DNA of 64,000 bases from a virus, in IMG/VR virus record IMGVR_UViG_3300004369_000004, positions 36,864-100,863 of that record; one strand, given 5' to 3'. Shown here in pieces: positions 1 to 64,000 of this stretch. The notes beneath the pieces were generated by a model, which did not search any database, was not told where the DNA came from, and worked only from the letters and a program-made list of their open reading frames with translations. The position numbers were made by a program, and so were the translations under genes. The first letter of the stretch is position 1; each line of letters starts with the position of its first letter.

Positions 1-3000
1 GAGAAGTTAATTCTAATAGTCTAGCACGTCTAGCATTCATAATAGCATCAAGCTTCTGCAAACCTGCAGTGATATTATCAGGAACTTTTTCTTCACGAGC
101 TTCTTCGCTTACTGGCGGTCTGTCCTCAGATTCGTCTTCTGCGGCTTCTTCAGTAGAAGGTACTTCCTCTGTAGTAGCTGTAGTATTAAAGTCTGTTGTA
201 GGATTCTTAAGTACAACTTTAGTGGCAGTTTTTTCCCATAGTTCTAACTCAGCCAACGCTTCTTGTAGTGAAGAGATTCTAGGACTGTTAGGATTAGTAG
301 ATTCAATTGTTGCAATTTCTGCAACAATCCCAGCCTTTGCCTCATTAAGTTCATCGGTAAAAGCCGATTTATCTTTGTTAGCTAGATAGTTGTTAAGGAT
401 TTGTTTAAGCTTTCTAGCTCTAGCACTATTAGGATTAAAGTGCACATTAACACGATTCCTTAGTATTTCTGCAATTTGTTCAGGAGTCTTATTAGCTGTG
501 ATTCTATCGTAGTATTCTTTTTGAATATCTTTCTTCTCAGAATTACCAGACTCATCTGTTGTATTATCTGCTTGAGATGCTTGAATAGAAAGATCTACCA
601 AATCATCCCTTTGCTCAGTTGGATCTGTGTTAGGGTTACCCTGAGCAGCATCTGAGCTATCATAAGTTCCCGTCTCGGCTAGAGACTGACTACGTTGAAT
701 ACCTCTTTTTGTAATGTATTCGTTTCTAAGAGACTCGAATTCCTCAGGGGTAACGTTAACTTCAACAGTGTCACCAAGTTTTAAGTACTCATTTAACTGA
801 TCAAGACTAAAATAAACTCCTCTATCCATTGCAACCAGAGCCTCAAATGCTCTAGTGAAATCTCCATTTTGATTTCTTGAATCTCTAAGGTTAACAAACA
901 TGTCAGCCATGCTCAAGTTAAAGTTCTCTTGAAGAATGTTATAGAGATCTTGATTTATATGATTTTTATTAAACTCTACCTTACGTATAAAATCAATTAG
1001 CCCTTTAACATCCACCTTCTCTAAGAACATTTGGATATCTGTATTAGCTAACTCCTCTTCAAACTTACTATATTCTTGCTCAGCAGACTTACCAGTTAAC
1101 TCTTCAAATCTTTCCCCATATGCATTAAAGAGTTCTTTTTTTCTACGTAAAGCGCTTTCGTACTTTTTACTCTTAATCTTTTCTATCTCGTCTATATCAT
1201 TCTTAAGATTTGAATAAGATTGAGCAATAGCTTCTGGATTAGTCTCTTCTTTAACTGCATTGATCTTCTCGTTGTACAGATTATTAATGATTTCATCCTT
1301 CTGCTCACGAGACATATTAGCATACTTATCAGCTCTCTGCTCAGTTCTTACAATATCAGTCTCTATATCTTTAATGATATTATTAAGATCTTCTTCTGTG
1401 AATGAAAGATCTTCATCTACTATAAGATTTTGAGCACGTAAAGATTCAATAAGTTCAGGCGTAAGATCTGTTTTATTAACGTTGATCTTACGTGTCTTAT
1501 CTAAGATCTGTCCTAACTTAGTTAGTCTAGTGTGATTTGCAATATCTTCAGGAGTGGCCGTCTCATCTTCAATTTTAGTAGTCAGTACAGCCAAATCAGC
1601 CTTAACAGCATCGTATTGTTCTTGTGCTCTTTGAACTGCTTTAGAGGCTCCTTTATGTGCCGCAAGTTCTGCTCTTTGTTCCTCAGTCATATTTGCAAAA
1701 TCTAGCTGAAGTAGATCATTGCGTTTTACTGCATTTGTAAACAAAGAAAATCTAGTATCCTCATCATTCAAGAAGTCAGGAAGATTAGCCATCTTCTCAA
1801 GCACAGGAATATTTTCATATACAGTCTTAAGTTCTTCTATACGATAAATACCATCTCTGAATTCTTTTTCAGTAATAGCTCCCTCATCATATTCTTTCTT
1901 AAGGTGTGCTCTAAACAACTCTGGATTATTTGCAGCTTCGTAGTTTGATTGATTCTGTAGGTAATCTCTACGTGTAATAGAGTAGTGGCGCATTCCTGCA
2001 TTTAAACCACTATAAAGAAGACCTGCTTTAAAAGACTCTCCCAAAGTTTCCATGACAGCGTCTGAGTCAAACTTTGTTTTCTCTCTACCAATAGCATCAT
2101 ACTCTTCATCGTAGATATGATTAGAAATCAGATATTCTCCAAGAAGCGCCATTTCTTCCTCAAAGCTTTCAAGTAAGTTAAACTTACCAACGTTCTTTAG
2201 AAAGTCTGCCCCACCTCTAACGTAGTTAGTCATAAGCTGAGATCTAGTTAGTTCTAAACCAGCAGCTGTTCTAGCAGAGCCTGCAGTAGTTCTTGTATAT
2301 CCTTTAACTTTAAGACCTCCTACATCAGGAAAACCTATACCTTCAGTTAGACCTTCGTTCAAAGCATGTGCCCAAGCTCTGCTTTTATAATTACCTCCCC
2401 ACTTCTTCTCTTCTTCTACCATCTTAGGATAGGTATTAGCAGTTACGAGTGTAAGAGTAGAAAGACGATCTGCTAATTGTAGTTCTCCAATAACAGGAGC
2501 TTTAATCTTATTAAGCTTATCGTAAGCGCTAAGACCTCCCATAGAAGCAAATCCTCTTCTAAGTAAAGCACTCTCTACAATAATAGGAAGCATGTCTCCT
2601 GTAATAGTCATACCTGACTCAAATAAACCAGACCAGTTATAATCATTACCGTTATCTGAGTTAATAAGAAAGTCAGAAGACATTACTGCATTACCAAACT
2701 TATCATAAGATACAACCTCAGGTGTATAAAAAGCCCTACGAGACAATTGTCTCTCAGCTTCTTTTGCACCCTCAGGAAGATAGGCTGTACCTGTTTTAGA
2801 TACACCATATGCCCAAGCTTCTAGTCTATCTGCAAATGCTCTAAATCCTCCAGAAGTAGCTCCTTTTTCAATACCGTAAAGTTTTTCAAGATTACTTTCT
2901 CTATTTCCTAGAGTGTTTAAAGCCTTTAGATACTCATCTCTTTGATTAGATATAGCCTTATACTCAGTATCTGCTGGATCTTTTAAGTTATTTAAAGTAC

Positions 3001-3920
3001 TGTTAAGGTCTTGTATAGCTAAAGATAAAGCATACTTAGACTTGCTAAGATGTTCTTTCTCAAGATCATACTTAAAGTAATTATCGTCTTTATTAGTAGG
3101 ACTTTGAGTTACTTTACCTCTTAAAGCTTTTCTGTAAGAATCTAAATAGGCTTGGCTGCCTTCTACATTCTCCATCTTAGACCAATCAAACTCTCTACCT
3201 TTATAAGTATCAATTCGATTAGCATCGGGGTCAGCTTCTCTATAGAATTCTGATCCTACTGTATTAAACTTATCTTCTAGTATGTTTGACAGATAAGGAT
3301 TAAATGCATTTTTATCAGTAGTAATGTCAGTTATATTATTAATATCCTGAACCAATTTAGCTACGTCCAAAGATTTTGCTGCTTCAATACCTCTCTTCTG
3401 ATTTAAGTAACTAGAAGCGTATCCATATAACTCGTTAGGAGTAGATACTTTTGATACAGTATCAAAGTCTAGTTTGTCATTTTTAAGAAGATTCTTAGCT
3501 CTATTTTCTTGTTTGTATAAATCAGTGCCTATATAAAAACCTAAACCTTGTCCAAAGTTTTCAAGATATTCTACTTGATCAAACAAGTATTTATTGTCTC
3601 TGCCTGATTCCTTAAGATCTTGAAGCTCTTTAGCTAATAAGTTAAACTCGTCATTTGTTTTAACTGACTCTATTCGATTGTAAAGATCAGAAGCATAAGA
3701 CTCAGGTTTACCTGCTTGAAGACTTAAAGCCGTGATAGAGTTTACATTAAAGTTTCTATTTTTATTTGCTAGTTCTCTAGATTCTTGAGCTGCTTGATAG
3801 TCATTTAAACCATAAGATAAAGTTCTATTAAGCTCTCTCAGAGACTCCTTCTGTTCAGGAGTTTCTTGATTAGAAATACCTAATGCTTGATTACTAAAGT
3901 AACTAAATAAATCGTTAGGC
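1..3920 (-). CDS. Giant virion/cargo-type protein, C-terminus beyond left edge
   Basis: The frame is open from the ATG at 3918-3920 to base 1, giving at least 1306 residues without a stop. The protein is rich in Lys, Glu, Asn and Leu, is mostly predicted helix, and has no catalytic motif I recognise. A weakly hydrophobic stretch (ITGDMLPIIVESALL) is encoded near 2560-2600. An acidic Glu/Asp/Ser-rich linker is encoded near 80-190. It starts five bases after the stop of the 649-residue cargo gene and is the last gene seen of the transcript from the promoter at 9269-9298. In crAss-like phages this position, between the muzzle and the RNA polymerase genes, is held by very large proteins packaged in the virion and ejected with the DNA. 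I infer that role. It could also be the N-terminal part of a longer RNA-polymerase-associated polypeptide. Confidence 0.7.
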
Positions 3921-3925
3921 ATAGT

Positions 3926-5875
3926 TTATTCTGGTTTTGCTACTGAAATATCTTGTACTGCTGCTAAAGCTTGGCTAGCATTAGATTTAAAGAAATTACC
4001 TTGGCTATATTGTTGAGCCCATTTAGTTCCATCAGCGTACGTTACATTAACAAAAATGTCTTCACTTTCTTTTTTAGGAACAAAAGTTAATCCTGTACCA
4101 TCTGCATTGTATGTACTAGCAAGGTTAGTTAAACCTCCAGTATAACGAAGATGAACATTAGGATCATAATCACTACTCTGTTTACTAGAGTTAGAGCCTT
4201 TAAATGTACCATTTAAAAGTTGTTGTGTAACATTAGCATTCTTTACATCAGTTTGTTTACCTGACCAGACACTAGCAAAACCAGGTTGGAAGTCGTAAAC
4301 ATCATAAACACTTGCGGCTATTGAAGTCAAGTAATCCATATATTGTTTTGCTACTTCTTGATTAGCTTTAATGATTGCATTTTTAGATTGCTCGGTCAAA
4401 GATGGATCACTATTTAGTTTTTCTTGTAAGGCTGCTTTTTTAGATATTAAATTTAAATATGCTGTCTTATCTTTAGGATCCCAAGTATTATATACAAGCG
4501 CTTGTTTTAAAACTTCTTCAGTTGATTTTTCTCCTAAAAAGTCATTAATACCCGACTGTATTAGTTGTTGATCTATTGTAGAAGTTCCACTTAAACTGCT
4601 ATAGAAGTTACTAAATAAAGTTTTAGGAGCTACTCTTTTCTTTCCATCTTTACCAGTAACCAAAGACTCAGTATTATTTTGCATACCTTTATCCCAAGGA
4701 ATAAATCCTTTTTTTGCAAGATCTGCTTTAACTACTTTAGGGTCCACCTTAGTACCGTCAGCATTCAAACCATTCTTTAAGTTGTACTGTACTTTAGCTT
4801 TATGTAAAGCTAAGCTTTGTGCAGTTTTATACCTAGCTAAGGTATATGGATTTGCTTTAATATCTACTTCTTTTTGTTGGTATGCAAATGCTCCAGCTGC
4901 ATCTGAAAGAAGCTGATCTTGTACATAACTAGCCAACACGTCATCGCTAAGTTGACCATTAGATGCTTGGTTTAATCTGTTTTGAAGTACTTGCTGAGTT
5001 ACTTGTAAGTCTGCAATTTGAGCGTTTAACTTAGTTACTTCAGGAGCATATTCTCCATACTTAGTAATTTTGTTCTGAAGGTCAACTTGAGATTCAGATA
5101 ATCTTTCATTTAACTCATCTACTGCACTAGTAAGATAATCAGTGTAAGATCTAGAGTAGGCTGCTTTGTTTCCTGTCTCAATTAAGTACTGGGCTTCCAT
5201 GCGAAGTTGATTTTTCCCCTGAGCACTTAATGTAGAGTTGTAGGCTTGTTTAAATCTATCAGCTGATACTCCAGTGTATTTATATTTCTTAATCCACTGT
5301 CCTTTTTCGTCTGTTTCATATACTTCCTGAACATCTGGTTTAAGCTTTGATATAAGATCTGCTTTAAGCTTAACTGGTTCATCCGTATAAACGGTATATG
5401 GATTGTAATTTAATTTAGAACCGTACTTACCATCGTTCTGCCAAGCTTGTAATTCTTTAAAAAAGAAATAATCATTTGGAGCAGCCTTCTTAGAAGCGTC
5501 TAACTTTTTGTACTCCTCCATCATTTTGTTATAAGTATCAGTTGATTCTGCTGCTTGTTTAATGACGGGATCATTTACAAGCTGTTTACCTGTATTAAGT
5601 ACAGAAAGAACATTAGATTTAACTGAGAAGTCTAGTCCTGCTTTAGAGTTAATTGCTTTTACAAGCTTAAGAGCTTCTTGGTCAAAGTATTCTTTGTCTT
5701 GAGGTTTAGCCAAAGAATCTCTAATAGTTCTATAGTTGTCTAATTGCTTTTGTACTAAAGCAATACCTTCGTCATAAGACTGCTGTCTATACTGAATACC
5801 TTTCAGAAAATCTTCTGGTGGTAGTGGATCAATATAATCAGGAAGTCTTACTCTTCTGGAACGATGTGATATCAT
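3926..5875 (-). CDS. Cargo/ejection-type virion protein (649 aa)
   Basis: This 649-residue protein is soluble-looking and largely helical. Its N-terminus is strongly basic (MISHRSRRVRLPDY) and is followed by a Pro-rich turn (IDPLPPEDF), an arrangement I know from uncharacterised virion proteins of Bacteroidota phages. Residues about 240-310 form a heptad-like coiled coil (NERLSESQVDLQNK, NAQIADLQVTQQVLQNRL). The C-terminal 100 residues are more polar and beta-like. No catalytic motif is visible. It sits 15 bases downstream of the 1102-residue gene and five bases upstream of the giant gene, so the three are one transcript. From position and architecture I infer a cargo protein stored in the tail or capsid; no direct function can be read. 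Confidence 0.65.
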   Translation of the reverse strand: MISHRSRRVRLPDYIDPLPPEDFLKGIQYRQQSYDEGIALVQKQLDNYRTIRDSLAKPQDKEYFDQEALKLVKAINSKAGLDFSVKSNVLSVLNTGKQLVNDPVIKQAAESTDTYNKMMEEYKKLDASKKAAPNDYFFFKELQAWQNDGKYGSKLNYNPYTVYTDEPVKLKADLISKLKPDVQEVYETDEKGQWIKKYKYTGVSADRFKQAYNSTLSAQGKNQLRMEAQYLIETGNKAAYSRSYTDYLTSAVDELNERLSESQVDLQNKITKYGEYAPEVTKLNAQIADLQVTQQVLQNRLNQASNGQLSDDVLASYVQDQLLSDAAGAFAYQQKEVDIKANPYTLARYKTAQSLALHKAKVQYNLKNGLNADGTKVDPKVVKADLAKKGFIPWDKGMQNNTESLVTGKDGKKRVAPKTLFSNFYSSLSGTSTIDQQLIQSGINDFLGEKSTEEVLKQALVYNTWDPKDKTAYLNLISKKAALQEKLNSDPSLTEQSKNAIIKANQEVAKQYMDYLTSIAASVYDVYDFQPGFASVWSGKQTDVKNANVTQQLLNGTFKGSNSSKQSSDYDPNVHLRYTGGLTNLASTYNADGTGLTFVPKKESEDIFVNVTYADGTKWAQQYSQGNFFKSNASQALAAVQDISVAKPE

Positions 5876-5890
5876 GGCTTTACTTGTTGG

Positions 5891-8800
5891 TTATTTTTTC
5901 TTACGGAAACCTCTTACAGACTTTTTCTTTTTAAAAGGATTTAAGTAGTGCTCCATCTCTCCACCCAGCTTCATTCCCCATTGTTGATCAGGTCTGGTAC
6001 CAGGCAAATTTATAGGAGTACTTCCACCAGGAAAACCTGGAGGATTTTGGTTAAATTGAGTTTGATTCCTTTCCCACTGCTGTCTTGCTTCAGGAGTTAG
6101 TACAACAGGAGATTGGGGAGTTGGGGTATCCCAAGCACTCCAATCTCCCTCTTGAGGTTGTTGAGTTTGAGGAGAACCACCTGCAGGTACTTGAGTAGTT
6201 TCTACAGGAGACTCAGAAGTGTTAGTAGGAGGCGCAGGTGTACCAGGTGTAGATGTACTTACAGTTTCAGAACTTGTTTGTCTCCATCCAGTGCTTGCAG
6301 TATAAGGACCTGTTTGAGTAGCACCTGCAGGTACAGTAGAAGTAGTTACACCTGTTGAAGGGCCCCAACTTACGCCAGAAGTGCTATTAGGATTAATTAT
6401 AACCTTACCATCTTTATCCATTGCAAGATTAGGACCATAGTTTTCAAAGAAAAATTCTTTAGTGTTCTCTGACTGATCCCACTTATTTCTGTTGCTAATG
6501 AGAGTATTGATAGCTTCTTGTCTATTTTCTCCTTGTGCAGATTTTGCACCTGCTACTCTCTCATTCATCACACTATCAAGTACATCTGCGTTATAAACGT
6601 CTGCTCTAAACTTAGCATCTGCATTGTACAAGTCAGCTTTCCAACGCCCTTCAGCGTCATAATTTTGTTTTGTTTGAAAAGCATTCTCTTTTGTCTGAAG
6701 TCCTGCAATATAAGCTTGTGTAGGATCTGCACCATAACGCATAGCCGCCATTGCATTGTTATCAGCATCTTGAAGTTGAGATTGAATATTTAATGTCTGA
6801 GGACGCACATAAGGAGCATCTACTTCAGGTAAAACATAGTTGTATGTGTCTTGACCCATTGCATACAATGAAGGAATAGACTGACTAATAGGATAAGGAT
6901 TTCTTACATAGTCAGCTCTTTCAAAGTTTTTAATAATATACTCATTACCTCCTGGAGGTCCTGGAGTTGTAGGAGGGGGAGGTGGCATATCCTCCATATC
7001 AATATCTCCATACCCGTACTTCCTCTGAAGACCTGCAGCGTCAAAATGTTCATATCCTGACATAAGATCATTACCCATAGCAGGTCTGTACTCACTTGAA
7101 CCAAAAGTATTTTCCATACCTCTAGTTACATCTGCATATCTAGACTTATAAAAATCAGGATTCATAATCTGATCTTCTGAAAGTCCCTCAGTATTCATTC
7201 CTATCTGCTCTAGGAAGAATTTTCTATTTTCTTTTTGTTGTGCAGGATCTGTACTAGTAGCAATCTCCATTGCTTCTTGCTCAGATTTACCATCTGCTAT
7301 AGCTTTTTGGTAAGAGATTCTTTGCTCATATACCTCAGGAGTAAATCCTCCTACAAAAGAACCTGTACCTCTTAGCTTTCCCGTATTAGGATCTACCTTA
7401 GAGTATCCAGTAGTACCCATCTGAGTACCAATTTGATACTTATCAGTTCCAAAACCTTTACCTGTCTGATTAATTACAACAGACAAAGCCATCCTATCTT
7501 CGAAGGGGGGTTGAAAATCTCCTGTAATTATAAGCTTACCATCTGCACCTCTTTTCACGGTACCTGCCTTAAGTCCTTCCTCAATAACAGAATTTGCTCT
7601 ATCAAGCTTAGCTTTATTTTCAGGACTTTCAGAAGCCCAGGCCTGTAATTGTTCTCTACCCGACTTAATATCTACTGCACTAGAACTCTTAGTAGTGCTT
7701 ACTCTTTCATAGCCCTGAGGAGTCCACTGTCTAATCTTACCATCTTTAGTAATCACATAGTCTCCTTCTTGAAGATTTTCATCAGTATCTCTTTTAAGCT
7801 GGGTATCTCCAGGAATCTTATAATACTTCTTAGTAGTAGGGTCGTAATACTTGCCATCTTTTTTAGAAACCTGATAATCTGCTCCATCTTGCATATAGTA
7901 TCCACCCTCTTCCATGTTCTTCATAATCTTATGTTGAACGTCAGGAGGTAGAGCTCTAAAGCCAGGGTTGTTAATGCCTCCATCTCTCATGCCAGGTTGT
8001 TGTCTTTCCTGTTCAGTAGGCATAGGTTCTCCAGAAGAGTTACCATTAAGAATTTGTTGATCTCTAAACAACTGATCTAGAATCTGTTGATTTCTGCGAA
8101 CCAGAAGTTGAGCAGTCTGTTTGTCTACCGCAGAAGCAAAAGGATTATCCAAGATTTCTTGGAAATTCTTTAGATCATATCTTTTTGCTAACTCAGCAAA
8201 AGTTCTATTTTTCCACTTATCTGGGTAGTTGTAATTGTAATCATCTTGTTCTTTGTCTTTGAATTTTTCTTTTTGATCTTTCTTAACAAAGAAGTCTAGA
8301 TAATCTAATCCCATACCCATAGAAAGGTCTCCGCCTTCTTGAGCATACTTTTGAACCAAACCAAGTTTTTGCTTAGCTTTCATTTTGTGAAGATCGCTAG
8401 GCTTTAGATGATTAGAAAATACTTTGGTACCTTCGGGGAGAACTGTATTAATTCCTCCATTCTTATGAGAAGGTCCTTTGGCTAATTCAGTAGTACCGTC
8501 AGGAAGAATCAAAAATTCTCCCCCTTCGATCTCCACGTTAGCACCTCTAGAGTTGTTCATAGGAAGTCTGTTATTTAAATTCATGCCATCTTGGGCCATG
8601 ATTGTAGGCTGATATTCTGTACCACCAGAAGTAGTGCGTCCATACATCCAGTTATAGTCATAAAGAGGATTTGAATCTACTCCTCTTTGTTGAATTGCTT
8701 TACTAAGATTTCTGTTTTTTCTAATGTCGTCTTTATAATTTAATACACCACGTACTCCCAACAAGCCCATTGTTGCCATGTCTTGCCAGTTGTTCTTTGT

Positions 8801-9199
8801 GTAATCCCAAGCCTTTTGAAAAAATCCAGGATCCTCAGGCTGAGCAGAATCAGGCTGAATTCCTCTAGTCAATTCATCAGACTTAGAGAATTTCTGCTGC
8901 TCTGTAGGCATATTATAATCAGGGATTTTGTACATATCCTGATCATAAGGAGAAGAAGGACGTTGTACATTAGGCTCCTCTCTTGTAGGACCCCAAGAAA
9001 TATCTTGTCTTCTTTGATCATTAGGATTAGCAAAATCCAACTCATAAGGTTGGTTAGGATTATTATTTACCAACGTACCAGGGGCTGGTGGAGCAGGAGG
9101 ACCTACTACCTCAGCATAAGGATTAGCATCCAAAGGATCTTGTCCCCCTACCTGAAATGATTTCTTGCCAAATTTTTTATATAAGGAATGACGCAACAT
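5891..9199 (-). CDS. Large cargo-cluster virion protein with Gly-Gly motifs (1102 aa)
   Basis: The N-terminus is basic (MLRHSLYKKFGKKSF) and is followed by about 100 Pro/Asn-rich disordered residues. Residues about 220-266 hold a conserved module (VEIEGGEFLILPDG ... HKNGGI ... LPEGTKVFSNHL) that recurs in large virion or tape-measure-like proteins of Bacteroidota phages. A helical repeat region (YNADAKFRADVYNADVLD) follows. Near the C-terminus lie a Thr/Pro/Ser-rich linker and a very basic tail (PFKKKKSVRGFRKKK). Short motifs such as AQEGG, MRDGG, MEEGG and MKLGG recur between domains. It is the first gene after the promoter at 9269-9298, with a leader of about 65 bases, and heads the three-gene cargo transcript. 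I infer an ejected virion protein that may bind DNA through its basic ends. Confidence 0.65.
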   Translation of the reverse strand: MLRHSLYKKFGKKSFQVGGQDPLDANPYAEVVGPPAPPAPGTLVNNNPNQPYELDFANPNDQRRQDISWGPTREEPNVQRPSSPYDQDMYKIPDYNMPTEQQKFSKSDELTRGIQPDSAQPEDPGFFQKAWDYTKNNWQDMATMGLLGVRGVLNYKDDIRKNRNLSKAIQQRGVDSNPLYDYNWMYGRTTSGGTEYQPTIMAQDGMNLNNRLPMNNSRGANVEIEGGEFLILPDGTTELAKGPSHKNGGINTVLPEGTKVFSNHLKPSDLHKMKAKQKLGLVQKYAQEGGDLSMGMGLDYLDFFVKKDQKEKFKDKEQDDYNYNYPDKWKNRTFAELAKRYDLKNFQEILDNPFASAVDKQTAQLLVRRNQQILDQLFRDQQILNGNSSGEPMPTEQERQQPGMRDGGINNPGFRALPPDVQHKIMKNMEEGGYYMQDGADYQVSKKDGKYYDPTTKKYYKIPGDTQLKRDTDENLQEGDYVITKDGKIRQWTPQGYERVSTTKSSSAVDIKSGREQLQAWASESPENKAKLDRANSVIEEGLKAGTVKRGADGKLIITGDFQPPFEDRMALSVVINQTGKGFGTDKYQIGTQMGTTGYSKVDPNTGKLRGTGSFVGGFTPEVYEQRISYQKAIADGKSEQEAMEIATSTDPAQQKENRKFFLEQIGMNTEGLSEDQIMNPDFYKSRYADVTRGMENTFGSSEYRPAMGNDLMSGYEHFDAAGLQRKYGYGDIDMEDMPPPPPTTPGPPGGNEYIIKNFERADYVRNPYPISQSIPSLYAMGQDTYNYVLPEVDAPYVRPQTLNIQSQLQDADNNAMAAMRYGADPTQAYIAGLQTKENAFQTKQNYDAEGRWKADLYNADAKFRADVYNADVLDSVMNERVAGAKSAQGENRQEAINTLISNRNKWDQSENTKEFFFENYGPNLAMDKDGKVIINPNSTSGVSWGPSTGVTTSTVPAGATQTGPYTASTGWRQTSSETVSTSTPGTPAPPTNTSESPVETTQVPAGGSPQTQQPQEGDWSAWDTPTPQSPVVLTPEARQQWERNQTQFNQNPPGFPGGSTPINLPGTRPDQQWGMKLGGEMEHYLNPFKKKKSVRGFRKKK

Positions 9200-9268
9200 T
9201 AATTTTAATTTTAAAAGTTATTAATTATAACCTTGAATATTAATAACTGGATGAATTACAGTAGTATA

Positions 9269-9298
9269 CAAATATACAAGATTAATTAAAAAATTCAA
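9269..9298 (-). promoter_or_regulatory. Bacteroides-type promoter for the cargo operon
   Basis: On the minus strand the -33 element TTG (9298-9296) is followed by exactly 19 bases and then TATATTTG (9276-9269), a perfect TAnnTTTG -7 element. It lies between the stop of the 46-residue basic gene (9302) and the start of the 1102-residue gene, so it separates the tail transcript from the cargo transcript. The spacing and both elements match the known sigma-ABfr consensus of Bacteroides. Confidence 0.8.
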
Positions 9299-9301
9299 GC
9301 T

Positions 9302-9442
9302 TTATTTACCTTGACCCCTGTAACGCTTAACGTAGTTCTGACTTGTCTTAGTTTTGCTTGATTTTGTTTTAGCATGTACACCTGGTCTTGCAACCTTAGG
9401 TCTAGGTGTAAAAACACCGCCTTGAGATTTTAACTTTGCCAT
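9302..9442 (-). CDS. Small very basic protein (46 aa)
   Basis: A 46-residue ORF beginning MAKLKSQGGVFTPRP and ending NYVKRYRGQGK. About a third of its residues are Lys or Arg, with no acidic residue until late in the chain. The ending resembles short basic proteins I have seen in Bacteroidota-phage tail regions, whose function is not known. It follows the 158-residue basic gene by 18 bases and is the last gene of the tail transcript before the promoter at 9269. Such a composition suggests binding of nucleic acid or of an acidic virion partner; that is inference. The Gly-Gly after a Lys/Ser/Gln stretch matches the motif found in its neighbours. Confidence 0.65.
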   Translation of the reverse strand: MAKLKSQGGVFTPRPKVARPGVHAKTKSSKTKTSQNYVKRYRGQGK

Positions 9443-9460
9443 ATTATAAGATATTATTAA

Positions 9461-9937
9461 TTAACATTTCCAACGTCTACGTGCTTGTCTGATTCTAGAA
9501 TTAGGATCATTCTTTGTCTTCTCAGAAGAACGTTTTAATTGACCTAATGATCTTGCACAGTAAGACTTTCTACGTTTAGCTGCAAGCGAGCCTGGTTTAA
9601 CCTTACCAGTTACAGCTGTTTTTAATTTAGATCCAGGATTAGCTTTTCTATAAGCTCTTACTCCCTTTTCTGTCATACCTGCTCCTTCTTTAGTTGGGCG
9701 ATAGTTAGCACCAGGACCCTTTGTTGTATGTCTTATAGTGCCTCCTTTAGCCATGTAAAGAGATTGCAGTTTATTTATCTTAGCACCATGCTTTGCTTTT
9801 CTCCAGGTGCCGCCTTTTGACTTATACCATTTAGCAGCCCAACCATTGGCATAGGCTGATGGATATACATCAAACTTTTGTCTAGCCATAGATTTAGCTC
9901 TAGACCAAAGACTTGGGTTATTAGGTTTATTTGCCAT
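9461..9937 (-). CDS. Basic two-domain protein of the cargo cluster (158 aa)
   Basis: The N-terminal domain (residues about 8-45; LWSRAKSMARQKFDVYPSAY, then NGWAAKWYKSKGGTWRK) and the C-terminal domain (about 85-158; MTEKGVRAYRKANPGSKLK, RRKSYCARS, DPNSRIRQARRRWKC) are short Lys/Arg/Cys modules. Similar modules occur in cyanophages, Bacteroidota phages and some giant viruses, where they carry only DUF names; the C-terminal one resembles what I remember as DUF6321. Two Cys residues (CARS and the terminal WKC) could bind metal. Calculated charge is strongly positive. The ATG overlaps the last base of the 1020-residue gene's stop region, so the two are translationally coupled. Function is unknown; a packaged DNA-binding role is an inference. 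Confidence 0.7.
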   Translation of the reverse strand: MANKPNNPSLWSRAKSMARQKFDVYPSAYANGWAAKWYKSKGGTWRKAKHGAKINKLQSLYMAKGGTIRHTTKGPGANYRPTKEGAGMTEKGVRAYRKANPGSKLKTAVTGKVKPGSLAAKRRKSYCARSLGQLKRSSEKTKNDPNSRIRQARRRWKC

Positions 9938-12900
9938 TATTTTTTTCTTTTATGGTTATATGGAATTCTAGTTGACGAAGTCTTAGCTGCTTTAAACTTT
10001 GCTTTCTCAGTAGAAGAAAGTTCAGAAGAAGTCTTAGGAGTTTTACTACTTACTCGTTTAGAAGGTCTGCATGCAGGATAAGCTCTATTCTCTCCCTCTT
10101 GTCTACCACACTGTTTGCCTGTTTTAACATCTACCCACTTCTCAGCAAACCATCTATCTAAGCCACCATGTTGACCACCAGATTTATATTGTTTCTTTTT
10201 ATCGTAAAAAGACGATGATACTACTGTACCATTAACTCCTGGTACAGTCATTCCCCCATCTTGGTATAAAGCAGCATTAAAAGAAGAGTGTCCTCCGTGG
10301 AATCCAGTTGCCTTGCCTTTCTCCAGAGCATTCTTCCAAAGACCAGAAGCCTGTGGACTCTGAGTATTCATACCTGAACTAACTCTTCCTAAGTCTAATC
10401 TTTTTAAGTAATCATTCAAAGATTTGTAAGAACGAGTACCACGAACTACCTCTTCACCGATTCTAACAGCTTCTGTAGGAAAAACTCCTGCAGCACTATT
10501 TGACATTTGTAAACCAGGAATACTTCTTAAATAAGCTTTGTTTGTAATATCAGGAATATCTCCTCTATATAAACCAGGTCTTGTAGTTACTCCCCACTCT
10601 CTAGGTCCTTCTACTATAGTGTTTCTTCCCACTACGCGATTATAACGATCAGCTAGAGACTTCATTAACTCTTCCTTAGTTAATGCACTAGTAGTCAAAT
10701 CATTTATAGTAAGATTGAATAACTCTGGATCATCTGGAAAACCTTTGGAAAGAGAATGCATTCTCTCGATTGTTCCTTCCTCTAACAATTCATCAAAATA
10801 TCTATTAGGATTAGATCTGAATAAATCTAAACGTTGCCTTTGAAAATCATTTAAAGGAAAAGTAGCCCGTTGTCGTGGAGTATAAATAGTCAACTCATCT
10901 CCTCTTGGATTTAATCCTTGAACTCTGTATTCTAAACCAGAAACATTATTTGCAGGAATAATTTCATCGTTTAAGAGATCAAGATTTCTATTGAATATAT
11001 CTATGTACTCTTCTCTAGGAATATCAACAACCCCAGGTAACTTTTGATCAGGAGCCAAAGGTTTAAGTCTACCATAAACATCAGTTACAGTATTTCTATA
11101 TTCTTCAGGAGTCATAAGCTTTGCAATCTCTCTTTGTTGTGGAGAAAGCTTAGGAGAGCCCATTTCAAAATGGGACTGATTAACAACTGCTGGTCTAGGT
11201 TTAACTCTAACACTATTAGGATTAGAGCCTGAAATAAATTCTCTACTAGTAGTTGTCTGAGATTGAGGAGCTCTTTCAAATAAATCTAATTGTCGAGGTT
11301 GAGCAGAAGAAGCCTCCCCAGCAACATCATCCATTATCCTAGAGGTAGGAGTTGTCATTCGTAGTGCAGGACTTGCAACTTCATCTAGTGAGCGAGTAGC
11401 AGATCTTCTAGCTAATTTAGCCAAAGAACCTGCAGCTTTGCTAGTAAGTTTTGGAACCATACTAGCTGCACCAACTATAGTAGCAGGATCTAATACTGCA
11501 TCAACTGCAAACGCACCATAAGGATTTTGAATATCCATTGCTTCAGATGGAGTTTGTACTTTGCCAGTAAGGTTGTACATCATACCAAGTTGAGGCACCG
11601 TAAAAGGAGAGGTAAGAACTTGCGCAAAACTTCCTGCTATATCATTTCCAGTCTTATACCAGTTTTCTCCACCAGTAGCATCTGATATTCTTCTAGCCAT
11701 TTGACTACTAAAGTCATTTGGATCTGTATCATATCCATAAGGGTAAAAACCCATTCTATCAGCAATCTGTCTAGGCATCCTTTTATACCAAGGTGCTCTC
11801 TTTGATGTAATCTCAACAGGAGCTATTCTGTCAGGATTTTCAGCAGTAGATGTTTCTAGAGATCCGCCCGCTTGATATTGTCTAGTTTGGTACTCACTGA
11901 TAGGGTAAAGAGATTCTTCAGGAGTACCTTCCAAGGCTCCATCTTGCATATATCTAGTTGTATCTTTTTGATATCTAGAATACAATGCGTCTATGTCTAC
12001 AGGAATCTCTGCGCCATCTTGTGCAATCTTTTGCTTAGCTACATCTTCTTTAGCAAACAAGTACATGTACTTATTAATATCATTATCTGATAAGCCGATG
12101 TCTTGTAGCTGTTTATATTGTGCTTTATCTCCTTCTGAAAATCCTTCTTTATAGTTATTAATATCGTAACCAGGCTGAAGTAATTCGTAGCCTTGATCTA
12201 TAGAAGAATCTCTAAGAGCTTTTAGTCTAGCTTTTACTTCACTGGGATTTGAAAGATACTCATATTCTTTAGTCCTCTTAGGAGGATTAATAAAGCTATT
12301 AAGATCTTGAGATAAGACTTGTGTAAAGTAATCTCCAACTTTAGTAGCGCCAGGGGTGTAGGAGCTATCTAAAGAGTGCGATAATTCATGCCTAAAAAAA
12401 GATGGATTGTACTTACCCTTCTTTAATAGAATACTATGATCACCAGGTTTATACTTTGCATAAGTACTAGGTCCAAAGTTCATAAAAGACATATAAGGCA
12501 CATCTACACGTAGTTCGTCAAGATTAAGCCTTCTAGCATCAATCATATCCTGTACAGGTCTATCCTCGGAATCAGGCCCATAGAATTCTGTCTGTAATAG
12601 TTTTTTATACTCAGGAGTATTAAGTGCTTCAGTTTGTCTATCAACCTCAGCGCTAGCATCTCTATAGATTTGTCTCCTAGACAATCCACCTTTTTGCATT
12701 CGAGTCTCAAGAACTTCTTTATCTCCTGGAAATTTATATTCTTTCCCAGGCTGCATTACAACAGTCTTACCAGTTTGTAAACCTTTACCGAGTACAGGTC
12801 TTTTAAAGAAATCTTTTTCTCCATTAGGACCTTTCATAGTAATACGATTAGAAGAAACAATAACTTTGTTAAGTTTTTTATTCCATAAACCAGTTTTACT

Positions 12901-12999
12901 CTTAGGAATATTAGTCTTTTTAGACTGCGCTTTATTAGCAGGTTTTTTAATTCCTTTTTTTACTTTGGTAAATTGTTTGTATAACTGGCTGATTTTCAT
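9937..12999 (-). CDS. Zincin-motif virion protein with C-terminal basic DUF domain (1020 aa)
   Basis: Residues 204-208 read HELSH inside FFRHELSHSLD, a good zinc-metallopeptidase HExxH motif preceded by a hydrophobic pair. The third zinc ligand is not obvious; candidate His/Glu residues lie within the next 60. The N-terminal 100 residues are basic with beta-like segments. Residues about 380-560 include small hydrophobic stretches (PATIVGAASMVPKL). The last 75 residues (GGLDRWFAEKWVDVKTGKQC, YPACRPSKRVSS, RIPYNHKRKK) match a short module common to cyanophages and giant viruses that I remember as DUF5872. Gly-Gly motifs (MQKGG, YQAGG, YQDGG, YKSGG) occur between regions. I infer a virion-carried protease or cargo protein. 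It could act on the host envelope during entry or on virion precursors. Confidence 0.7.
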   Translation of the reverse strand: MKISQLYKQFTKVKKGIKKPANKAQSKKTNIPKSKTGLWNKKLNKVIVSSNRITMKGPNGEKDFFKRPVLGKGLQTGKTVVMQPGKEYKFPGDKEVLETRMQKGGLSRRQIYRDASAEVDRQTEALNTPEYKKLLQTEFYGPDSEDRPVQDMIDARRLNLDELRVDVPYMSFMNFGPSTYAKYKPGDHSILLKKGKYNPSFFRHELSHSLDSSYTPGATKVGDYFTQVLSQDLNSFINPPKRTKEYEYLSNPSEVKARLKALRDSSIDQGYELLQPGYDINNYKEGFSEGDKAQYKQLQDIGLSDNDINKYMYLFAKEDVAKQKIAQDGAEIPVDIDALYSRYQKDTTRYMQDGALEGTPEESLYPISEYQTRQYQAGGSLETSTAENPDRIAPVEITSKRAPWYKRMPRQIADRMGFYPYGYDTDPNDFSSQMARRISDATGGENWYKTGNDIAGSFAQVLTSPFTVPQLGMMYNLTGKVQTPSEAMDIQNPYGAFAVDAVLDPATIVGAASMVPKLTSKAAGSLAKLARRSATRSLDEVASPALRMTTPTSRIMDDVAGEASSAQPRQLDLFERAPQSQTTTSREFISGSNPNSVRVKPRPAVVNQSHFEMGSPKLSPQQREIAKLMTPEEYRNTVTDVYGRLKPLAPDQKLPGVVDIPREEYIDIFNRNLDLLNDEIIPANNVSGLEYRVQGLNPRGDELTIYTPRQRATFPLNDFQRQRLDLFRSNPNRYFDELLEEGTIERMHSLSKGFPDDPELFNLTINDLTTSALTKEELMKSLADRYNRVVGRNTIVEGPREWGVTTRPGLYRGDIPDITNKAYLRSIPGLQMSNSAAGVFPTEAVRIGEEVVRGTRSYKSLNDYLKRLDLGRVSSGMNTQSPQASGLWKNALEKGKATGFHGGHSSFNAALYQDGGMTVPGVNGTVVSSSFYDKKKQYKSGGQHGGLDRWFAEKWVDVKTGKQCGRQEGENRAYPACRPSKRVSSKTPKTSSELSSTEKAKFKAAKTSSTRIPYNHKRKK

Positions 13000-13003
13000 G
13001 TAA

Positions 13004-13375
13004 TTAGCACTTTTTAGATTTTCCAGAAAGGAAAGATTTCAAACTCATCTTACCGCCCTTTTTCATTTTAAGACTCATAATACCTACACGAGTGGGGGAG
13101 TAGTTTGGGATTGTAGATTTTTGCTGAGGTTGTTGTGGCTGTTGAGGCATCTCCATACCCATCTGACCCTTACGCATTCTAGACAAAGTCTGAGCAAGTC
13201 TGGCTCTTTGGCCTGTTACTCCCTTACTCTTAGCTTTCTTTCTAAGCCATTCTTTGTCAATAGTTCCTTCAGAAGTCATAGCACCTGCTTTCTTAGCAGT
13301 TGCTCGCAAGGCTCCAGGCTTTTTAATAGCGCCTTTGATCCAGTTACCACCCTTCTTCATTTCAAATTTTTTCAT
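13004..13375 (-). CDS. Small basic protein with repeated MKKGG motif (123 aa)
   Basis: The protein begins MKKFEMKKGGNWIKGAIKKP and ends MKKGGKMSLKSFLSGKSKKC. In between is a compact helical module (GALRATAKKAGAMTSEG, KEWLRKKAKSKGVTGQRARL, ALTL-like ending) that I recognise as a recurring small domain in phages of cyanobacteria and Bacteroidota, without assigned function. A Gln/Pro linker (MPQQPQQPQQK) separates it from the basic tail. The start ATG overlaps the end of the 126-residue gene by four bases, which is typical translational coupling. It belongs to the tail transcript, between the muzzle and the zincin gene. The two identical MKKGG boxes suggest a functional site such as processing or docking. 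Confidence 0.65.
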   Translation of the reverse strand: MKKFEMKKGGNWIKGAIKKPGALRATAKKAGAMTSEGTIDKEWLRKKAKSKGVTGQRARLAQTLSRMRKGQMGMEMPQQPQQPQQKSTIPNYSPTRVGIMSLKMKKGGKMSLKSFLSGKSKKC

Positions 13376-13752
13376 GACAATGTAAGCAAATATAATGTAC
13401 TAGTAATCAGAGCAATGATTTCATCAATAATATTTTGAATATGAGTATTCTCTACTCCAAATACAGTACGATGTTTCATTAAGTACTGCTTCAACTGAGT
13501 AAGGTGTTGTTTCGGATTTACATACTCAGAAGAAGGTATTTTAAAATTAACTATTTTACCCAAAGTGCCCATATAAGACTCAACAAGAGAGTCAGTTAGA
13601 TCTAGCAAACCGTCATAGTATTTATTCAAAGCTTTATGCTCTGCATAACTAGTAGTTTGTAGATGTACAATGTGCATTGTATCTCTAGAGTGAAACAGTT
13701 GACCTATAACAAGTTCAGGTTTAACTGTTGTAAAAATTTCTTTTTCTCTCAT
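13372..13752 (-). CDS. Ferritin/Dps-like four-helix protein (126 aa)
   Basis: Residues about 14-60 read as two long helices with HSRDTMHIVHLQTTSYAEHK followed by ALNKYYDGLLDLTDSLVES. This closely resembles the first two helices of Dps/ferritin-like proteins, where a His-Leu/Trp-x-Thr-x-Ser-x-Ala-x-His segment is followed by an Asp-rich helix. The rest gives two more helices ending in a hydrophobic segment (IIALITSTLYLLTLS). The family is known in phages as an uncharacterised DUF (I believe DUF5856). Whether it binds iron or DNA is not shown here; the His and Asp residues that could do so are present. It lies directly after the muzzle gene, so it may be a structural bundle rather than an enzyme. 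Confidence 0.6.
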   Translation of the reverse strand: MREKEIFTTVKPELVIGQLFHSRDTMHIVHLQTTSYAEHKALNKYYDGLLDLTDSLVESYMGTLGKIVNFKIPSSEYVNPKQHLTQLKQYLMKHRTVFGVENTHIQNIIDEIIALITSTLYLLTLS

Positions 13753-13754
13753 GA

Positions 13755-16700
13755 TTATATTGTTGTTTGGTTAGTTTGTGTGATTTGTATAATGTTGACA
13801 AATTTATATCTGTTGTATCTATCTTGAATTAATCTTACTCTAGTAAAGTCTGATTTAATCTTATTCTTTTGGAATGACACACTTACGTTTCTTACTGCTT
13901 TGGTGTTAGGTAATTTATCAATTGGGTATTGTGCGGCCAAGTCAGCCCAGTCACTAGTCCAAAGAGATTGACCATTAGCTTGTGCGGCTATATTCCAGAA
14001 TCCGTTAAATGTAAACTTGTTTTCTCTTCTAGACAAAATAGTATCAATACCTGAAGTACCTACTCTAGGATATTGTAATTTTTGTCTAGTGTTTCCAAAT
14101 TGCTCAGGAATCAAATTGACAATACCAGAAGACTGCTCACGATTATAAATAATAGCTTTTGTAAAGTTAGCTGTATTTTTATTCTTTCGATCTGCCGTGG
14201 ACAGTGAGTAATAGTTTTGTCGTGTATAATACTCTTGTATCTCCGCAAACAAGCTGACCGAAGTAACAGTGTGATTAATAGGAATGCTGTTAACAGCATA
14301 TTCAAGGATATAGGGGTATAATTTACCATAGTAGGTTTGATATACAAAAGGACTTAAGTTATGATTCCAAATAGAAGCACCTTGAGCTCTATTGATTATA
14401 GTTTGAAAATGTCCTAGTTGAGGTACAAAGAAGTTTGGCAAGAACGAATAGAACGAAATAAAGTTCTTAAGCTTTGGAGAGTAAGCTACTGTCCAAGACT
14501 TGTCCTCAAAGTATCTAGTATCGTCCAAACGAATTCTAGTCTTCGTATTACCTGTTCTAAGAACATAATAACGATAATCAGGATCTAATCGATCTGTTAT
14601 GTAATCTACTGTTGTATTGCCCGTTCTGTATGAGGGGACAACTCTGTAGTCTTTCTTAGTTATAAAGACTCTTTCAAAGCGCTCATCCCAACCCATTACA
14701 ATACCGATGCCTAAAGAAGGTACATCAGTATCTACACTAGGTAGATCTTTTAAGATTTGGAAAGGAAGATTTTCCTTAAACCAGTTGTAGTTAAGCTGCG
14801 TCTTGATTTCGTTAAATCCTTGACCACTAACTTGATATACATGTCCACGCTTAGCATCTACCCAGAAAGTACCAAACTCAGTTCTTACATAAGCCTTATG
14901 TTGAGAACCAATATAACCAAGATCCGTATTAGACAAGTCAACAGGTTTCTGTTTAAACATGTCTGCATTACCAATCTCTAGTTGATATGGTGAGGTAGAA
15001 GTAAGAACAATTCTAGCATTATATACTTTGGTTGTGTTCTCAAACCTAGCATATACTTTTTCAGTCTCTCCCGCATTTAAATCAATTAAACGACCTCCCT
15101 CTTTCGGGAAGTCATATTTGTTACCAGGTCTGTAGCTCAACCATCTATCTGTAGATAGATTAGAGTTCATATCAGTAGCTTGATCAGAGTAAATCACTCT
15201 ACTTTGGTGATTAACAATACACTCTAAAGAAGGATACTTAAGAAGATATGGGAAGTTAGGAGACTTATTCTGAGAAGAGTAAGTTGCATTGTAGTGATAA
15301 AAATTATCAAACTTAATCGGAACGTTTCTTTCCTGCAACCAATCATCAGGAATACCTCCACCTACATTAGGATAGAAGTTTTCTTTATCAAGGTCTCTAC
15401 CATGTCTAAAGTGAGTATTAATATCCGACTCTACAAAGAAGATAGGAATACCATAAGAAGCTGTATAGAATGCTCCTCTCTTATAATATCTGTGCAATCC
15501 ATGAATTGGATCTAAGGATGTTCTCTTTACAAACCTAGACCATATAACATTAATGCCCGAAATAACAAGAGAATTGGATGATAGAATAGCCAAAGCACCT
15601 GCTACTCCTGTAGCAGTAGTAGCAGCAACGGCAACTGCATAACCCGCAACTACTAGTAAAAGAGCTCCTGCTACGTCACCTGCATCTACAGTGTCAACAT
15701 CATTTGATGTGCCATAAAAATATGTAGGATAGGCTAAGTTAGGAAACAGAAAGTAGTCGAATGGCATTTCATCTACAACAACTGCTCTTGCGTTAACGTT
15801 AACCAAATTTCTAGTAAAGAAAGAATGTTTTCTCTTAAGTGCAAAAGGAGTAATATAAGTATCTCCTCCAAAAGCAGGATAGTATTTATATTCTAAAGTA
15901 ACACTACCATCTGCAAGTCTTACAAGATCTTGTTTGTATCCAGTAGAGATATATCTCATATTCTGGAGTTGTCCATATTGATTTGGAAACTGCCTCTTCA
16001 CAGAAGCGTAGATTGCTCTAGTTTTTCTCTTTTCATGCTCAGCTGTAATATCTCCACCATGCTCAGTAGCAATATATCGAGAGTCGTCTACGATTTGTCG
16101 TTCTGAGTGAGTAATTGGAAATTTAGTCTTAAGATAAACTCCTGTTTCTCTTAGTCTATTATGAAGAGGAGCATCGTCAAATACTTGAACAATTCTTTCG
16201 TTGATATAATAACCAAGCTCAATAAATCTTTTAGAGTTTCCTTTATGCGCTGGATTTCTAAGAGGATCAATTTTAATAAACTGATTATAGGTAGCAATTG
16301 AATTATACTGATAAGCAAAATTTTGAAATGGAATAAGCTTTTCGACTATCTCTAGGATAATTTGCTCATTCATCATAAGCTTATCATATCGAATATTTAT
16401 TCCAGATTTATTAGTTAGCCCAGGAGTAACGCTAAGAATTTCTGCATCACTTTCTCCTTTAAACTCAGCAGAGAGAAGAGCTGATATTAATCCAGCATCA
16501 TAATATGCTCCTTTATCTATAAAGCGATATTGGGGGTGATCTTGTACTTGCTGAAAATGTCCTCTAACCTTACCTACTTCTACAGTCTCAAACTTAAGTT
16601 CAGTTCCAATCTTAGGATATTGGAAAGAAGTATCAGGAGATACAAAGTTAAATCTAAAAGCACTTCCAGTTTCTCTAATAGACTTAAAGCCATCTAAAGG

Positions 16701-19700
16701 AGCGCTTATGTCTGTACCAAGATCAGTTAGACCAGTCTCAATTCCAAAAAATCCTAATCTACGGCCTCTAGATTCATAAGTCCATTTAACATCTTGTCTT
16801 AGATATGGATCTACTCTTAAGTCGTTATAGGGATAGTTTGAATAATAATATTTTTGGTTAGTACCAGTTGAGTTGTCTGTGTACGTTCCTACATCATAAA
16901 GAAGTCCTTTAGCAATTACAGATTTATTTCCTACACGATTAGCTCTTACTAGCTCATAACCACAGATAACATCTTTAATAGGAATCTCTAGCTTTCTAAT
17001 AGGATCATATACAGTATACTTATATGTGCCATCTGAGTTTTTCTCATTAAGCAAATTAATCATTGTTTGCTCAACAATTCTAACTCCAATAGGATAAATC
17101 CAAGATTGTGAGTTATTAGATACTTTACTATCTAATTTTCCAGCAGAAGGAATCTCATGATCGTGGATGTGCGTTATAGCAGAATCAGGAAATTTATGAT
17201 GACGAATAGGCTTACCTCCTAATGCATCAGGATTGTAATAAGGAGCGTTAGGATCAGTATCCTGTTCCCAAATCTCATCATAGCACGGATAAACTTCTTC
17301 TGATTCCCAGTATGCAAATGTGCCTCTCTTATCGTTATAGATTGCACAGTTGTATTGTTTCTCAATACTATTTGCATCATCTATAGGTAGGGCAAAAGAC
17401 TCTCCTTCCCCTGCGGTGTTATAGACCTGCCATCTTTGAAGTTGGTCAGGAATCTCACAATCTGTCTTTGCTACATATACATCCTGGTTAGAGAAAGAAG
17501 ACTCAATAATAGTATCATCTGATGTTTTCTTTCTGCCTGGAATATGGAAGACATCTGTGTATTTTCCGTTTTTAAGTTTGAACTTAATACCAAATCCATA
17601 AACCTCATCACGTTGATATGTACGGAAAAAGTAAGCTACCTCTGGACTAGAGTAGTCCATCATGCCATCTGCAGGCATTTTAACAGTTTCCCATCGAAGG
17701 TCTAGTCTAGAGGCAAATCTCTGGAAGTTAAACTTAGGATACTCCTCAAGATCCGCTAACATCAATATATCATTTTGCTTCTCAATAATGTTAGCAGTCT
17801 CGTAGTGAGGAGAACGAATAAGCGGTACTATAGAAGAAAATGTCGATTTATAATCGCCTGTATAAATTACTTGATCTTTGTCAGTAGCCTGATTAACTCG
17901 GTAGGTACCAACAAGGTGATAAGTAGTAGTAGTATTTACAGTCTCAGCTACAACAAGATTAAAGTATTCAAAGATTCTAGTCTTATGGAATACCTCTACC
18001 TCAATGGCTTTAGAAGTAACATACTCTGTTTGCTCTGTAATAGCTCTTTCAAAAATTGGAACAGGGTTGTTAAAGTCACAATAATCAGTAAGCTCTAATC
18101 CTTGCTCATCTGAATAGGCAATTGCAAAAGAATAAACACCTGCAGGAAGTTGCCCTCCACTAGATATATTTACAGTGTGTACTTCAGGAACACAAAAATC
18201 TGGAAAGATCTTAGAGTCTTCGCAAGATTCTTTAATGCAAGTTCTTTCTGTTCCACAAGCATCTCTACCATAAGGATATTCTATTGAGAAGTATCTAGGA
18301 GGATTGTTTCTGCTTATATAATATATCTTGGTCTCACAGTCATCTATGCGGTATTCTGCTTGAACAGGAAATGCCACGTCAAAGTTGAGGCAGCAATTAT
18401 TTTTAGAGAAAGAAGCTGTTCCAGTTTCTGCAACATCAACTTCTTGAATTATATATAGTCTATCATGTTGAAGCTTAAGAGATCCTTTACGTGCTGTAAA
18501 TCTCTTTTGTTCTCCAAGCATAAAGTCTGTTATCTCATTACCATTACAATCGGTGTATGAGAAGTATTTTTCAATTGTAGAATAGTCTGTACCAGTATTG
18601 ACTATAACTCCATCTGACTCTAACTGAATGCCAGAAGACCTATAACCAAGAACATACTCAACGCAAGTGCCTGGACAGAAATCTAGACAATCATCTACTA
18701 CAAGATCTTCATAAACACAACACTGTCCAGTCACTTCACCATCTACTACTTGAGGAGTAGTTTCTAGCTTGTAACAACCCTCAGTACAATTCTCAGGATT
18801 AACCTGCAGGACAGTACCCTCAGGACATTCCTGAGTAAGGATCTTAACTAACTCAGTCTTGTTGTCAGTTGTAAAAACAAGATTCTCTTGAGCAGGTCCA
18901 TAAATATCCTCAATTGATTGGGCAGTAAGAATTGTGTTAAAATCTGTATCATAGATTTCAGCTGCAATCATTTGCGCAACTCCATAATCCCAATACTCTA
19001 AAGAGATTGTATGATTACCTGCAGGAAGTTGAACAGGATAAATATGAAATCTACCATAGAATGCGTGGTTTCCACCGCTAGCATCTAGATGATTCTGCAC
19101 AAATGGAATGCTTGTAGTATCAATAGGATTACCATTAGCATCATATGTGTTAGGATCAATAATATAATTTCCGTTAAGACCTATTCTAAAACGGTTATCT
19201 GCTGCGATACCAATGTAATAAGTTTTAGTATCTTGAATACAGATAGTTTGTTCATACCCAACCCATTGATTTGTAACAAGAACATTATTAAACTTTGTTT
19301 GAATTGCAATCTTGTTAATATGTCTCTGCAGATATGGTACACTAGCAGCGCCCCACCAAGAAGGTAATAAAGCATAAGTACCTACACCATCAGATCCCCA
19401 ACCAGGCTCATATAAAGCGGCACTATAAAGTCCCCAAGCAGAATTAGAAGCAGGAGAACAAGTATAAGTAAGTGTTTCTCTTGTAGGAATTGTATAGACT
19501 TCTCTAATACATTGTCTAGTTGCAGCATCAAATGTGTAGCCATCAGGACAAGTATAAGTCAAAGAAGTTTGTCCAGAAGTTGAATTAACATTAGAGCCAG
19601 TTACAACTTTACCATTCTCGCAACCGCAATCTTCTGATTCAGACAATACTACTTCAAGACAAGAGTTGTTTATATTAGTAACTTGACCGATGCGAGAACG

Positions 19701-19961
19701 TCCATCTGGATGCGCTAAGAACAAAATCAACTTAGACTGCTCTACTATGTTAGTATAACCTACTACCTGAAATCCATCAAAACCTGCTTGGTTAAAATTA
19801 AAGCAGTTAGTATTACCAGGTTCGTTAGTATAAGTTACAGAGTCTCCGTCATGACTTTGTACATTAGCATTCAGAGCCCAAGTAATTTGATTTTCTTGGA
19901 TCTGAAAATTAATAGCGTCTAGATTAAGACCAATTATATTTTGATTTACCTTGTTCTGCAT
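13755..19961 (-). CDS. Tail muzzle-type protein (2068 aa)
   Basis: This is the longest complete gene of the window. The N-terminus (MQNKVNQNIIGLNLDAINFQ ... ALNANVQSHDG) is what I expect of the P22 gp10-like tail proteins that in crAss-like phages form the 'muzzle' at the tail tip. Residues about 200-345 look like an inserted PA14-type beta domain (YYIGIAADNRFRIGLNGNYI; LPAGNHTISLEYWDYG). Cys-rich segments flank it (TYTCPDGYTFDAATRQC). Most of the remainder is Tyr/Asn-rich beta structure. Residues about 1420-1473 are strikingly hydrophobic (GALLLVVAGYAVAVAAT, GVAGALAILSS). It lies between the ring/adaptor gene (9 bases away) and the ferritin-like gene. Tail-tip position and adsorption or channel-gating functions are inferred from family and synteny. 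Confidence 0.75.
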   Translation of the reverse strand: MQNKVNQNIIGLNLDAINFQIQENQITWALNANVQSHDGDSVTYTNEPGNTNCFNFNQAGFDGFQVVGYTNIVEQSKLILFLAHPDGRSRIGQVTNINNSCLEVVLSESEDCGCENGKVVTGSNVNSTSGQTSLTYTCPDGYTFDAATRQCIREVYTIPTRETLTYTCSPASNSAWGLYSAALYEPGWGSDGVGTYALLPSWWGAASVPYLQRHINKIAIQTKFNNVLVTNQWVGYEQTICIQDTKTYYIGIAADNRFRIGLNGNYIIDPNTYDANGNPIDTTSIPFVQNHLDASGGNHAFYGRFHIYPVQLPAGNHTISLEYWDYGVAQMIAAEIYDTDFNTILTAQSIEDIYGPAQENLVFTTDNKTELVKILTQECPEGTVLQVNPENCTEGCYKLETTPQVVDGEVTGQCCVYEDLVVDDCLDFCPGTCVEYVLGYRSSGIQLESDGVIVNTGTDYSTIEKYFSYTDCNGNEITDFMLGEQKRFTARKGSLKLQHDRLYIIQEVDVAETGTASFSKNNCCLNFDVAFPVQAEYRIDDCETKIYYISRNNPPRYFSIEYPYGRDACGTERTCIKESCEDSKIFPDFCVPEVHTVNISSGGQLPAGVYSFAIAYSDEQGLELTDYCDFNNPVPIFERAITEQTEYVTSKAIEVEVFHKTRIFEYFNLVVAETVNTTTTYHLVGTYRVNQATDKDQVIYTGDYKSTFSSIVPLIRSPHYETANIIEKQNDILMLADLEEYPKFNFQRFASRLDLRWETVKMPADGMMDYSSPEVAYFFRTYQRDEVYGFGIKFKLKNGKYTDVFHIPGRKKTSDDTIIESSFSNQDVYVAKTDCEIPDQLQRWQVYNTAGEGESFALPIDDANSIEKQYNCAIYNDKRGTFAYWESEEVYPCYDEIWEQDTDPNAPYYNPDALGGKPIRHHKFPDSAITHIHDHEIPSAGKLDSKVSNNSQSWIYPIGVRIVEQTMINLLNEKNSDGTYKYTVYDPIRKLEIPIKDVICGYELVRANRVGNKSVIAKGLLYDVGTYTDNSTGTNQKYYYSNYPYNDLRVDPYLRQDVKWTYESRGRRLGFFGIETGLTDLGTDISAPLDGFKSIRETGSAFRFNFVSPDTSFQYPKIGTELKFETVEVGKVRGHFQQVQDHPQYRFIDKGAYYDAGLISALLSAEFKGESDAEILSVTPGLTNKSGINIRYDKLMMNEQIILEIVEKLIPFQNFAYQYNSIATYNQFIKIDPLRNPAHKGNSKRFIELGYYINERIVQVFDDAPLHNRLRETGVYLKTKFPITHSERQIVDDSRYIATEHGGDITAEHEKRKTRAIYASVKRQFPNQYGQLQNMRYISTGYKQDLVRLADGSVTLEYKYYPAFGGDTYITPFALKRKHSFFTRNLVNVNARAVVVDEMPFDYFLFPNLAYPTYFYGTSNDVDTVDAGDVAGALLLVVAGYAVAVAATTATGVAGALAILSSNSLVISGINVIWSRFVKRTSLDPIHGLHRYYKRGAFYTASYGIPIFFVESDINTHFRHGRDLDKENFYPNVGGGIPDDWLQERNVPIKFDNFYHYNATYSSQNKSPNFPYLLKYPSLECIVNHQSRVIYSDQATDMNSNLSTDRWLSYRPGNKYDFPKEGGRLIDLNAGETEKVYARFENTTKVYNARIVLTSTSPYQLEIGNADMFKQKPVDLSNTDLGYIGSQHKAYVRTEFGTFWVDAKRGHVYQVSGQGFNEIKTQLNYNWFKENLPFQILKDLPSVDTDVPSLGIGIVMGWDERFERVFITKKDYRVVPSYRTGNTTVDYITDRLDPDYRYYVLRTGNTKTRIRLDDTRYFEDKSWTVAYSPKLKNFISFYSFLPNFFVPQLGHFQTIINRAQGASIWNHNLSPFVYQTYYGKLYPYILEYAVNSIPINHTVTSVSLFAEIQEYYTRQNYYSLSTADRKNKNTANFTKAIIYNREQSSGIVNLIPEQFGNTRQKLQYPRVGTSGIDTILSRRENKFTFNGFWNIAAQANGQSLWTSDWADLAAQYPIDKLPNTKAVRNVSVSFQKNKIKSDFTRVRLIQDRYNRYKFVNIIQITQTNQTTI

Positions 19962-19970
19962 CTAAGTCTA

Positions 19971-20807
19971 TTAAATAATGTGGTATTTAATAAATTTATT
20001 TCTACCCTTAACTACGCTATCAGCAGATTGCTGTTTAGTCTTAGTGAGAAGGTAAGAGAATGCTGCTTGCAATTTGCCCAATTGATCTTGTTTGTAGTAT
20101 TGGAATTTTCTTTCAATTTGAACACTGCTTTCATCAAGCTGACTGTGCCAAAGAGTTTCAAAAAATTTAAATTTCAAATATGATTTAATATACTCCTCTA
20201 CTTCAAGAATTTCAGGAACCAAAGGAATCTCAAACTCATCCATTGGTCTAGAAAAATATCTTACGTAGATACAACCTTCTGAAAAAGAAGCAGACATAGT
20301 TCTGTTGTCATAGATTTGAATAATATCTGGAGCAGGTGTATTAAGATTAGCACATTCTTCTGTGCAAAGATGCTTAGATCCATGATACACTCTCAAAGGC
20401 TTAGGATTCTTCATGCTAATCTTAAAGCCAGGATTAGATGCCCAGATTTGCTCAAATGTTTCTTCTTTAGGGTCACAAGTATCACAACCAGAAGTACACT
20501 CAATAGACTTATACCAGTACCCCTCTAGTGTAGTAATACCTCCATTAAACTCTATATTAGAATCATAAAGTGCTACTCTGTCCAATAATGCAAAATCACA
20601 TGGCAGCTGTGCTTTGTAATTTACAAAATGCACAACCATGTCTTCAGGCTTAAGAACCATAACTTTAAGCTTGCGCAAAGCCTGATCAATAAAAGTAGGA
20701 ATAAGAACTTCACTAACAGCACCTGCTTCAAAGTAATATTTAAGCTCTTGTTTTACTTCCGCTATAAGAGGCTCTGAAGATATGAAGTTGATGTTTTCGT
20801 ACTTCAT
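19971..20807 (-). CDS. Tail ring/adaptor protein, P22 gp4-like (278 aa)
   Basis: The N-terminal half is helical with the pattern of head-completion/adaptor proteins (AGAVSEVLIPTFIDQALRKL). It is followed by a beta insertion with a Cys cluster (CTSGCDTC) and by a C-terminal helical part (YIKSYLKFKFFETLWHSQLD). The late acidic-aromatic segment VEEYIKSYLKFKFFETLW is typical of the crAss-like protein annotated as a tail tubular or tail-stabilisation component. It overlaps the upstream 150-residue gene by four bases and precedes the muzzle gene by nine, matching the conserved order ring protein - IHF-like protein - ring protein - muzzle. It probably forms a ring in the short tail between portal and muzzle. 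Confidence 0.6.
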   Translation of the reverse strand: MKYENINFISSEPLIAEVKQELKYYFEAGAVSEVLIPTFIDQALRKLKVMVLKPEDMVVHFVNYKAQLPCDFALLDRVALYDSNIEFNGGITTLEGYWYKSIECTSGCDTCDPKEETFEQIWASNPGFKISMKNPKPLRVYHGSKHLCTEECANLNTPAPDIIQIYDNRTMSASFSEGCIYVRYFSRPMDEFEIPLVPEILEVEEYIKSYLKFKFFETLWHSQLDESSVQIERKFQYYKQDQLGKLQAAFSYLLTKTKQQSADSVVKGRNKFIKYHII

Positions 20808-21256
20808 CGTTTTAATTCGTTATTTTTAATTAATTTAGCTAGATATCTTCTATGTTTCTGAGACAGTCTAAACTTGAAAAAGCTTAAGACTGGGTTTTTC
20901 TTTTCATAAAAATACATATGAACCTTATAGATAAAACCATCAGTATGACTATTCCTATATGGCGCATATACATTCTTTGCATTATATAGACCCCAATCTA
21001 TCCGAGTTTTAGCATCTTTAATAGGTTTTACTTTAATTAGTTTCAGGATACCAAGTTTTGGTATCTTGATTGTGTAAGAACCTTTTAAAAGCTTTTGAAA
21101 CATTTTCTCATTAACCAACTCTGGTATACTTGAAAACATTTCATAACTAATATCAGAACGACCAGTATCTTTTAAAAACTCTTTATAAGCTCTTAGATTA
21201 GATTTATTTACATCTGAAGTAAACCTTTTTCTAGATTTCTTTTCTATAGTTTCCAT
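20804..21256 (-). CDS. Conserved small tail-hub/IHF-like protein (150 aa)
   Basis: The basic N-terminus (KKSRKRFTSDVNKSNLRAYK) is followed by NEKMFQKLLKGSYTIKIPKL, GILKL. That piece resembles the beta-arm entry of IHF/HU proteins, where a Gly precedes a short strand Lys-Ile-Pro-x-Leu-Gly. The centre (RIDWGLYNAKN, YAPYRNSHTDGFIYKVHMYFYE) and the basic C-terminus are conserved in crAss-like phages, whose versions are often annotated 'IHF subunit'. Virion structural work on the group suggests such proteins are tail components rather than chromatin proteins, so the older name should be treated with care. It is sandwiched between two ring-type genes, with a four-base overlap downstream. Confidence 0.55.
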   Translation of the reverse strand: METIEKKSRKRFTSDVNKSNLRAYKEFLKDTGRSDISYEMFSSIPELVNEKMFQKLLKGSYTIKIPKLGILKLIKVKPIKDAKTRIDWGLYNAKNVYAPYRNSHTDGFIYKVHMYFYEKKNPVLSFFKFRLSQKHRRYLAKLIKNNELKR

Positions 21257-21258
21257 TA

Positions 21259-21900
21259 TTAAGGCTGCTCATCTCTATTGTTATCTTCGGCTTCAACGGG
21301 AATCTTATGATAATTAATCATATCCTGATTTACCATCTGTACCAATCCATCAACTAGATAAGGAGCAATCTTAAACTCTTTATCGTACATGCTCATGCAC
21401 TCACTTCCATCTTCATCCTCAATAGACTCTGTAAAGTATGCGTACATATTCACAGATTCTACATCAGGATCTAAAACATATAAATATCCATTACGGATAG
21501 TATAATATTTTCTGTTAGTCTTTACTCTCAGTCTTTGGTGATTAATAAAATCTCTGATAGTTGTAGGAAACAATTCTTCAGAGTTAGAAGTATTAAATAC
21601 ACCTTGAATAAAATAAGAATACAAACCTTCCTCAATTGTAGGCAACTTTCTTTTAGTTCTTCTGATATCACAGTTAAGATCGCATTCTGCTCCCTTAGCA
21701 GGAATTAAACAAATGCACTCATACGCTTGGTATAAGTTATCAGAAGCAAGAAGTTTTTTTAAGTTAACCTCTCTCTTAATAAGAACGGAAGCTTTGCTTT
21801 TTAGAGAATTATAAATGAAACGGTCACTGACAACATCGTCATCAGCTAAGAATTTATTAGAATTTTTAATTCTTGAAATTAAGTCACCGTTAGTCAACAT
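21259..21900 (-). CDS. Tail ring-type structural protein (213 aa)
   Basis: This mixed helix/strand protein starts MLTNGDLISRIKNSNKFLAD and carries a Cys pair (CDLNCD) and an acidic C-terminus. The helix-then-beta layout with a long loop resembles the adaptor/ring proteins placed between portal and muzzle in crAss-like phages. It is the first gene of the tail transcript, only 14 bases downstream of the promoter -7 box at 21915-21922, which gives a very short leader. It is followed two bases later by the IHF-like gene. Assignment rests on synteny; no enzymatic motif is seen. Confidence 0.55.
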   Translation of the reverse strand: MLTNGDLISRIKNSNKFLADDDVVSDRFIYNSLKSKASVLIKREVNLKKLLASDNLYQAYECICLIPAKGAECDLNCDIRRTKRKLPTIEEGLYSYFIQGVFNTSNSEELFPTTIRDFINHQRLRVKTNRKYYTIRNGYLYVLDPDVESVNMYAYFTESIEDEDGSECMSMYDKEFKIAPYLVDGLVQMVNQDMINYHKIPVEAEDNNRDEQP

Positions 21901-21914
21901 AATACCGCTTATTA

Positions 21915-21944
21915 CAAATATACTTAAATTTTAATTTTAGTCAA
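21915..21944 (-). promoter_or_regulatory. Bacteroides-type promoter for the tail operon
   Basis: The minus strand shows TTGAC at 21944-21940, with 19 bases between TTG and a perfect TATATTTG at 21922-21915, 14 bases ahead of the ATG of the 213-residue gene. It follows the terminator-like hairpin at 21958-21988 and would start the transcript running from the ring proteins through the muzzle to the basic proteins. Confidence 0.82.
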
Positions 21945-21956
21945 GTTTTCTTTAAA

Positions 21957-21989
21957 CTAGTAGAGCCTAGTTACCTAGGCTCTTTCTAG
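21957..21989 (-). terminator. Terminator-like hairpin after head-fibre operon
   Basis: A perfect nine-base inverted repeat (AGAGCCTAG, loop TTAC, CTAGGCTCT at 21962-21983) is extended by outer CTAG arms. It lies just downstream of the 645-residue fibre gene on the minus strand. The following bases are only moderately T-rich, so termination strength is uncertain. It cleanly separates the head-fibre genes from the promoter at 21915-21944. Confidence 0.6.
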
Positions 21990-22030
21990 TAATTAGACAG
22001 GGAAACCAACCAACAAATCCTGCCAATATC

Positions 22031-23968
22031 TTAAGATTCTTTATGGTAAGTCAAGCCTCCAATAGCGACCTCAACAATATCACCTGAAGTGAAGTTAAGA
22101 GCTGTGGGACTTGTAAGGTATACAGTCATATCTGATCCACTTACATAAAGAGTAACATTTGTATTTACAGTACTGTACAACCCACCTATCTTAACATAAG
22201 CAGTTGCACTAAGCCAATGAATTCCAGTAGACTGCAACTCTGTAGGAACATTAGCTAAGTTCAAGCCTTGTCCATGACTCCAAGTTAGATTATCTGCAAT
22301 GTTAATTTGGAATACTCCATTAAGTACTACAAGATCACCAGACAAAGTTCCATAAGGAACTGAAGGTCCTGCAAGGTTAAATCTTAGAGCATTTCCTACA
22401 TTGTATTGGCTAGAACTATATCCAGAAAAACTGTATTTAGCTGGAGTAGTATCCTGAATAGCCAAGTCAATAGTAACTGCTGAAGTAGTCTCAGTTCTAG
22501 TTACAGGAATCGCACTGCCGTTTACGGTAATTGCAAAGCTCTTATTAAGCCACTCTGCAGGAGAGTTAGCAGTGTCATATACCAAGAAATCTCCATCAAC
22601 TGCAGTTGAAGTATCTACGTCTCCCATATCATCGATAGAAGTAGAATTCAAACTAGCAGCACTAAATGCAATTGATGAGCTGATTCCAATAGTAGGTCCA
22701 CAAGATCCTGAAGTAACTGTAAACTGAGAAGAATCAAACTTAACATTCAAAGTAGAAAGAACTGAAACAATTCTATCCAATTGAGTTTGGAGAGTAGCAG
22801 AAGTATTTGGCCAATTCCAAGTCTGTCCTTTAAAGACAGAGTTAGAAGGATAAGATCCTGCAAAACAACTAGCCCAAGTCAAAGAATAGCTACCTGTAGG
22901 TACACTAGCAATCTGAGTATTCAAATCTGCTACCTCACTAATCAAAAGATTAATTGCAGCAGAAGCAGTACTTACAGAAGATCCTCCAATCGAAGAAGCA
23001 TTTACCGATGTAGGAACAGTACCTGCACCTGCAATGTAAGTTTTAACGCTAGAGATAGTTGAAGTATTAGTGCTAATGCTAGAAGACAAATCTCCGTACA
23101 TACCGCACATATTGGATGTAATCCAGTTTAAGTACTCATAAATATCTGTACTCCCTGTGGGAAATCCTGTAAATGAATAAGCAATACAAGGATCAGAATC
23201 TACCCCAACAACACTAACAATACCTGCAACTCTTACAGCTTCAGATCCAAGTCCTTCAAGTGCCTCATTTAGATTATAAGGAGCTGAGGGGAATCCAGCA
23301 AGACTGACAACAGACTCTATTGTACTTATATCGTAAAGAGTATCATAGCTAGCAAGATTTGTATTAATAGCGCACAAAGCAGCAGAGGCAGACTCTACAA
23401 ACTCAGACTCGCTAGTAATAGGACTACCAATTCCAGTCAAGACTCCATTCTGTCTCAAGCAAGAATAAGCAAGACTTGAGTAGTCAAGTCCTCCACCTAG
23501 TCCTGAAGTTCCTGAACAAAGAGCTTCGTGGAATTTAACAATAATAGAATCTAAAGTAGCTCCTGTAGCAATTACAGGGTTAAGAGCAGTAACAGTTAGA
23601 GTAATATCATTTGCAGGAGAAGCTCCTCCAACGTCAGTACCTAGGATAGTAATCGTATCACCTACTGCATAAGAAGAACCTTTACTTGCGACAGTAACTG
23701 TGTATACAGTAGATCCTGCAGTCAAGTCAACTTGGAAAGTTGCATCAGCACCATCTCCACTAGTAGTTCCTGTTATACCTGTATATGATACATCAAGACC
23801 AGGCGCAACAGCTGTTCCTGCTACTGTAAAGGTACCAATAGCACCTTCTGTACAATAAAGATTTACTCCTGAGTAGGTTATGCACTTTGCATAATTAGTC
23901 GAAATACAACCAACTGTATCACAGGGCTGTACTGTAGAGGTTCCGTAACAATCAACGCAATGACTCAT
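22031..23968 (-). CDS. Head-fibre/decoration protein, Cys-rich N-terminus (645 aa)
   Basis: The protein starts MSHCVDCYGTSTVQPCDTVG with seven Cys in the first 40 residues. It then continues as a low-complexity Ser/Thr/Gly/Ala/Val beta-rich chain typical of phage fibres (GITGTTSGDGADATFQVDL). It ends in a compact beta domain (FTSGDIVEVAIGGLTYHKES). No enzymatic motif is seen. It follows the 175-residue Cys-rich gene by 11 bases. In crAss-like virions, capsid-attached head fibres are encoded in this interval between the capsid genes and the tail genes, which fits. The Cys-rich N-terminus shared with its upstream neighbour suggests that the two bind each other, possibly through disulphides or metal. 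Confidence 0.6.
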   Translation of the reverse strand: MSHCVDCYGTSTVQPCDTVGCISTNYAKCITYSGVNLYCTEGAIGTFTVAGTAVAPGLDVSYTGITGTTSGDGADATFQVDLTAGSTVYTVTVASKGSSYAVGDTITILGTDVGGASPANDITLTVTALNPVIATGATLDSIIVKFHEALCSGTSGLGGGLDYSSLAYSCLRQNGVLTGIGSPITSESEFVESASAALCAINTNLASYDTLYDISTIESVVSLAGFPSAPYNLNEALEGLGSEAVRVAGIVSVVGVDSDPCIAYSFTGFPTGSTDIYEYLNWITSNMCGMYGDLSSSISTNTSTISSVKTYIAGAGTVPTSVNASSIGGSSVSTASAAINLLISEVADLNTQIASVPTGSYSLTWASCFAGSYPSNSVFKGQTWNWPNTSATLQTQLDRIVSVLSTLNVKFDSSQFTVTSGSCGPTIGISSSIAFSAASLNSTSIDDMGDVDTSTAVDGDFLVYDTANSPAEWLNKSFAITVNGSAIPVTRTETTSAVTIDLAIQDTTPAKYSFSGYSSSQYNVGNALRFNLAGPSVPYGTLSGDLVVLNGVFQINIADNLTWSHGQGLNLANVPTELQSTGIHWLSATAYVKIGGLYSTVNTNVTLYVSGSDMTVYLTSPTALNFTSGDIVEVAIGGLTYHKES

Positions 23969-23979
23969 TTTAATTTATA

Positions 23980-24507
23980 TTAGGGGCAGCAAGCGCAAAG
24001 TTTAACAATAATGGCTTGGAACAACTGACGCAAAGTTTGGATAGAATCTCCAGAACAAGGATCATCCCCCAAACACTGATCAGACAACCATACTTTGAAT
24101 GCTTGATCCAAAGGCAAATCCATCCAGAATACATCTCCAGAGTCAGTGCTAATATCTTTTGTCTTCAGGTAGTTCAGGCGAGATCTCAACTCACATACAA
24201 CTCCAACGAGTTTTAGAACTACTTCAGCTGAGTAATATTTTTCATCTTCTACAGTTACAGTAGAAAGGTTCATCAAGGGCTTAGTACCACAAGATGTATT
24301 AGCATTATCTAGAGTATTGCGATCAATACCTACACGAGTATCTAACTTGGTGATATTGTCATCAAAGAATTTAACTAGGTCATTTAAGAAAGGGTCACAG
24401 TAATCTGCTTTATCAAGCAAACCATCCTGCGTAGGTACCCCTGTATACTTAACACAACCAGAGTTAAGAATCTCAGCGCAATTATTAGTTTGACAACATT
24501 TGGCCAT
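23980..24507 (-). CDS. Cys-rich structural protein, head-fibre partner (175 aa)
   Basis: The N-terminus (MAKCCQTNNCAEILNSGC) and the C-terminus (IIVKLCACCP) are both Cys-rich, with about 13 Cys in total and a helical centre (AEVVLKLVGVVCELRSRL). The pattern pairs with the Cys-rich N-terminus of the 645-residue fibre just downstream, suggesting an anchor or adaptor for that fibre. No known catalytic motif is present. It starts four bases downstream of the 62-residue gene. Function is inferred from composition and position only. Confidence 0.55.
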   Translation of the reverse strand: MAKCCQTNNCAEILNSGCVKYTGVPTQDGLLDKADYCDPFLNDLVKFFDDNITKLDTRVGIDRNTLDNANTSCGTKPLMNLSTVTVEDEKYYSAEVVLKLVGVVCELRSRLNYLKTKDISTDSGDVFWMDLPLDQAFKVWLSDQCLGDDPCSGDSIQTLRQLFQAIIVKLCACCP

Positions 24508-24511
24508 TTTA

Positions 24512-24700
24512 TTATTGTTTTAATTTAAAGTTCAAAGTATCTAGACAATCTAGGCAGTGATTGTAACGCAAGAAGCTTACATACTTTCTAGATTTTCTAT
24601 AATATGGTTTTGTCAAATACTTAATATGCTGAAGCTCTTTATAAGCAGCCTTAGCAAGTTTTTCTTTAACAGTCTTGTTCAATTCTTCTGAGTAGGTCAT
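24512..24700 (-). CDS. Small basic hypothetical protein (62 aa)
   Basis: This 62-residue protein is Lys/Tyr/Leu-rich and helical (SEELNKTVKEKLAKAAYKEL) with a Cys-x-x-Cys near the C-terminus (NHCLDCLDTL). Its start lies inside the end of the 168-residue gene (35-base overlap in another frame) and it ends four bases before the 175-residue gene. Compact coupling and Cys content argue that it is real and belongs to the head-fibre group. No function can be read. Confidence 0.5.
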   Translation of the reverse strand: MTYSEELNKTVKEKLAKAAYKELQHIKYLTKPYYRKSRKYVSFLRYNHCLDCLDTLNFKLKQ

Positions 24701-25172
24701 CGGCTTTCTTATAAAGTTCGGTTGCTTTTTCAGGATTACACAAGTCAGCGTGTGCTTCAGCTCCTCTTAGCAAGAAGTCTACTCGGTCTAAGTAGTAGAG
24801 CATCTTTTCATCGTCACAACAATCAATGTACTTAACCCACTGAGCTGCAAGTCTGCAATCAATCTTACAAGTTCTAAGATGGAATCTACTATTAGTTCCC
24901 AAATCGGGACATGTGGTTAGTACAAAATTATATACACCATCAGGCAAATCGCCCGCATCAACTTCTGAAGTTACGAACCCAAACGAATAACCATTTAAAA
25001 TATTGATTTCCCCAAGAACAAATTCAAATTCAAAGGGAGTAGTATAGCCAGGAACGTCTACTTGCAAGTTTGCACTATCAGGTGCAATAGGATAGTAAGA
25101 TGTATCCTGCACAGAAATAAAGCGACAATCTTTCGCCTTATAGATTTCTAGGTTTAATTTTACGCTTGGCAT
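24666..25172 (-). CDS. Structural protein of head-fibre region (168 aa)
   Basis: The N-terminal two thirds look like a beta-sandwich (MPSVKLNLEIYKAKDCRFIS; VPGYTTPFEFEFVLGEI; LPDGVYNFVLTTCPD), a pattern seen in phage collar and fibre-base proteins. The C-terminal third is helical (LAAQWVKYIDCCDDEKMLYY, then KATELYKKADDLLRRI). Its ATG lies immediately downstream of the terminator at 25186-25205, and I see no host-type promoter between them, so it may depend on read-through. It is probably a head-fibre base or adaptor; this is inferred. Confidence 0.5.
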   Translation of the reverse strand: MPSVKLNLEIYKAKDCRFISVQDTSYYPIAPDSANLQVDVPGYTTPFEFEFVLGEINILNGYSFGFVTSEVDAGDLPDGVYNFVLTTCPDLGTNSRFHLRTCKIDCRLAAQWVKYIDCCDDEKMLYYLDRVDFLLRGAEAHADLCNPEKATELYKKADDLLRRIEQDC

Positions 25173-25178
25173 GGGGTT

Positions 25179-25205
25179 TAAAAAAGGGGAGGAGTTACCC
25201 TCCCC
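25179..25205 (-). terminator. Rho-independent terminator after the 103-aa gene
   Basis: On the minus strand the hairpin GGGGAGG...CCTCCCC (25205-25186) is followed directly by a run of T (complement of A at 25179-25185). It lies 17 bases downstream of the 103-residue gene's stop and seven bases ahead of the next start. It would reduce transcription of the fibre genes relative to the abundant capsid genes upstream. Confidence 0.8.
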
Positions 25206-25222
25206 ATTTTAATTTAACTTAG

Positions 25223-25534
25223 TTAGGGAGCAGAGGTTACAGTTTCCCAAGCAGTACCGTTGTAAAACTTAAGAGATGTAGCAGTAGAGTCGTAAACCAA
25301 AGTACCTGCTACCATTCCAGTCAAAGCTGCAATTTCAGTAGTAGTGTAGGTCTTTAGTACGATAGTAGAATCTTGAATAGTAGCACCATCCAAAACTTTG
25401 ATGCAACATGTAGCGTTCTTCAGTAAGTTAATTACGAATTTTTCTAATGAAGCACCAGGAACCTTACCAGAGTTTGTAGCTTTGGTAGAAATGGTTTCCA
25501 AATATGTACCGTTTTTTAAAATTAGATCTTTCAT
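25223..25534 (-). CDS. Small fibre/decoration protein (103 aa)
   Basis: The protein begins MKDLILKNGTYLETISTKAT and ends with a beta motif AGTLVYDSTATSLKFYNGTA, WETV. That ending is the 'YDS...l-F-NG-x-W' module commonly found near the ends of Bacteroidota-phage fibres; the 586-residue tail protein in this window carries it near its N-terminus. The gene is flanked by strong hairpins on both sides (25179-25205 and 25551-25571), so it is probably expressed as its own short message. I infer a capsid fibre or decoration protein. Confidence 0.55.
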   Translation of the reverse strand: MKDLILKNGTYLETISTKATNSGKVPGASLEKFVINLLKNATCCIKVLDGATIQDSTIVLKTYTTTEIAALTGMVAGTLVYDSTATSLKFYNGTAWETVTSAP

Positions 25535-25550
25535 TTGTTTTTTTATTTAA

Positions 25551-25571
25551 GGGGGGATTATTCGTCCCCCC
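25551..25571 (-). terminator. Terminator-like hairpin between auxiliary capsid and 103-aa genes
   Basis: Seven perfect base pairs (GGGGGGA at 25551-25557 with TCCCCCC at 25565-25571) with a seven-base loop lie 18 bases beyond the stop of the 349-residue gene. On the minus strand the bases that follow are TTAAATAAAA rather than a T run, so it may act as a partial terminator or an mRNA-stabilising 3' hairpin. Confidence 0.6.
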
Positions 25572-25588
25572 TATTTAACTTACTTTAA

Positions 25589-26638
25589 TTAGAAGGACAA
25601 TCCAGTAGCGTCTTCGATCAAGTTAGTAACAGCAGTATTCAAAGCTGTGTTACTGTCGTCTACCAATACGATCACAGAGTGAGTGTTAGTAGATTTCTTT
25701 TCGAATCCTACAGGAGAGTTCTCATTGTAAACAACCTCGTACATGTTGTAGTACAAAGACTTGTCTACAAACAACAATGCGTCAGAGTCATTGTTGTAGA
25801 TAGGGTTCCAGTATCTGCGAGCTTCGTGAGTAGCAGGCAAGTTGTTGCTGTAGAAGTTACGCTCCAACTCAGCCAAAGCAGCACCAGCACCGATAGTGTA
25901 CTTGATGTCTTGAGAGTAAGTGATAGCCCAAGGTGCACAAGCGCTCTCCAAATCAAAGTCCATAGTAGTAAATGGTCCTTCATGAACAGATACCTTGAAA
26001 CGTACCAAGTTGAATACGTAAGGAACTGCATCAGGAACACACTCGTTACCGAACTCGTCAAGAGCTTTACCAGTCAAGCTTACACCCCAGTCAGAACCAG
26101 ATCCAACTTTAGCAGCAGTTACATACTTAGCCAACAAAGGATTGTCATTAATTTCAGCAACAACTGCATCCATGTAAGTCTCAGCATCCAATGCATCGCA
26201 GTTTCCACCGCACTCAGAACAGCAAGCAGTCTTGATACGAATTGACTCCTGGATCATAGGCTGGAAAATGCCTTTAGTCCAGTACTCGTCAATCTTAATA
26301 GTAACTATGTACTCTTCATCACAAGCAAAGGTAGGAGTAGCGGTAGAAACACCGTCATAACCCAAGTGAGTGATTTGTTGTTGAGGAGCCTTGTTAGCAG
26401 GAACAGTCTTGCGGATGTACAATACATTAGCAGGATCGATTGTGCTAGTCTTGAAAGAACCAAACTTGGTGCTTCCACTACCAATAACCAATTTAAAAGC
26501 GCCAGTCGCAGGAGTAGCACCTTTGTTAGTAGACAATGCGGGATCAAATACAGCGATTTCACCAGCAGTTAGAGCATCAGTGGTTGCAGAAGCATCTGCA
26601 GCACTGGGAACAAAAATTTGTGTGATTTTGTGGTCCAT
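25589..26638 (-). CDS. Abundant structural protein, probable auxiliary capsid protein (349 aa)
   Basis: The 349-residue protein starts MDHKITQIFVPSAADASATT, has a Cys cluster in the centre (IKTACCSECGGNCDALD) and shows an Ala/Val/Thr-rich beta composition. Codon use is clearly richer in G and C than in its neighbours (for example CGT, AAC, GTA, CTG), like the major capsid gene and unlike the rest, as expected for a very highly expressed protein. It is followed by a strong hairpin. In crAss-like phages an auxiliary capsid protein is made from this interval downstream of the major capsid gene. The assignment is by position and expression signature, not by a motif. Confidence 0.6.
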   Translation of the reverse strand: MDHKITQIFVPSAADASATTDALTAGEIAVFDPALSTNKGATPATGAFKLVIGSGSTKFGSFKTSTIDPANVLYIRKTVPANKAPQQQITHLGYDGVSTATPTFACDEEYIVTIKIDEYWTKGIFQPMIQESIRIKTACCSECGGNCDALDAETYMDAVVAEINDNPLLAKYVTAAKVGSGSDWGVSLTGKALDEFGNECVPDAVPYVFNLVRFKVSVHEGPFTTMDFDLESACAPWAITYSQDIKYTIGAGAALAELERNFYSNNLPATHEARRYWNPIYNNDSDALLFVDKSLYYNMYEVVYNENSPVGFEKKSTNTHSVIVLVDDSNTALNTAVTNLIEDATGLSF

Positions 26639-26651
26639 GATTTTTTATATT

Positions 26652-27368
26652 TTATTCTGAATCTTTAGTTAAACGATTATCGGCAAAGGCTGCTTGTATC
26701 TGATTATCATTAGATTGAGCTGCGAATTTGACGGCTAGGTCAACTACATCTCCCTTAGCGTAGTAAGGAAGTTCACAGTTAACATTAGTAGAGTCTGTGT
26801 CATCAATCTTTTTATATCCTTGAATATCAATTTGATTCGGATATCTTAGATAAGTTAAAAACACAGAATCTAAACTAAACTCGTCACTAGTGTATACGTA
26901 CAACTTATTATCGCCTAATGTTGCTAGTGCACTTCTCCATGCGAAGGAAGGACTAAAGTTGGCATCATAGTACATAGTTTCAAGCTCACCTTGCTTTATG
27001 AGGTCTATCGAAATTGTTTCTTTGCATTTTGATTTCTTTGCAATACAATAAGAAGACACATAAAACATATAATTCTCAGCGTCAGTCAAAGGACATTCAA
27101 ATCCAATAAACCTTGCATCGTTTGTTTTTTGTGGCCGCAAACGCACATTAGATTTCTTCAATACCTGAAGATCATCAATGCGCTTACGAATAGCTTCGTA
27201 TCCTAACTTGTAGACGTTATTAGGATTAATCTTAGATTTAATCCAAGAAATCTGAGCACGGTTTAAGTAAAGAATAATGTCTTCAATTGGAATATCAACA
27301 TTATCTTGACGATTAACTTTATTAATCATCAACTTAAACTCATACACTAACTCGTCTACTGGTATCAT
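26652..27368 (-). CDS. Head-tail connector/ring protein (238 aa)
   Basis: The N-terminus is helical, with an early segment MIPVDELVYEFKLMINKVNR and DIILYLNRAQISWI. That arrangement is characteristic of the first head-completion protein that binds the portal in podoviruses of this group. A beta-rich middle part follows (FECPLTDAENYMFYVSSYC; TYLRYPNQIDIQGY), then a C-terminal helix (AKGDVVDLAVKFAAQS). It sits three bases after the 312-residue gene and 13 bases before the auxiliary capsid gene. No enzymatic motif is present. The function is inferred from secondary-structure pattern and synteny. Confidence 0.55.
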   Translation of the reverse strand: MIPVDELVYEFKLMINKVNRQDNVDIPIEDIILYLNRAQISWIKSKINPNNVYKLGYEAIRKRIDDLQVLKKSNVRLRPQKTNDARFIGFECPLTDAENYMFYVSSYCIAKKSKCKETISIDLIKQGELETMYYDANFSPSFAWRSALATLGDNKLYVYTSDEFSLDSVFLTYLRYPNQIDIQGYKKIDDTDSTNVNCELPYYAKGDVVDLAVKFAAQSNDNQIQAAFADNRLTKDSE

Positions 27369-27371
27369 TTA

Positions 27372-28310
27372 TTATAGGGTACTAGCTCTTACTTTGTTTT
27401 TGAGTTTATCTTTAAAAGATTCGTATTCTTCGGTGTTTTTTGGATCAGCTAAGAACAACTCAAATTCCTCTACTGATTTAGCCCAAACGTGCTCACCTTC
27501 GTATACAATTGAACCTTTTACTCTTACGATGTTTGTGTCAATCAAGTCCTGAGTTAAAGCCTTAACTTCCAACAAGTCATCACTATATGAGGTAATCCTA
27601 ATAAAATTATCAATTGGATCCAAACCTAAGTTAGAAGCTGGTGTACGTAGATACTCATCTAGTGCAACATATACCTCTTCTTCGGTAGAATCAATTGACA
27701 ATCCAAGACCAATCAACCTTTGAATTTTTCTACGCTTACTAGAAGTCATCTTATCTAAACTAGCAATTGCACTGTTGATACGCTTCTTACGCTCAAAGGT
27801 TGCCTTAGATTCAATTTCTCCATCATAAACATAGTATTTAACTTTTGAAGGATCATAAATGCCAGACTCAAGAGCATCTAAGCTATGAGCTACCATTTCT
27901 GTCTCCATTAACCAAAAGTAGTTAACTGCGTCTCTGGGATTATCCAGGTTAAAAATGTTATCTCCATCTTCGAGAGAGATTCCATTTTCTTTTATTTCGT
28001 CATAGAACGTGCTGTTAGGTAAAAGAGACTCATCAAGTACTGCTTCATAGTATTCACGCAGTTGTTTGATTTTTTGGGTCTCTTGCTCCCTAGCTTGTGA
28101 ATCAAGAATAGCTTTCAACTTCTGTGAGTTTTCGTCTAGTCCTGTTTTAATTACTCCTCTGGAATCTACTTTTGGGTACAACTTACGAGCAGTTCCAGGA
28201 ATAAAACTGTATCCATTCTGATACAATGAACCTTCTAATGTACGTAGATTAGATGGGGTTCTGCGGTAGGGTTTGATAATACGTACTCCCTTGGTCAAAT
28301 TTTCTAACAT
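27372..28310 (-). CDS. Conserved structural protein downstream of MCP (312 aa)
   Basis: This 312-residue, charged, mainly helical protein begins MLENLTKGVRIIKPYRRTPS. The C-terminal half contains helices with alternating charges (KRRKIQRLIGLGLSIDSTEE) and a small beta region near residues 255-285 (IVRVKGSIVYEGEHVWAKSV). It follows the major capsid gene after a terminator-like hairpin and precedes the ring protein by three bases. Position matches a conserved but uncharacterised crAss-like virion protein; I cannot assign a more exact role. Confidence 0.5.
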   Translation of the reverse strand: MLENLTKGVRIIKPYRRTPSNLRTLEGSLYQNGYSFIPGTARKLYPKVDSRGVIKTGLDENSQKLKAILDSQAREQETQKIKQLREYYEAVLDESLLPNSTFYDEIKENGISLEDGDNIFNLDNPRDAVNYFWLMETEMVAHSLDALESGIYDPSKVKYYVYDGEIESKATFERKKRINSAIASLDKMTSSKRRKIQRLIGLGLSIDSTEEEVYVALDEYLRTPASNLGLDPIDNFIRITSYSDDLLEVKALTQDLIDTNIVRVKGSIVYEGEHVWAKSVEEFELFLADPKNTEEYESFKDKLKNKVRASTL

Positions 28311-28349
28311 GGGTTGGTTATTTTATTGGTTATCTTTTTATCCCTAAAA

Positions 28350-28373
28350 GGGGGAAGGTTTTACCCCTCCCCC
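28350..28373 (-). terminator. Terminator-like hairpin after the major capsid gene
   Basis: The G-rich arm GGGGGAAGG (28350-28358) pairs with CCTCCCCC (28366-28373) on the 3' side of the major capsid gene. On the minus strand the hairpin is followed by CTTTTAGGG, a short T tract. It probably attenuates, rather than stops, transcription into the 312-residue gene, which has no promoter of its own that I can see. Confidence 0.6.
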
Positions 28374-28391
28374 TCATAAGGACCGCTTAGA

Positions 28392-29942
28392 TTACAAGCG
28401 TGGGTATTCTTTGATGATTACTGTGCGGGTTGGATCTTCCAAGAAGATACCTGCAAAGTCTTTCATGATGTATGTGCTATAAGGATCTTTGTTAGCGATA
28501 ACAGTTTGCTGATTACCGAATCCTACTGAACCTGGGATGTACTGATAGTACATGTTAGGACGAGTAGCCAATTTCACCTCACGGATGTTAGCACCACCTT
28601 CGTTGCTCACGTCAAGAACGATGAAGATAGGAGGAGTCTTTTTGTTAGGACCAAGCTCCAAGAAGGTAGCATGCTCATTCAACTGCTCCAATTCAACGAA
28701 TTCTACAGGACCAGTCTCAGTGGTCATGAAGTGGTCAAACTGAAGTGCATAACCTTGCTTCAAACGATCTTTACCATCAATGAACTTGTCAGCAGACAAA
28801 GTCATGTTTTGGTTGTTGAAGTCTTTACGCATTGCAGCAGAAGCCAACTCCATACCTGCACGGTTAGTGTAGATCTTAACTCTACGCTCAGTTACCTTAA
28901 CACGGTTGTAGAACAAGTCACCGATAGCAGAACGAATCAAGTTCAAGCTAAATTGACCTTTGTCGTAATAGATTACGTTACCCAAGTGCAATTGCTGCCA
29001 CAAACCTGGCTTCATGCGAGTAGGACGACCCTTCTCGTCTACAGTGTTACCTTGACGACCCCACATCAACATGTTTGCACGCATACGCAACATTTCCATA
29101 CGCAACAAACGAGATACGGTAGGCTCCCAACCAACGATCTTGGTTTTCTCACCTTCAGCGTTAGCGTCAGTTACAGAGTAGTAAGTGATGTCCATAGGAT
29201 TACCAGAAGCATCAGTTTGCATACCCAACTTAGTAGCATCAGCCCAGTCAGTGATAGTGTGCTCAACACCATATTGGTTCAATACGTCAGCCATAACTTC
29301 CAAGTTACCATCGAACAAGCCGAGGCCAGAGAAGCTAGTAGAGTACTCACCCAAAACGTTACCTACTTTGAAGTATTCAACTCCAACAGCCAAGTAAGCC
29401 TGATTAACGAAATCAGAAGCGCTGTTACCTGCGGCACGTACACGATACTTAAAACCGTTCTGGAAACGCTCAGCATCAGCAGTAATCTGCACCTGAGTGT
29501 CTTGCTCATAACGGTGAGCAGTGATCATGTCGTTCACAGCAAATGCTTGCTTGTCAAAAATCATGTCAAACTCTTGACCATCAATACCAGGCTTTTCGCC
29601 AGATACGAAGGCATTTGTAGTTCCTGCTTTGTAAACAGCAATCAACTTAGGAAGTTCAGCACGCTTCTTGATTTTGTAAGTGAAGACCCCGTTAGGATCA
29701 TTTACCATGAAAGGTTTTCCTGATTTCATAACAAGATCGATCAAATCGTTTGAATACAAACGGGTGTCTGTAAACAAGCGAATCATCATCTTGTCATACT
29801 GATCAGGCTTAGTCCGTAGCATGGTTTCTACGAAGTTCTTTTCAGTCAATTTGTTCAAACCATTCTTTGAATAGTAAGAACTAGTCATATGAGCGTTGGC
29901 TATCACTCGCCCATTGACCCTAGAAATGTTTTGATTAGGCAT
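28392..29942 (-). CDS. Major capsid protein (516 aa)
   Basis: The length (516 residues) and placement directly after an acidic scaffold-like gene match the crAss-like major capsid protein with HK97 fold. Features include an N-terminal segment that pairs with scaffold and capsid partners (SYYSKNGLNKLTEKNFVETM), a long central helix-rich region (TVSRLLRMEMLRMRANMLMW) and a C-terminal beta region (YIPGSVGFGNQQTVIANKDP). Codons are strongly biased to preferred G/C-ending forms compared with other genes, as expected for the most abundant virion protein. The reverse strand therefore shows a long open frame that is not a gene. I found no host-type promoter directly upstream; expression probably comes from 31178-31207. 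Confidence 0.85.
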   Translation of the reverse strand: MPNQNISRVNGRVIANAHMTSSYYSKNGLNKLTEKNFVETMLRTKPDQYDKMMIRLFTDTRLYSNDLIDLVMKSGKPFMVNDPNGVFTYKIKKRAELPKLIAVYKAGTTNAFVSGEKPGIDGQEFDMIFDKQAFAVNDMITAHRYEQDTQVQITADAERFQNGFKYRVRAAGNSASDFVNQAYLAVGVEYFKVGNVLGEYSTSFSGLGLFDGNLEVMADVLNQYGVEHTITDWADATKLGMQTDASGNPMDITYYSVTDANAEGEKTKIVGWEPTVSRLLRMEMLRMRANMLMWGRQGNTVDEKGRPTRMKPGLWQQLHLGNVIYYDKGQFSLNLIRSAIGDLFYNRVKVTERRVKIYTNRAGMELASAAMRKDFNNQNMTLSADKFIDGKDRLKQGYALQFDHFMTTETGPVEFVELEQLNEHATFLELGPNKKTPPIFIVLDVSNEGGANIREVKLATRPNMYYQYIPGSVGFGNQQTVIANKDPYSTYIMKDFAGIFLEDPTRTVIIKEYPRL

Positions 29943-29980
29943 AGCTCTTAAATTGTTTTTTTAATTTATGTTTTTCCTTT

Positions 29981-31156
29981 TTATTTAAAATACTTGGAGA
30001 ATAGATCATCATCTGATTTTTTCCTCCTTGCAGTTTTCTTGGTTTTAGTCTTCAACTCGTTAAAGATTGAATTCGTTTCTTCAGAAACTCCTTTCTTTTT
30101 AACGGGAGTCAAGTCAAGGCCAGTTTGAACAAGCTTAGCTACAGCTAGAAACTTAGAAGGTTCTTCTTGTCTCATCTTAGCTAAAGAGTATTCAAAGTCT
30201 GAAATACGTTGCCCGTTTGGAAGAACATGTGGCTTAGAAAGAACAAAATCAAAAAGTTCGCTAGCTGAATTCTGGTTAATTGGATAACCTTCAATCTCTC
30301 CTTTAGAGATAGAATCCTCTAAAACTTTTGCATATTGCTCCTGACGCTCACGTTCTTTCATCTGCGCTTGTTGTACACGTGCAGCATTTTCTTGTGCCAA
30401 CAAATCTCTTTCTTGCTTCATCTTAGTTACAAGCTTAGAATGATATTTTTTAGCATAAGAAAACAAACGATCATTGTCTCTTGCATAGTTAAGTTGATCT
30501 TCAATCTCGTCTTCTTCCATACCTGTCTTAGCAAGGTATAGTCTAAAAACTCGTTCTTGGTTACCAGGACTATTCAAATCAATGTTATCTACAACTTGCT
30601 CGTTGTTAAACATTTTCAAATATTCATGGATAGGAACTTTATTGATAAAGATGTCCTCAACCATCTTAACTCCGTCTTCTCCGTATGTTTCCATCGCAAT
30701 CTCTTCAAGAGTGTCCCACGCTTTCTTTTCGATGCTATCATTCATCTTCTTAAGAAAGGTTTCTTCTGACCAGTCTAGATTTTCAGGATTTTCACCTTCT
30801 TCAAATTCTAGAATGCCAGCTTTAGCAAGACCTTTTCCAAAAACTTCGAAGTAGTTAACATCATCATCTGAATCATCTTCATCGATAATATCATCATCTT
30901 CATACTCTTCTGATTCCTCAGGTTCCTCAACAGTTTCTTCTACTTGTGTAGGAGCTTGTTGCGTAGCTTTAGGTAAATCAGTCTCTTCCTCATCTTCAGG
31001 ATCTAGAACAGGATCTTTAATTTCCTGTCGGCCATCCAAGATATCTGGAGCAATGTTTTTGTTAGGATCGTAAGACTCAATTGCGTCAATCGGATCGTCA
31101 CTGGAGAATGTGTCAAAGAACTCTAAGTTCTCTAATGGATTTTCATTAGTACTCAT
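29981..31156 (-). CDS. Capsid scaffold-type protein (391 aa)
   Basis: The N-terminal third is intensely acidic (EEPEESEEYEDDDIIDEDDS). The centre is helical with a coiled coil (TKMKQERDLLAQENAARVQQ, AQMKERERQEQYAKVLED). The C-terminus is a basic helix pair (KTKTKKTARRKKSDDDLFSK), and the chain ends in SKYFK. This architecture, an acidic or coiled-coil body with a basic capsid-binding tail encoded between portal and major capsid protein, is classical for scaffolding proteins. It has its own promoter at 31178-31207, 22 bases upstream, so scaffold and capsid can be made in excess over portal. No protease domain is evident. Confidence 0.7.
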   Translation of the reverse strand: MSTNENPLENLEFFDTFSSDDPIDAIESYDPNKNIAPDILDGRQEIKDPVLDPEDEEETDLPKATQQAPTQVEETVEEPEESEEYEDDDIIDEDDSDDDVNYFEVFGKGLAKAGILEFEEGENPENLDWSEETFLKKMNDSIEKKAWDTLEEIAMETYGEDGVKMVEDIFINKVPIHEYLKMFNNEQVVDNIDLNSPGNQERVFRLYLAKTGMEEDEIEDQLNYARDNDRLFSYAKKYHSKLVTKMKQERDLLAQENAARVQQAQMKERERQEQYAKVLEDSISKGEIEGYPINQNSASELFDFVLSKPHVLPNGQRISDFEYSLAKMRQEEPSKFLAVAKLVQTGLDLTPVKKKGVSEETNSIFNELKTKTKKTARRKKSDDDLFSKYFK

Positions 31157-31177
31157 ATAGGTTGGTTTTGGTTAGTT

Positions 31178-31207
31178 CAAAAGTAATCTTTTAAAAAAAT
31201 AACTCAA
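31178..31207 (-). promoter_or_regulatory. Bacteroides-type promoter for scaffold and capsid genes
   Basis: The minus strand reads TTG (31207-31205), 19 bases, then TACTTTTG (31185-31178), matching TAnnTTTG. It begins just after the terminator of the portal gene, giving the capsid genes an independent transcript. Confidence 0.72.
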
Positions 31208-31210
31208 GAA

Positions 31211-31255
31211 GTTAAAAGAGGCGGTGTTTATTATAGTTAAACTGTACACCGCCTC
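31211..31255 (-). terminator. Terminator downstream of scaffold promoter / end of portal leader region
   Basis: A perfect ten-base inverted repeat (GAGGCGGTGT at 31218-31227 and ACACCGCCTC at 31246-31255) lies 11 bases past the stop of the portal gene. On the minus strand it is followed by TTTTAACTT. It therefore ends the transcript coming through TerL and portal, immediately upstream of the scaffold promoter. Confidence 0.82.
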
Positions 31256-31265
31256 CCTTAATTAG

Positions 31266-33704
31266 TTATTTATCGTATCTATTTTTATTAGTTTTAGCAA
31301 TTTCAAGCTTAGTATCTATATCTTTTTCTTTAAGATCAAGCTCTCTTTCTCTCATGCTTTGTTCCTTTTTCTTATTTTCTCTCTGATAATTCTGCTTAGA
31401 GATCTGTTGAGAAAGACTAGTTTGCTGGATTAAAAGATCGGTTGTGTCTTTTTCAGGACTAAAAGAACCTTCGTTAGCAATACCTCTTAGTTTTTCAACC
31501 TCAAGTTTATTTTGCCTGTCAAGTTCTTTGTTCATATCCTCACGTCTAGCTCTCTCCTGCTCATTAGCTTGATCAATTTGCATCTTCTGCTGGAACTGCT
31601 GTTGCTGCATTTGCATCTGTTGTTGTTGATTCTGCTGCTCTTGTTGTCTGATAGCCTCCTTACGTTTCTGCACTTCCTCCAAAGTCTTACGTAAATTTCT
31701 CTCAGATGAAGCAGTAAACAAGTCGAGCATCTCAAGAAGCTCTGCTCCATTCTGCATAGCAGGCTGAGCCAACTGCTTCAACTGATCAAGAGTAACTTTA
31801 TCTTCTGCATAAGAGCTAACAAAAACAAACAACTCATGCAGCAATTCGTCCTTAGTAATTCTTAAGAATACAGTCTCTAATTCAGAGTTAAGATAATTCA
31901 AAGTAGAAGTAGGCTTCTGCAATTCAGTGTACTGGGCAATGTCAAGTATAGTCTGATATACTTTCTGTAGAATAGTATCGTGCCAAGAGAACCAAGTCTC
32001 TGTCTGAGCAAATGACTGTTGCAAGTTATTATTAGCAGCAGTTGCTGTCTCATTAGCTGTAGAAGATCCTAATCTCTGTCTTGTAATACCAATAAGCTCG
32101 TAAGCCTCGTTACGGATTAATTGAGCTAATTGAATACGAGACTGAATCTCTGCAGTTCTAGACAAGTCTACACGAGACATCTGATTAAACTGAACAGCTC
32201 CTCCAGTGTTTTCAATTGAAGTATCAATAAATAAAGTTCCTCTATTCTTGGCATTCCAAAGCATCATCTCAATAGGATCTTGAGAATCTTTCTTAGGTAC
32301 TACCTTCAAATCTCCTAGGAATACTACACCAATCTCTTTCTCTAAAAGTTCCCAGAGTTGGTTCATTGCGATGTTATAAAGAATCTGATAAGGCTTAATC
32401 AGATCTAAAAATGATTTACTTTGAGTATTTCTAGTAGTATTTATAATCCCAATAATAGGACTAGACTGAATGTAATCAAGAGGCTCAAAGTTTACATAGA
32501 TATCATTTCCAATCTTAATACCCCTCCACCACTCATTAATCCATACCTCTTCTAGAGAAATATCACCAGCTTGTTTGCTGTATTTGTAATCTTCATTTAC
32601 AAACATCTCTTGCTGATATCCATTCTCATCTAGATAAGTTCTCTTGTAAATTAGTTTTTTAGACTGCCAGTAGGCTGTAACAACAGTAAAGGCATGCTGA
32701 GAGTTAAAAGAGAATACGTTATGGTCTATACCTCCGTTAGCAAAGTCGCCTACGTTCTCAAACGTTAACTGCCACAAAGGATCATTAGGATTAGGCAAAG
32801 CAGGAGCTAAAGGAGAATACTCGTTATTACGAAGATTCTGAAGAGCTTTGTCATTCAAGTGATCAATCTCTTCCCCTGTCAAATTGTATCTCTCTACAAT
32901 CTCACTCATAGAAAGAACTTCAATAGTTCCTAGTGCCCAACAATCGTCTGTGTAAATAGCGTTACGATTAGCTAGATACCAAACATTAGATGGATTCTCA
33001 ATTTTATAATTAAATCCAATTCTAGAATTATCAGGGTAGAAGTGATGAAACTCTTTACCTGTAATCAAAAAGTCCAAGAAAGACTGACTAGACTTTTCTT
33101 TAAAATTAAAATGATACTTAAGTGCATTAAGAGTCTTGTTACCCCACTCCTCTGCAGTTGATGTATAATCTAAAATTTTGTTTTGAATCTCTTGCTGTTG
33201 CTGTGCTAACTCCTCGGGGGAAATAGGTTGTCCCTGAATATTTGCAGACAACTGGGCCATAAAGTAATCCTTAATTAACTCTGTTCTATAATCAATAACT
33301 TCATTAATAGCTTCATCGTCTATAGCTTTAACTTTATAACGATGTGGTCTATTAATAAGCTCCCCCTTTAACTGATTGATTGGAGGAGTAACAATAGAAT
33401 AGTGCTTCAAGTACTGTGGTACATCAGGCTCCTGATCTGGAATGTCTGCCAGATAATCAACCATCTCTTTGTACTCAGGTTGATTAATGTAGTCATTAAA
33501 GTTAAACTCACCATTATACAGCCTATAGTTTTTGCGGAATACTTGATTCTGCTTATACTGAGCAAATGCAATATTTGCAAAGTAGTCCATGTTAGACTTT
33601 ATAAAAGTATTTGTACTTTTTTCTTTTTTGGTTGTAAATTGCTTCGGGTAAAAGTACTCGTGATTCAATGGATCCTGGTACTCTTTTAGAGATTCAATTA
33701 TCAT
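31266..33704 (-). CDS. Portal protein (812 aa)
   Basis: The length and the conserved core fit crAss-like portals. That core is a clip/stem entry near residues 90-125 (HYSIVTPPINQLKGELINRP, HRYKVKAIDDEA), a Trp-rich wing (WINEWWRGIKIGNDIYVNFE), a helical segment near GQ-type loops (NPNDPLWQLTFENVGDFANG), and the typical ITRQRLGSSTANETATAANN stretch preceding the barrel. The last 150 residues form a Gln-rich coiled coil (QQEQQNQQQQMQMQQQQFQQ) followed by charged helices, longer than in most podovirus portals. It lies 11 bases downstream of TerL. In the virion it forms the 12-fold ring through which DNA is packaged and ejected. Confidence 0.88.
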   Translation of the reverse strand: MIIESLKEYQDPLNHEYFYPKQFTTKKEKSTNTFIKSNMDYFANIAFAQYKQNQVFRKNYRLYNGEFNFNDYINQPEYKEMVDYLADIPDQEPDVPQYLKHYSIVTPPINQLKGELINRPHRYKVKAIDDEAINEVIDYRTELIKDYFMAQLSANIQGQPISPEELAQQQQEIQNKILDYTSTAEEWGNKTLNALKYHFNFKEKSSQSFLDFLITGKEFHHFYPDNSRIGFNYKIENPSNVWYLANRNAIYTDDCWALGTIEVLSMSEIVERYNLTGEEIDHLNDKALQNLRNNEYSPLAPALPNPNDPLWQLTFENVGDFANGGIDHNVFSFNSQHAFTVVTAYWQSKKLIYKRTYLDENGYQQEMFVNEDYKYSKQAGDISLEEVWINEWWRGIKIGNDIYVNFEPLDYIQSSPIIGIINTTRNTQSKSFLDLIKPYQILYNIAMNQLWELLEKEIGVVFLGDLKVVPKKDSQDPIEMMLWNAKNRGTLFIDTSIENTGGAVQFNQMSRVDLSRTAEIQSRIQLAQLIRNEAYELIGITRQRLGSSTANETATAANNNLQQSFAQTETWFSWHDTILQKVYQTILDIAQYTELQKPTSTLNYLNSELETVFLRITKDELLHELFVFVSSYAEDKVTLDQLKQLAQPAMQNGAELLEMLDLFTASSERNLRKTLEEVQKRKEAIRQQEQQNQQQQMQMQQQQFQQKMQIDQANEQERARREDMNKELDRQNKLEVEKLRGIANEGSFSPEKDTTDLLIQQTSLSQQISKQNYQRENKKKEQSMRERELDLKEKDIDTKLEIAKTNKNRYDK

Positions 33705-33715
33705 AATGGTATTTT

Positions 33716-35725
33716 TTAATATCTAAAGGGGGTAACTCCTAGTTGTTTAAAAGGCGAGCCTTTTTTAATAGTTTTAAAATAAGATTTCATTCTGTCATCT
33801 TGATTCGTATCATGTACTATTACTCTATTAGATAGAGTCTTAGACATCGCAAGAGTTAATCCAAATGCAATAATACGGTCAACATTGAGTTTTGGTGTAA
33901 ATTTTATTAATTCTTTTAATAGTAATGGGTCTAAAATTCTAGAGACTCCAAGTCTTTCTTTAATGATATTTCCTTCTTCATCTCTTACTACATCTGTAAC
34001 TTCTGTTAGGTATTCAATAATCAAAGACAACAAATAATTTTTAATGTCTTTAGTCATGTGAATTCCAAAGTCACGATTAACAGAAGAGTTTGGGTGTATA
34101 TCATTTAGGAAAGAAGGAGTTCTTTCAAGTAGTCTGGTAGACTCATTCTTTTCAACACAATGTTGAATAAATCCGTAGTCCATGTTCTCGCAAAGACTTT
34201 TAGCATTATAGTACTTAAGAAGCAGCTTGGTAGTCTCATACCACTTTTCAATTTTATCAGGTCTTCCTACATAAGCAGCTACAATCATATTCTGCCAGCC
34301 TTCGCCTGATATATTGTGAACTCTCTTGTAAATGTACGTAGCCCCCAAAGAAGTTGAATACTGAGCTTGTGATTGTTTATATGGGTCAGTGCCTGCAGTA
34401 TAAAGACCGTAGGGTGCATCAAAGATTGGGTATTCCCAGATTTGTATTACACCTTCTAGTCGATCTGAAGGTTTAGATGGAAAATTTTCTACGGGTTTCT
34501 TATCCGTAAATTTATGCATCACTTTATTCTCAGAGTTTAAATAAAGCTCTACAAAGTCTGGCTTAATATCCTCATTAACTAACTTCTGAAGTTGTTCTTG
34601 AAGAATGTCTACAGGAAATATATTCTGAGACATCTCTAAGAAACATTCTTCATGAGTAAGTGGGTAGTACATTACCTCCTTTAGGTAAGCTTCTAAACCA
34701 GAAGATTTTTTAACTTGCTCTCTGTTTTTAAGAATGATCTCATTGCCCTTCTCAAGATCAGAAACAAACACAGTTATATTGTCTAGTTCTGACTGATCTT
34801 CTTTTTGCAGATAGAGTCCTAGTGGCTCTGGTGTTTTAGGAATTTTAAGAGACTTTGTACCAGGTACAAACAAACCATAACTCTTGCCTGACTCCTCTGT
34901 CTTTACAGGAAGGAAGTTATAAGCTTCTGGATTATTAAAAAGCTCTTCCAAATCACCTGCTCTAGTCATGTCTCCAGATGTTCCAATTACAATAGGAGAA
35001 CAGCGCCACCCGTGAGGTGAGTCAAAACACGGAGTTGTTGCTGCAAGACAAGATAGCATTTTCCCCTTACCAGCCTCTTCAAGCATAAATGAAGAGAGAG
35101 TAAGACCTGCTGCTGCCTCAGTGTTATTGCCTTCATCAAAGTTTCTTACGTGGATCTTTGACCACTCATTTCTCTTGTTTGTTTTTTTGTCTTTAAAGCC
35201 AAGAGTAACTTGTCTTTTCCAGTCATCTTCAATCCTAGGAAATCTAAAATAATCTGGAAGGTTTCTTAAGGTAAGATCTACAGCTTGTGTAGTATTACTT
35301 AAGTCAGGTTGGTTCAAAGCCGAAATCAAGTGGTCTCCCCCTTGCATAGTGATAGCTTTGTGGGCTATGTAAGAGGAAGTCAAGATCGTTTTTGAAATAC
35401 GTCTCGATCCTACCATCACAACTCCCTTCTTGCCATCAGGATGATTTTCGGCTTTGTGAATAACCTCATCTATCTCTAGATATGTATCCCATAGTTGAGG
35501 CCTGCCTAATTGCCTAGTAAGTCGGTTTCCCTGTTGTATGTCTAAATACAAAGATGCATAGTTTAGATGCCAGTAGATAAACGGAGAAAAGTAAAAACCA
35601 TTAATGGTTACTCCCTCATTAATCTTCTTGTCCTCATTTTCCCAAAATGCCTCATACTCCTGAGAGTCTATGTCAGGAATAGATTTTACATTTATCAAAA
35701 ATTCTGGACTACCTAAGTTATGCAT
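33716..35725 (-). CDS. terL: Terminase large subunit (669 aa)
   Basis: This is the ATPase-nuclease that packages DNA into the procapsid. A deviant Walker A (GSRRISKT) is at residues 106-113 and a Walker B with catalytic Glu (FMLEEAG) at 213-219. The C-terminal RuvC-like nuclease shows TAGTDPY at 443-449 with Asp447 as a likely metal ligand, and further acidic residues later in the domain (CENMDYG near 530). The order TerL-portal-scaffold-capsid is as expected. It follows the 105-residue TerS candidate by two bases. No intein or intron is present. Length is normal for crAss-like terminases. Confidence 0.9.
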   Translation of the reverse strand: MHNLGSPEFLINVKSIPDIDSQEYEAFWENEDKKINEGVTINGFYFSPFIYWHLNYASLYLDIQQGNRLTRQLGRPQLWDTYLEIDEVIHKAENHPDGKKGVVMVGSRRISKTILTSSYIAHKAITMQGGDHLISALNQPDLSNTTQAVDLTLRNLPDYFRFPRIEDDWKRQVTLGFKDKKTNKRNEWSKIHVRNFDEGNNTEAAAGLTLSSFMLEEAGKGKMLSCLAATTPCFDSPHGWRCSPIVIGTSGDMTRAGDLEELFNNPEAYNFLPVKTEESGKSYGLFVPGTKSLKIPKTPEPLGLYLQKEDQSELDNITVFVSDLEKGNEIILKNREQVKKSSGLEAYLKEVMYYPLTHEECFLEMSQNIFPVDILQEQLQKLVNEDIKPDFVELYLNSENKVMHKFTDKKPVENFPSKPSDRLEGVIQIWEYPIFDAPYGLYTAGTDPYKQSQAQYSTSLGATYIYKRVHNISGEGWQNMIVAAYVGRPDKIEKWYETTKLLLKYYNAKSLCENMDYGFIQHCVEKNESTRLLERTPSFLNDIHPNSSVNRDFGIHMTKDIKNYLLSLIIEYLTEVTDVVRDEEGNIIKERLGVSRILDPLLLKELIKFTPKLNVDRIIAFGLTLAMSKTLSNRVIVHDTNQDDRMKSYFKTIKKGSPFKQLGVTPFRY

Positions 35726-35727
35726 AC

Positions 35728-36045
35728 TTATGAAAATTTCTTCATCTTGCCATTAATTGCCTGAGAACCTCTAGCTTCCGCTTTAAGCTCTTCTTTTTCT
35801 CTCAGCTTATCTACTACTTCAAGTAAGGCTAAGTATTCCTTCATAGTATCTCTAATTGATTTAATTTGAGATTCTATAGAAGCTACTACCATTGGTATAG
35901 CTCCCCCATTGGAAGTTTGTTTAAACTGAACTCTATCTTTCAACTCTGCTACGGGGTTTGCATCTACATACAATCTCCACTCAGCAAGTTTCTCTTCTGC
36001 CCACTCTAGTTCAGCTGAAACGTATGTCTGTTTTTTATTCGCCAT
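35728..36045 (-). CDS. Candidate terminase small subunit (105 aa)
   Basis: The gene ends two bases before TerL. The protein is helical and charged, with a probable C-terminal coiled coil (QIKSIRDTMKEYLALLEVVD, KLREKEELKAEARG) and a short basic tail. These are the usual size, position and oligomerisation features of a small terminase. I do not see a clear N-terminal helix-turn-helix, so the call rests on synteny and fold type. It overlaps the upstream 70-residue gene by 11 bases. Confidence 0.45.
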   Translation of the reverse strand: MANKKQTYVSAELEWAEEKLAEWRLYVDANPVAELKDRVQFKQTSNGGAIPMVVASIESQIKSIRDTMKEYLALLEVVDKLREKEELKAEARGSQAINGKMKKFS

Positions 36046-36247
36046 ACTTTTCTAAAAATTTACGGAAAGAAGAATTCATAAAGTCTTCAAGGACTTTTGC
36101 ATAGAAATCTTCTGTCCTGCCTGTCTTTGAGTAGGAGTATCCCGCCTTCCAAAAAATCTTAAATGTGTTCATAAGATCATCCTGGAATGTATTTGGATAC
36201 TCCATCTCAAACTTTTTACTAGGCTTTGCTTTTTGGTTGGTTTCCAT
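36035..36247 (-). CDS. Small hypothetical protein upstream of TerS candidate (70 aa)
   Basis: This 70-residue protein starts with a basic segment (KAKPSKKFEMEYPN) followed by a helical, aromatic C-terminus (DLMNTFKIFWKAGYSYSK, DFMNSSFRKFLEKYGE). It is translationally coupled (11-base overlap) to the TerS candidate. No family is recognised. The position suggests a packaging accessory or an early-late small regulator; neither can be shown. Confidence 0.5.
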   Translation of the reverse strand: METNQKAKPSKKFEMEYPNTFQDDLMNTFKIFWKAGYSYSKTGRTEDFYAKVLEDFMNSSFRKFLEKYGE

Positions 36248-36254
36248 AGCCTAA

Positions 36255-36404
36255 TTACTTTACTGTTTGAACTACAGAATCGTGAGGCATGATGTAAACT
36301 TCCACACCACACTTAGTTCCTTTTTTACCTCCGCACCCATTTGTAATAGTGCGAGTTACTGTGCGCCTAATTTTAACCGTTTGCGCTTGATTTTCCTTTT
36401 TCAT
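36255..36404 (-). CDS. Small basic Gly/Cys-containing protein (49 aa)
   Basis: A 49-codon ORF, not contained in any longer gene, reads MKKENQAQTVKIRRTVTRTI, then TNGCGGKKGTKCGVEVYIMP, then HDSVVQTVK. Its start overlaps the 3' end of the Cys-rich 132-residue gene by 32 bases, and it ends eight bases before the next ATG. The tight fit between neighbours and sensible composition (a beta-hairpin-like chain with two Cys) support coding, but it is short and unrecognised. Confidence 0.45.
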   Translation of the reverse strand: MKKENQAQTVKIRRTVTRTITNGCGGKKGTKCGVEVYIMPHDSVVQTVK

Positions 36405-36771
36405 ATTTGGTCCACTTTAAGGGTAATTGTTTTTCTGGGTTTTCTTTATTCCACTCCTCTATACCGCAGTTTGAATAAAGAGAAGATGTTTTATATTCTA
36501 TGATACAACCACATAACGAACAATGAAGCTCTGATCTGGATGTGTCGTAGTGCTTGCCTTGTAGTTTATAAAACTCTGCTGACTGCTTAGCATTTCTGGA
36601 GTTGTATGGACAGTTAGTACATATGTCGTACCTTTCTGCGATGATTTGTCTTTTTTCATTATCTAGTAGTTTAAATCGATCTATTACTTTGGTCTTCAGC
36701 CCACTTAGGACTTTGTCTGCGTTCTTCAGGCCCTTGATACTCAGGTCCAGGTATTCTTTGAATGGATTCAT
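36373..36771 (-). CDS. Zinc-ribbon-like protein (132 aa)
   Basis: Cys pairs at residues 51/54 (CTNCPYN) and 84/87 (CSLCGC), with a further Cys at 102, form a plausible zinc-binding module. Helices flank it on both sides, and the last 25 residues are charged (WNKENPEKQLPLKWTKYEKG). Similar short 'four-Cys' proteins occur near packaging genes in Bacteroidota phages, with no assigned activity. The 5' part overlaps the 183-residue gene by 101 bases in a different frame and no later Met is available, so the overlap appears genuine. Confidence 0.55.
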   Translation of the reverse strand: MNPFKEYLDLSIKGLKNADKVLSGLKTKVIDRFKLLDNEKRQIIAERYDICTNCPYNSRNAKQSAEFYKLQGKHYDTSRSELHCSLCGCIIEYKTSSLYSNCGIEEWNKENPEKQLPLKWTKYEKGKSSANG

Positions 36772-37222
36772 ATAAGTTGTCTAGTTGGTTTTTAATCTTA
36801 TCAATTATTGTAATCTTATTGATGTAGCCTGTCTCGTTAATCAAGTCTAAGTCTTTCATCTTAGAAACTCTAGCTTTTAACGAATCAGCAGTAGTAAGCA
36901 ATTGTATGCAACGGGCATTAAGTGCTTTAGCTTTAACCTCAGTTTTCTTTTCAGGATGTTCTTGGTAGTAGCCAGTAATCTTTTGCAGGCTAATAGTATA
37001 ACCCTGAAGGAAAGAAATTCCTTTTTTAAGATTTATCTTTATTGTTCCTAAACCACGTAACATAACTTGAAGTACTTCTTCTTCGGTGGTTTCTTTTATA
37101 AGTTGATCTAAATACCAAGAATACACAGTATCTACATCAGCGTTTGTGCAGTCTAACTCCTTAGCTACTGAAGAGTATAGGCCATAACATTTAAATTCCG
37201 TCTCCTTACCGTTAATGCTCAT
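36671..37222 (-). CDS. Hypothetical conserved early-of-late protein (183 aa)
   Basis: The N-terminal part (FKCYGLYSSVAKELDCTNAD, VDTVYSWYLDQLIKETTEEE, LGTIKINLKKG) resembles the IHF/HU-like or 'GTIKIN' beta-arm style seen in some phage DNA-binding proteins. The rest is helical and ends in a Pro/Arg-rich tail. It lies one base downstream of the winged-helix gene on the same transcript. A DNA-associated role is possible but not demonstrated; no enzyme motif is visible. Confidence 0.5.
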   Translation of the reverse strand: MSINGKETEFKCYGLYSSVAKELDCTNADVDTVYSWYLDQLIKETTEEEVLQVMLRGLGTIKINLKKGISFLQGYTISLQKITGYYQEHPEKKTEVKAKALNARCIQLLTTADSLKARVSKMKDLDLINETGYINKITIIDKIKNQLDNLYESIQRIPGPEYQGPEERRQSPKWAEDQSNRSI

Positions 37223-37223
37223 A

Positions 37224-37616
37224 TTAGTTTATGTCTGTTGGAATTTGTGTTTTCTTAGTTGATTTTTTTAAAACAGAGGAAACATTTTCCATAAGACCTT
37301 CTTTGTCGGTCTTTAGCATGAACGTAATAGTGGCTTCGCTATTAGACGTTAATCTCAGCTTAGCATTTACAGTGTTTTTCTGTAAAAGCCCAAGCTTCCT
37401 AAGCTTAGTAATTGCATTTGAAATTACTTGAGTAGACGTATTGTTTCGAGAGGCTAACTCATCTTTAATGTTTTTATTAATAGTACCATAGTAAGAACTA
37501 TATCCTAAAACACTAGTATATAAGTCAGATAGCCTATATCCTGCGAATCTCAATAGTATATCAATGTAAGATTGATGCAATTCTACGCTTTCTTTATATT
37601 TTCTAGCTACTTTCAT
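37224..37616 (-). CDS. Winged-helix DNA-binding protein, candidate late regulator (130 aa)
   Basis: Residues about 50-82 form a helix-turn-helix with the layout NKNIKDELASRNNTSTQVIS, NAITKLRKLGLLQ, followed by a beta wing (AKLRLTSNSEATITFMLK). This is the MarR/replication-initiator style winged helix. It is the first gene after the strongest promoter of the window (37633-37662; leader of about 16 bases), at the head of the packaging/capsid transcript. That position suggests it regulates late transcription or its own promoter. It could instead be a packaging-site binding protein. Confidence 0.6.
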   Translation of the reverse strand: MKVARKYKESVELHQSYIDILLRFAGYRLSDLYTSVLGYSSYYGTINKNIKDELASRNNTSTQVISNAITKLRKLGLLQKNTVNAKLRLTSNSEATITFMLKTDKEGLMENVSSVLKKSTKKTQIPTDIN

Positions 37617-37632
37617 TTCAGTTGGTTTTTAG

Positions 37633-37662
37633 CAAATATACTAAGATAAAATAAAAAGTCAA
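37633..37662 (-). promoter_or_regulatory. Strong Bacteroides-type promoter for the packaging/capsid operon
   Basis: TTGAC (37662-37658) with 19 bases from TTG to a perfect TATATTTG (37640-37633) lies 16 bases ahead of the first ATG. The spacer is A/T only except for two bases. It faces left; a second, divergent TATATTTG box lies at 37743-37750 on the plus strand. Confidence 0.85.
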
Positions 37663-37742
37663 GTTAGAAGTTATAATATCTAAAGTTAATACATAATCTA
37701 AGAAAATTTTTAAGCTAAAAAGTTAAAAATATAAAATAATAC

Positions 37743-37750
37743 TATATTTG
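37743..37750 (+). promoter_or_regulatory. Plus-strand -7 box ahead of the structured RNA region
   Basis: A perfect TATATTTG lies on the plus strand, seven bases before the likely first base of the structured stretch. The -33 position is not TTG (it reads AGT at the 19-base spacing), so the promoter may be weak or need an activator such as the adjacent winged-helix protein. Confidence 0.45.
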
Positions 37751-37995
37751 CAGTGACACCGTCTCAAAAACGATCACCTGTGAGAGCGAAAGTTATTAGC
37801 AGGTCAGAAGTCGGATAGTAGTCTGCAGGGCTGTAATAGTGCTCAAACATAGTGGATGAGGTTTCTCCGATAGTGTCAAAAGATAGTATTTGAAATCTGC
37901 AGTGTTGCGACCTATAACAATAGGCAATGAGTGGACAGAACGCAAATTCAAGGGTAAAACCTTGTCTGGTTTAAAGACTGCTGCAGTATAAAACT
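37751..37995 (+). ncRNA. Candidate two-domain structured RNA of unknown class
   Basis: No ORF of credible length exists here, and base composition (about 43% G+C) is well above the flanking spacer. Domain 1 is closed by TGACAC (37754-37759) with GTGTCA (37873-37878), encloses TCGGA (37811-37815) with TCCGA (37866-37870), and holds hairpins such as ACCTG/CAGGT (37776-37780 with 37800-37804). Domain 2 is a three-way junction: outer GCAGT (37899-37903) with ACTGC (37977-37981), a branch TTGCG/CGCAA (37905-37909, 37941-37945) enclosing CCTAT-AACA-ATAGG (37911-37924), and a hairpin CAAGG-GTAAAA-CCTTG (37949-37964). I drew these helices by eye; strand is chosen from the TATATTTG box at 37743. I recognise no core of RNase P, tmRNA, 6S or group I/II introns. 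Confidence 0.5.
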
Positions 37996-38007
37996 ACTAG
38001 GAATCTT

Positions 38008-38044
38008 AAAAAACAAGCCCCCCAACGGAATTGTTAGAGGGCTT
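38008..38044 (-). terminator. Terminator of the fibre/lysis block
   Basis: On the minus strand AAGCCC (38044-38039), an inner AAC/GTT pairing and GGGCTT (38020-38015) form a hairpin followed by GTTTTTTAAG. It lies 32 bases after the stop of the holin-like gene and ends leftward transcription before it reaches the structured RNA region. Confidence 0.8.
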
Positions 38045-38076
38045 GGTGTATCTAGGTGATACTAGAAGATTTTTGA

Positions 38077-38322
38077 TTACTCTTCTTCTTTTTTGTTACC
38101 CCAGATCTTATCTAGAGAAGCAAGACCCAAAGCACCAAATGCCAAAGCTGCTACTGCGTTAATAAGCACAGGAGAAGGAGCAATATGCTCTGCTGTATAC
38201 TGATTAGCAAACAGAGTTACACATAGAGAAATACCAGCCAAAATGCCAATAAATCTTTTTGAAGAAGGGATGCCATTTTCGTCACGCAAAAGACCAGCTA
38301 CCCAGTTAATTACTTTTTTCAT
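38077..38322 (-). CDS. Holin-like membrane protein (81 aa)
   Basis: This 81-residue protein has two hydrophobic segments (about residues 24-42, FIGILAGISLCVTLFANQ; and 51-70, VLINAVAALAFGALGLASL), a short charged N-terminus and an acidic/basic C-terminal tail ending in KKEEE. Size and two-helix topology are those of class II-type holins, and it lies in the lysis/fibre transcript with membrane coiled-coil neighbours. It overlaps the 181-residue gene by 17 bases. It would open the inner membrane to let the amidase at 52400-53272 reach the wall, but that enzyme is encoded 14 kb away. Similar small proteins can also be membrane anchors. Confidence 0.6.
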   Translation of the reverse strand: MKKVINWVAGLLRDENGIPSSKRFIGILAGISLCVTLFANQYTAEHIAPSPVLINAVAALAFGALGLASLDKIWGNKKEEE

Positions 38323-38851
38323 TTTTATTAGTTTTTAAGAATGGATTAACTCCACTGTTGATTTCGTAAAAATTTTTCATGTAGATCAAATCATCTACTA
38401 AGCTATCATTACCTTCTTCCATAGCTTTCTGAAGTTTAATCTCATTCATTTTTGACTTAGTCTTAGATTCAATTACTTTGTCAAGTCCGTACATAGCAAG
38501 AGACTTAGCCATTTCTGGATTCTCTTTAAGTTGTTGATTAATTTCTTCTGTAGCTTCCTTGATCATATTCATCTCAATGTTCATATCCTCTACTTGAGCT
38601 TGAGCCTCAACAACTGTCTCTTCCAGAGCTTCAACGTTCTCAACAATCTCTTTTTCTACTACTTCTTGTTTTTTAGCAGCAGCCTGTATTATTGTAGCAG
38701 ACTTCTGCATTGTTTTTTCAGACTGTTGAATAAATACCTCTAACTCATCGTAGGGTTCAGGTACTGCAGCGTATACACGATCTACAGCCATATCAATAGC
38801 AAAGATTGATATAAGGCCCATAATAGTAAAATCAAATAATTGCTCTTTCAT
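38306..38851 (-). CDS. Membrane-anchored coiled-coil protein (181 aa)
   Basis: The N-terminus (MKEQLFDFTIMGLISIFAID, then MAVDRVYAAV) is a signal-anchor or signal-peptide-like hydrophobic segment with a possible cleavage region near VYAA. A long coiled coil rich in Glu, Gln, Val and Ala follows (residues about 35-125; EVVEKEIVENVEALEETV). A periplasmic coiled coil on a membrane anchor, located next to a holin-like gene, suggests an inner-membrane spanin-like role in disrupting the envelope. I see no lipobox partner gene, so a classical two-component spanin is not proven. Confidence 0.5.
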   Translation of the reverse strand: MKEQLFDFTIMGLISIFAIDMAVDRVYAAVPEPYDELEVFIQQSEKTMQKSATIIQAAAKKQEVVEKEIVENVEALEETVVEAQAQVEDMNIEMNMIKEATEEINQQLKENPEMAKSLAMYGLDKVIESKTKSKMNEIKLQKAMEEGNDSLVDDLIYMKNFYEINSGVNPFLKTNKNEKSN

Positions 38852-38852
38852 T

Positions 38853-39116
38853 TTATTTAGGGATTTTGCCTAAAGCCGTTAATACTTCAAGTTTTGTATT
38901 AGCAGCAGCAAGAGAACTATCAGATCTTCTCATATAGATAAGACACTTATCTACTTTTTCTTCTAGTACTACAATCTTTTCTTGATGTCGGTCAATCTGA
39001 GATTGATAGTTTGTCTTGTTATCATACCACAAATACGCAACTACCACTAACATACAAAAAGTCACAGCCTTAACGGGGTCTTTTGCAAATTGTTCAAATG
39101 TTACAGGAAGTTTCAT
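38853..39116 (-). CDS. Small membrane/coiled-coil protein, spanin-like (87 aa)
   Basis: From the Met at 39116 the protein begins MKLPVTFEQFAKDPVKAVTF, followed by a hydrophobic segment (CMLVVVAYLWY) and a heptad region (YQSQIDRHQEKIVVLEEKVD). This resembles Rz-type inner-membrane spanins. A longer frame extends 12 codons upstream, but that extension lies inside the promoter at 39123-39152, so the shorter start is preferred. With that promoter the leader would be only a few bases long, which is odd and may mean near-leaderless translation. It ends one base before the start of the 181-residue gene. Confidence 0.5.
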   Translation of the reverse strand: MKLPVTFEQFAKDPVKAVTFCMLVVVAYLWYDNKTNYQSQIDRHQEKIVVLEEKVDKCLIYMRRSDSSLAAANTKLEVLTALGKIPK

Positions 39117-39122
39117 ATTTAA

Positions 39123-39152
39123 CAAAAATAGTCTTATATAAAAAAAAGTCAA
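39123..39152 (-). promoter_or_regulatory. Bacteroides-type promoter for the lysis genes
   Basis: TTGAC (39152-39148) with 19 bases from TTG to TATTTTTG (39130-39123) matches TTG-N19-TAnnTTTG. The TTGAC is also the 3' arm of the upstream terminator stem, and the terminator T run is part of the spacer, so the two signals are fused. Confidence 0.75.
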
Positions 39153-39169
39153 GGCAATTACACCTTGAC
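39140..39169 (-). terminator. Terminator overlapping the lysis promoter
   Basis: On the minus strand GTCAAGG (39169-39163), an eight-base loop and CCTTGAC (39154-39148) are followed by eight T. This gives a complete rho-independent terminator for the 91-residue gene. Its distal arm doubles as the -33 box of the promoter at 39123-39152. Confidence 0.8.
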
Positions 39170-39195
39170 TTTCTTAAAGAGTTTAAAGATTAAAC

Positions 39196-39471
39196 TTACT
39201 CAGCAGTAACTTCCTCTACAGGAGTTTCTGCAGAAATAAATTCAAAAGTATCAATGTTGATTTGACCTTTTCCGTAGGACTCTTCAATACCTTTGAAGAA
39301 TTCATTCTGCTCTTCAATAACTTTAGACATAGCTTCTTTAACTTGTGCCTTTAGTTGTTCCAGATCAGACATCTGCAGTTCAATCTTTCCCAAGTCAGTA
39401 ATAACTGCTTGTGTACGCTGTTGAAATCCTTTGATTGATTTGATTTCAGTTTCGGTTAGTTTAGTCGACAT
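39196..39471 (-). CDS. Small acidic coiled-coil protein (91 aa)
   Basis: This 91-residue protein is nearly all helix (TETEIKSIKGFQQRTQAVIT, DLGKIELQMSDLEQLKAQVK) with an acidic C-terminus (ETPVEEVTAE). Related short coiled-coil proteins are frequent in Bacteroidota phages near fibre genes and have no known function; they may be chaperones or trimerisation partners. It has its own candidate promoter (39516-39547) and terminator (39140-39169), so it is probably expressed from a separate short message. Confidence 0.5.
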   Translation of the reverse strand: MSTKLTETEIKSIKGFQQRTQAVITDLGKIELQMSDLEQLKAQVKEAMSKVIEEQNEFFKGIEESYGKGQINIDTFEFISAETPVEEVTAE

Positions 39472-39515
39472 ATTATTTTCTTTTAGTTGGTTTAACCCAT
39501 TTGAGGTAGTATTGG

Positions 39516-39547
39516 CAAAGGTAATGCCAATAAAGTTAATCTGCCAA
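39516..39547 (-). promoter_or_regulatory. Candidate Bacteroides-type promoter for the 91-aa gene
   Basis: The minus strand shows TTG (39547-39545), 21 bases and TACCTTTG (39523-39516), a match to TAnnTTTG with spacing two bases longer than in the other promoters here. Its position between the 99-residue and the 91-residue genes is appropriate. Confidence 0.5.
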
Positions 39548-39566
39548 GTTGTCTAGTAACTTAAAA

Positions 39567-39866
39567 TTATTCTGCAGAAACAGCAGACAATCCAAGTTCA
39601 GTCATAACCCAATCAACGACTACGCTGTCATCTGTACCCCAAGTGTCGTACTCAGATTGAGGAAACTGCAAGTTACCCTCAAGCAACATAGCGCCAGGAC
39701 GAGTTACTTCTTCTTGAGTTTCAGGATCAGTTACAGTTATATCGGCAAATACCTGCCAGTACAAAGCTACTCCATTGGTAGGAGTAATAGGGAAGTTCAA
39801 AACAGTCACGTTAAGATACTTACCAGTTCCTTTGGTAGGAACTACGAGGTCTTGAATATTTGTCAT
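39567..39866 (-). CDS. Small beta-rich structural protein (99 aa)
   Basis: This 99-residue protein shows alternating strand-like segments (KYLNVTVLNFPITPTNGVAL, YWQVFADITV, RPGAMLLEGNLQFPQSEYDT) and an acidic C-terminal helix (DSVVVDWVMTELGLSAVSAE). Codon use is relatively rich in G and C, suggesting strong expression. It has a near-perfect promoter (39898-39927). The fold type resembles small virion decoration or fibre-associated proteins; no motif identifies it further. Confidence 0.5.
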   Translation of the reverse strand: MTNIQDLVVPTKGTGKYLNVTVLNFPITPTNGVALYWQVFADITVTDPETQEEVTRPGAMLLEGNLQFPQSEYDTWGTDDSVVVDWVMTELGLSAVSAE

Positions 39867-39897
39867 AATTTTAAAATGTTTAAGTGTTTAGTTATTA

Positions 39898-39927
39898 CAA
39901 AGATATAATTTTCTAGATTAAATACAA
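39898..39927 (-). promoter_or_regulatory. Bacteroides-type promoter for the 99-aa gene
   Basis: TTG (39927-39925), 19 bases, TATCTTTG (39905-39898) on the minus strand matches TTG-N19-TAnnTTTG. It lies 31 bases ahead of the ATG and 16 bases after the stop of the 1574-residue fibre gene. Confidence 0.75.
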
Positions 39928-39942
39928 GTACTTTGTTTTAGA

Positions 39943-42900
39943 TTAGAATACATTAGTTAAAATACCGTTGGTAAATTCTAGGTTTTGCTGTCCTGGAGGA
40001 TTAGAAGGGAAACTAACAGTTCCTGACCATCCCATATTCCCATTAGTAACAATTGCTCCATCGTTCTTTACTACAAATTTCTCTGTGTTGTTAGAGTCTC
40101 TCAGCTCCATTACGTTCTCAGTAGCATCAGATGTTCTTCCTCTTACAGCAAATTCTGTTGACCCTAAAGGCGCAGGATTAGCATATCCTGTTCCACCAAA
40201 GTTTACGTAGATACCTTGTCCACGACCCACTAGGTCAGTATCCAACAAGATAGGCTTATAAGATCCTGCTCCGTTGCCGTAGTTGTATCCCGTAAACTGA
40301 ACGTGTGCAGTATCGTTGTAGCGGAAGATAAATCCAGAGGCAGCTCCACCACCTTGACCGCAACCAAAGAAAGCATAAGCGTCTCCACGGAAGTCCATGA
40401 TGGATGTTCCGTTAGAGTTCTGTACCTCAAAGATTTTGGTTGAAGAGGCACTTCCAGAGCCCTTTATGAAGACATCTCCGTTTACCTGTAGCTTCTTGCC
40501 GTTGTCTGTAGTAGTACCGATGAGGACGTTGCCACCAGACCTATTGAGCAAAAGATTTCTATACGCAACACCTTGCTCAACCGCTTGTATCTCTCCATAA
40601 GTCGTTGTTACTCCAAATGTAAGCTGGTAGTTTCCTGCACCCAAACGGGCCACCTCTCCGATTATTCCTTTGTTTACATGAAGTAAGGCACTAGGACTAG
40701 TCGTACCTATACCTACGTTTCCACTAGAGGTAAGTCTCATTACGTCAGAAGCTGCAACTTGTAGTTGCAAATAACCAGACTGCCCTGTTATTCTAGTATT
40801 GCTAGTATTCCAAGTTAAAAACTGATTGTCAGATAGTTTTATATCTCCATTAACGTGCAATTTAGCTGTTGGACTAGTCGTCCCAATACCTACGTTGCCA
40901 GAAGAAGTAGCTATGCCAACATTACCATTTGGTTGTATGTATAAATTTTGGACTGTTAATCCGTCAGCAGACCTAGCCTCAATCATATCACGACCTAATT
41001 GAAGCCTTCTCGCATCGTCTTGTACTATTAAAGCAGAACTATTGTTACTAGTAGCAACTATGTGCAGTAAGTTTCCTGGACTAGTAGTACCAATGCCAAC
41101 ATTCCCAGTTGATGTACTTATATAAAAAAGCTTAACTGAGCTAGTACCAAGAGATATATCAGTATTACCTAAAACAAATCTAGAAGAATTACCTCTAGCA
41201 TTTACAATATGAAACTGATAATCATTTTCAACTCCAAGTATTATTTGCTTTGCACTACCCGTTGTATCAAAATACAATTTTCTAGTTACTCCATCTAAAC
41301 TTAAATTTCCGCTAACTGTTAATTTTTCGGAAGGACCTGTCGTGCCAATGCCTACGTTGCCTAAACTGTTAAATACTACGTTTGTTGTTCCATTTATCTG
41401 GAATGAGTGACCTCTTGTCCCTGTGTTAAATACAGTTCCACCAGCACCGCTTCCCTGTGACCATGTTACATCCTTGCTTGAATTGAAGGATAGGTACAAG
41501 TTTTGAGAATATGTAGCATTGCTGTTTTTAAACTCTGCTAAAGTACCTCCTGTTCCTAAGTCTTCATGAACTGTTAATCTATATCCTGGACTCGTAGTTC
41601 CAATTCCGACTTTGCCCTTTTGAGTTCCACCACCAATAGTCATAACTATGCTGGTAGCAGAAGTACTTGAACCCGTTGCAAAGTTTATATTACCATGAGC
41701 GGCAGCAGATAGACCTCTATTTATAATATTTGTGTCTATGTACTGATTACCGAGCAAGCCAAAACCACCACTAGAAACTTGTTCTATTTGTGTTTTTGCC
41801 TGATTGTTTGAACCAGAAGATATCTCTATATAACCACTACCCTGATTACTAGTAGGATTGTTATCAAGGCTCAACATTCTAGTTTGAGACTGAGCTGCTG
41901 GAGTATTTTCTATCTCCAGAAGAGAATCAGGACTAGTCGTGCCAATCCCGACGTTGCCAGAAGTGTCTATGGTTAGGTTAGATGTTGATAAACTATCAGC
42001 TGTGCCATAGGACGCTTTAGTCCCTTCAGCGATTACATAAGCTGATGAGTCGTTGTCGGCAACTAGTAGTTTACTTCTATTGGTGCTAGACTTAACATAT
42101 AATCCGCTGGGCGCTCCTCCACCATATGCTATGTGTAGTAAGGATGTTGGACTAGTAGTACCAATACCTACGTTACCTGCACTAGTTATATTCAAGATAG
42201 GAGCAGTACTTGCTAAGTATCCTGTGCCTATTCCAAACGTACCTATATTGTTACCAATATACCAAGCTTGCTGTGAATCATAGGAATACCTTGTTTGAGG
42301 TCTTCCCGTAGAAACTAGATGTGAAATTGAAGTTGCACTATTAGTTCTATAAAACCTAGCTAAGTTTTCATTTACTGTATTATTTACTTCAATTTGGTAA
42401 CTAGGATTAGTAGTACCAATACCTACGTTACCACTTGTGGTCATTGTGATACGAGGTGTTAGAGTAGTGTTATATGCAGAAGAATATCCAATATGTAACT
42501 TTGCACTATCTCCATCATCTTGCCAGATCCTAGATATATCTGCTGTACCACCGTAAAGTGCTATCCCTGCTCTATAGCCTCCACCTGCGTTTCTTACGAC
42601 TAAATCAACATCTTCCTGTCCTGCGCTAATGTCCACTTTTGCTAATGGAGCAGTAGTACCAATACCTACGTTTCCTGTTCCAGTTATTCTTAATCTTTCT
42701 GCACCTGCTGTGTGTATTTGAAAATTATCTCCTTGAGTGCCTATAAGTATCTGACCTGTAGTATTAGCGTCTTCTAGCTCTATGTATGAAGTAGTTTGAT
42801 CTGACTCAAACCTTGCTACTTCATTATCCCCCGTTTTTTTAACATGAAGAGACCTTACTGGACTAGTAGTACCAATACCTACGTTGCCATTACTCAACAT

Positions 42901-44667
42901 AGTAATAGAAGAAACTAAGTTGGTAGAAGTAAAGTTTCCGTTTGCTACGTTAATAAACCCTAAGTGCTTATAAGAGTTAGCAGCACCATTACCAAAATAT
43001 CTTTCGTAATATGCATATCCACTATTTGCTGCAGTAACTGTACCAGCTGCTTCGCTATTGTAATATCCTCCTTCTATGTAAAATACTGAGGGTGAGTTAT
43101 TACTTGGAGAGTAGAGATGTGCATCTTGTACTACAGCAGTATTTGTTCTGCTTAAGCGTATTCCAAAAAAATTAGAAGAAGAATCTCCAATTTGAATTTG
43201 ACCAGAACTAATATGAAGTTTTTCAGCAGGACTTGTAGTCCCAATACCGACGTTGCCTGAGGAGTTTATTCTAACGCTTTCTATACCGCTAGAGTAGAAT
43301 ACCGTATCTACAGAGTCTATGCGTACTAATGACCAACTTAAACTAGCTTCATTAAATCCAACATAAAGAATTTTATTATTATCGGTATTTGGCCGTATGT
43401 AGTTAGATGTCCTACTAAACTCTAGACCGTATCCATGTACGTCTACATATTCAGCGGCCGAATCATGATAAACTCTTAAATAGTTATTGTTTGTACCATC
43501 TCCAATAAAAGCATTACCCCTAACATCTAATTTGCTACTAGGACTACTAGTACCAATACCTAGATTACCCGCAAGATACATCCCACCAGAGTTGTTTATG
43601 TATGCGGTAGTAGCAGATCCTGTTCCTTTAAAAGAAAGAGTTCCATAAATAGAAGATCCCCCACGGCCTACAAAAGGAGACTGATCTATACCTTCATTAT
43701 TATCAATAACAATATCTACAGTCTGTAAATTTATAGTATATCCATCTTGTGGAGTAAGCGTAATTTCCCATTTTTTAATATAGTTAGGACCTCCACAAGG
43801 AATTCTCCAGTAAGCAAAGCATGTGGTACAACTTCCTCCTGCTCTAATTTCTGTACCACTATACGGTCCATACCAAGTACCACTTGTATTCTGTACACGA
43901 ACTGTAACGTTAGCTGGAGGGCGGTTAGTCCAGAAACCCAAATAAACATTTCCTGAAGAGTAAACAGAGTTTGTTCCGTCAATCAACTCATAGGTTCTCA
44001 CCCAAGTACTTCCTGCTTGAGGATATGTTCCAGTATAAGAATTTGTTACTGTATATCTGATTCCCTCGCCTCCCCACAACAAAGTTTTGATAGTTGAGGG
44101 GTGCATTGTTACAGTCTTACCTGCAAATGTTGAGTAGTTTATGAAGTCACCATACCTAACAAAATCTGTAGTGGCAGTAACTGTATCTACACTTCCGTCT
44201 GCTTTTAAATACTGTAAAGAAGTTCCTCCATTTTTAATAATAGACGTTCCTCTAATTGAGCCGTTTACTTCTAGCTTATTACCACTATCTGTAGTAGTTC
44301 CAATTAGTACGTTGCCATTATTTTTTACCCTTAGGAGGCTTGTTAGATCGTCTTTTTTTATACTAAAATCGTAGTTTCCAACTAGGATATCTCCATATGA
44401 AGGATCACTATTCCAGTCTCCTATGTTTATACCTTTTGCAGAAAGAGAATTCCAAGAACCTCCTACATTTTGAAGAACTAGTTTTGTGGTAGACGAAGCC
44501 ATTCTCAGTATGCTACCATCCATCATTATGTTTCCTGCAACATGCAGTATCTCATTTGCAGGACTAGTTGTTCCTATTCCGACCCTGTTATTGGTAGAAT
44601 CAACATACAAAATATTTGTGTCTACGGTAAGATTACCTGTTATTGTGGTGGATAATAAATTAGCCAT
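39943..44667 (-). CDS. Giant repetitive tail fibre (1574 aa)
   Basis: The protein consists of about 14 imperfect units, each containing a box close to GNVGIGTTSP followed by a short helix-strand (xxKLHVxG) and a variable beta segment. This architecture is common in fibre proteins of Bacteroidota phages and in trimeric surface proteins. A longer insertion near residues 190-330 (GTYPQAGSTWVRTYELIDG; CTTCFAYWRIPCGG) may be a receptor-binding domain. The C-terminus is short and beta-like, with no S74 chaperone. Its start overlaps the end of the 761-residue fibre by eight bases. It probably forms a trimeric fibre; host-range role is inferred. The DNA encoding the repeats is near-repetitive and may recombine. 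Confidence 0.7.
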   Translation of the reverse strand: MANLLSTTITGNLTVDTNILYVDSTNNRVGIGTTSPANEILHVAGNIMMDGSILRMASSTTKLVLQNVGGSWNSLSAKGINIGDWNSDPSYGDILVGNYDFSIKKDDLTSLLRVKNNGNVLIGTTTDSGNKLEVNGSIRGTSIIKNGGTSLQYLKADGSVDTVTATTDFVRYGDFINYSTFAGKTVTMHPSTIKTLLWGGEGIRYTVTNSYTGTYPQAGSTWVRTYELIDGTNSVYSSGNVYLGFWTNRPPANVTVRVQNTSGTWYGPYSGTEIRAGGSCTTCFAYWRIPCGGPNYIKKWEITLTPQDGYTINLQTVDIVIDNNEGIDQSPFVGRGGSSIYGTLSFKGTGSATTAYINNSGGMYLAGNLGIGTSSPSSKLDVRGNAFIGDGTNNNYLRVYHDSAAEYVDVHGYGLEFSRTSNYIRPNTDNNKILYVGFNEASLSWSLVRIDSVDTVFYSSGIESVRINSSGNVGIGTTSPAEKLHISSGQIQIGDSSSNFFGIRLSRTNTAVVQDAHLYSPSNNSPSVFYIEGGYYNSEAAGTVTAANSGYAYYERYFGNGAANSYKHLGFINVANGNFTSTNLVSSITMLSNGNVGIGTTSPVRSLHVKKTGDNEVARFESDQTTSYIELEDANTTGQILIGTQGDNFQIHTAGAERLRITGTGNVGIGTTAPLAKVDISAGQEDVDLVVRNAGGGYRAGIALYGGTADISRIWQDDGDSAKLHIGYSSAYNTTLTPRITMTTSGNVGIGTTNPSYQIEVNNTVNENLARFYRTNSATSISHLVSTGRPQTRYSYDSQQAWYIGNNIGTFGIGTGYLASTAPILNITSAGNVGIGTTSPTSLLHIAYGGGAPSGLYVKSSTNRSKLLVADNDSSAYVIAEGTKASYGTADSLSTSNLTIDTSGNVGIGTTSPDSLLEIENTPAAQSQTRMLSLDNNPTSNQGSGYIEISSGSNNQAKTQIEQVSSGGFGLLGNQYIDTNIINRGLSAAAHGNINFATGSSTSATSIVMTIGGGTQKGKVGIGTTSPGYRLTVHEDLGTGGTLAEFKNSNATYSQNLYLSFNSSKDVTWSQGSGAGGTVFNTGTRGHSFQINGTTNVVFNSLGNVGIGTTGPSEKLTVSGNLSLDGVTRKLYFDTTGSAKQIILGVENDYQFHIVNARGNSSRFVLGNTDISLGTSSVKLFYISTSTGNVGIGTTSPGNLLHIVATSNNSSALIVQDDARRLQLGRDMIEARSADGLTVQNLYIQPNGNVGIATSSGNVGIGTTSPTAKLHVNGDIKLSDNQFLTWNTSNTRITGQSGYLQLQVAASDVMRLTSSGNVGIGTTSPSALLHVNKGIIGEVARLGAGNYQLTFGVTTTYGEIQAVEQGVAYRNLLLNRSGGNVLIGTTTDNGKKLQVNGDVFIKGSGSASSTKIFEVQNSNGTSIMDFRGDAYAFFGCGQGGGAASGFIFRYNDTAHVQFTGYNYGNGAGSYKPILLDTDLVGRGQGIYVNFGGTGYANPAPLGSTEFAVRGRTSDATENVMELRDSNNTEKFVVKNDGAIVTNGNMGWSGTVSFPSNPPGQQNLEFTNGILTNVF

Positions 44668-46945
44668 TTATTTTATTTTTTAATTCTTCTACTTGTTTAG
44701 TTAATTCTTGCACTGCTCCTATTAAAGCGACTGTTAAGCGAGAGTAGTTTACGCCTACAGGCTCTCCATTCTCGTCAAACTGAACAAACTCTGGATAAAC
44801 TGTTTGTACCTCTTCTGCAATAAGACCTAACTCTTTCTTGGTCTGTCCTATTTTATTATAAGATACTGGACGTAAGTTTACAACTTTTTTAAGCGAACCG
44901 TTCAGATCTTCTACGTTTTCTTTAATCTTAATAGAAGAGTTCTCTGTAATAGTTCCATTAACAGTTAAGTTGCCAGATACAGTAAGTACTCCCGCAATGG
45001 TTCCTCCTGTCAGTGGAAGGTAGTCTGCTAGTTGTGTAGTAGTTGCGTATCCTGCTAATGCGTGATTGCCCCACGAGTAAGCTGTGTTCCAGTTGGAAAC
45101 ATCCGTAATACTAAATTGATTGCTATTCCAAAAGAAATAATAAGTACTACTTTGCAATATTTCTAGATAACTACTTGCTGCCCTAGATGGATCCACCTCT
45201 AGAACCATACCTCTTCCTGCTATTTTCTTTAGAGAGTTGACTGAATAAAATTCTACACCCGTACTATCTTCTGAAAAACTTATGTTTGAGTTGGTATTTA
45301 TTATACCAGTCATAGTACCGCCAGCCAAGGGAAGCTTAGCAGCAATACTGTTAGTTACGGTTGTGGCGAAATTAGGGTCATCTCCAAGGGCGGCAGCTAA
45401 TTCATTTAAGGTATCTAGTGTAGCAGGAGCTGAGTCTACAAGGTTAGCAATGGCAGTAGTCACATAACTTGTAGTTGCATATCCTTGTGCAGTGACCCAT
45501 TGTCTAGATGCTACTTGCTTCCAAGTACCAATAGTAGAATCTTTACTTCTAAAGTATAAACCATCTGCCGATGATGACGTATTTGCACCAAGCTGGAAAC
45601 CATAGTTTCCATCGGCTTGCATTACGTTAAGAATTGTAGTGTGTCCAGCAACTGGACCGTTCACATCATAGTTTCTGTATATACCAAAAGTGGTGTATGT
45701 ATTTGCATCACCGCTAGTAGTATAAATTGCCCCGTGAACTTGAGCTGCTGTTATACCAGTTAAGTAAGTATTAGTATCTACAGTAATTAAACCATTAGCA
45801 GTAGTTCTAAGTAAACCAGCTCCATATGTATTAAACTGTACAGTACCGTTTGCATAAATAACAACTCTATCAGTAGCAGCGGGAGCGTTGTAAAATCTAT
45901 AGTTAACATCATCTAATGAAAGACCTACAAACCACTCACTTGCTCCAGCAATATCTTCATACCAAACTCCAGCACCATTATTATGACCTCCAAGTGTAAG
46001 TCTACCGTTAGTAATATTTATAGCATCTTCTACCGCAGCTCCTCCAGATATAATAAGACCATTAGCAGCAGTAACTCCATTAACATCTAGTTTGTATGCT
46101 GGCGCAGTCGTCCCAATTCCAACGTTGCCACCGTCAACAATAAACATTCCGTTGTTGGAGTCATCAACTATAGCTACTCTTTTATTAACAAGTGCTTGAA
46201 GTTGAATTCCTAATGCTGTAGCTGTTAGCTTGCCTACATCAGCACTATTTCTTCTAAACAATATTAAACGTTCCTGATTGAGCGAATCTGTTAATAGTAT
46301 ATTTCCATCTACAGTAAGCTTCTCTGTAGGATTAGTAGTACCAATACCTACATTGCCTGCATCGTTAATAAACATTCTATAAGCACCTACCGTTCTGTTG
46401 TAGATACCCATACCACCAATTTGTGCTCCAATAGAATGAATATTTGCAGTATTAACCTGCATATCCATCCATACACCGTTTCCTGTTCCTTGTAGAAATA
46501 TACCTTCGTTATCTGATGTGTATATATGTAGTTTTTTGGAAGGACTACTCGTTCCTATGCCGACGTTGCCAGTCGTGCCATCAACATACATTCTGCTTGT
46601 ACCAACAGAATTATTGGCGGTAGCACCAGTATTAAAGAATATGTTCGTATTAGAACCAAGCACAATGCCTTCTCCAGCAGAAGACAACAATAAAAGATTA
46701 TCGTAGAATGATTCATTTCCTATGAAATGTGAATCACCAACTGTAAGACCACCAACAGCAATAGCGTTAGTAGTAGTAGCACCTCTTCCTGTTACACTAT
46801 GTAAAGTGTCACTAAGAGAGGTAACGGCATAACTGCCTACGTTACCTGTGTGAATAACAGAGTTTCCTCCGACTGTTGCTGCTCCTGAGATTGTAGTATC
46901 ACCTACTACAATAAGACCATTTTTGACTTTAAATTCGTTTGACAT
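44660..46945 (-). CDS. Tail fibre with C-terminal S74 intramolecular chaperone (761 aa)
   Basis: The N-terminus (MSNEFKVKNGLIVVGDTTIS) and middle are beta-structured fibre with GNVGIGTTSP-like boxes. Residues about 670-761 are a peptidase S74 domain: SSIKIKENVEDL with probable nucleophile Ser671 and nearby Lys675, then LRPVSYNKIG, ELGLIAEEVQ, YPEFV, and a terminal coiled coil (LTKQVEELKNKI). In the known family this domain folds the fibre trimer and then cleaves itself off. It overlaps the 1574-residue gene by eight bases, so the two fibres are coupled. The released chaperone might also act on its neighbour. Confidence 0.8.
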   Translation of the reverse strand: MSNEFKVKNGLIVVGDTTISGAATVGGNSVIHTGNVGSYAVTSLSDTLHSVTGRGATTTNAIAVGGLTVGDSHFIGNESFYDNLLLLSSAGEGIVLGSNTNIFFNTGATANNSVGTSRMYVDGTTGNVGIGTSSPSKKLHIYTSDNEGIFLQGTGNGVWMDMQVNTANIHSIGAQIGGMGIYNRTVGAYRMFINDAGNVGIGTTNPTEKLTVDGNILLTDSLNQERLILFRRNSADVGKLTATALGIQLQALVNKRVAIVDDSNNGMFIVDGGNVGIGTTAPAYKLDVNGVTAANGLIISGGAAVEDAINITNGRLTLGGHNNGAGVWYEDIAGASEWFVGLSLDDVNYRFYNAPAATDRVVIYANGTVQFNTYGAGLLRTTANGLITVDTNTYLTGITAAQVHGAIYTTSGDANTYTTFGIYRNYDVNGPVAGHTTILNVMQADGNYGFQLGANTSSSADGLYFRSKDSTIGTWKQVASRQWVTAQGYATTSYVTTAIANLVDSAPATLDTLNELAAALGDDPNFATTVTNSIAAKLPLAGGTMTGIINTNSNISFSEDSTGVEFYSVNSLKKIAGRGMVLEVDPSRAASSYLEILQSSTYYFFWNSNQFSITDVSNWNTAYSWGNHALAGYATTTQLADYLPLTGGTIAGVLTVSGNLTVNGTITENSSIKIKENVEDLNGSLKKVVNLRPVSYNKIGQTKKELGLIAEEVQTVYPEFVQFDENGEPVGVNYSRLTVALIGAVQELTKQVEELKNKING

Positions 46946-46977
46946 GTTATATTGTTTTCACTATCCAACAATGTTTA

Positions 46978-48924
46978 TTAGAAATATTTATAACTCATTA
47001 CTATCGTGTAAGAATCAGCACTTGAGTTGACTGCGTTAATTCTTGCATCTGAGCCCACTAAAGAGCTTGTAAAGTTAACAGCTATAGTTGACCCTATATC
47101 AGGGGTAGTTGTTTCCGTATGAGCGATTGTAGGCGTTCCTGATTGATTCCAGGTAACCATGATTGTACCAGCTCTTTGGTCTGTAAGTGAGTTGCTGTTT
47201 AGAATGTAGTACTCAATGAAGGCACACATACCTACGCTTACGTTCTGAGCCCATACAATAGTAGTATCACTAGGATTAATAGTAGCACTTGAGGACATGT
47301 GTACTACTCCATTACCAGAGTTTACAGTTCCTACTCTAAGTTTATCTTGTACTCTTACTTGTCCGTTAACATCTAACTTGTATCCTGCGTCAGTGGTTGT
47401 GTTGATTAGGACGTTACCTGTTGAGCCAACAATTCGCATACGCTCGGTCTGGGCTGTCATACTAGTTGCTGAACTCATAAACTGAATACCAGTATATCCA
47501 GCAAGTCTTAAGTCGTTTGAATCTCTATATGCTCCTACGTTTGCGTTATTAAATCTCAGTTGGAAGCCTACACCAATTCTTACATTCCCTTCAACATCAA
47601 GTTTTTCTGTAGGACTACTAGTACCTATGCCTACACTATTATTTACAGCATCTGTATAGATTAGGTTCGTATCAACAGCAAGAGAGCCAATGGATATATC
47701 ATTAGTAGTTGTATTCCCTGCTGTAGTAACTTGGTCTAGAGTAGGAACAGTAGTAAGAAAGTTAGGAGTCCAGTTTTCCCATCTTTGGTCTGCGTTATCG
47801 TATCTTAGAAGTTGTCCGTCTGTAGGAGAAGTTACTTGAACCCTGTGGTTTTCGTATAGGTCAGAGCCTAGTTCTACTTTTACTGCTAGTACACCGTTAG
47901 TGGCAGCGTAAACTACAAATGCTACGGCTAACTTAAGGTTTGGCGCCTGTGGCAATACGTTGGTCAAACCACCAGCTACCGCAGGATTGGCGTATAAAAC
48001 ATCTCCGTCTACAAATGCAGTAGTGTTTAAGTTTTTAATCTTACCTGCTCTCGTTACAGAGCCATCACCTCCGTCAAGGATGTCTTCAGCAGCTATACCT
48101 AAAATGTATTTGGTTGAGATCGAACCGTCCGCAATCATAGGAGCTACTAGTATCCTAGCAGAAGCTCCTAGCGTTCCTACAGCCATTACAACAGTTCCCT
48201 TAGGTATAGTGGACCCTGTTTGATTTTTAACGTACCAGAACTCATCTTGGAACATCTTAGCCACAAGTGCAGAGTCTAACTGTACGTCAGGAGTCTGGGA
48301 GTCCTGATCCCAAAACATCATTCCTGGTACAGGAGTAGGAGTTGCAGTTGTGTCTAGTTGGAAATACTCTGCTGCTACACCTCCATCCACATTTAGTTTA
48401 TGTGAAGCAGAACCAACACCAATTCCAACATTACCAGAAGTTGGGAGAACTACTAATGCATCTTTATAGCCACCGTCCCAAGCAGTTATTTTTACACCGC
48501 TTGTTCCGTGTATTTGCAAGTATGTCCCATCTCTAGAAATTATAGTAGATCCATCTACAACAACAAATTGTGTAGAGCGAGTATTACCGTTAACGTCTAA
48601 TTTATAACCTGCATCAGTAGTTGTTCCTACTAATAGATTACCTGTTTGAACTGAGATATAACCAGTAGTAGAAAGCGTACCTGCCTTAATAAACAGGTTG
48701 TTTCCCGAATAATTAATTTGAGGAGGATTAGACTGTAATCCAAAATTTAAAGGCGCATTTGTAGCAAAATAACCCGTTCCGATTTTTACAGTATCTTGTC
48801 CTCCTGCAATAAAGATCATTAAGTCAGAACTATAAAATTTCAGACCTAGATTAGATGCATTTACACTACTTAACGCCAGTGTAGAAGTACTTTCAGGAAG
48901 TTGTATACTGGATAGGTATTTCAT
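46978..48924 (-). CDS. Tail fibre/adhesin protein (648 aa)
   Basis: Fibre boxes such as GNLLVGTTTDAGYKLDVNG and NSVGIGTSSPTEKLDVEG occur on both sides of a central beta-helix-like portion (VKNQTGSTIPKGTVVMAVGT, LGASARILVAPMIADGSIST). That central portion resembles the domain found in many phage fibre tips and in phage structural 'DUF' repeats (TIPKGTVV). The C-terminal domain (SDTTIVWAQNVSVGMCAFIE; TGDIGSTIAVNF-like) is probably the receptor-contacting part. No S74 domain. It lies between the S74 fibre and the 586-residue fibre on one transcript, 32 bases from the former. Confidence 0.65.
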   Translation of the reverse strand: MKYLSSIQLPESTSTLALSSVNASNLGLKFYSSDLMIFIAGGQDTVKIGTGYFATNAPLNFGLQSNPPQINYSGNNLFIKAGTLSTTGYISVQTGNLLVGTTTDAGYKLDVNGNTRSTQFVVVDGSTIISRDGTYLQIHGTSGVKITAWDGGYKDALVVLPTSGNVGIGVGSASHKLNVDGGVAAEYFQLDTTATPTPVPGMMFWDQDSQTPDVQLDSALVAKMFQDEFWYVKNQTGSTIPKGTVVMAVGTLGASARILVAPMIADGSISTKYILGIAAEDILDGGDGSVTRAGKIKNLNTTAFVDGDVLYANPAVAGGLTNVLPQAPNLKLAVAFVVYAATNGVLAVKVELGSDLYENHRVQVTSPTDGQLLRYDNADQRWENWTPNFLTTVPTLDQVTTAGNTTTNDISIGSLAVDTNLIYTDAVNNSVGIGTSSPTEKLDVEGNVRIGVGFQLRFNNANVGAYRDSNDLRLAGYTGIQFMSSATSMTAQTERMRIVGSTGNVLINTTTDAGYKLDVNGQVRVQDKLRVGTVNSGNGVVHMSSSATINPSDTTIVWAQNVSVGMCAFIEYYILNSNSLTDQRAGTIMVTWNQSGTPTIAHTETTTPDIGSTIAVNFTSSLVGSDARINAVNSSADSYTIVMSYKYF

Positions 48925-48957
48925 TTAAATTTATCTTTGGTAGGGTGGTTTTATTAG

Positions 48958-48990
48958 AAGCTGGTAGAAGCGACTAACCTCTACCAGCTT
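48958..48990 (-). terminator. Terminator-like hairpin after the 586-aa fibre
   Basis: A perfect ten-base inverted repeat (AAGCTGGTAG at 48958-48967, CTACCAGCTT at 48981-48990) lies 32 bases after the stop of the 586-residue gene on the minus strand. It is followed by CTAATAAAACC, without a strong T run. Confidence 0.6.
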
Positions 48991-49022
48991 GTTTATTTTA
49001 AGTTATCTTAACTATGTCAAAA

Positions 49023-50783
49023 TTAAGCAACTTTCATTACAAGAATACGCAAGGTATTCTGCAATACGTTTTGAGCAAAAGAGATAGTAACTTGCGTAGT
49101 GCTGTTGCGGATTACATCACATTCAACAGTTGCTCCACTAGCAACTTCAAATACTTGGACAATTACATCTGTGCTACCCAAGTTATGTGTTACTTGATGT
49201 ACAAGGCCTGTTATAGAAGGTCCAGTCTCTGCGTGTCTAAGACCTGCCAAAGAAGCAGCGGTTACTGCACGAGAAGTATCTGTAAGAGCACGAGTCTCTG
49301 TCAAGGTAGCTAATTCAACTACACCAACAGCAGTTGTGCTTGCAGCAGTACCAGTAATTGTAAGAGCAGCACCTTCTCCACCTGATCCAGATACACTTAC
49401 ACCATTAGATCCAGAAGCACTTGCTACATAGTCACCTGTAGTATCTGTTCCCAAAGCTACAGAGTTAGCAGCAATAGTAGCAGTCAAGGTTACGTTAGCA
49501 GAGCCATCAATTGATACGTTACCTGTCAAGTCACCACCCAAAGTGATTGTGCGAGCAGTAGACCATGCATCAGCTGTACCTGCATTTCCAGAAACATCAC
49601 CTGTTACGTTACCTGTAACATTACCAGTCAAGTTACCGATGAAGGTAGAAGCGACCATGTTGTATGAACCAACTGTCCATCTGTCGTTAGTCTCATCCCA
49701 CAAGAAGCTTACATTAGAAGCTGTACCACGCTCAACCTCAAAACCTGCATCCTGAGAAGGAATACCTGTCTCATCGCTGTTAAGAAGTATAATGTTATCC
49801 CCAATCTCAACGGTGTTAGAGTTTACGTAAGTTACTGTACCTGAAACAGTTAAGTTAGCTCCGATGGTTACTGTAGTCCCATCATCTGAAATAGAACTGT
49901 TTACAAGCTGTCCGTTAACTGCGTCCCACTTAGTAACAGTGTTGCCACTCAAGCTACCTGCGTTCTTAAGAGAGATATCGTTAACGCCAACAGTAATACC
50001 TGTACCTGCTCCTACATCTAGAGTAATAGCTCCACCCAAGCTAACTGTACCACCATTGATCAAACCTGCGCCTGCCCCAATAGTTACACTACTGTTAGCA
50101 AGAACAGAGTTAGCCAAGTTTGACAAACCAAGGCTAATAGTACCAGAAGAAGTAATTGGAGAACCAGAAACCGTAATTCCATTTGCTCCAGAAACTGCTA
50201 CAGAAGTTACAGTACCTAGGGTATTAGTGAAAGGCAAGTCAGATACAAGACCCTTCTTAACGTTATTGTCTGTTGCGTCATGGTAAATAATAGTATCAGT
50301 TGATGCAATTGCAGCACCTTCAAGATCAGTAGCTGAATCAATAAAGTTGTTTGTACCTGCATAATCAAGCGCAATACTAGTAGATCCTCCCAATGATACA
50401 GAACCACCGCCTATAAGGCCTGTGCTAGCTGTAACAGTTAAAGAAGAGTTAACCAACATAGAGTTGGTAATACCTCCTGCCTTAACGTACAATTGGTTTG
50501 ATCCGTTTTTACCAATAGAAGAATCATCATAGAGAGCGTTAACAGTAATGTCTCTAGTTCCGCTTACGGAAATAGCATTACCTGCTACAACTGATCTAAG
50601 ATCTCCTCCTACATCAATCCATGAAGAACCATTCCAGAAGTAGATACTTTGATCTCCAACTGAACTATCGTAATACATCTGGCCTTCTACTGGCGATGAA
50701 GGCGCTGTTGCAAGGTTTTGAATCCTTACGTTCTGAAGTTCGTTTTGATTGAGGTCAATCGAGACGAGAAATTTCTTAGCCAT
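49023..50783 (-). CDS. Tail fibre/tail collar-type protein (586 aa)
   Basis: Residues about 25-60 carry the tip/collar module (PVEGQMYYDSSVGDQSIYFW, NGSSWIDVG). The middle is a Gly/Ser/Val-rich repetitive beta region with a repeated pattern (ASTGLIGGGSVSLGGSTSI; GAGLINGGTVSLGGAITL). The C-terminus has a small beta domain (VHQVTHNLGSTDVIVQVFEV, VTISFAQNVLQNTLRILVMK) which is also present at the end of the 180-residue gene. Codons are richer in G/C than in the other fibres, suggesting high expression. No catalytic motif. It probably is an adhesin whose C-terminal domain is exposed. Confidence 0.65.
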   Translation of the reverse strand: MAKKFLVSIDLNQNELQNVRIQNLATAPSSPVEGQMYYDSSVGDQSIYFWNGSSWIDVGGDLRSVVAGNAISVSGTRDITVNALYDDSSIGKNGSNQLYVKAGGITNSMLVNSSLTVTASTGLIGGGSVSLGGSTSIALDYAGTNNFIDSATDLEGAAIASTDTIIYHDATDNNVKKGLVSDLPFTNTLGTVTSVAVSGANGITVSGSPITSSGTISLGLSNLANSVLANSSVTIGAGAGLINGGTVSLGGAITLDVGAGTGITVGVNDISLKNAGSLSGNTVTKWDAVNGQLVNSSISDDGTTVTIGANLTVSGTVTYVNSNTVEIGDNIILLNSDETGIPSQDAGFEVERGTASNVSFLWDETNDRWTVGSYNMVASTFIGNLTGNVTGNVTGDVSGNAGTADAWSTARTITLGGDLTGNVSIDGSANVTLTATIAANSVALGTDTTGDYVASASGSNGVSVSGSGGEGAALTITGTAASTTAVGVVELATLTETRALTDTSRAVTAASLAGLRHAETGPSITGLVHQVTHNLGSTDVIVQVFEVASGATVECDVIRNSTTQVTISFAQNVLQNTLRILVMKVA

Positions 50784-50802
50784 TGTTTATAGTTTTAAAT
50801 TT

Positions 50803-51345
50803 TTAGTTCATATATGCTTTACCAGAGAAGGCCCCTGAAAAATTAATAGTTATACTATTTAAACCTGAATAAACTACGTCACCTATTACCTCATTGTTAC
50901 CTGAGTCGATAACTGTAACAGATGGATACTTATTCATGTTATGGGTAATAGACCAAGAAGCAGAAGGAGAAGACTGCGTAAATACATAAGTATCTGTGTA
51001 TGAAACACTTACAGTTCCTCCATCTCTTTGGCCTAAGTTTAAAGTTTTAGTTTCTGCCCCCGTTATGTATGCAGAGACAATTGTGTTATTATAAGCATCA
51101 TCCCAATTAGTCGTTTGAGCTAGGGTAGGTATGTTGCTTAATACTACAGTACTTCCATCAGCTGTAGTAATGGTGTTTGTCGCAGAGTTATACGTTAATG
51201 TTTGATCATCAATTGGTATTCCTCCTGCGGTTGTTCCATCACCTATCCATAGTTTCTCTGTGTCTGTGACAAATACTATCTCAGCCAGTTCAAAAACTAT
51301 TGATTGTCTTTGTGTGTCAGTACCTCTCCGTATTCTTATTGCCAT
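50803..51345 (-). CDS. Small fibre protein with GT-R-GDG-T head module (180 aa)
   Basis: The N-terminal 45 residues (MAIRIRRGTDTQRQSIVFEL, AEIVFVTDTEKLWIGDGTTA) are the 'RGT ... GE-y-TDT-x-L-x-IGDG-T' module seen at the start of many phage tail fibres and major tropism determinants. The C-terminal 60 residues (WSITHNMNKYPSVTVIDSGN, NSITINFSGAFSGKAYMN) form a beta domain closely similar in pattern to the end of the 586-residue fibre. It precedes that gene by 19 bases. It may join the larger fibres to the tail or form a short tip. Confidence 0.65.
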   Translation of the reverse strand: MAIRIRRGTDTQRQSIVFELAEIVFVTDTEKLWIGDGTTAGGIPIDDQTLTYNSATNTITTADGSTVVLSNIPTLAQTTNWDDAYNNTIVSAYITGAETKTLNLGQRDGGTVSVSYTDTYVFTQSSPSASWSITHNMNKYPSVTVIDSGNNEVIGDVVYSGLNSITINFSGAFSGKAYMN

Positions 51346-51356
51346 TACAATTCAAA

Positions 51357-51731
51357 TTAAATAAAAGTACCTGCGTCAATTAATGCATTATTGGGTGCAG
51401 TAAAATACCCACCGTCAATCAATACATTAGAAGTTGTTGTTGGCGTACCCCCAGAACCTGTTACTGTTTTCCAGGTTCCATCATCCGCCAAATATTTATT
51501 ACCATCGCCATCAGCTCCAGTTCCCAACCGATCTGGATCCATAATTCCCACTTTGATGTGCCTAGCATCAAGTAGACGATATTTTATAGGACCATTTTGG
51601 TCATGTGGGGTAATTAGAAGGTATCCCTCAGGCATATAGGGCTCCACAGGGGAGCCGTCTCTAGGATGCAGAGGATTATACCTTGTTAAATCTAATAACT
51701 CCTGCTGGGTTAAAGGATTATTATAAGGCAT
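51357..51731 (-). CDS. Small fibre-associated protein (124 aa)
   Basis: The 124-residue protein has a polar N-terminus (MPYNNPLTQQELLDLTRYNP) and a Thr/Gly-rich, beta-like C-terminus with an internal duplication (NVLIDGGYFTAPNNALIDAG). A sequence GTGADGDGNKYLADDGTWKT is a typical fibre-junction motif. It is the first gene after the promoter at 51756-51785, and is followed 11 bases later by the 180-residue gene, so it starts the fibre transcript. It is probably a fibre base or connector; function is inferred. Confidence 0.5.
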   Translation of the reverse strand: MPYNNPLTQQELLDLTRYNPLHPRDGSPVEPYMPEGYLLITPHDQNGPIKYRLLDARHIKVGIMDPDRLGTGADGDGNKYLADDGTWKTVTGSGGTPTTTSNVLIDGGYFTAPNNALIDAGTFI

Positions 51732-51755
51732 TAGTAAATAATAGACTAGTCCTTA

Positions 51756-51785
51756 CAAATATAGCATTTTAACAAAAAAAGTAAA
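51756..51785 (-). promoter_or_regulatory. Bacteroides-type promoter for the fibre operon
   Basis: On the minus strand TATATTTG (51763-51756) is perfect. Nineteen bases upstream the -33 element reads TTTAC (51785-51781), one mismatch from the TTGAC of the other promoters. It lies 24 bases before the 124-residue gene and would drive the fibre genes down to 39943. Confidence 0.65.
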
Positions 51786-51807
51786 GAAAAATATAGGCAT
51801 AGGCAGT

Positions 51808-51831
51808 AACCCCCCTACGAATAAGGGGGTT
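51808..51831 (-). terminator. Terminator-like hairpin after the 175-aa gene
   Basis: AACCCCC (51808-51814) pairs perfectly with GGGGGTT (51825-51831) across a ten-base loop, 36 bases after the minus-strand stop of the 175-residue gene. A strong T run does not follow on either strand. It separates the endolysin message from the fibre promoter. Confidence 0.55.
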
Positions 51832-51867
51832 TAACCTATCAGATTATAATAATTTAACTATGAAAGT

Positions 51868-52395
51868 TTAAGAAAGCTGTTCCCAATAAAAAGAATGGCT
51901 TTCTTTAGTTTTATCAACCTCAAGAGCTTGGTGACCTAGTTTATAGTCACAATCCTTAGACTTCAAGATAGAACAAGTTATAAAGTCTTCTGTGTTGATT
52001 TTTGCTTTAACAAGCTCTGCATCTACCCAGTCTAGACATTCATCCTTGGTGCACTCTAGTTTAAAGATAATAAGCTTTCTGTAGTTCTGCTTAATAGAAG
52101 GAGCAGTCATCTCTAGAAGCTTAGAATGAACTGCTTTAACTTCTGCAGTCTCCCAAGGCTTAGGAACTCCCATATAAGCTAATTGACAAACAGACTCAGT
52201 AAATCCGAGCTTGTTGTTGAGTTTGTAGAAAAGCTGCTGCGCAGCCAACGCAGATCTATAGAAGTCAAAACAAATAAATCCAACTTCAGTAGATTTGAGA
52301 TCTTTAGGCCACTTGGTAATTTCTTTATCAAGCTTCTCCCAAAGATCTCCGATCAAAGTGTTTTCTAGTTCTTGGTTGATTATAATTTTATCCAT
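51868..52395 (-). CDS. Hypothetical protein in the endolysin operon (175 aa)
   Basis: This 175-residue protein of mixed helix/strand pattern (MDKIIINQELENTLIGDLWE; FICFDFYRSALAAQQLFYKL; CQLAYMGVPKPWE) has five Cys and many aromatic residues. It follows the amidase by four bases and is the last gene before the hairpin at 51808. No family is recognised. A role in lysis timing or in controlling the amidase is possible from position, but nothing in the chain proves it. Confidence 0.5.
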   Translation of the reverse strand: MDKIIINQELENTLIGDLWEKLDKEITKWPKDLKSTEVGFICFDFYRSALAAQQLFYKLNNKLGFTESVCQLAYMGVPKPWETAEVKAVHSKLLEMTAPSIKQNYRKLIIFKLECTKDECLDWVDAELVKAKINTEDFITCSILKSKDCDYKLGHQALEVDKTKESHSFYWEQLS

Positions 52396-52399
52396 AAAC

Positions 52400-53272
52400 T
52401 TATAGACTAACCAACATATCCATCAACTCCTGCTGAGGGAACATGTCTACCTTGTCTTTTCTTACGTTTGTGTGAGTCAAAACTCCTTTAACTTTACCTA
52501 ACACAGCTTCTTCTTTGTATTCAAAAGCTTTAGCTCCTTCTTGTTTGATCCATCTAGGCAAGCCTTCACGGATATCAATAAAGTCTCTTTCTCCGATAGC
52601 AATGATCCAGTCTCTCAAAACTTCAATCTGCTTGTCAGAGTATCTGTGCCAAGTAGAGTGACGACGGAAGGGCTGAGCAAGTGTAACAATCTGTGATTCG
52701 TGTACCTGTACGTTAGCGTAAGTTTTACCGTCTTTTACGTATCCAAAGTTACAAACTTCAATACCTACAGAGTTGCGGTGCATATGTCCAGCTCCTGTAC
52801 CCAAGTGCCATCCCCAGCATCCTTGAGGAAAAGCCTGAACAAGAACACCATCGTATTCATCGTTATTACCTTTGACCGAAGGTCCCCCCAGGACAAACTC
52901 GGTAGCAACTCTACCTCTATTGTCTGCGTCCCATGCACTAATTACTTGATAAGGATTATGCCACCCTGCTGTATGGTGCAAAAAGATATACTCAGGATTA
53001 GACCCTGTCATATACTCGTCTTTAGAAAGATACTTCTTTTCTACGTGTAGATTTCCCAATTTACTTTCACTTTCAGGGGTATCTGTTGAGAGAAGACCCA
53101 TAGTCTGCATAGTCTGAGGTCCTACCATACCGTCTACGTGGAGACTGTTCTGTAATTGCCAAGCTCTAACAGCAGCTTCAGTAGCTGGTCCATAAATTCC
53201 GTCAGCTGTAAGACCAAGTAGTTCTTGGATGTTTTTTACCATCTGACCAGATGATCCTTTTTTAAGTAGCAT
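52400..53272 (-). CDS. Endolysin: N-acetylmuramoyl-L-alanine amidase with peptidoglycan-binding domain (290 aa)
   Basis: Residues 1-60 are a PG_binding_1 three-helix domain (MVKNIQELLGLTADGIYGPA, TEAAVRAWQ). Residues about 93-275 are an Amidase_2 (zinc amidase) domain: the first zinc His pair in FLHHTAG (99-100), a His in the active-site neighbourhood (GWHLGTGAGHMHRNSVGIEV), and a distal LTHTNVRKDKVDMFP with His267. The enzyme cuts the bond between muramic acid and L-alanine at lysis. There is no signal peptide, so it would need a holin, for which 38077-38322 is the candidate. Its promoter (53315-53344) lies in the oppositely read neighbouring gene. Confidence 0.9.
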   Translation of the reverse strand: MLLKKGSSGQMVKNIQELLGLTADGIYGPATEAAVRAWQLQNSLHVDGMVGPQTMQTMGLLSTDTPESESKLGNLHVEKKYLSKDEYMTGSNPEYIFLHHTAGWHNPYQVISAWDADNRGRVATEFVLGGPSVKGNNDEYDGVLVQAFPQGCWGWHLGTGAGHMHRNSVGIEVCNFGYVKDGKTYANVQVHESQIVTLAQPFRRHSTWHRYSDKQIEVLRDWIIAIGERDFIDIREGLPRWIKQEGAKAFEYKEEAVLGKVKGVLTHTNVRKDKVDMFPQQELMDMLVSL

Positions 53273-53314
53273 AATTGTTGTATATTAGTAGTTTATTTTA
53301 AAAAGTTAATAATA

Positions 53315-53344
53315 CAAATATACAAATGTCTCAGTTAAATGCAA
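53315..53344 (-). promoter_or_regulatory. Bacteroides-type promoter for the endolysin operon
   Basis: TTG (53344-53342), 19 bases, TATATTTG (53322-53315) on the minus strand, 42 bases upstream of the endolysin ATG. The -33 half is inside the first 20 bases of the plus-strand gene starting at 53326, so the promoter and the coding sequence overlap head-on. Confidence 0.78.
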
Positions 53345-53979
53345 ACACCCCCTATACAGAATGTCTAATTAGAAAGGAATTTACAGGCCTAGACAGTGAC
53401 ACTCCTGGCTACATATTTGGAGTAAAAAGTATGATAAACAGGCCTTTGTTATTTCATTTCCAAGCTAACTTCGGAGCAATCCTGTGGAATATGCCCATAA
53501 GTGCCTTCTGTCATACTGAGAACTATGATCCTTTATCCTCAGACGAGGAGACACGACTCAGCCTACTGCAAACCTGGGACTGTCAATCCAACAATATAGC
53601 TGTAACAACCTTTGCATTCCTACAAAACAAAAGAGTAGACGTATTCTGCAGAGACAAAAAATACAGATCAGGACGTTACCTATTCACAATAGACGACTAT
53701 GAGGGGGATCTAAATGAACTTAACGTAGGCTACAGCAATGATCAAGATAGTAAATGCTATCATTTTATCGTATTAGAGGACGGTAACTTTTGCGCACAAC
53801 CAAACAATTTATGTCGTTGGCATAACCCAGACTTCATAATACCCTTTAACAAAGAAAACCCTCCTAGACTAAACCTATATAAAGAACAACTCTCTAGTGA
53901 AGATATAGATCGATCTTTCGGAAATTCCCCATACTTCTTCTATAACCACGACATAAAGGAAAAAGATAACAAAGACTAA
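53326..53979 (+). CDS. Hypothetical protein at the head of the plus-strand block (217 aa)
   Basis: This 217-residue protein has many aromatic and Cys residues (LLFHFQANFGAILWNMPISA; CQSNNIAVTTFAFLQNKRVD) and an acidic/polar C-terminus. It is the first gene of the rightward block, divergent from the endolysin. Codon preference (CTA, ACC, AAC, GAC) is noticeably different from the following genes, with more C-ending codons, hinting at separate origin or recent acquisition. No family is recognised. No host-type promoter is seen upstream; the 53-base divergent spacer contains only A/T-rich sequence. Confidence 0.55.
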   Translation: MSQLNANTPYTECLIRKEFTGLDSDTPGYIFGVKSMINRPLLFHFQANFGAILWNMPISAFCHTENYDPLSSDEETRLSLLQTWDCQSNNIAVTTFAFLQNKRVDVFCRDKKYRSGRYLFTIDDYEGDLNELNVGYSNDQDSKCYHFIVLEDGNFCAQPNNLCRWHNPDFIIPFNKENPPRLNLYKEQLSSEDIDRSFGNSPYFFYNHDIKEKDNKD

Positions 53980-54050
53980 AATACCCCCCTTAGTTTTAAA
54001 ATTTTTTTCTAGACCCCCCACCACCTTATATGTATGGGAGATGTGGGTAC

Positions 54051-54098
54051 ACCAATATTACATACCCCGTCTTGTTATTGAGCGGGGCTAACCCCCGC
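54051..54098 (+). promoter_or_regulatory. Repeated 32-base element with two mutually exclusive hairpins (copy 1)
   Basis: Bases 54051-54082 match 55226-55257 at 28 of 32 positions. Here the element is followed by a switch-like arrangement: CCCCG (54065-54069) can pair with CGGGG (54083-54087), or GCGGGG (54082-54087) can pair with CCCCGC (54093-54098), but not both. It ends 11 bases before the ATG of the 101-residue gene, so it may regulate that gene's translation or transcription start. Confidence 0.5.
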
Positions 54099-54109
54099 CA
54101 TTTAGCATT

Positions 54110-54415
54110 ATGAGTAACAAACTTTTCGGTAAGACTCTTGCGGAATGCAAGAACTACCTCGTAACCTCCGTTAAGGAGAACGTCAACAACAAGAAGTACA
54201 TCACAATCAACACAGAGCCTGGCAACCAGGACACTGCTGTCAACATCTACATGTCGAAGAGACTCTCTCGTAAGTACATGGAAGGCGAGTACGTTAATCC
54301 CATGGCTGTGCAGATTGACAAGTATGTTGATGAAGAGACAGGCGAAGAGATTCCCTGGCTTGTGAGCAAGAGCTCTTACAAGAGCATGGACGACATCCTT
54401 GCGATGTTCTCCTAA
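54110..54415 (+). CDS. Highly expressed small early protein (101 aa)
   Basis: The 101-residue protein begins MSNKLFGKTLAECKNYLVTS and has a beta/helix mixed pattern with charged surface. Codons are strongly biased to C/G-ending forms (AAG, AAC, GAG, TAC, CTC), far more than in the neighbours, and the gene is followed directly by a strong terminator. This suggests one abundant early message. No family can be named. The context, first structured leader then a terminator, is that of an early takeover or anti-host factor; this is inference. Confidence 0.6.
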   Translation: MSNKLFGKTLAECKNYLVTSVKENVNNKKYITINTEPGNQDTAVNIYMSKRLSRKYMEGEYVNPMAVQIDKYVDEETGEEIPWLVSKSSYKSMDDILAMFS

Positions 54416-54424
54416 TCTTGCAGG

Positions 54425-54453
54425 GGGGAGGAGCTACGGCTCTTCTCCCCTTT
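54425..54453 (+). terminator. Terminator after the 101-aa early gene
   Basis: GGGGAG (54425-54430) pairs with CTCCCC (54445-54450), with an inner AGC/GCT pairing and a four-base loop, followed by TTTACC. It lies 10 bases after the stop codon. Confidence 0.75.
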
Positions 54454-54489
54454 ACCTAACTTATTTAACATTAAGTCTCACTTTAATGC

Positions 54490-54665
54490 ACCACAACTCA
54501 CTTCCAAAGGGTGAGCAGTTGTAACCAAGAGAACAGTATCCTTAGTAGAAATACAAGATAGGACAGTATTCCAAGTGTTACAACTGAGTGCAGATGGGAG
54601 TTAACTAGATGTCTACTGCTAGTACAAAAGAGTGTAGAGATTAGCAATATGTTAAGTTGCTTTAC
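54490..54665 (+). ncRNA. Candidate structured RNA in spacer 54416-54682
   Basis: The stretch has no ORF. CAGTTGTAAC (54516-54525) is perfectly complementary to GTTACAACTG (54577-54586), a ten-base stem across about 50 bases. Before it, CTCAC/GTGAG form a small hairpin (54497-54515). After it, TGCTA and TAGCA can pair near 54618-54646. The composition differs from the A/T spacer near genes. It could be an independent RNA or the 5' leader of the 73-residue gene that follows. Confidence 0.4.
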
Positions 54666-54682
54666 TATTAAAACTAAAGAAC

Positions 54683-54904
54683 ATGAAAAAGTTTATTACA
54701 TTTAACACGAAAGCACAAGCTTTAAACTTCATAAAAAGAAACAAAGGTTATAACTACCGTCATCATGAAGGTTGTGGTTGTTGCTTTAGTCAAAGTATTT
54801 TATTTCTTGATGAAAGCAAGTTAGTTTTATCTAAAGTAAATTCTTATGCTGGTAATGTAACAGCATCTGCAATTATAGTAGGTAAAATAAAGAATTGTCG
54901 TTAG
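54683..54904 (+). CDS. Small conserved hypothetical protein with Cys motif (73 aa)
   Basis: This 73-residue protein starts MKKFITFNTKAQALNFIKRN, with a compact motif YRHHEGCGCCFSQSILFLDE in the centre. His and Cys close together (HHEGCGCC) could bind metal. Proteins with this His-His-Glu-Gly-Cys arrangement recur in Bacteroidota phages as uncharacterised small proteins. It stands alone between two structured non-coding stretches. A/T-rich codons contrast with the previous gene. Confidence 0.55.
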   Translation: MKKFITFNTKAQALNFIKRNKGYNYRHHEGCGCCFSQSILFLDESKLVLSKVNSYAGNVTASAIIVGKIKNCR

Positions 54905-55422
54905 GGGTGATATCCTTGAATTAGTTTAGACTGAACTGAAAGACTGTAATTTCACATCTTAGTCAAATGTGTCAAGGTACTCAAAGATACCTTTGAAACA
55001 CAAAAGATGTTTCTAAAGGGGATTAGTGAACAAACAATCTAATTCCCAATCTTTATCTTTAAACACTAAAGAAAAACTCTAGTTTATTTTAGTATCTGAC
55101 AATTCAATGACTGAATTTGGGTCTTAACCCCGTAAATTTTGAGACCAATGGGTAGATTTGGGACAATTAGACTAAAGAAAACTTTAGTAAATTGGTAATG
55201 TCACCACAATTAATACCTTAAAGTCACCAATAATCCAAACCCCGTCTTGTGATTGAGACAATTAGTTTAAATCTTTATCGTTTTTTAGGGATAAATGCTT
55301 GATTATAAAGGGATTTCAACCTCCTTAAAAATTATCTCTTTGTCTTAAAACCCTAAATTAAAAATTGAAACAACTTATATAGTTAAATCTAAACATAAAC
55401 ATTAAAATCTAAATCAAACATT
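54905..55422 (+). ncRNA. 518-base hairpin-rich non-coding stretch (leader or RNA gene)
   Basis: No credible ORF is present. Successive hairpins, all found by eye: ACATCTT/AAGATGT (54954-54960 with 55004-55010) enclosing GTGTCAAGGTA/TACCTTTGAAACAC with one bulge; GGGGATTAG/CTAATTCCC (55018-55047); GGTCTTAA/TTGAGACC (around 55121-55146); and CAATT-ACTAAAG-AAAA-CTTTAGT-AATTG (55164-55195). The second copy of the 32-base element follows at 55226-55257. The last 140 bases before the ATG at 55423 are A/T-rich and look like an ordinary leader. The element could be an RNA gene, a long leader or a replication/early-transcription start region. Confidence 0.45.
55226..55257 (+). repeat. 32-base element, copy 2
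   Basis: This copy matches 54051-54082 at 28 of 32 positions, sharing ACCAATA and an uninterrupted ACCCCGTCTTGT followed by ATTGAG. The G-rich half that makes the switch hairpins in copy 1 is absent. No host-type promoter box lies at the expected place. Confidence 0.6.
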
Positions 55423-55887
55423 ATGGAAAACCAAAACCAATTATCTTCTTCAGTACGGAATGTATGGGGAAGATTAGAGAAGAAGTTATTTGTTATTACC
55501 TTAACAGTTTCTCTCTGTATTAACTTGTTTGTCTTATTAGCTTTTGCTGAGACCGAATGTCCTGTGCGCAAACCCTCTCCTAGCGTATCTCAAAGTGAAT
55601 TAGTAAACACACTTGAAGATATGAATGAGTGGTTAGACCAGGACATTGAGAGTTCTTATGGTACAGAGCTAGAAGATAAGTTCTTTATCTATAAACAGAA
55701 TGTAGAGTTCTGTATTAGAATGGCTAATCGTTGCTTTATGCGAGAGGTTGTTATGGAGAAAGAATACAATCATATTGTGTACGATGATTACGCAAAGATT
55801 GTAACTGATGCAAATCAGAATGTTATTTGTGTATGGTACAAAGAAAGACCATACAAGTTAGATACTACTGTTCTTGACAATCTATGA
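55423..55887 (+). CDS. Single-pass membrane-anchored hypothetical protein (154 aa)
   Basis: Residues about 22-45 form one hydrophobic helix (LFVITLTVSLCINLFVLLAF) after a charged N-terminus, with the bulk of the chain outside. The exposed part is acidic and helical (LVNTLEDMNEWLDQDIESSY) with Cys residues. The stop overlaps the next ATG (ATGA), so it is coupled to the secreted 113-residue protein. An envelope role such as receptor masking or superinfection exclusion is an inference from topology and early position. Confidence 0.55.
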   Translation: MENQNQLSSSVRNVWGRLEKKLFVITLTVSLCINLFVLLAFAETECPVRKPSPSVSQSELVNTLEDMNEWLDQDIESSYGTELEDKFFIYKQNVEFCIRMANRCFMREVVMEKEYNHIVYDDYAKIVTDANQNVICVWYKERPYKLDTTVLDNL

Positions 55888-56225
55888 AACATTTCATTTT
55901 ATCCCTAATTATATTCTGTGCGTTGACTACTAAAGTTAGCGCACAGATTGTACCTGTTGGAGAATCTCTTGAATTAAACGCAGAAGATTCCACATTTGTT
56001 AAATACTTATCCGCTACTGTATTCTCTAGAGCTGATGTTCCTGTTAAATGGAGAGAGATTAGTGCATTCGTATTTAAATATGCCGAAGGGTACATGGTTA
56101 TTACATATTTATCACACGCAGGAGAATGTATAGCGTGTGTTAGAGACTACGAAATAGGAGATGTGTACGAAGTAAAAGATCACAAGCTTGCAACGATTCT
56201 CCGTTTCGACTATTTAGACGAATAA
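55884..56225 (+). CDS. Secreted hypothetical protein with signal peptide (113 aa)
   Basis: A clear signal peptide (MKHFILSLIIFCALTTKVSA, predicted cut before QIVP) precedes about 93 residues of mixed structure (YLSATVFSRADVPVKWREIS; YMVITYLSHAGECIACVRDY). There is no lipobox Cys at the cut. Its start overlaps the stop of the membrane protein gene by four bases, so the two probably act together in the periplasm or at the outer membrane. Function unknown. Confidence 0.6.
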   Translation: MKHFILSLIIFCALTTKVSAQIVPVGESLELNAEDSTFVKYLSATVFSRADVPVKWREISAFVFKYAEGYMVITYLSHAGECIACVRDYEIGDVYEVKDHKLATILRFDYLDE

Positions 56226-56266
56226 AAATCAAAAACTAAATTAAAAAACAAAAAACAAAAAAAATT

Positions 56267-56971
56267 ATGAACTATTCATTTTACACCCCCGAACAAACCG
56301 CATTGCTTAACGAGTTTAAAGCATCTGGTAAAACTTTTGTAAGCTGTGCTTACCGTAACAAGGGATCTAAAAGTCCTATCACTTTGATGTTTGAAGCTTA
56401 CTCTATGCCTAGTCCTGCTTCTGCTGATTCTGATCCTAATGCAGATTTTCAAAGACGTATGGTATCTAAGCTTAGTGGTATCAACTACTTCAAGCGCAAA
56501 ACCATATTGGGTAATGTTAGCGAAGATAAGTTTGACGAATTGTTTAACGAGTTTGGCTATACTTCTGATATGGTAGACTTTCCTGATCGTGATGAGAATG
56601 ACAACTTGTTGGCTTTGGGAATTATGGTTAATGGTAAGGAAGTCTTCGGTGAAGATTCTACTATTATCCAAATCAATACTCTTGAAGTTGAACTGGATGA
56701 CGAAGGTACTCCTAAGAACAACTGGAAAGAGAAGCAAGTAGACGGTGAGGTTTTGACTAAAGATGGTCAGCCTATCTATATGAAGTTTGTCTTTGCTCCT
56801 GTTGGTAGCGCAGATCAACGCATTCAACAAGATCAAGTATTCGGTACAGCAGCTAATAGCGATATCCAAGCTAAAGTTGCTAAGGTTGTCGAGAACAAAG
56901 TAAACTCTAAAAAAGAGGAGAAAGTTTTGGTAGAGTCCGAAAAAAGTGATAACTTAGAGTTCGATTTCTAA
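56267..56971 (+). CDS. Abundant early protein, possible ssDNA-binding protein (234 aa)
   Basis: This 234-residue protein has a beta-rich body (GKTFVSCAYRNKGSKSPITL, IIQINTLEVELDDEG, IYMKFVFAP) and a Lys-rich linker. It ends in an acidic aromatic tail, SEKSDNLEFDF. That tail resembles the acidic C-terminal hook of ssDNA-binding proteins, which binds helicases and other partners. Codons are well adapted, suggesting strong expression, as SSBs require. It is followed by a terminator (57001-57030). I see no convincing OB-fold signature, so the function remains a hypothesis; a crAss-specific early protein of other function is possible. Confidence 0.5.
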   Translation: MNYSFYTPEQTALLNEFKASGKTFVSCAYRNKGSKSPITLMFEAYSMPSPASADSDPNADFQRRMVSKLSGINYFKRKTILGNVSEDKFDELFNEFGYTSDMVDFPDRDENDNLLALGIMVNGKEVFGEDSTIIQINTLEVELDDEGTPKNNWKEKQVDGEVLTKDGQPIYMKFVFAPVGSADQRIQQDQVFGTAANSDIQAKVAKVVENKVNSKKEEKVLVESEKSDNLEFDF

Positions 56972-57000
56972 TCGATTCATTTTTCCATTGAGTAAACTAT

Positions 57001-57030
57001 GCCTGGTGTAACAGCCAGGCTAGTTTTTTT
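57001..57030 (+). terminator. Rho-independent terminator ahead of tRNA
   Basis: GCCTGG and CCAGGC (57001-57020) form a six-base stem with an eight-base loop, followed by TAGTTTTTTT. It lies 29 bases after the stop of the 234-residue gene and immediately before the tRNA. Confidence 0.85.
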
Positions 57031-57031
57031 A

Positions 57032-57105
57032 GACTTCATAGCTCAATTGGATAGAGCAACTGCCTTCTAAGCAGTAGGTTACAGGTTCGATCCCTGTTGG
57101 AGTCA
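57032..57105 (+). tRNA. tRNA-Arg (anticodon UCU)
   Basis: The cloverleaf is complete: acceptor GACTTCA (57032-57038) with TGGAGTC (57098-57104, one G-U pair), D stem GCTC/GAGC, anticodon stem ACTGC/GCAGT with loop CTTCTAA and anticodon TCT, variable loop AGGTT, T stem ACAGG/CCTGT with loop TTCGATC, discriminator A. The 3' CCA is not encoded. It reads AGA codons, which are frequent in the A/T-rich genes here. The preceding terminator means it is probably processed from a read-through or separate transcript. Confidence 0.95.
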
Positions 57106-57162
57106 CTAAAATTAAAAACAAAATCAAAAATTAAATCAAACAACAATTAAATCAAACCAATT

Positions 57163-57549
57163 ATGAAAAGAAGAAGAATTACAAAAAAGATTGTAACAGG
57201 TGTTACTAAGGTATCCTTGTCTCATCTTAAAGCTTTTAAGCCTTTGAAGCGTACCTTTATTCAGGCTAAAGCTCGTTATGAGTTGTCTCTACGTAAAGAG
57301 ATTACTCTTATGTTTAAAGACTTGTCGTATAATTCTATGCTTAACGAGAAGCGTGATTTGCGTCAGTCTGATCTCAATGTCCGTCAGGGTGTTGAGTCTA
57401 TTTACGAATACAAAGTTTCTAAACTTATGCCAACAAGCCGCACGTGGATGAAAGATCCTGTGTTAGGTATTGTTAAGACAGGTTGTAACTTTGTAGAACG
57501 TACTGTCTCCAAGATGGAAATTCTGCCTACTATACGTTGGGTAGATTAA
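57163..57549 (+). CDS. Basic hypothetical protein (128 aa)
   Basis: This 128-residue protein is strongly basic (MKRRRITKKIVTGVTKVSLS; LRKEITLMFKDLSYN) and mostly helical, ending in WMKDPVLGIVKTGCNFVERT and IRWVD. Codons are relatively well adapted. The leader carries the A-rich AAATCAAAC...ATTATG style of this block. It may bind nucleic acid or phospholipid from charge alone; there is no recognised motif. Confidence 0.55.
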   Translation: MKRRRITKKIVTGVTKVSLSHLKAFKPLKRTFIQAKARYELSLRKEITLMFKDLSYNSMLNEKRDLRQSDLNVRQGVESIYEYKVSKLMPTSRTWMKDPVLGIVKTGCNFVERTVSKMEILPTIRWVD

Positions 57550-57599
57550 AGATATAGTTCACCTACAATGGACTGATCATAATGTTTGAAACTTGCTCA

Positions 57600-57627
57600 G
57601 GGGGATTTGTAGGGTCCCCCTTTGTTT
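57600..57627 (+). terminator. Terminator overlapping the leader of the 135-aa gene
   Basis: GGGGGA (57600-57605) and TCCCCC (57615-57620) form a six-base stem followed by TTTGTTTA. It is three bases before the ATG at 57631, so it both ends the preceding message and sits in the translation start region of the next gene. Confidence 0.7.
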
Positions 57628-57630
57628 ATT

Positions 57631-58038
57631 ATGGGAAATAAATATTCAATCATAAACGGATTTAAGGATAAAGACAGCCTTAAAGATATTCTTTCTAAAT
57701 ATCCAGAAGCAAAAGATAACGATGAACTTCTTATTGCTATTGTATGGAAATTAGAATTAGCGAACAATGGGTTCAACTCTAGTAATCTAGATATTAAAGA
57801 CTTCTTTGGTTTATTAGCATCTCAAGATATCAGCAAGCCTGAAACTATTACAAGGCTTAGAAGAAAAGTTCAAGAAGAATTTCCTGAATATCGTGGAGAA
57901 AAGTATGCTAAACGACATAACCACACAGAAGAAGTTAAATCGGATTTAGGCTATGGACCTAATAACCAAGATACTTTTACACCCAAACAAACGTCTAATA
58001 AGAATACAGGCAACAAGTCTTCGAAAATAATTTTGTAG
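57631..58038 (+). CDS. Hypothetical protein (135 aa)
   Basis: Start chosen at the ATG 57631; an upstream in-frame TTG at 57622 lies in the terminator T run and is unlikely. The N-terminal 90 residues are helical (DSLKDILSKYPEAKDNDELL, IAIVWKLELANNGF; FFGLLASQDISKPETITRLR, RKVQEEFPEYRGEKYAKR). The rest is a disordered Asn/Thr/Lys/Gln tail. The 'RLRRKVQEEFPEYRG' portion resembles small phage proteins of the DNA-metabolism region, with unknown role. No catalytic motif. Confidence 0.55.
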   Translation: MGNKYSIINGFKDKDSLKDILSKYPEAKDNDELLIAIVWKLELANNGFNSSNLDIKDFFGLLASQDISKPETITRLRRKVQEEFPEYRGEKYAKRHNHTEEVKSDLGYGPNNQDTFTPKQTSNKNTGNKSSKIIL

Positions 58039-58043
58039 TTGCC

Positions 58044-58079
58044 TTATGTTTAACCGTTAACCTAGTCTGGTTAACATAA
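58044..58079 (+). terminator. Inverted-repeat hairpin between 135-aa and glucosaminidase genes
   Basis: TTATGTTTAACC (58044-58055) is complementary, with one bulged base, to GGTTAACATAA at 58069-58079; alternatively GTTAACC/GGTTAAC (58056-58075) pair perfectly. The two pairings exclude each other. There is no T run, so this may be a regulatory hairpin in the leader of the next gene rather than a terminator. Confidence 0.5.
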
Positions 58080-58092
58080 TCAAAAGTAAATT

Positions 58093-58608
58093 ATGAAAAA
58101 TTATTTTAAAATCAACGAAGATCTCTCTATCGTTGCTAAAAAGGACTACACTAAGTGGTTCAAATGTTCTATTATAGTCAATCTTGTATTGGTTGTAATC
58201 TTAAGCTTAGCTATGACAAGCGATCCAGTCATTGAAACAATCTACGAAACTAAGATTGTTAAAGACACTGTGATGGTTCCATTAGATATTAAGCCTAGCG
58301 ACTCTTCTCTTACAGTAGAGTTGTTTAAAAACGGTTGTATCTTACCAGCTGTTGCAGTTGCACAAGCTAGGTTAGAAACAGGAAACTACCGCTCGTTAGT
58401 TTGTAGGGACAATAAGAACCTATTTGGTATTAAAGTACATAAGTGTAAATATGTGCAAGGTGAAAGACATAACCATGCATATTATAAAACTTATAAGGAT
58501 AACATTAAATGTTACATACATGTGCAGAACATGTACCTCAAAAAGATTGATGGTAGATATGCAGCTGCAGGTCAGTATGTAGACGTTTTAAAAGGAATGA
58601 AGAAATGA
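58093..58608 (+). CDS. Membrane-anchored N-acetylglucosaminidase/muramidase-like protein (171 aa)
   Basis: Residues about 22-42 form a transmembrane anchor (FKCSIIVNLVLVVILSLAMT). After a linker, residues 80-165 hold the GH73/FlgJ-type fold: VAVAQARLETGNYRS with probable catalytic Glu95, then KNLFGIKVHKCKYVQGERHN. The Ala-Gln-x-x-x-Glu-Thr-Gly and Asn-Leu-Phe-Gly-Ile-Lys boxes are typical of the family, which cuts the beta-1,4 glycan linkage of peptidoglycan. It overlaps the helicase gene by four bases. Being membrane-anchored and early, it may remodel the wall or block superinfection rather than lyse the cell. Confidence 0.75.
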   Translation: MKNYFKINEDLSIVAKKDYTKWFKCSIIVNLVLVVILSLAMTSDPVIETIYETKIVKDTVMVPLDIKPSDSSLTVELFKNGCILPAVAVAQARLETGNYRSLVCRDNKNLFGIKVHKCKYVQGERHNHAYYKTYKDNIKCYIHVQNMYLKKIDGRYAAAGQYVDVLKGMKK

Positions 58609-59714
58609 GTGAAACTAATACACCAACTCAAAGAGATTTAATACAGTCAGAAGCATTAAGTAAAATTGTTAACAAGACAAGAGCAGGTCTCGATATATCT
58701 ATGGGAGTCGGTAAGACTTATATAGGTCTTCAATACTTGCAGAAGGTTACGGGGCTGTTCGAGAAGATTCTTGTAGCAGCTCCTAAGCGTTCTATATTTG
58801 AGTCTTGGAAGAACGATGCTATTAAGTTTGATATGGAACCTATCTTAGAAAAGATTACGTTTACTACTTATATCTCTCTTAATAAGCATAATCCTTCTGA
58901 TTATACTGTGCTGATACTTGATGAAGCGCACAATGCTAAAGACTCTCATAGATCTTTCTTAAGTAACTTTAAAGGCAGAATTCTTGGCTTAACAGGTACT
59001 CCTCCTAAATGGGGCAGTTCTGAACAAGGCATGATCATGCATGAATTTTACCCTATTGCTTACAGCTACACAGTAGATAATGCTGTGTCTAGTGGCATTC
59101 TAAACGATTACGCTATTTTTATACATCCTGTGAATCTATCTGATGCAAAAGATATGAAAACAAAGCAGGGTTGGTATACTAGCGAGTATCAGCAGTATAA
59201 CTATCTAACTAGAAGAGTAGATGAAGCTGTTGGTCAGTCTTCGTTTAAGATGAATGTCTTGCGGCTTAGTGCTATGAAGCAGTTTAAATCTAAAGAAACT
59301 TATGTTGAAAAGTGTTTAAAGCTGATCAAACCAGAAGATAAGTGTTTGATATTTTCCAACACAACAGAACAAGCAGATAGAATATGTGAGCATTCTTACC
59401 ACTCTAAAAACTCTAAAGAAGTTAATAACAATAACTTAGAAGCTTTTAAGAATGGTACTATCACACGCCTTTCTGCAGTAGAACAACTGAGCGAAGGTAT
59501 TACTATACCTAATCTAAAACACATTATTATTATGCATGCTTACGGCAATGAGAAAAAAGCATCGCAAAAAATAGGACGAGCGTTAAGACTTAACCCTGAT
59601 GAGAAATCAAGTATTCACATACTAGCTTATAAGAATACTGTAGATCAGAAATGGGTTAATCAGTCTTTAGAATCTTTTGACAAAACAAAAATTAAAACGG
59701 CAAACATAAAATGA
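58605..59714 (+). CDS. Superfamily 2 helicase (369 aa)
   Basis: Walker A MGVGKTY at residues 33-39, motif Ia-like VAAPKR, DEAH box at 106-109 (LILDEAHNAK), motif III TGTPP (130-134), a C-terminal RecA domain with IFSNTTEQADRI, and motif VI QKIGRALRL (321-329). This is a compact SNF2/DEAD-like helicase of the kind that crAss-like phages encode in the replication block. It could unwind replication intermediates, act in recombination or displace host proteins from DNA; the residues do not decide. It is coupled by overlap to the glucosaminidase gene and by four bases to the next gene. Confidence 0.85.
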   Translation: MSETNTPTQRDLIQSEALSKIVNKTRAGLDISMGVGKTYIGLQYLQKVTGLFEKILVAAPKRSIFESWKNDAIKFDMEPILEKITFTTYISLNKHNPSDYTVLILDEAHNAKDSHRSFLSNFKGRILGLTGTPPKWGSSEQGMIMHEFYPIAYSYTVDNAVSSGILNDYAIFIHPVNLSDAKDMKTKQGWYTSEYQQYNYLTRRVDEAVGQSSFKMNVLRLSAMKQFKSKETYVEKCLKLIKPEDKCLIFSNTTEQADRICEHSYHSKNSKEVNNNNLEAFKNGTITRLSAVEQLSEGITIPNLKHIIIMHAYGNEKKASQKIGRALRLNPDEKSSIHILAYKNTVDQKWVNQSLESFDKTKIKTANIK

Positions 59715-60001
59715 ACACCAGGGGAGAAATTAGACTAAATGAAGAAATGTTGGATAACATGGGCTTCAAGAAAATGAAATTTAAAAGCAGTGAAGGCTCT
59801 GTTCTATATTGTTGGAAGCTTGATATTGCTGCAGATGTAGAAGATTTTTACCTTGTTACTAACTCTTCACAGGAATCTAACTTTCCTGTTGTTCATTTTA
59901 GCAATACTGATACTTACGAGTTTCAGTTTGCGGAACCTCTTATTGTATTATTAAATATATTACAATCTAATTGTCAAATAGAAGAATTTAAAATAAATTA
60001 A
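59711..60001 (+). CDS. Small hypothetical protein coupled to helicase (96 aa)
   Basis: This 96-residue protein of mixed structure (RGEIRLNEEMLDNMGFKKMK; VLYCWKLDIAADVEDFYLVT; EFQFAEPLIVLLNILQSNC) starts in the last bases of the helicase gene. It contains no recognised motif. The overlap suggests balanced production with the helicase, possibly as a partner. It is otherwise uncharacterised. Confidence 0.5.
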   Translation: MNTRGEIRLNEEMLDNMGFKKMKFKSSEGSVLYCWKLDIAADVEDFYLVTNSSQESNFPVVHFSNTDTYEFQFAEPLIVLLNILQSNCQIEEFKIN

Positions 60002-60028
60002 ATCATTAACTAACTGTAAATCAATCAA

Positions 60029-60232
60029 ATGAAAAATTCAAATCAAAAAACTTTTAACGAAGTTCTTGACGAATTAAATCGTCTTTTAGAAGAAGACTTT
60101 ATAAGATTCAGAGAAGAACTTAAGAAGCTGTCTGTCCGAGAAAAAATGGACACAGTTTTTGAAAATCCGCTTAATTCATCTACATTCGTAGATGATGAAG
60201 GTAACAGACAAGGAACTGATGAAAAAATTTAA
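60029..60232 (+). CDS. Small acidic helical protein (67 aa)
   Basis: This 67-residue protein is highly charged helix (NEVLDELNRLLEEDFIRFRE-type, then ELKKLSVREKMDTVFENPLN) with an acidic end. The overlap with the next ATG (ATGAAAAAATTTAA) suggests coupling. No family recognised. Confidence 0.45.
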   Translation: MKNSNQKTFNEVLDELNRLLEEDFIRFREELKKLSVREKMDTVFENPLNSSTFVDDEGNRQGTDEKI

Positions 60233-60377
60233 ATCGCTTCACTTGAAGATAACAAAAGAATTCATCGACTACTGTAATACTAATGATATAGACCTGATCA
60301 AATGGTACAGGTGGCAACTTCATTTAATCTGGGAACAGAGAAACATGAAGAAAAAGTATTACAAAGTCAAAAATTAA
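60219..60377 (+). CDS. Small basic helical protein (52 aa)
   Basis: The most likely start is the ATG at 60219, which overlaps the preceding stop; an alternative Met at 60192 would lengthen the overlap by nine codons. The chain is Lys/Trp-rich (KKFKSLHLKITKEFIDYCNT; WYRWQLHLIWEQRNMKKKYY). Strong overlap with neighbours and typical early-block codon use support expression. Function unknown. Confidence 0.45.
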   Translation: MKKFKSLHLKITKEFIDYCNTNDIDLIKWYRWQLHLIWEQRNMKKKYYKVKN

Positions 60378-60388
60378 ATCAAAACATT

Positions 60389-60955
60389 ATGGGTATGGAT
60401 ATTTACGGGCTTAATCCTATGTTAGTAGGTGAAAAGCCAGAGTTGGATTTTAGCAATGCAACTGATCAGGAAAAACAAGATTTCTTTAAAGCTATGAATA
60501 AGTGGGAGGATGAAAATCCTGGATTTTATTTTAGAGCAAACATCTGGTCTTGGAGACCAATTAGTATTTTAATCAATCACGTTAATAAGTTTTATAACTT
60601 AGGAATTGATACTAGTGAATTTGATTATAATAGCGGTCATGGTATTGAAGATCAAGAAACATGCGATAGACTTGCAGATACTCTTGAGTATGTTCTTGAA
60701 AACGATGAAGACATGCAAGATCATGATGATCGAATCTTTTTCTCTTTTGGCATGTGGGTCAACGATGAAGGTAGTTTATTAAGTAGTGATGAAAACGAGG
60801 AACTTAATGCTGAGTATGAAATCGGTAAGATTATGTACACTCCTGTAGTTACAGCTAGTGGTAAGGTTGTTAAACCTGCTTACAGTACTTCTAAGTCTCA
60901 TCTGGAAAAGTTTATTGCTTTTTTGCGTAATTGTGGCGGTTTTGAAATTTGGTAA
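60389..60955 (+). CDS. Conserved phage hypothetical protein (188 aa)
   Basis: Start chosen at 60389 (MGMDIYGLNPMLVGEKPELD); an upstream extension of 29 codons overlaps the previous gene and is A/T spacer. The sequence MGMDIYGLNP, then FYFRANIWSWRPISILINHV, is a pattern I recognise in many phage proteins of unknown function (often annotated only as hypothetical). Residues 85-110 are acidic (LADTLEYVLENDEDMQDHDD), and the C-terminal basic/aromatic part ends FIAFLRNCGGFEIW. Nothing indicates its activity. Confidence 0.6.
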   Translation: MGMDIYGLNPMLVGEKPELDFSNATDQEKQDFFKAMNKWEDENPGFYFRANIWSWRPISILINHVNKFYNLGIDTSEFDYNSGHGIEDQETCDRLADTLEYVLENDEDMQDHDDRIFFSFGMWVNDEGSLLSSDENEELNAEYEIGKIMYTPVVTASGKVVKPAYSTSKSHLEKFIAFLRNCGGFEIW

Positions 60956-60957
60956 TT

Positions 60958-61152
60958 ATGGATATTCAACAGTTTAAAGACAAAACTAAAAAGCTTCTTA
61001 GCCAGTATCCTGCTTACGAAGAGGAAATCATTTCATTGCATCAACAAGCTTTAGATGCTATAGATGATGGAGCAGAAGAAGAGTTTACTGTTGTCATGCA
61101 TTATGCAGACATGTTATCAATCATTAAAGGTAGTGCATATTATGACTCTTGA
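60958..61152 (+). CDS. Small hypothetical protein (64 aa)
   Basis: This 64-residue helical protein (MDIQQFKDKTKKLLSQYPAY, EEEIISLHQQALDAIDDGAE) is acidic in the middle. The start at 60958 is preferred over an in-frame TTG nine bases earlier. It overlaps the next gene by 11 bases and follows the 188-residue gene by two. Not recognised. Confidence 0.5.
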   Translation: MDIQQFKDKTKKLLSQYPAYEEEIISLHQQALDAIDDGAEEEFTVVMHYADMLSIIKGSAYYDS

Positions 61153-61363
61153 TCAAATGGACCAACTAGTTAGAATGGGTTTTAACAAAGAACATGGAGA
61201 AAACTTCGTTTATTATGTATACAAACACAAGGGTTTTGTATTTCATACTTCTACAATCGATGAACCTTTAAAAGTTTTCTTTGGAGATGAAGGTCGATAC
61301 TGGACAGATCTAGAGAATGTTAAAAACACAATCTATTTTTTACATAACACCGAGATAGACTAA
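61142..61363 (+). CDS. Small hypothetical protein (73 aa)
   Basis: Start chosen at 61142 (MTLDQMDQLVRMGFNKEHGE) because the longer frame would overlap the preceding gene by nearly 90 bases. The chain looks like a small alpha/beta fold (NFVYYVYKHKGFVFHTSTID, FGDEGRYWTDLENVKNTIYF). No family recognised. It ends inside the terminator hairpin at 61346-61385. Confidence 0.5.
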   Translation: MTLDQMDQLVRMGFNKEHGENFVYYVYKHKGFVFHTSTIDEPLKVFFGDEGRYWTDLENVKNTIYFLHNTEID

Positions 61364-61385
61364 TCTTTCTCGGTGTTCTGTTTTG
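61346..61385 (+). terminator. Rho-independent terminator with ten-base stem
   Basis: AACACCGAGA (61346-61355) is perfectly complementary to TCTCGGTGTT (61368-61377); CTGTTTTGTT follows. The upstream arm includes the 3' end of the 73-residue gene. Confidence 0.85.
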
Positions 61386-61391
61386 TTAATG

Positions 61392-61416
61392 GGGCTCAAG
61401 AGGGCCCTTTTACTTT
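61392..61416 (+). terminator. Second terminator-like hairpin before the 138-aa gene
   Basis: GGGCTC (61392-61397) pairs with GGGCCC (61402-61407, one G-U pair) with a four-base loop, then TTTTACTTTTT. It lies directly after the first terminator and seven bases before the next ATG. Confidence 0.7.
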
Positions 61417-61422
61417 TTAATT

Positions 61423-61839
61423 ATGAAAATCAATTTAGATGTAAACAAAGATGTTCCTAAGATATACGCTATGAGTGTAGATGGAAAAGTGTTTGACGAT
61501 GGCCAAGAAAGCGGCCAACTACACTATTACTATTTAGACGGAGAAGCAGAGTATCAAAATATGTATGACATATGTTATGGGAATATCCCAGCTCACAGTA
61601 TGGCTCAATATCAAATAGTTTTTGAAGCTATTTATATAGCCACAGACGGAGAAAAGAAGGGTTGTTATGTATCGTCTTATTACGATGAAGCCTCTTCACG
61701 TATGAAAGGATACGTATGGCTTAAAGAAGACAAAGACTGTCAACCTTTTATTTCACGAGCTATTGATGCTTACGGTGTTATGAATACTTGGTATAATATT
61801 ACTATAGACGGTAAAGTAATGCTTAATCTTAACAACTAA
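61423..61839 (+). CDS. Hypothetical protein (138 aa)
   Basis: The protein shows beta-strand alternation (PKIYAMSVDGKVFDDGQESG; QLHYYYLDGEAEYQNMYDIC; QIVFEAIYIATDGEKKGCYV; WYNITIDGKVMLNLNN), as in small enzyme-like or carbohydrate-binding folds, but without catalytic motif. It is first in a new transcript after two terminators. No host-type promoter box is seen between them and its ATG. Unknown function. Confidence 0.5.
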   Translation: MKINLDVNKDVPKIYAMSVDGKVFDDGQESGQLHYYYLDGEAEYQNMYDICYGNIPAHSMAQYQIVFEAIYIATDGEKKGCYVSSYYDEASSRMKGYVWLKEDKDCQPFISRAIDAYGVMNTWYNITIDGKVMLNLNN

Positions 61840-61849
61840 CAACAACATC

Positions 61850-62089
61850 ATGACCGAAAATTATTGCGGCCGTAGTATGTGCAACAATGGATGCATATCT
61901 GAAATCAATCATGGTATACCTTGTGCACATTCGCCTATAAAATCCACTAGAATAGTGCAAGCCAAAGTAAATGGAATTGATTTATGGCGTGTTTATGTAA
62001 ATATGGAACACACTGTAACTTTTCCAACTAAAGAAGAAGCTATACGCTATTCTTCAGATCTCACTAATAACAATAACGAAAAACTTTAA
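61850..62089 (+). CDS. Small Cys-rich hypothetical protein (79 aa)
   Basis: Four Cys in the first 30 residues (ENYCGRSMCNNGCISEINHG, IPCAHS) with His residues suggest a small metal-binding fold. The remainder resembles a beta-hairpin (ARIVQAKVNGIDLWRVYVNM-like). It is placed in the transcript with the small membrane protein and thioesterase-like gene. Not recognised. Confidence 0.45.
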   Translation: MTENYCGRSMCNNGCISEINHGIPCAHSPIKSTRIVQAKVNGIDLWRVYVNMEHTVTFPTKEEAIRYSSDLTNNNNEKL

Positions 62090-62091
62090 TT

Positions 62092-62196
62092 ATGTCAGGT
62101 TCAACAATTGTAGCTATAGTTTACACAGTTGTAACTTCATTAGTTGTTTCTTATTTGTGGGTACAAATACTAACTAAGCCTAAAGATAAAGACTAA
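62092..62196 (+). CDS. Tiny single-helix membrane protein (34 aa)
   Basis: A 34-residue ORF, MSGSTIVAIVYTVVTSLVVS, then YLWVQILTKPKDKD, is almost entirely one membrane helix with a basic/acidic tail. Its stop TAA overlaps the ATG of the thioesterase-like gene by one base, and the start lies two bases after the previous stop. Exact spacing and coupling are strong evidence for a real short gene that would be missed by a length cut-off. Confidence 0.55.
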   Translation: MSGSTIVAIVYTVVTSLVVSYLWVQILTKPKDKD

Positions 62197-62612
62197 TGGA
62201 ATTACTAGCCACACACCCAGTTAAAAAAGGTGATCTAGGATTTCATGCTAATCTATTTGGCGGAAAGTTACTTGCTTGGTTAGATGCAGCAGTAGCCGCT
62301 TATGCTATGGAAACTATGCGCAACAGACGCATGGTTACTATTTCTATTGACAAGTGCGAATTTAAAAAACCAGCTAAAGAAGGCAGTCTGGTTAAGATTT
62401 ATGCCGAAGTAAGTCATATAGGAAACACAAGCGCTGTATTCAATGTAGAAGCTAGATCTTTTAATGTGTACACTCATAAACACGAAGTTATCCTTTCTAC
62501 AAACTTTACTTTCGTTAGAATAGATGAAGATGGTAATCCTATTCCTATTTCAAAAAATGTAAAAGATAACTTCTATGATCAAAACACAAAAGACGAAAAC
62601 CTTAGTGACTAA
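62196..62612 (+). CDS. Hotdog-fold acyl-CoA thioesterase-like protein (138 aa)
   Basis: The fold pattern is that of the YciA/BACH-type hotdog thioesterases. HANLFGGKLLAWLDAAVAAY (residues 17-36) contains the Asn-x-Phe-Gly-Gly box and a long central helix with Asp30 at the expected catalytic place. MVTISIDKCEFKKPAKEGSL (46-65) is the strand-turn-strand entry ('V-T--v---f-kPa--G--v'), followed by VKIYAEVSHIGNTSAVFNVE and VILSTNFTFVRIDEDGNPIP. Length matches single-domain family members. The family hydrolyses acyl-CoA thioesters; in a phage it could alter host lipids or release CoA. It is coupled by one base to a tiny membrane-protein gene and overlaps the radical-SAM gene by 38 bases. Confidence 0.75.
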   Translation: MELLATHPVKKGDLGFHANLFGGKLLAWLDAAVAAYAMETMRNRRMVTISIDKCEFKKPAKEGSLVKIYAEVSHIGNTSAVFNVEARSFNVYTHKHEVILSTNFTFVRIDEDGNPIPISKNVKDNFYDQNTKDENLSD

Positions 62613-63408
62613 AACAAATAACAATAGCTCTGACTGCATTGCGCCTAATATCATTTATGGATGTTTTGGTGGATGCGTCAATACCTATTGTTATATGTCA
62701 AGATATAACGGAGATAGAGTCTTTGTCAACGAAAATGTTGATGAGATTTTTGACTCGGTTGTGGAATGGGAAAAAGCATATGTCAAAGTACCGAACCAAC
62801 AAGATCCTGTATATACAATGGTAGACATTGCCTGTAACACAGATCTGGTTCTTATGCAGAGACATATGCCAATTCCTTTACATGATTATCTTAAGATGTA
62901 TGATGATCATGCGCAGCTTAACTCTACTATGGCTACTAAGTATCCAGGCTTACTTAAATTAGATGTAAACCATTTCAATAAAAAGCCAAGAGTTAGGGTT
63001 AGCTTAATGCCTCAGGATTACTCTAATGTACTAGAGCCCAAAATGCAGAGTATTACAAGTCGTATACAAGATATTAATCGACTTAAAGATCTAGGTTGGG
63101 AAGTACATTGTAATTACAGTCCTTTAATCTTTTTACCAAGTTGGAAAGAACAATACAATAACTTGTTTAAAGAAGTAAAAGAAATTGCAGGAGAGAATAA
63201 GTGTGAAGTAATTGCATTGACTAATCATGCAAGGCAAATGGCTAGATCTTCTGTTGAAGCTCAAGAGATGATGAAATATAGTTCAGAGATCAAGAATAAA
63301 GATGGTGTAATGAGATATCCTTTGAGCCATAAAACAAAACTTATAGCCCAGTTTAAGGAAATTTATGGGCTATACTTTAACTTGCAGACTATTAGATACA
63401 TATTTTAA
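62575..63408 (+). CDS. Radical-SAM protein, spore-photoproduct-lyase-like (277 aa)
   Basis: Residues 28-43 read YGCFGGCVNTYCYMSR: Cys30, Cys34 and Cys39 are arranged as CX3CX4C, one residue longer than the usual CX3CX2C/CX2C radical-SAM site. The surrounding APNIIYGC and CYMSRY context is that of the phage 'DNA photolyase/SPL-like' family. Later parts show HQLD-like helices and strand segments (VRVSLMPQDYSNVLEPKMQS; DLGWEVHCNYSPLIFLPSWK) typical of TIM-barrel radical-SAM enzymes. The ATG used overlaps the thioesterase-like gene by 38 bases. Function in DNA repair or base modification is inferred. Confidence 0.7.
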   Translation: MIKTQKTKTLVTKTNNNSSDCIAPNIIYGCFGGCVNTYCYMSRYNGDRVFVNENVDEIFDSVVEWEKAYVKVPNQQDPVYTMVDIACNTDLVLMQRHMPIPLHDYLKMYDDHAQLNSTMATKYPGLLKLDVNHFNKKPRVRVSLMPQDYSNVLEPKMQSITSRIQDINRLKDLGWEVHCNYSPLIFLPSWKEQYNNLFKEVKEIAGENKCEVIALTNHARQMARSSVEAQEMMKYSSEIKNKDGVMRYPLSHKTKLIAQFKEIYGLYFNLQTIRYIF

Positions 63409-63672
63409 CGGTCAACAACTAACAAAATATCGTTCATAATGTGCAATTAAAGGCACAAAAGCGGGGGCAAAATGAGCTATAAAACAACATTACACTACCC
63501 AAAGTGCCACATAATGCACAATTGTTGGGACAAATAACTATATGCAACTACACATAATAGAAAACACAAAACCAAAAATATATCCATAAACATATACCCG
63601 AACGGTAATAAACGGGCGCAGATGGTTAAAAATAGGCGCAAATTGAACCGAGCGGGAAAATATTAAAACAAA
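63409..63672 (+). other. 264-base gene-free spacer at the right edge
   Basis: I see no ORF, no host-type promoter and no strong hairpin; only a short GGCAC/GTGCC pairing (about 63453-63511) and two related segments around ATAATGTGCAATT and ATAATGCACAATT. Composition becomes locally C/G-richer near 63600-63660. The codon style of the two genes after it also changes, so this may be a module boundary. Confidence 0.5.
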
Positions 63673-63882
63673 ATGAAAACACCAGTACAAGAATTATTTG
63701 AAAAACTATGGGACACCCCAAAAGATAAGTTTACTTGGTATGCTATCCTAAAAGAAATGATTGAGAAAGAGAAAGAGGTGATTACGGACGCCTTTCTGGA
63801 TGGCAAGTTGGATGGTTGGCACAATCAATGGGCTGACGCAAATGACTACTACAACGAAACCTTTAACACCAAAGAGAAATGA
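63673..63882 (+). CDS. Small hypothetical protein (69 aa)
   Basis: This 69-residue helical protein (MKTPVQELFEKLWDTPKDKF, WYAILKEMIEKEKEVITDAF, DGKLDGWHNQWADANDYYNE) is a pattern I recognise as a common uncharacterised small protein in Bacteroidota phages and prophages. Its stop overlaps the next ATG (ATGA). The A-rich codon style (AAA, GAA, ACA) differs slightly from the block to its left. Confidence 0.5.
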   Translation: MKTPVQELFEKLWDTPKDKFTWYAILKEMIEKEKEVITDAFLDGKLDGWHNQWADANDYYNETFNTKEK

Positions 63883-64000
63883 AAACAGAAACACTAACAA
63901 CAATCAATACACCAAACTATGTAGGTGGTTATAGATTAGGAACAGACCATTATTTTCAATTTAACCTAACTTACAAACCAAATTGGTTTCATCGCACTAT
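63879..64000 (+). CDS. Unknown gene, truncated at the right edge
   Basis: The ATG at 63879 overlaps the previous stop. About 40 codons are visible (MKTETLTTINTPNYVGGYRL, then GTDHYFQFNLTYKPNWFHRT) with no stop before the end of the window. Too short to assign; likely coupled to the 69-residue gene. Confidence 0.4.
   Translation, partial: MKTETLTTINTPNYVGGYRLGTDHYFQFNLTYKPNWFHRT

Follow-up and report, generated by a model that had tools for sequence, protein, structure and literature searches.

The intergenic gap and its neighbors

The window analyzed here is a stretch of 64,000 nucleotides that forms part of a virus record of 100,863 bases, and its large terminase and portal genes (phrog_6681, phrog_6547) are crAss-like. 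Two gene blocks, both on the minus strand, are divided by a gap at 37,617-38,076, in which a stretch of ~240-300 nt (~37,752-38,050) is read as a structured RNA of the plus strand, i.e., on the strand opposite to both flanking blocks and converging on a gene for a protein of 81 aa (38077-38322). The first gene of the packaging block (37224-37616, minus strand) encodes a small protein that is conserved in 18 of the compared loci, resembles a winged-helix regulator by eye and has no PHROG match. Near position 53,300 the GC skew turns and the coding strand switches, which likely marks the junction of the phage's two arms. The only element that ARAGORN reported in the window was a tRNA-Arg at 57032; the program did not recognize the RNA gap as a tmRNA or tRNA, and in 14 member loci it reported no tmRNA.

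A first-pass annotation had described the stretch as free of open reading frames, and the distribution of stop codons agrees with this. Each forward frame contains 4-8 stops in the window, all six frames are interrupted across the core, as are almost all of them in relatives, and a 51-codon antisense frame of the window is broken by stops in relatives. The features of the gap are listed in Table 1.

Table 1. Features of the gap, with positions counted from the first base of the window
Feature	Position	Strand	Details
TATATTTG, Bacteroidota-type -7 promoter box (TAnnTTTG) of the RNA	37743-37750	+	Directly before P1
Packaging-block promoter-like site	37633-37662	-	TTGAC (37658-37662) and TATATTTG (37633-37640); outside the RNA
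Domain 1	37754-37878	+	P1 closes a junction with P2, P3 and P4; alignment A1
P1, 5' strand GACAC	37755-37759	+	Partner GTGTC 37873-37877
P2 hairpin	37760-37772	+	37760-37762 with 37770-37772
P3 hairpin	37776-37804	+	ACCTG 37776-37780 with CAGGT 37800-37804
P4	37811-37870	+	TCGGA 37811-37815 with TCCGA 37866-37870
P4 cap, extra stem		+	TCTGC 37822-37826 with GTGGA 37852-37856; GGGC 37828-37831 with GCTC 37841-37844
Domain 2	37879-37992	+	P5 closes P6-P7 and P8; alignment A2
P5, 5' strand CTGCAG	37897-37902	+	Partner CTGCAG 37981-37986
P6	37905-37945	+	TTGCG 37905-37909 with CGCAA 37941-37945
P7, enclosed by P6		+	CCTAT 37911-37915 with ATAGG 37920-37924
P8 hairpin CAAGG/CCTTG	37949-37964	+	82.8% of cells paired; weakest helix
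Hairpin AAGCCC/GGGCTT	38015-38044		Read from the sequence

Comparative evidence for a conserved fold

Folding of the 245 bases as a single sequence did no better than dinucleotide shuffles (z of -1.01 for the plus strand and -0.73 for the minus strand), so the structure was judged by comparison; the minimum-energy structure of the window differs from the conserved one. A terminase search of IMG/VR yielded 49 loci, in 32 of which the RNA stretch was recognizable by nhmmer; as in the window, the RNA and the terminase are on opposite strands in these 32. In an alignment of 19 sequences for domain 1 (A1), 99.4% of the cells fall in standard pairs, as compared to 23-47% when the partners are slid by 1-3 columns, and in an alignment of 17 sequences for domain 2 (A2) the corresponding values are 96.2% and 19-41%. 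Double-sided changes occur at 10 of 19 pairs in domain 1 and at 15 of 20 in domain 2. Domain 1 is 97.9% paired in a broad set (A5), and in 48 loci outside the training set (A6), an alignment that was fitted to the covariance model and hence leans towards it, its helices are 96.9% paired with 279 double-sided changes, as compared to 30-44% when slid; a contrast of this size would be hard to explain without structure. This evidence, which is comparative only but strong, shows that the gap encodes a real structured RNA, and the compensatory changes in relatives bear out the earlier proposal of a phage-encoded RNA with two structured domains.

Within domain 1, P1 reads GACAC/GUGUC in the window and GGCAC/GUGCC in the relative L003, and double-sided changes fall at 4 of its 5 pairs in the wider family. 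The closing helix had been given as TGACAC/GTGTCA, of which these five pairs stand, but the sixth (T37754-A37878) is not conserved. The inner helix TCGGA/TCCGA, which is P4, was correctly placed and covaries in relatives, and P2 and P3 are additional helices that the first reading had not named. P2 has three pairs in the window and four in most relatives, with double-sided changes at 3 of the 4, and P3 shows such changes at all of its pairs. The extra stem that caps P4 is found in the window, L002 and L039, in a shorter version in L044, and is missing from the other relatives. The highest sequence conservation is found in the P4 region, where AGAAGUYGGAU ... UUCUCCGAUAG flank P4, and the most conserved letters sit in the P3-P4 and P4-P1 junctions.

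Domain 2 is conserved in the window clade only, and a model of this domain misses the remoter members. The three-way junction that had been proposed here was exact for TTGCG/CGCAA, CCTAT/ATAGG and CAAGG/CCTTG, but slightly off for its outer helix, which is CTGCAG/CTGCAG and not GCAGT/ACTGC. Double-sided changes occur at all five pairs of P6 and at three of the five of P7, and P6 encloses a conserved GUGGACA.

Read on the plus strand, the AAGCCC/GGGCTT hairpin is probably the 3' end of the RNA, which would then reach ~38,050, beyond the coordinates first assigned to it. This placement rests on an AGGGG element of other members, the position of which falls in the hairpin of the window and matches its GGGC; AGGGG is found at +195 to +265 from the core in 27 of 67 members (~40%), as compared to 0-14% in control windows. 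On the minus strand the same hairpin resembles a terminator for the converging gene block. By eye, the P4 loop could plausibly pair with the 3' tail, but this was rejected, with 398 observed against a permuted mean of 394, i.e., not above permutation; in some relatives, moreover, part of the tail extends over a stop codon of the gene that converges on the RNA. A full-length model was dropped because the full alignment misplaces P3.

Distribution among phages and bacterial chromosomes

A search with the pattern AGAAGUYGGAU plus UUCUCCGAUAG returned 61 viral stretches, ~30 of them outside the earlier set, and the domain-1 covariance model listed all 30 of the pattern finds tested with it, 27 at E < 0.01. 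Twenty diverse members served to build a second model; when run on loci outside this build set, it gave 46 matches in a collection of additional viral stretches and the earlier loci, and it also matched Bacteroidota chromosomes. The carriers of the RNA include crAss-like phages, phages of an unrelated terminase type, Bacteroidota prophages, and islands with integrase and restriction genes. Matches to Microcystis in the genome scan were rejected, as they have model E-values > 1e-3 and lie in an open coding frame that was judged by eye to be Uma2-like. Direct comparison of the gap by blastn with named phages gave short A+T-rich matches only.

Among close phages the RNA, with or without an ORF of ~90 codons, appears to have been gained or lost at the same gap. 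The RNA is present together with this ORF, which lies upstream on the same strand, in L008, L019, L030 and L049. In three sister phages (L026, L032 and L034) a short gap takes the place of the RNA and the packaging promoter is retained; the terminases of these RNA-less sisters are 74-75% identical, and neither model matches anywhere in their records or in those of related sisters, some of which may be incomplete. The absence from close sister phages marks the RNA as accessory. At the sensitivity of the models, and with some records being fragments, it was not detected in crAss001, phi14:2, DAC15, p-crAssphage, Fpv3, phi17:2, phi4:1, Lbo-JY46 and three others. The small protein of ~90 aa just upstream of the RNA and on its strand (minus strand in L008:5703-5996, L049:5780-6046 and L044:5746-6015) is gained or lost with the RNA in part of the clade and has no accepted Pfam match. 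By terminase, L075 (PP438436.1) is the closest relative with a name (39% identity); its recorded host is the cyanobacterium Leptolyngbya, and a large array of tRNAs lies upstream of its terminase, where the window clade carries the RNA.

Cultured bacteria that carry the RNA include Belliella buryatensis 5C, Aquirufa aurantiipilula 15D-MOB and Flagellimonas algicola AsT0115, which makes tests of expression and deletion feasible. Chromosomal copies have tyrosine integrases, Sak4-like AAA_24 genes, DUF3871 genes and restriction systems as neighbors. With strict filters, one of 395 sampled Bacteroidota genomes scored, and this was the query's own, so the RNA is rare in Bacteroidota. One or two copies are present in most of the other genomes tested, and two rumen Bacteroidales assemblies (G023 and G024, with loci L179 and L164) have 12 and 14 scored copies. 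The rumen copies lie between genes in a shared layout, many with a TAACTTTG-type box and most followed by a G+C-rich hairpin; these multi-copy elements are at odds with a late-stage role in phages and may represent a different use of the fold. Five Bacteroidota islands (L188, L172, L197, L186 and L215) have Sak4-like AAA_24 genes, and in several of them the RNA is also surrounded by DUF3871, integrase or restriction-modification genes; these islands could possibly be phage satellites. Endonuclease genes lie directly downstream of the RNA in L197 (3707-4360, NUMOD1/I-HmuI-like) and in L205 (2151-2720, HNH with NUMOD4).

Position, orientation and promoter-like boxes

In 61 of the 62 viral loci with a terminase in view, the RNA lies 0.9-8.5 kb upstream of the terminase, a linkage to which the length of the stretches that the searches retrieved (4-15 kb) contributes in part. 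It is on the same strand as the terminase in 38 of the 62 loci and on the opposite strand in 24; the loci are not independent cases, as 22 of these 24 belong to the window clade, and L240 and L256 also have the opposite orientation. The terminase is of an unrelated family in L253, L256 and L267, two of which (L256 and L267) match phrog_38. L082 and L254 have no terminase within 9-13 kb downstream, in L246 the RNA precedes the small-terminase gene and in L240 it lies inside the head-gene region. The RNA lies between genes in the window and in those viral and island loci that were inspected; in L050, the 5' part of the RNA runs into the end of a small ORF, the product of which has a weak C-terminal match of the ExoX type. 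A sigma-70 family gene (L050:1105-1752) lies directly downstream of the RNA in this remote crAss-like phage. The next downstream gene runs the opposite way in the window clade, L151, L172 and L227, which argues against a target in cis in these, and it does so in several islands as well. No conserved protein partner that adjoins the RNA is common to the lineages compared.

A box on the plus strand ahead of the RNA had been pointed out, and it is found as described (Table 1). A box of the form TAnnTT[TC]G is aligned just before P1 in nearly all relatives of the window clade, and in 33 of 67 members TAnnTTTG occurs between 110 and 50 bases ahead of the conserved core, as compared to 3-11% in control windows, about half of the 67 being without a clear box at the expected distance. 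The view of the RNA as a neighbor of the main late promoter has to be given up: the plus-strand box is the RNA's own and the packaging block has a separate minus-strand site, which is conserved in relatives with and without the RNA. In three loci where RNA and terminase are co-oriented (L088, L114 and L134), further TAnnTTTG boxes follow the RNA, before or near the next gene.

What the RNA may do

We infer that this is a free-standing, independently transcribed and trans-acting structured RNA that is accessory and mobile, with a late-stage role as a first guess at its target, and we would place the probability of this reading at about 0.6. Host RNA polymerase would start the RNA at the box at the base of P1, and the transcript would fold into the conserved junction domain (P1-P4) and the variable second domain. 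The folded RNA would act in trans, probably as an RNA-protein complex or as a protein-binding RNA with a putative partner, and as an accessory gene it would move between phages and islands. Action in trans is suggested by the occurrence of both orientations and by the loci without a downstream gene in the same direction, and the guess of a late stage by the constant location of the RNA next to packaging genes, with either of the two terminase types. This stage could be packaging, late expression, or the piracy of either by islands; a role directed at a target in host defense or takeover would rank next.

The first-pass annotation had offered a regulatory RNA, a packaging RNA and a ribonucleoprotein scaffold, the last of which is a possible reading that is compatible with the evidence. 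A leader that acts in cis on the packaging operon (by antitermination or in the manner of a riboswitch) would suit the 38 of 62 loci in which the RNA lies upstream of the packaging genes and in their direction, but 24 of 62 are on the opposite strand, in the window the RNA converges on a minus-strand gene while the packaging block has its own promoter-like site, and the window clade and several islands have no downstream gene in the same direction, such that a leader is already contradicted for the window clade and very improbable elsewhere. In 61 of 62 loci the RNA adjoins packaging genes, it does so in phages of two terminase types that are unrelated and in both orientations, and this is what one might expect of a packaging-motor RNA that, like the phi29 pRNA, works on the portal or terminase, and its presence in integrase islands would then mean that the islands use their own copy to steal packaging. 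Sister phages with a terminase 74-75% identical nevertheless do without the RNA, though their records may be incomplete, and none is found at model sensitivity in crAss001, DAC15, phi14:2 or p-crAssphage, nor does it match an Rfam family; the clean absence from sisters disfavors an essential motor part in particular, and we regard this explanation as rather unlikely. A packaging-stage RNA that acts in trans, common to unrelated Bacteroidota phages and to restriction-carrying integrase islands that pirate their packaging, is a doubtful reading as well; if true, there would be a packaging RNA that does not belong to the phi29 group and a way of parasitizing phages that relies on RNA.

An RNA that serves as a decoy in counter-defense or host takeover, by binding and disabling a host protein, is somewhat unlikely, although it would account for the accessory presence or absence, for the RNA having its own promoter box and for the restriction systems that adjoin it in islands, and the conservation peak in the P3-P4 and P4-P1 junctions is of the kind expected of a binding core. 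The island restriction genes may be mere cargo, however, no defense target is indicated, and a decoy leaves the position beside the packaging block unexplained. The 12-14 model matches per genome in the two rumen Bacteroidales, together with the endonuclease genes that closely follow the RNA in L205 (HNH with NUMOD4) and L197 (NUMOD-bearing), call to mind a self-spreading RNA element of an intron-, HEARO- or MITE-like kind. Such an element seems improbable for an RNA that has no internal open frame and no exons to join, that has its own promoter box and a constant genomic address in phages, that lacks an Rfam match in loci of both kinds, and that occurs in 1-2 copies in most other genomes tested. 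A group I or II intron was rejected, since it would interrupt a gene and the RNA is intergenic in the window and the loci inspected. The divergence of leftward and rightward genes at the RNA in several lineages (L096, L128) would fit a replication-primer or origin RNA, but the GC-skew turn and strand switch of the window lie 15 kb off, near 53.3 kb, and sister phages lack the RNA, which makes this the least credible of the explanations considered. An RNA without a library match that has been kept by compensatory mutation across phages of two terminase types, prophages and islands implies that these have in common a task that has gone unnoticed. One of the phage groups concerned, the crAss-like phages, is among the most abundant human gut viruses and is otherwise known through its proteins.

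Comparison with known RNAs

At curated thresholds, the 4227 families of Rfam 15, which include GOLLD, ROOL, pRNA, tmRNA, group I and II introns, HEARO and 6S, gave only a tRNA elsewhere in the window, in agreement with the earlier opinion that the layout belongs to no known RNA class. In 18 other member loci Rfam 15 matched only tRNAs and DUF805b RNA, away from the element, and lowering the threshold for the window region, L188 and L179 brought up either no match or unrelated ones below threshold. Searches of the open-access literature on structured or non-coding RNA in crAss-like phages found no description of this RNA; an earlier description elsewhere is possible. We rate the RNA class as new, within the already known phenomenon of phage-borne structured RNAs of unknown function.

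HEARO and the IscB omega RNA are likewise structured, with dispersed copies in some genomes and homing-type endonuclease genes nearby, which for the present RNA applies to two loci; it differs from them in having no Rfam match and no IscB recognized nearby, and its two endonucleases are of NUMOD types. Phage phi29 is unrelated to the crAss-like phages. Its type of pRNA resembles the RNA described here as a phage RNA with a three-way junction, and linkage to packaging is seen here too, but the present RNA has no Rfam match and is accessory in its clade.

GOLLD and ROOL, which are likewise non-coding RNAs with a conserved structure, occur in phages and prophages and have no known function (PMC12286853), and the likeness to them is one of ecology and not homology. 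Their attributes of being phage-borne, conserved by covariation and dispensable (one GOLLD is dispensable for phage production; PMC7567579) have counterparts here in the covariation and in the absence from sister phages. They are ~600 to >800 nt long, as compared to ~240-300 nt for the RNA here, which has no Rfam match to either, and they are often found near tRNA islands, whereas the present RNA is found near packaging genes. Phage ICP1 and its satellite PLE each have a major non-coding RNA, that of ICP1 being located at the start of the lysis cluster (PMC7567579). No homology to these was detected and the host phylum differs; the likeness lies in their being abundant non-coding transcripts of a phage and of a satellite.
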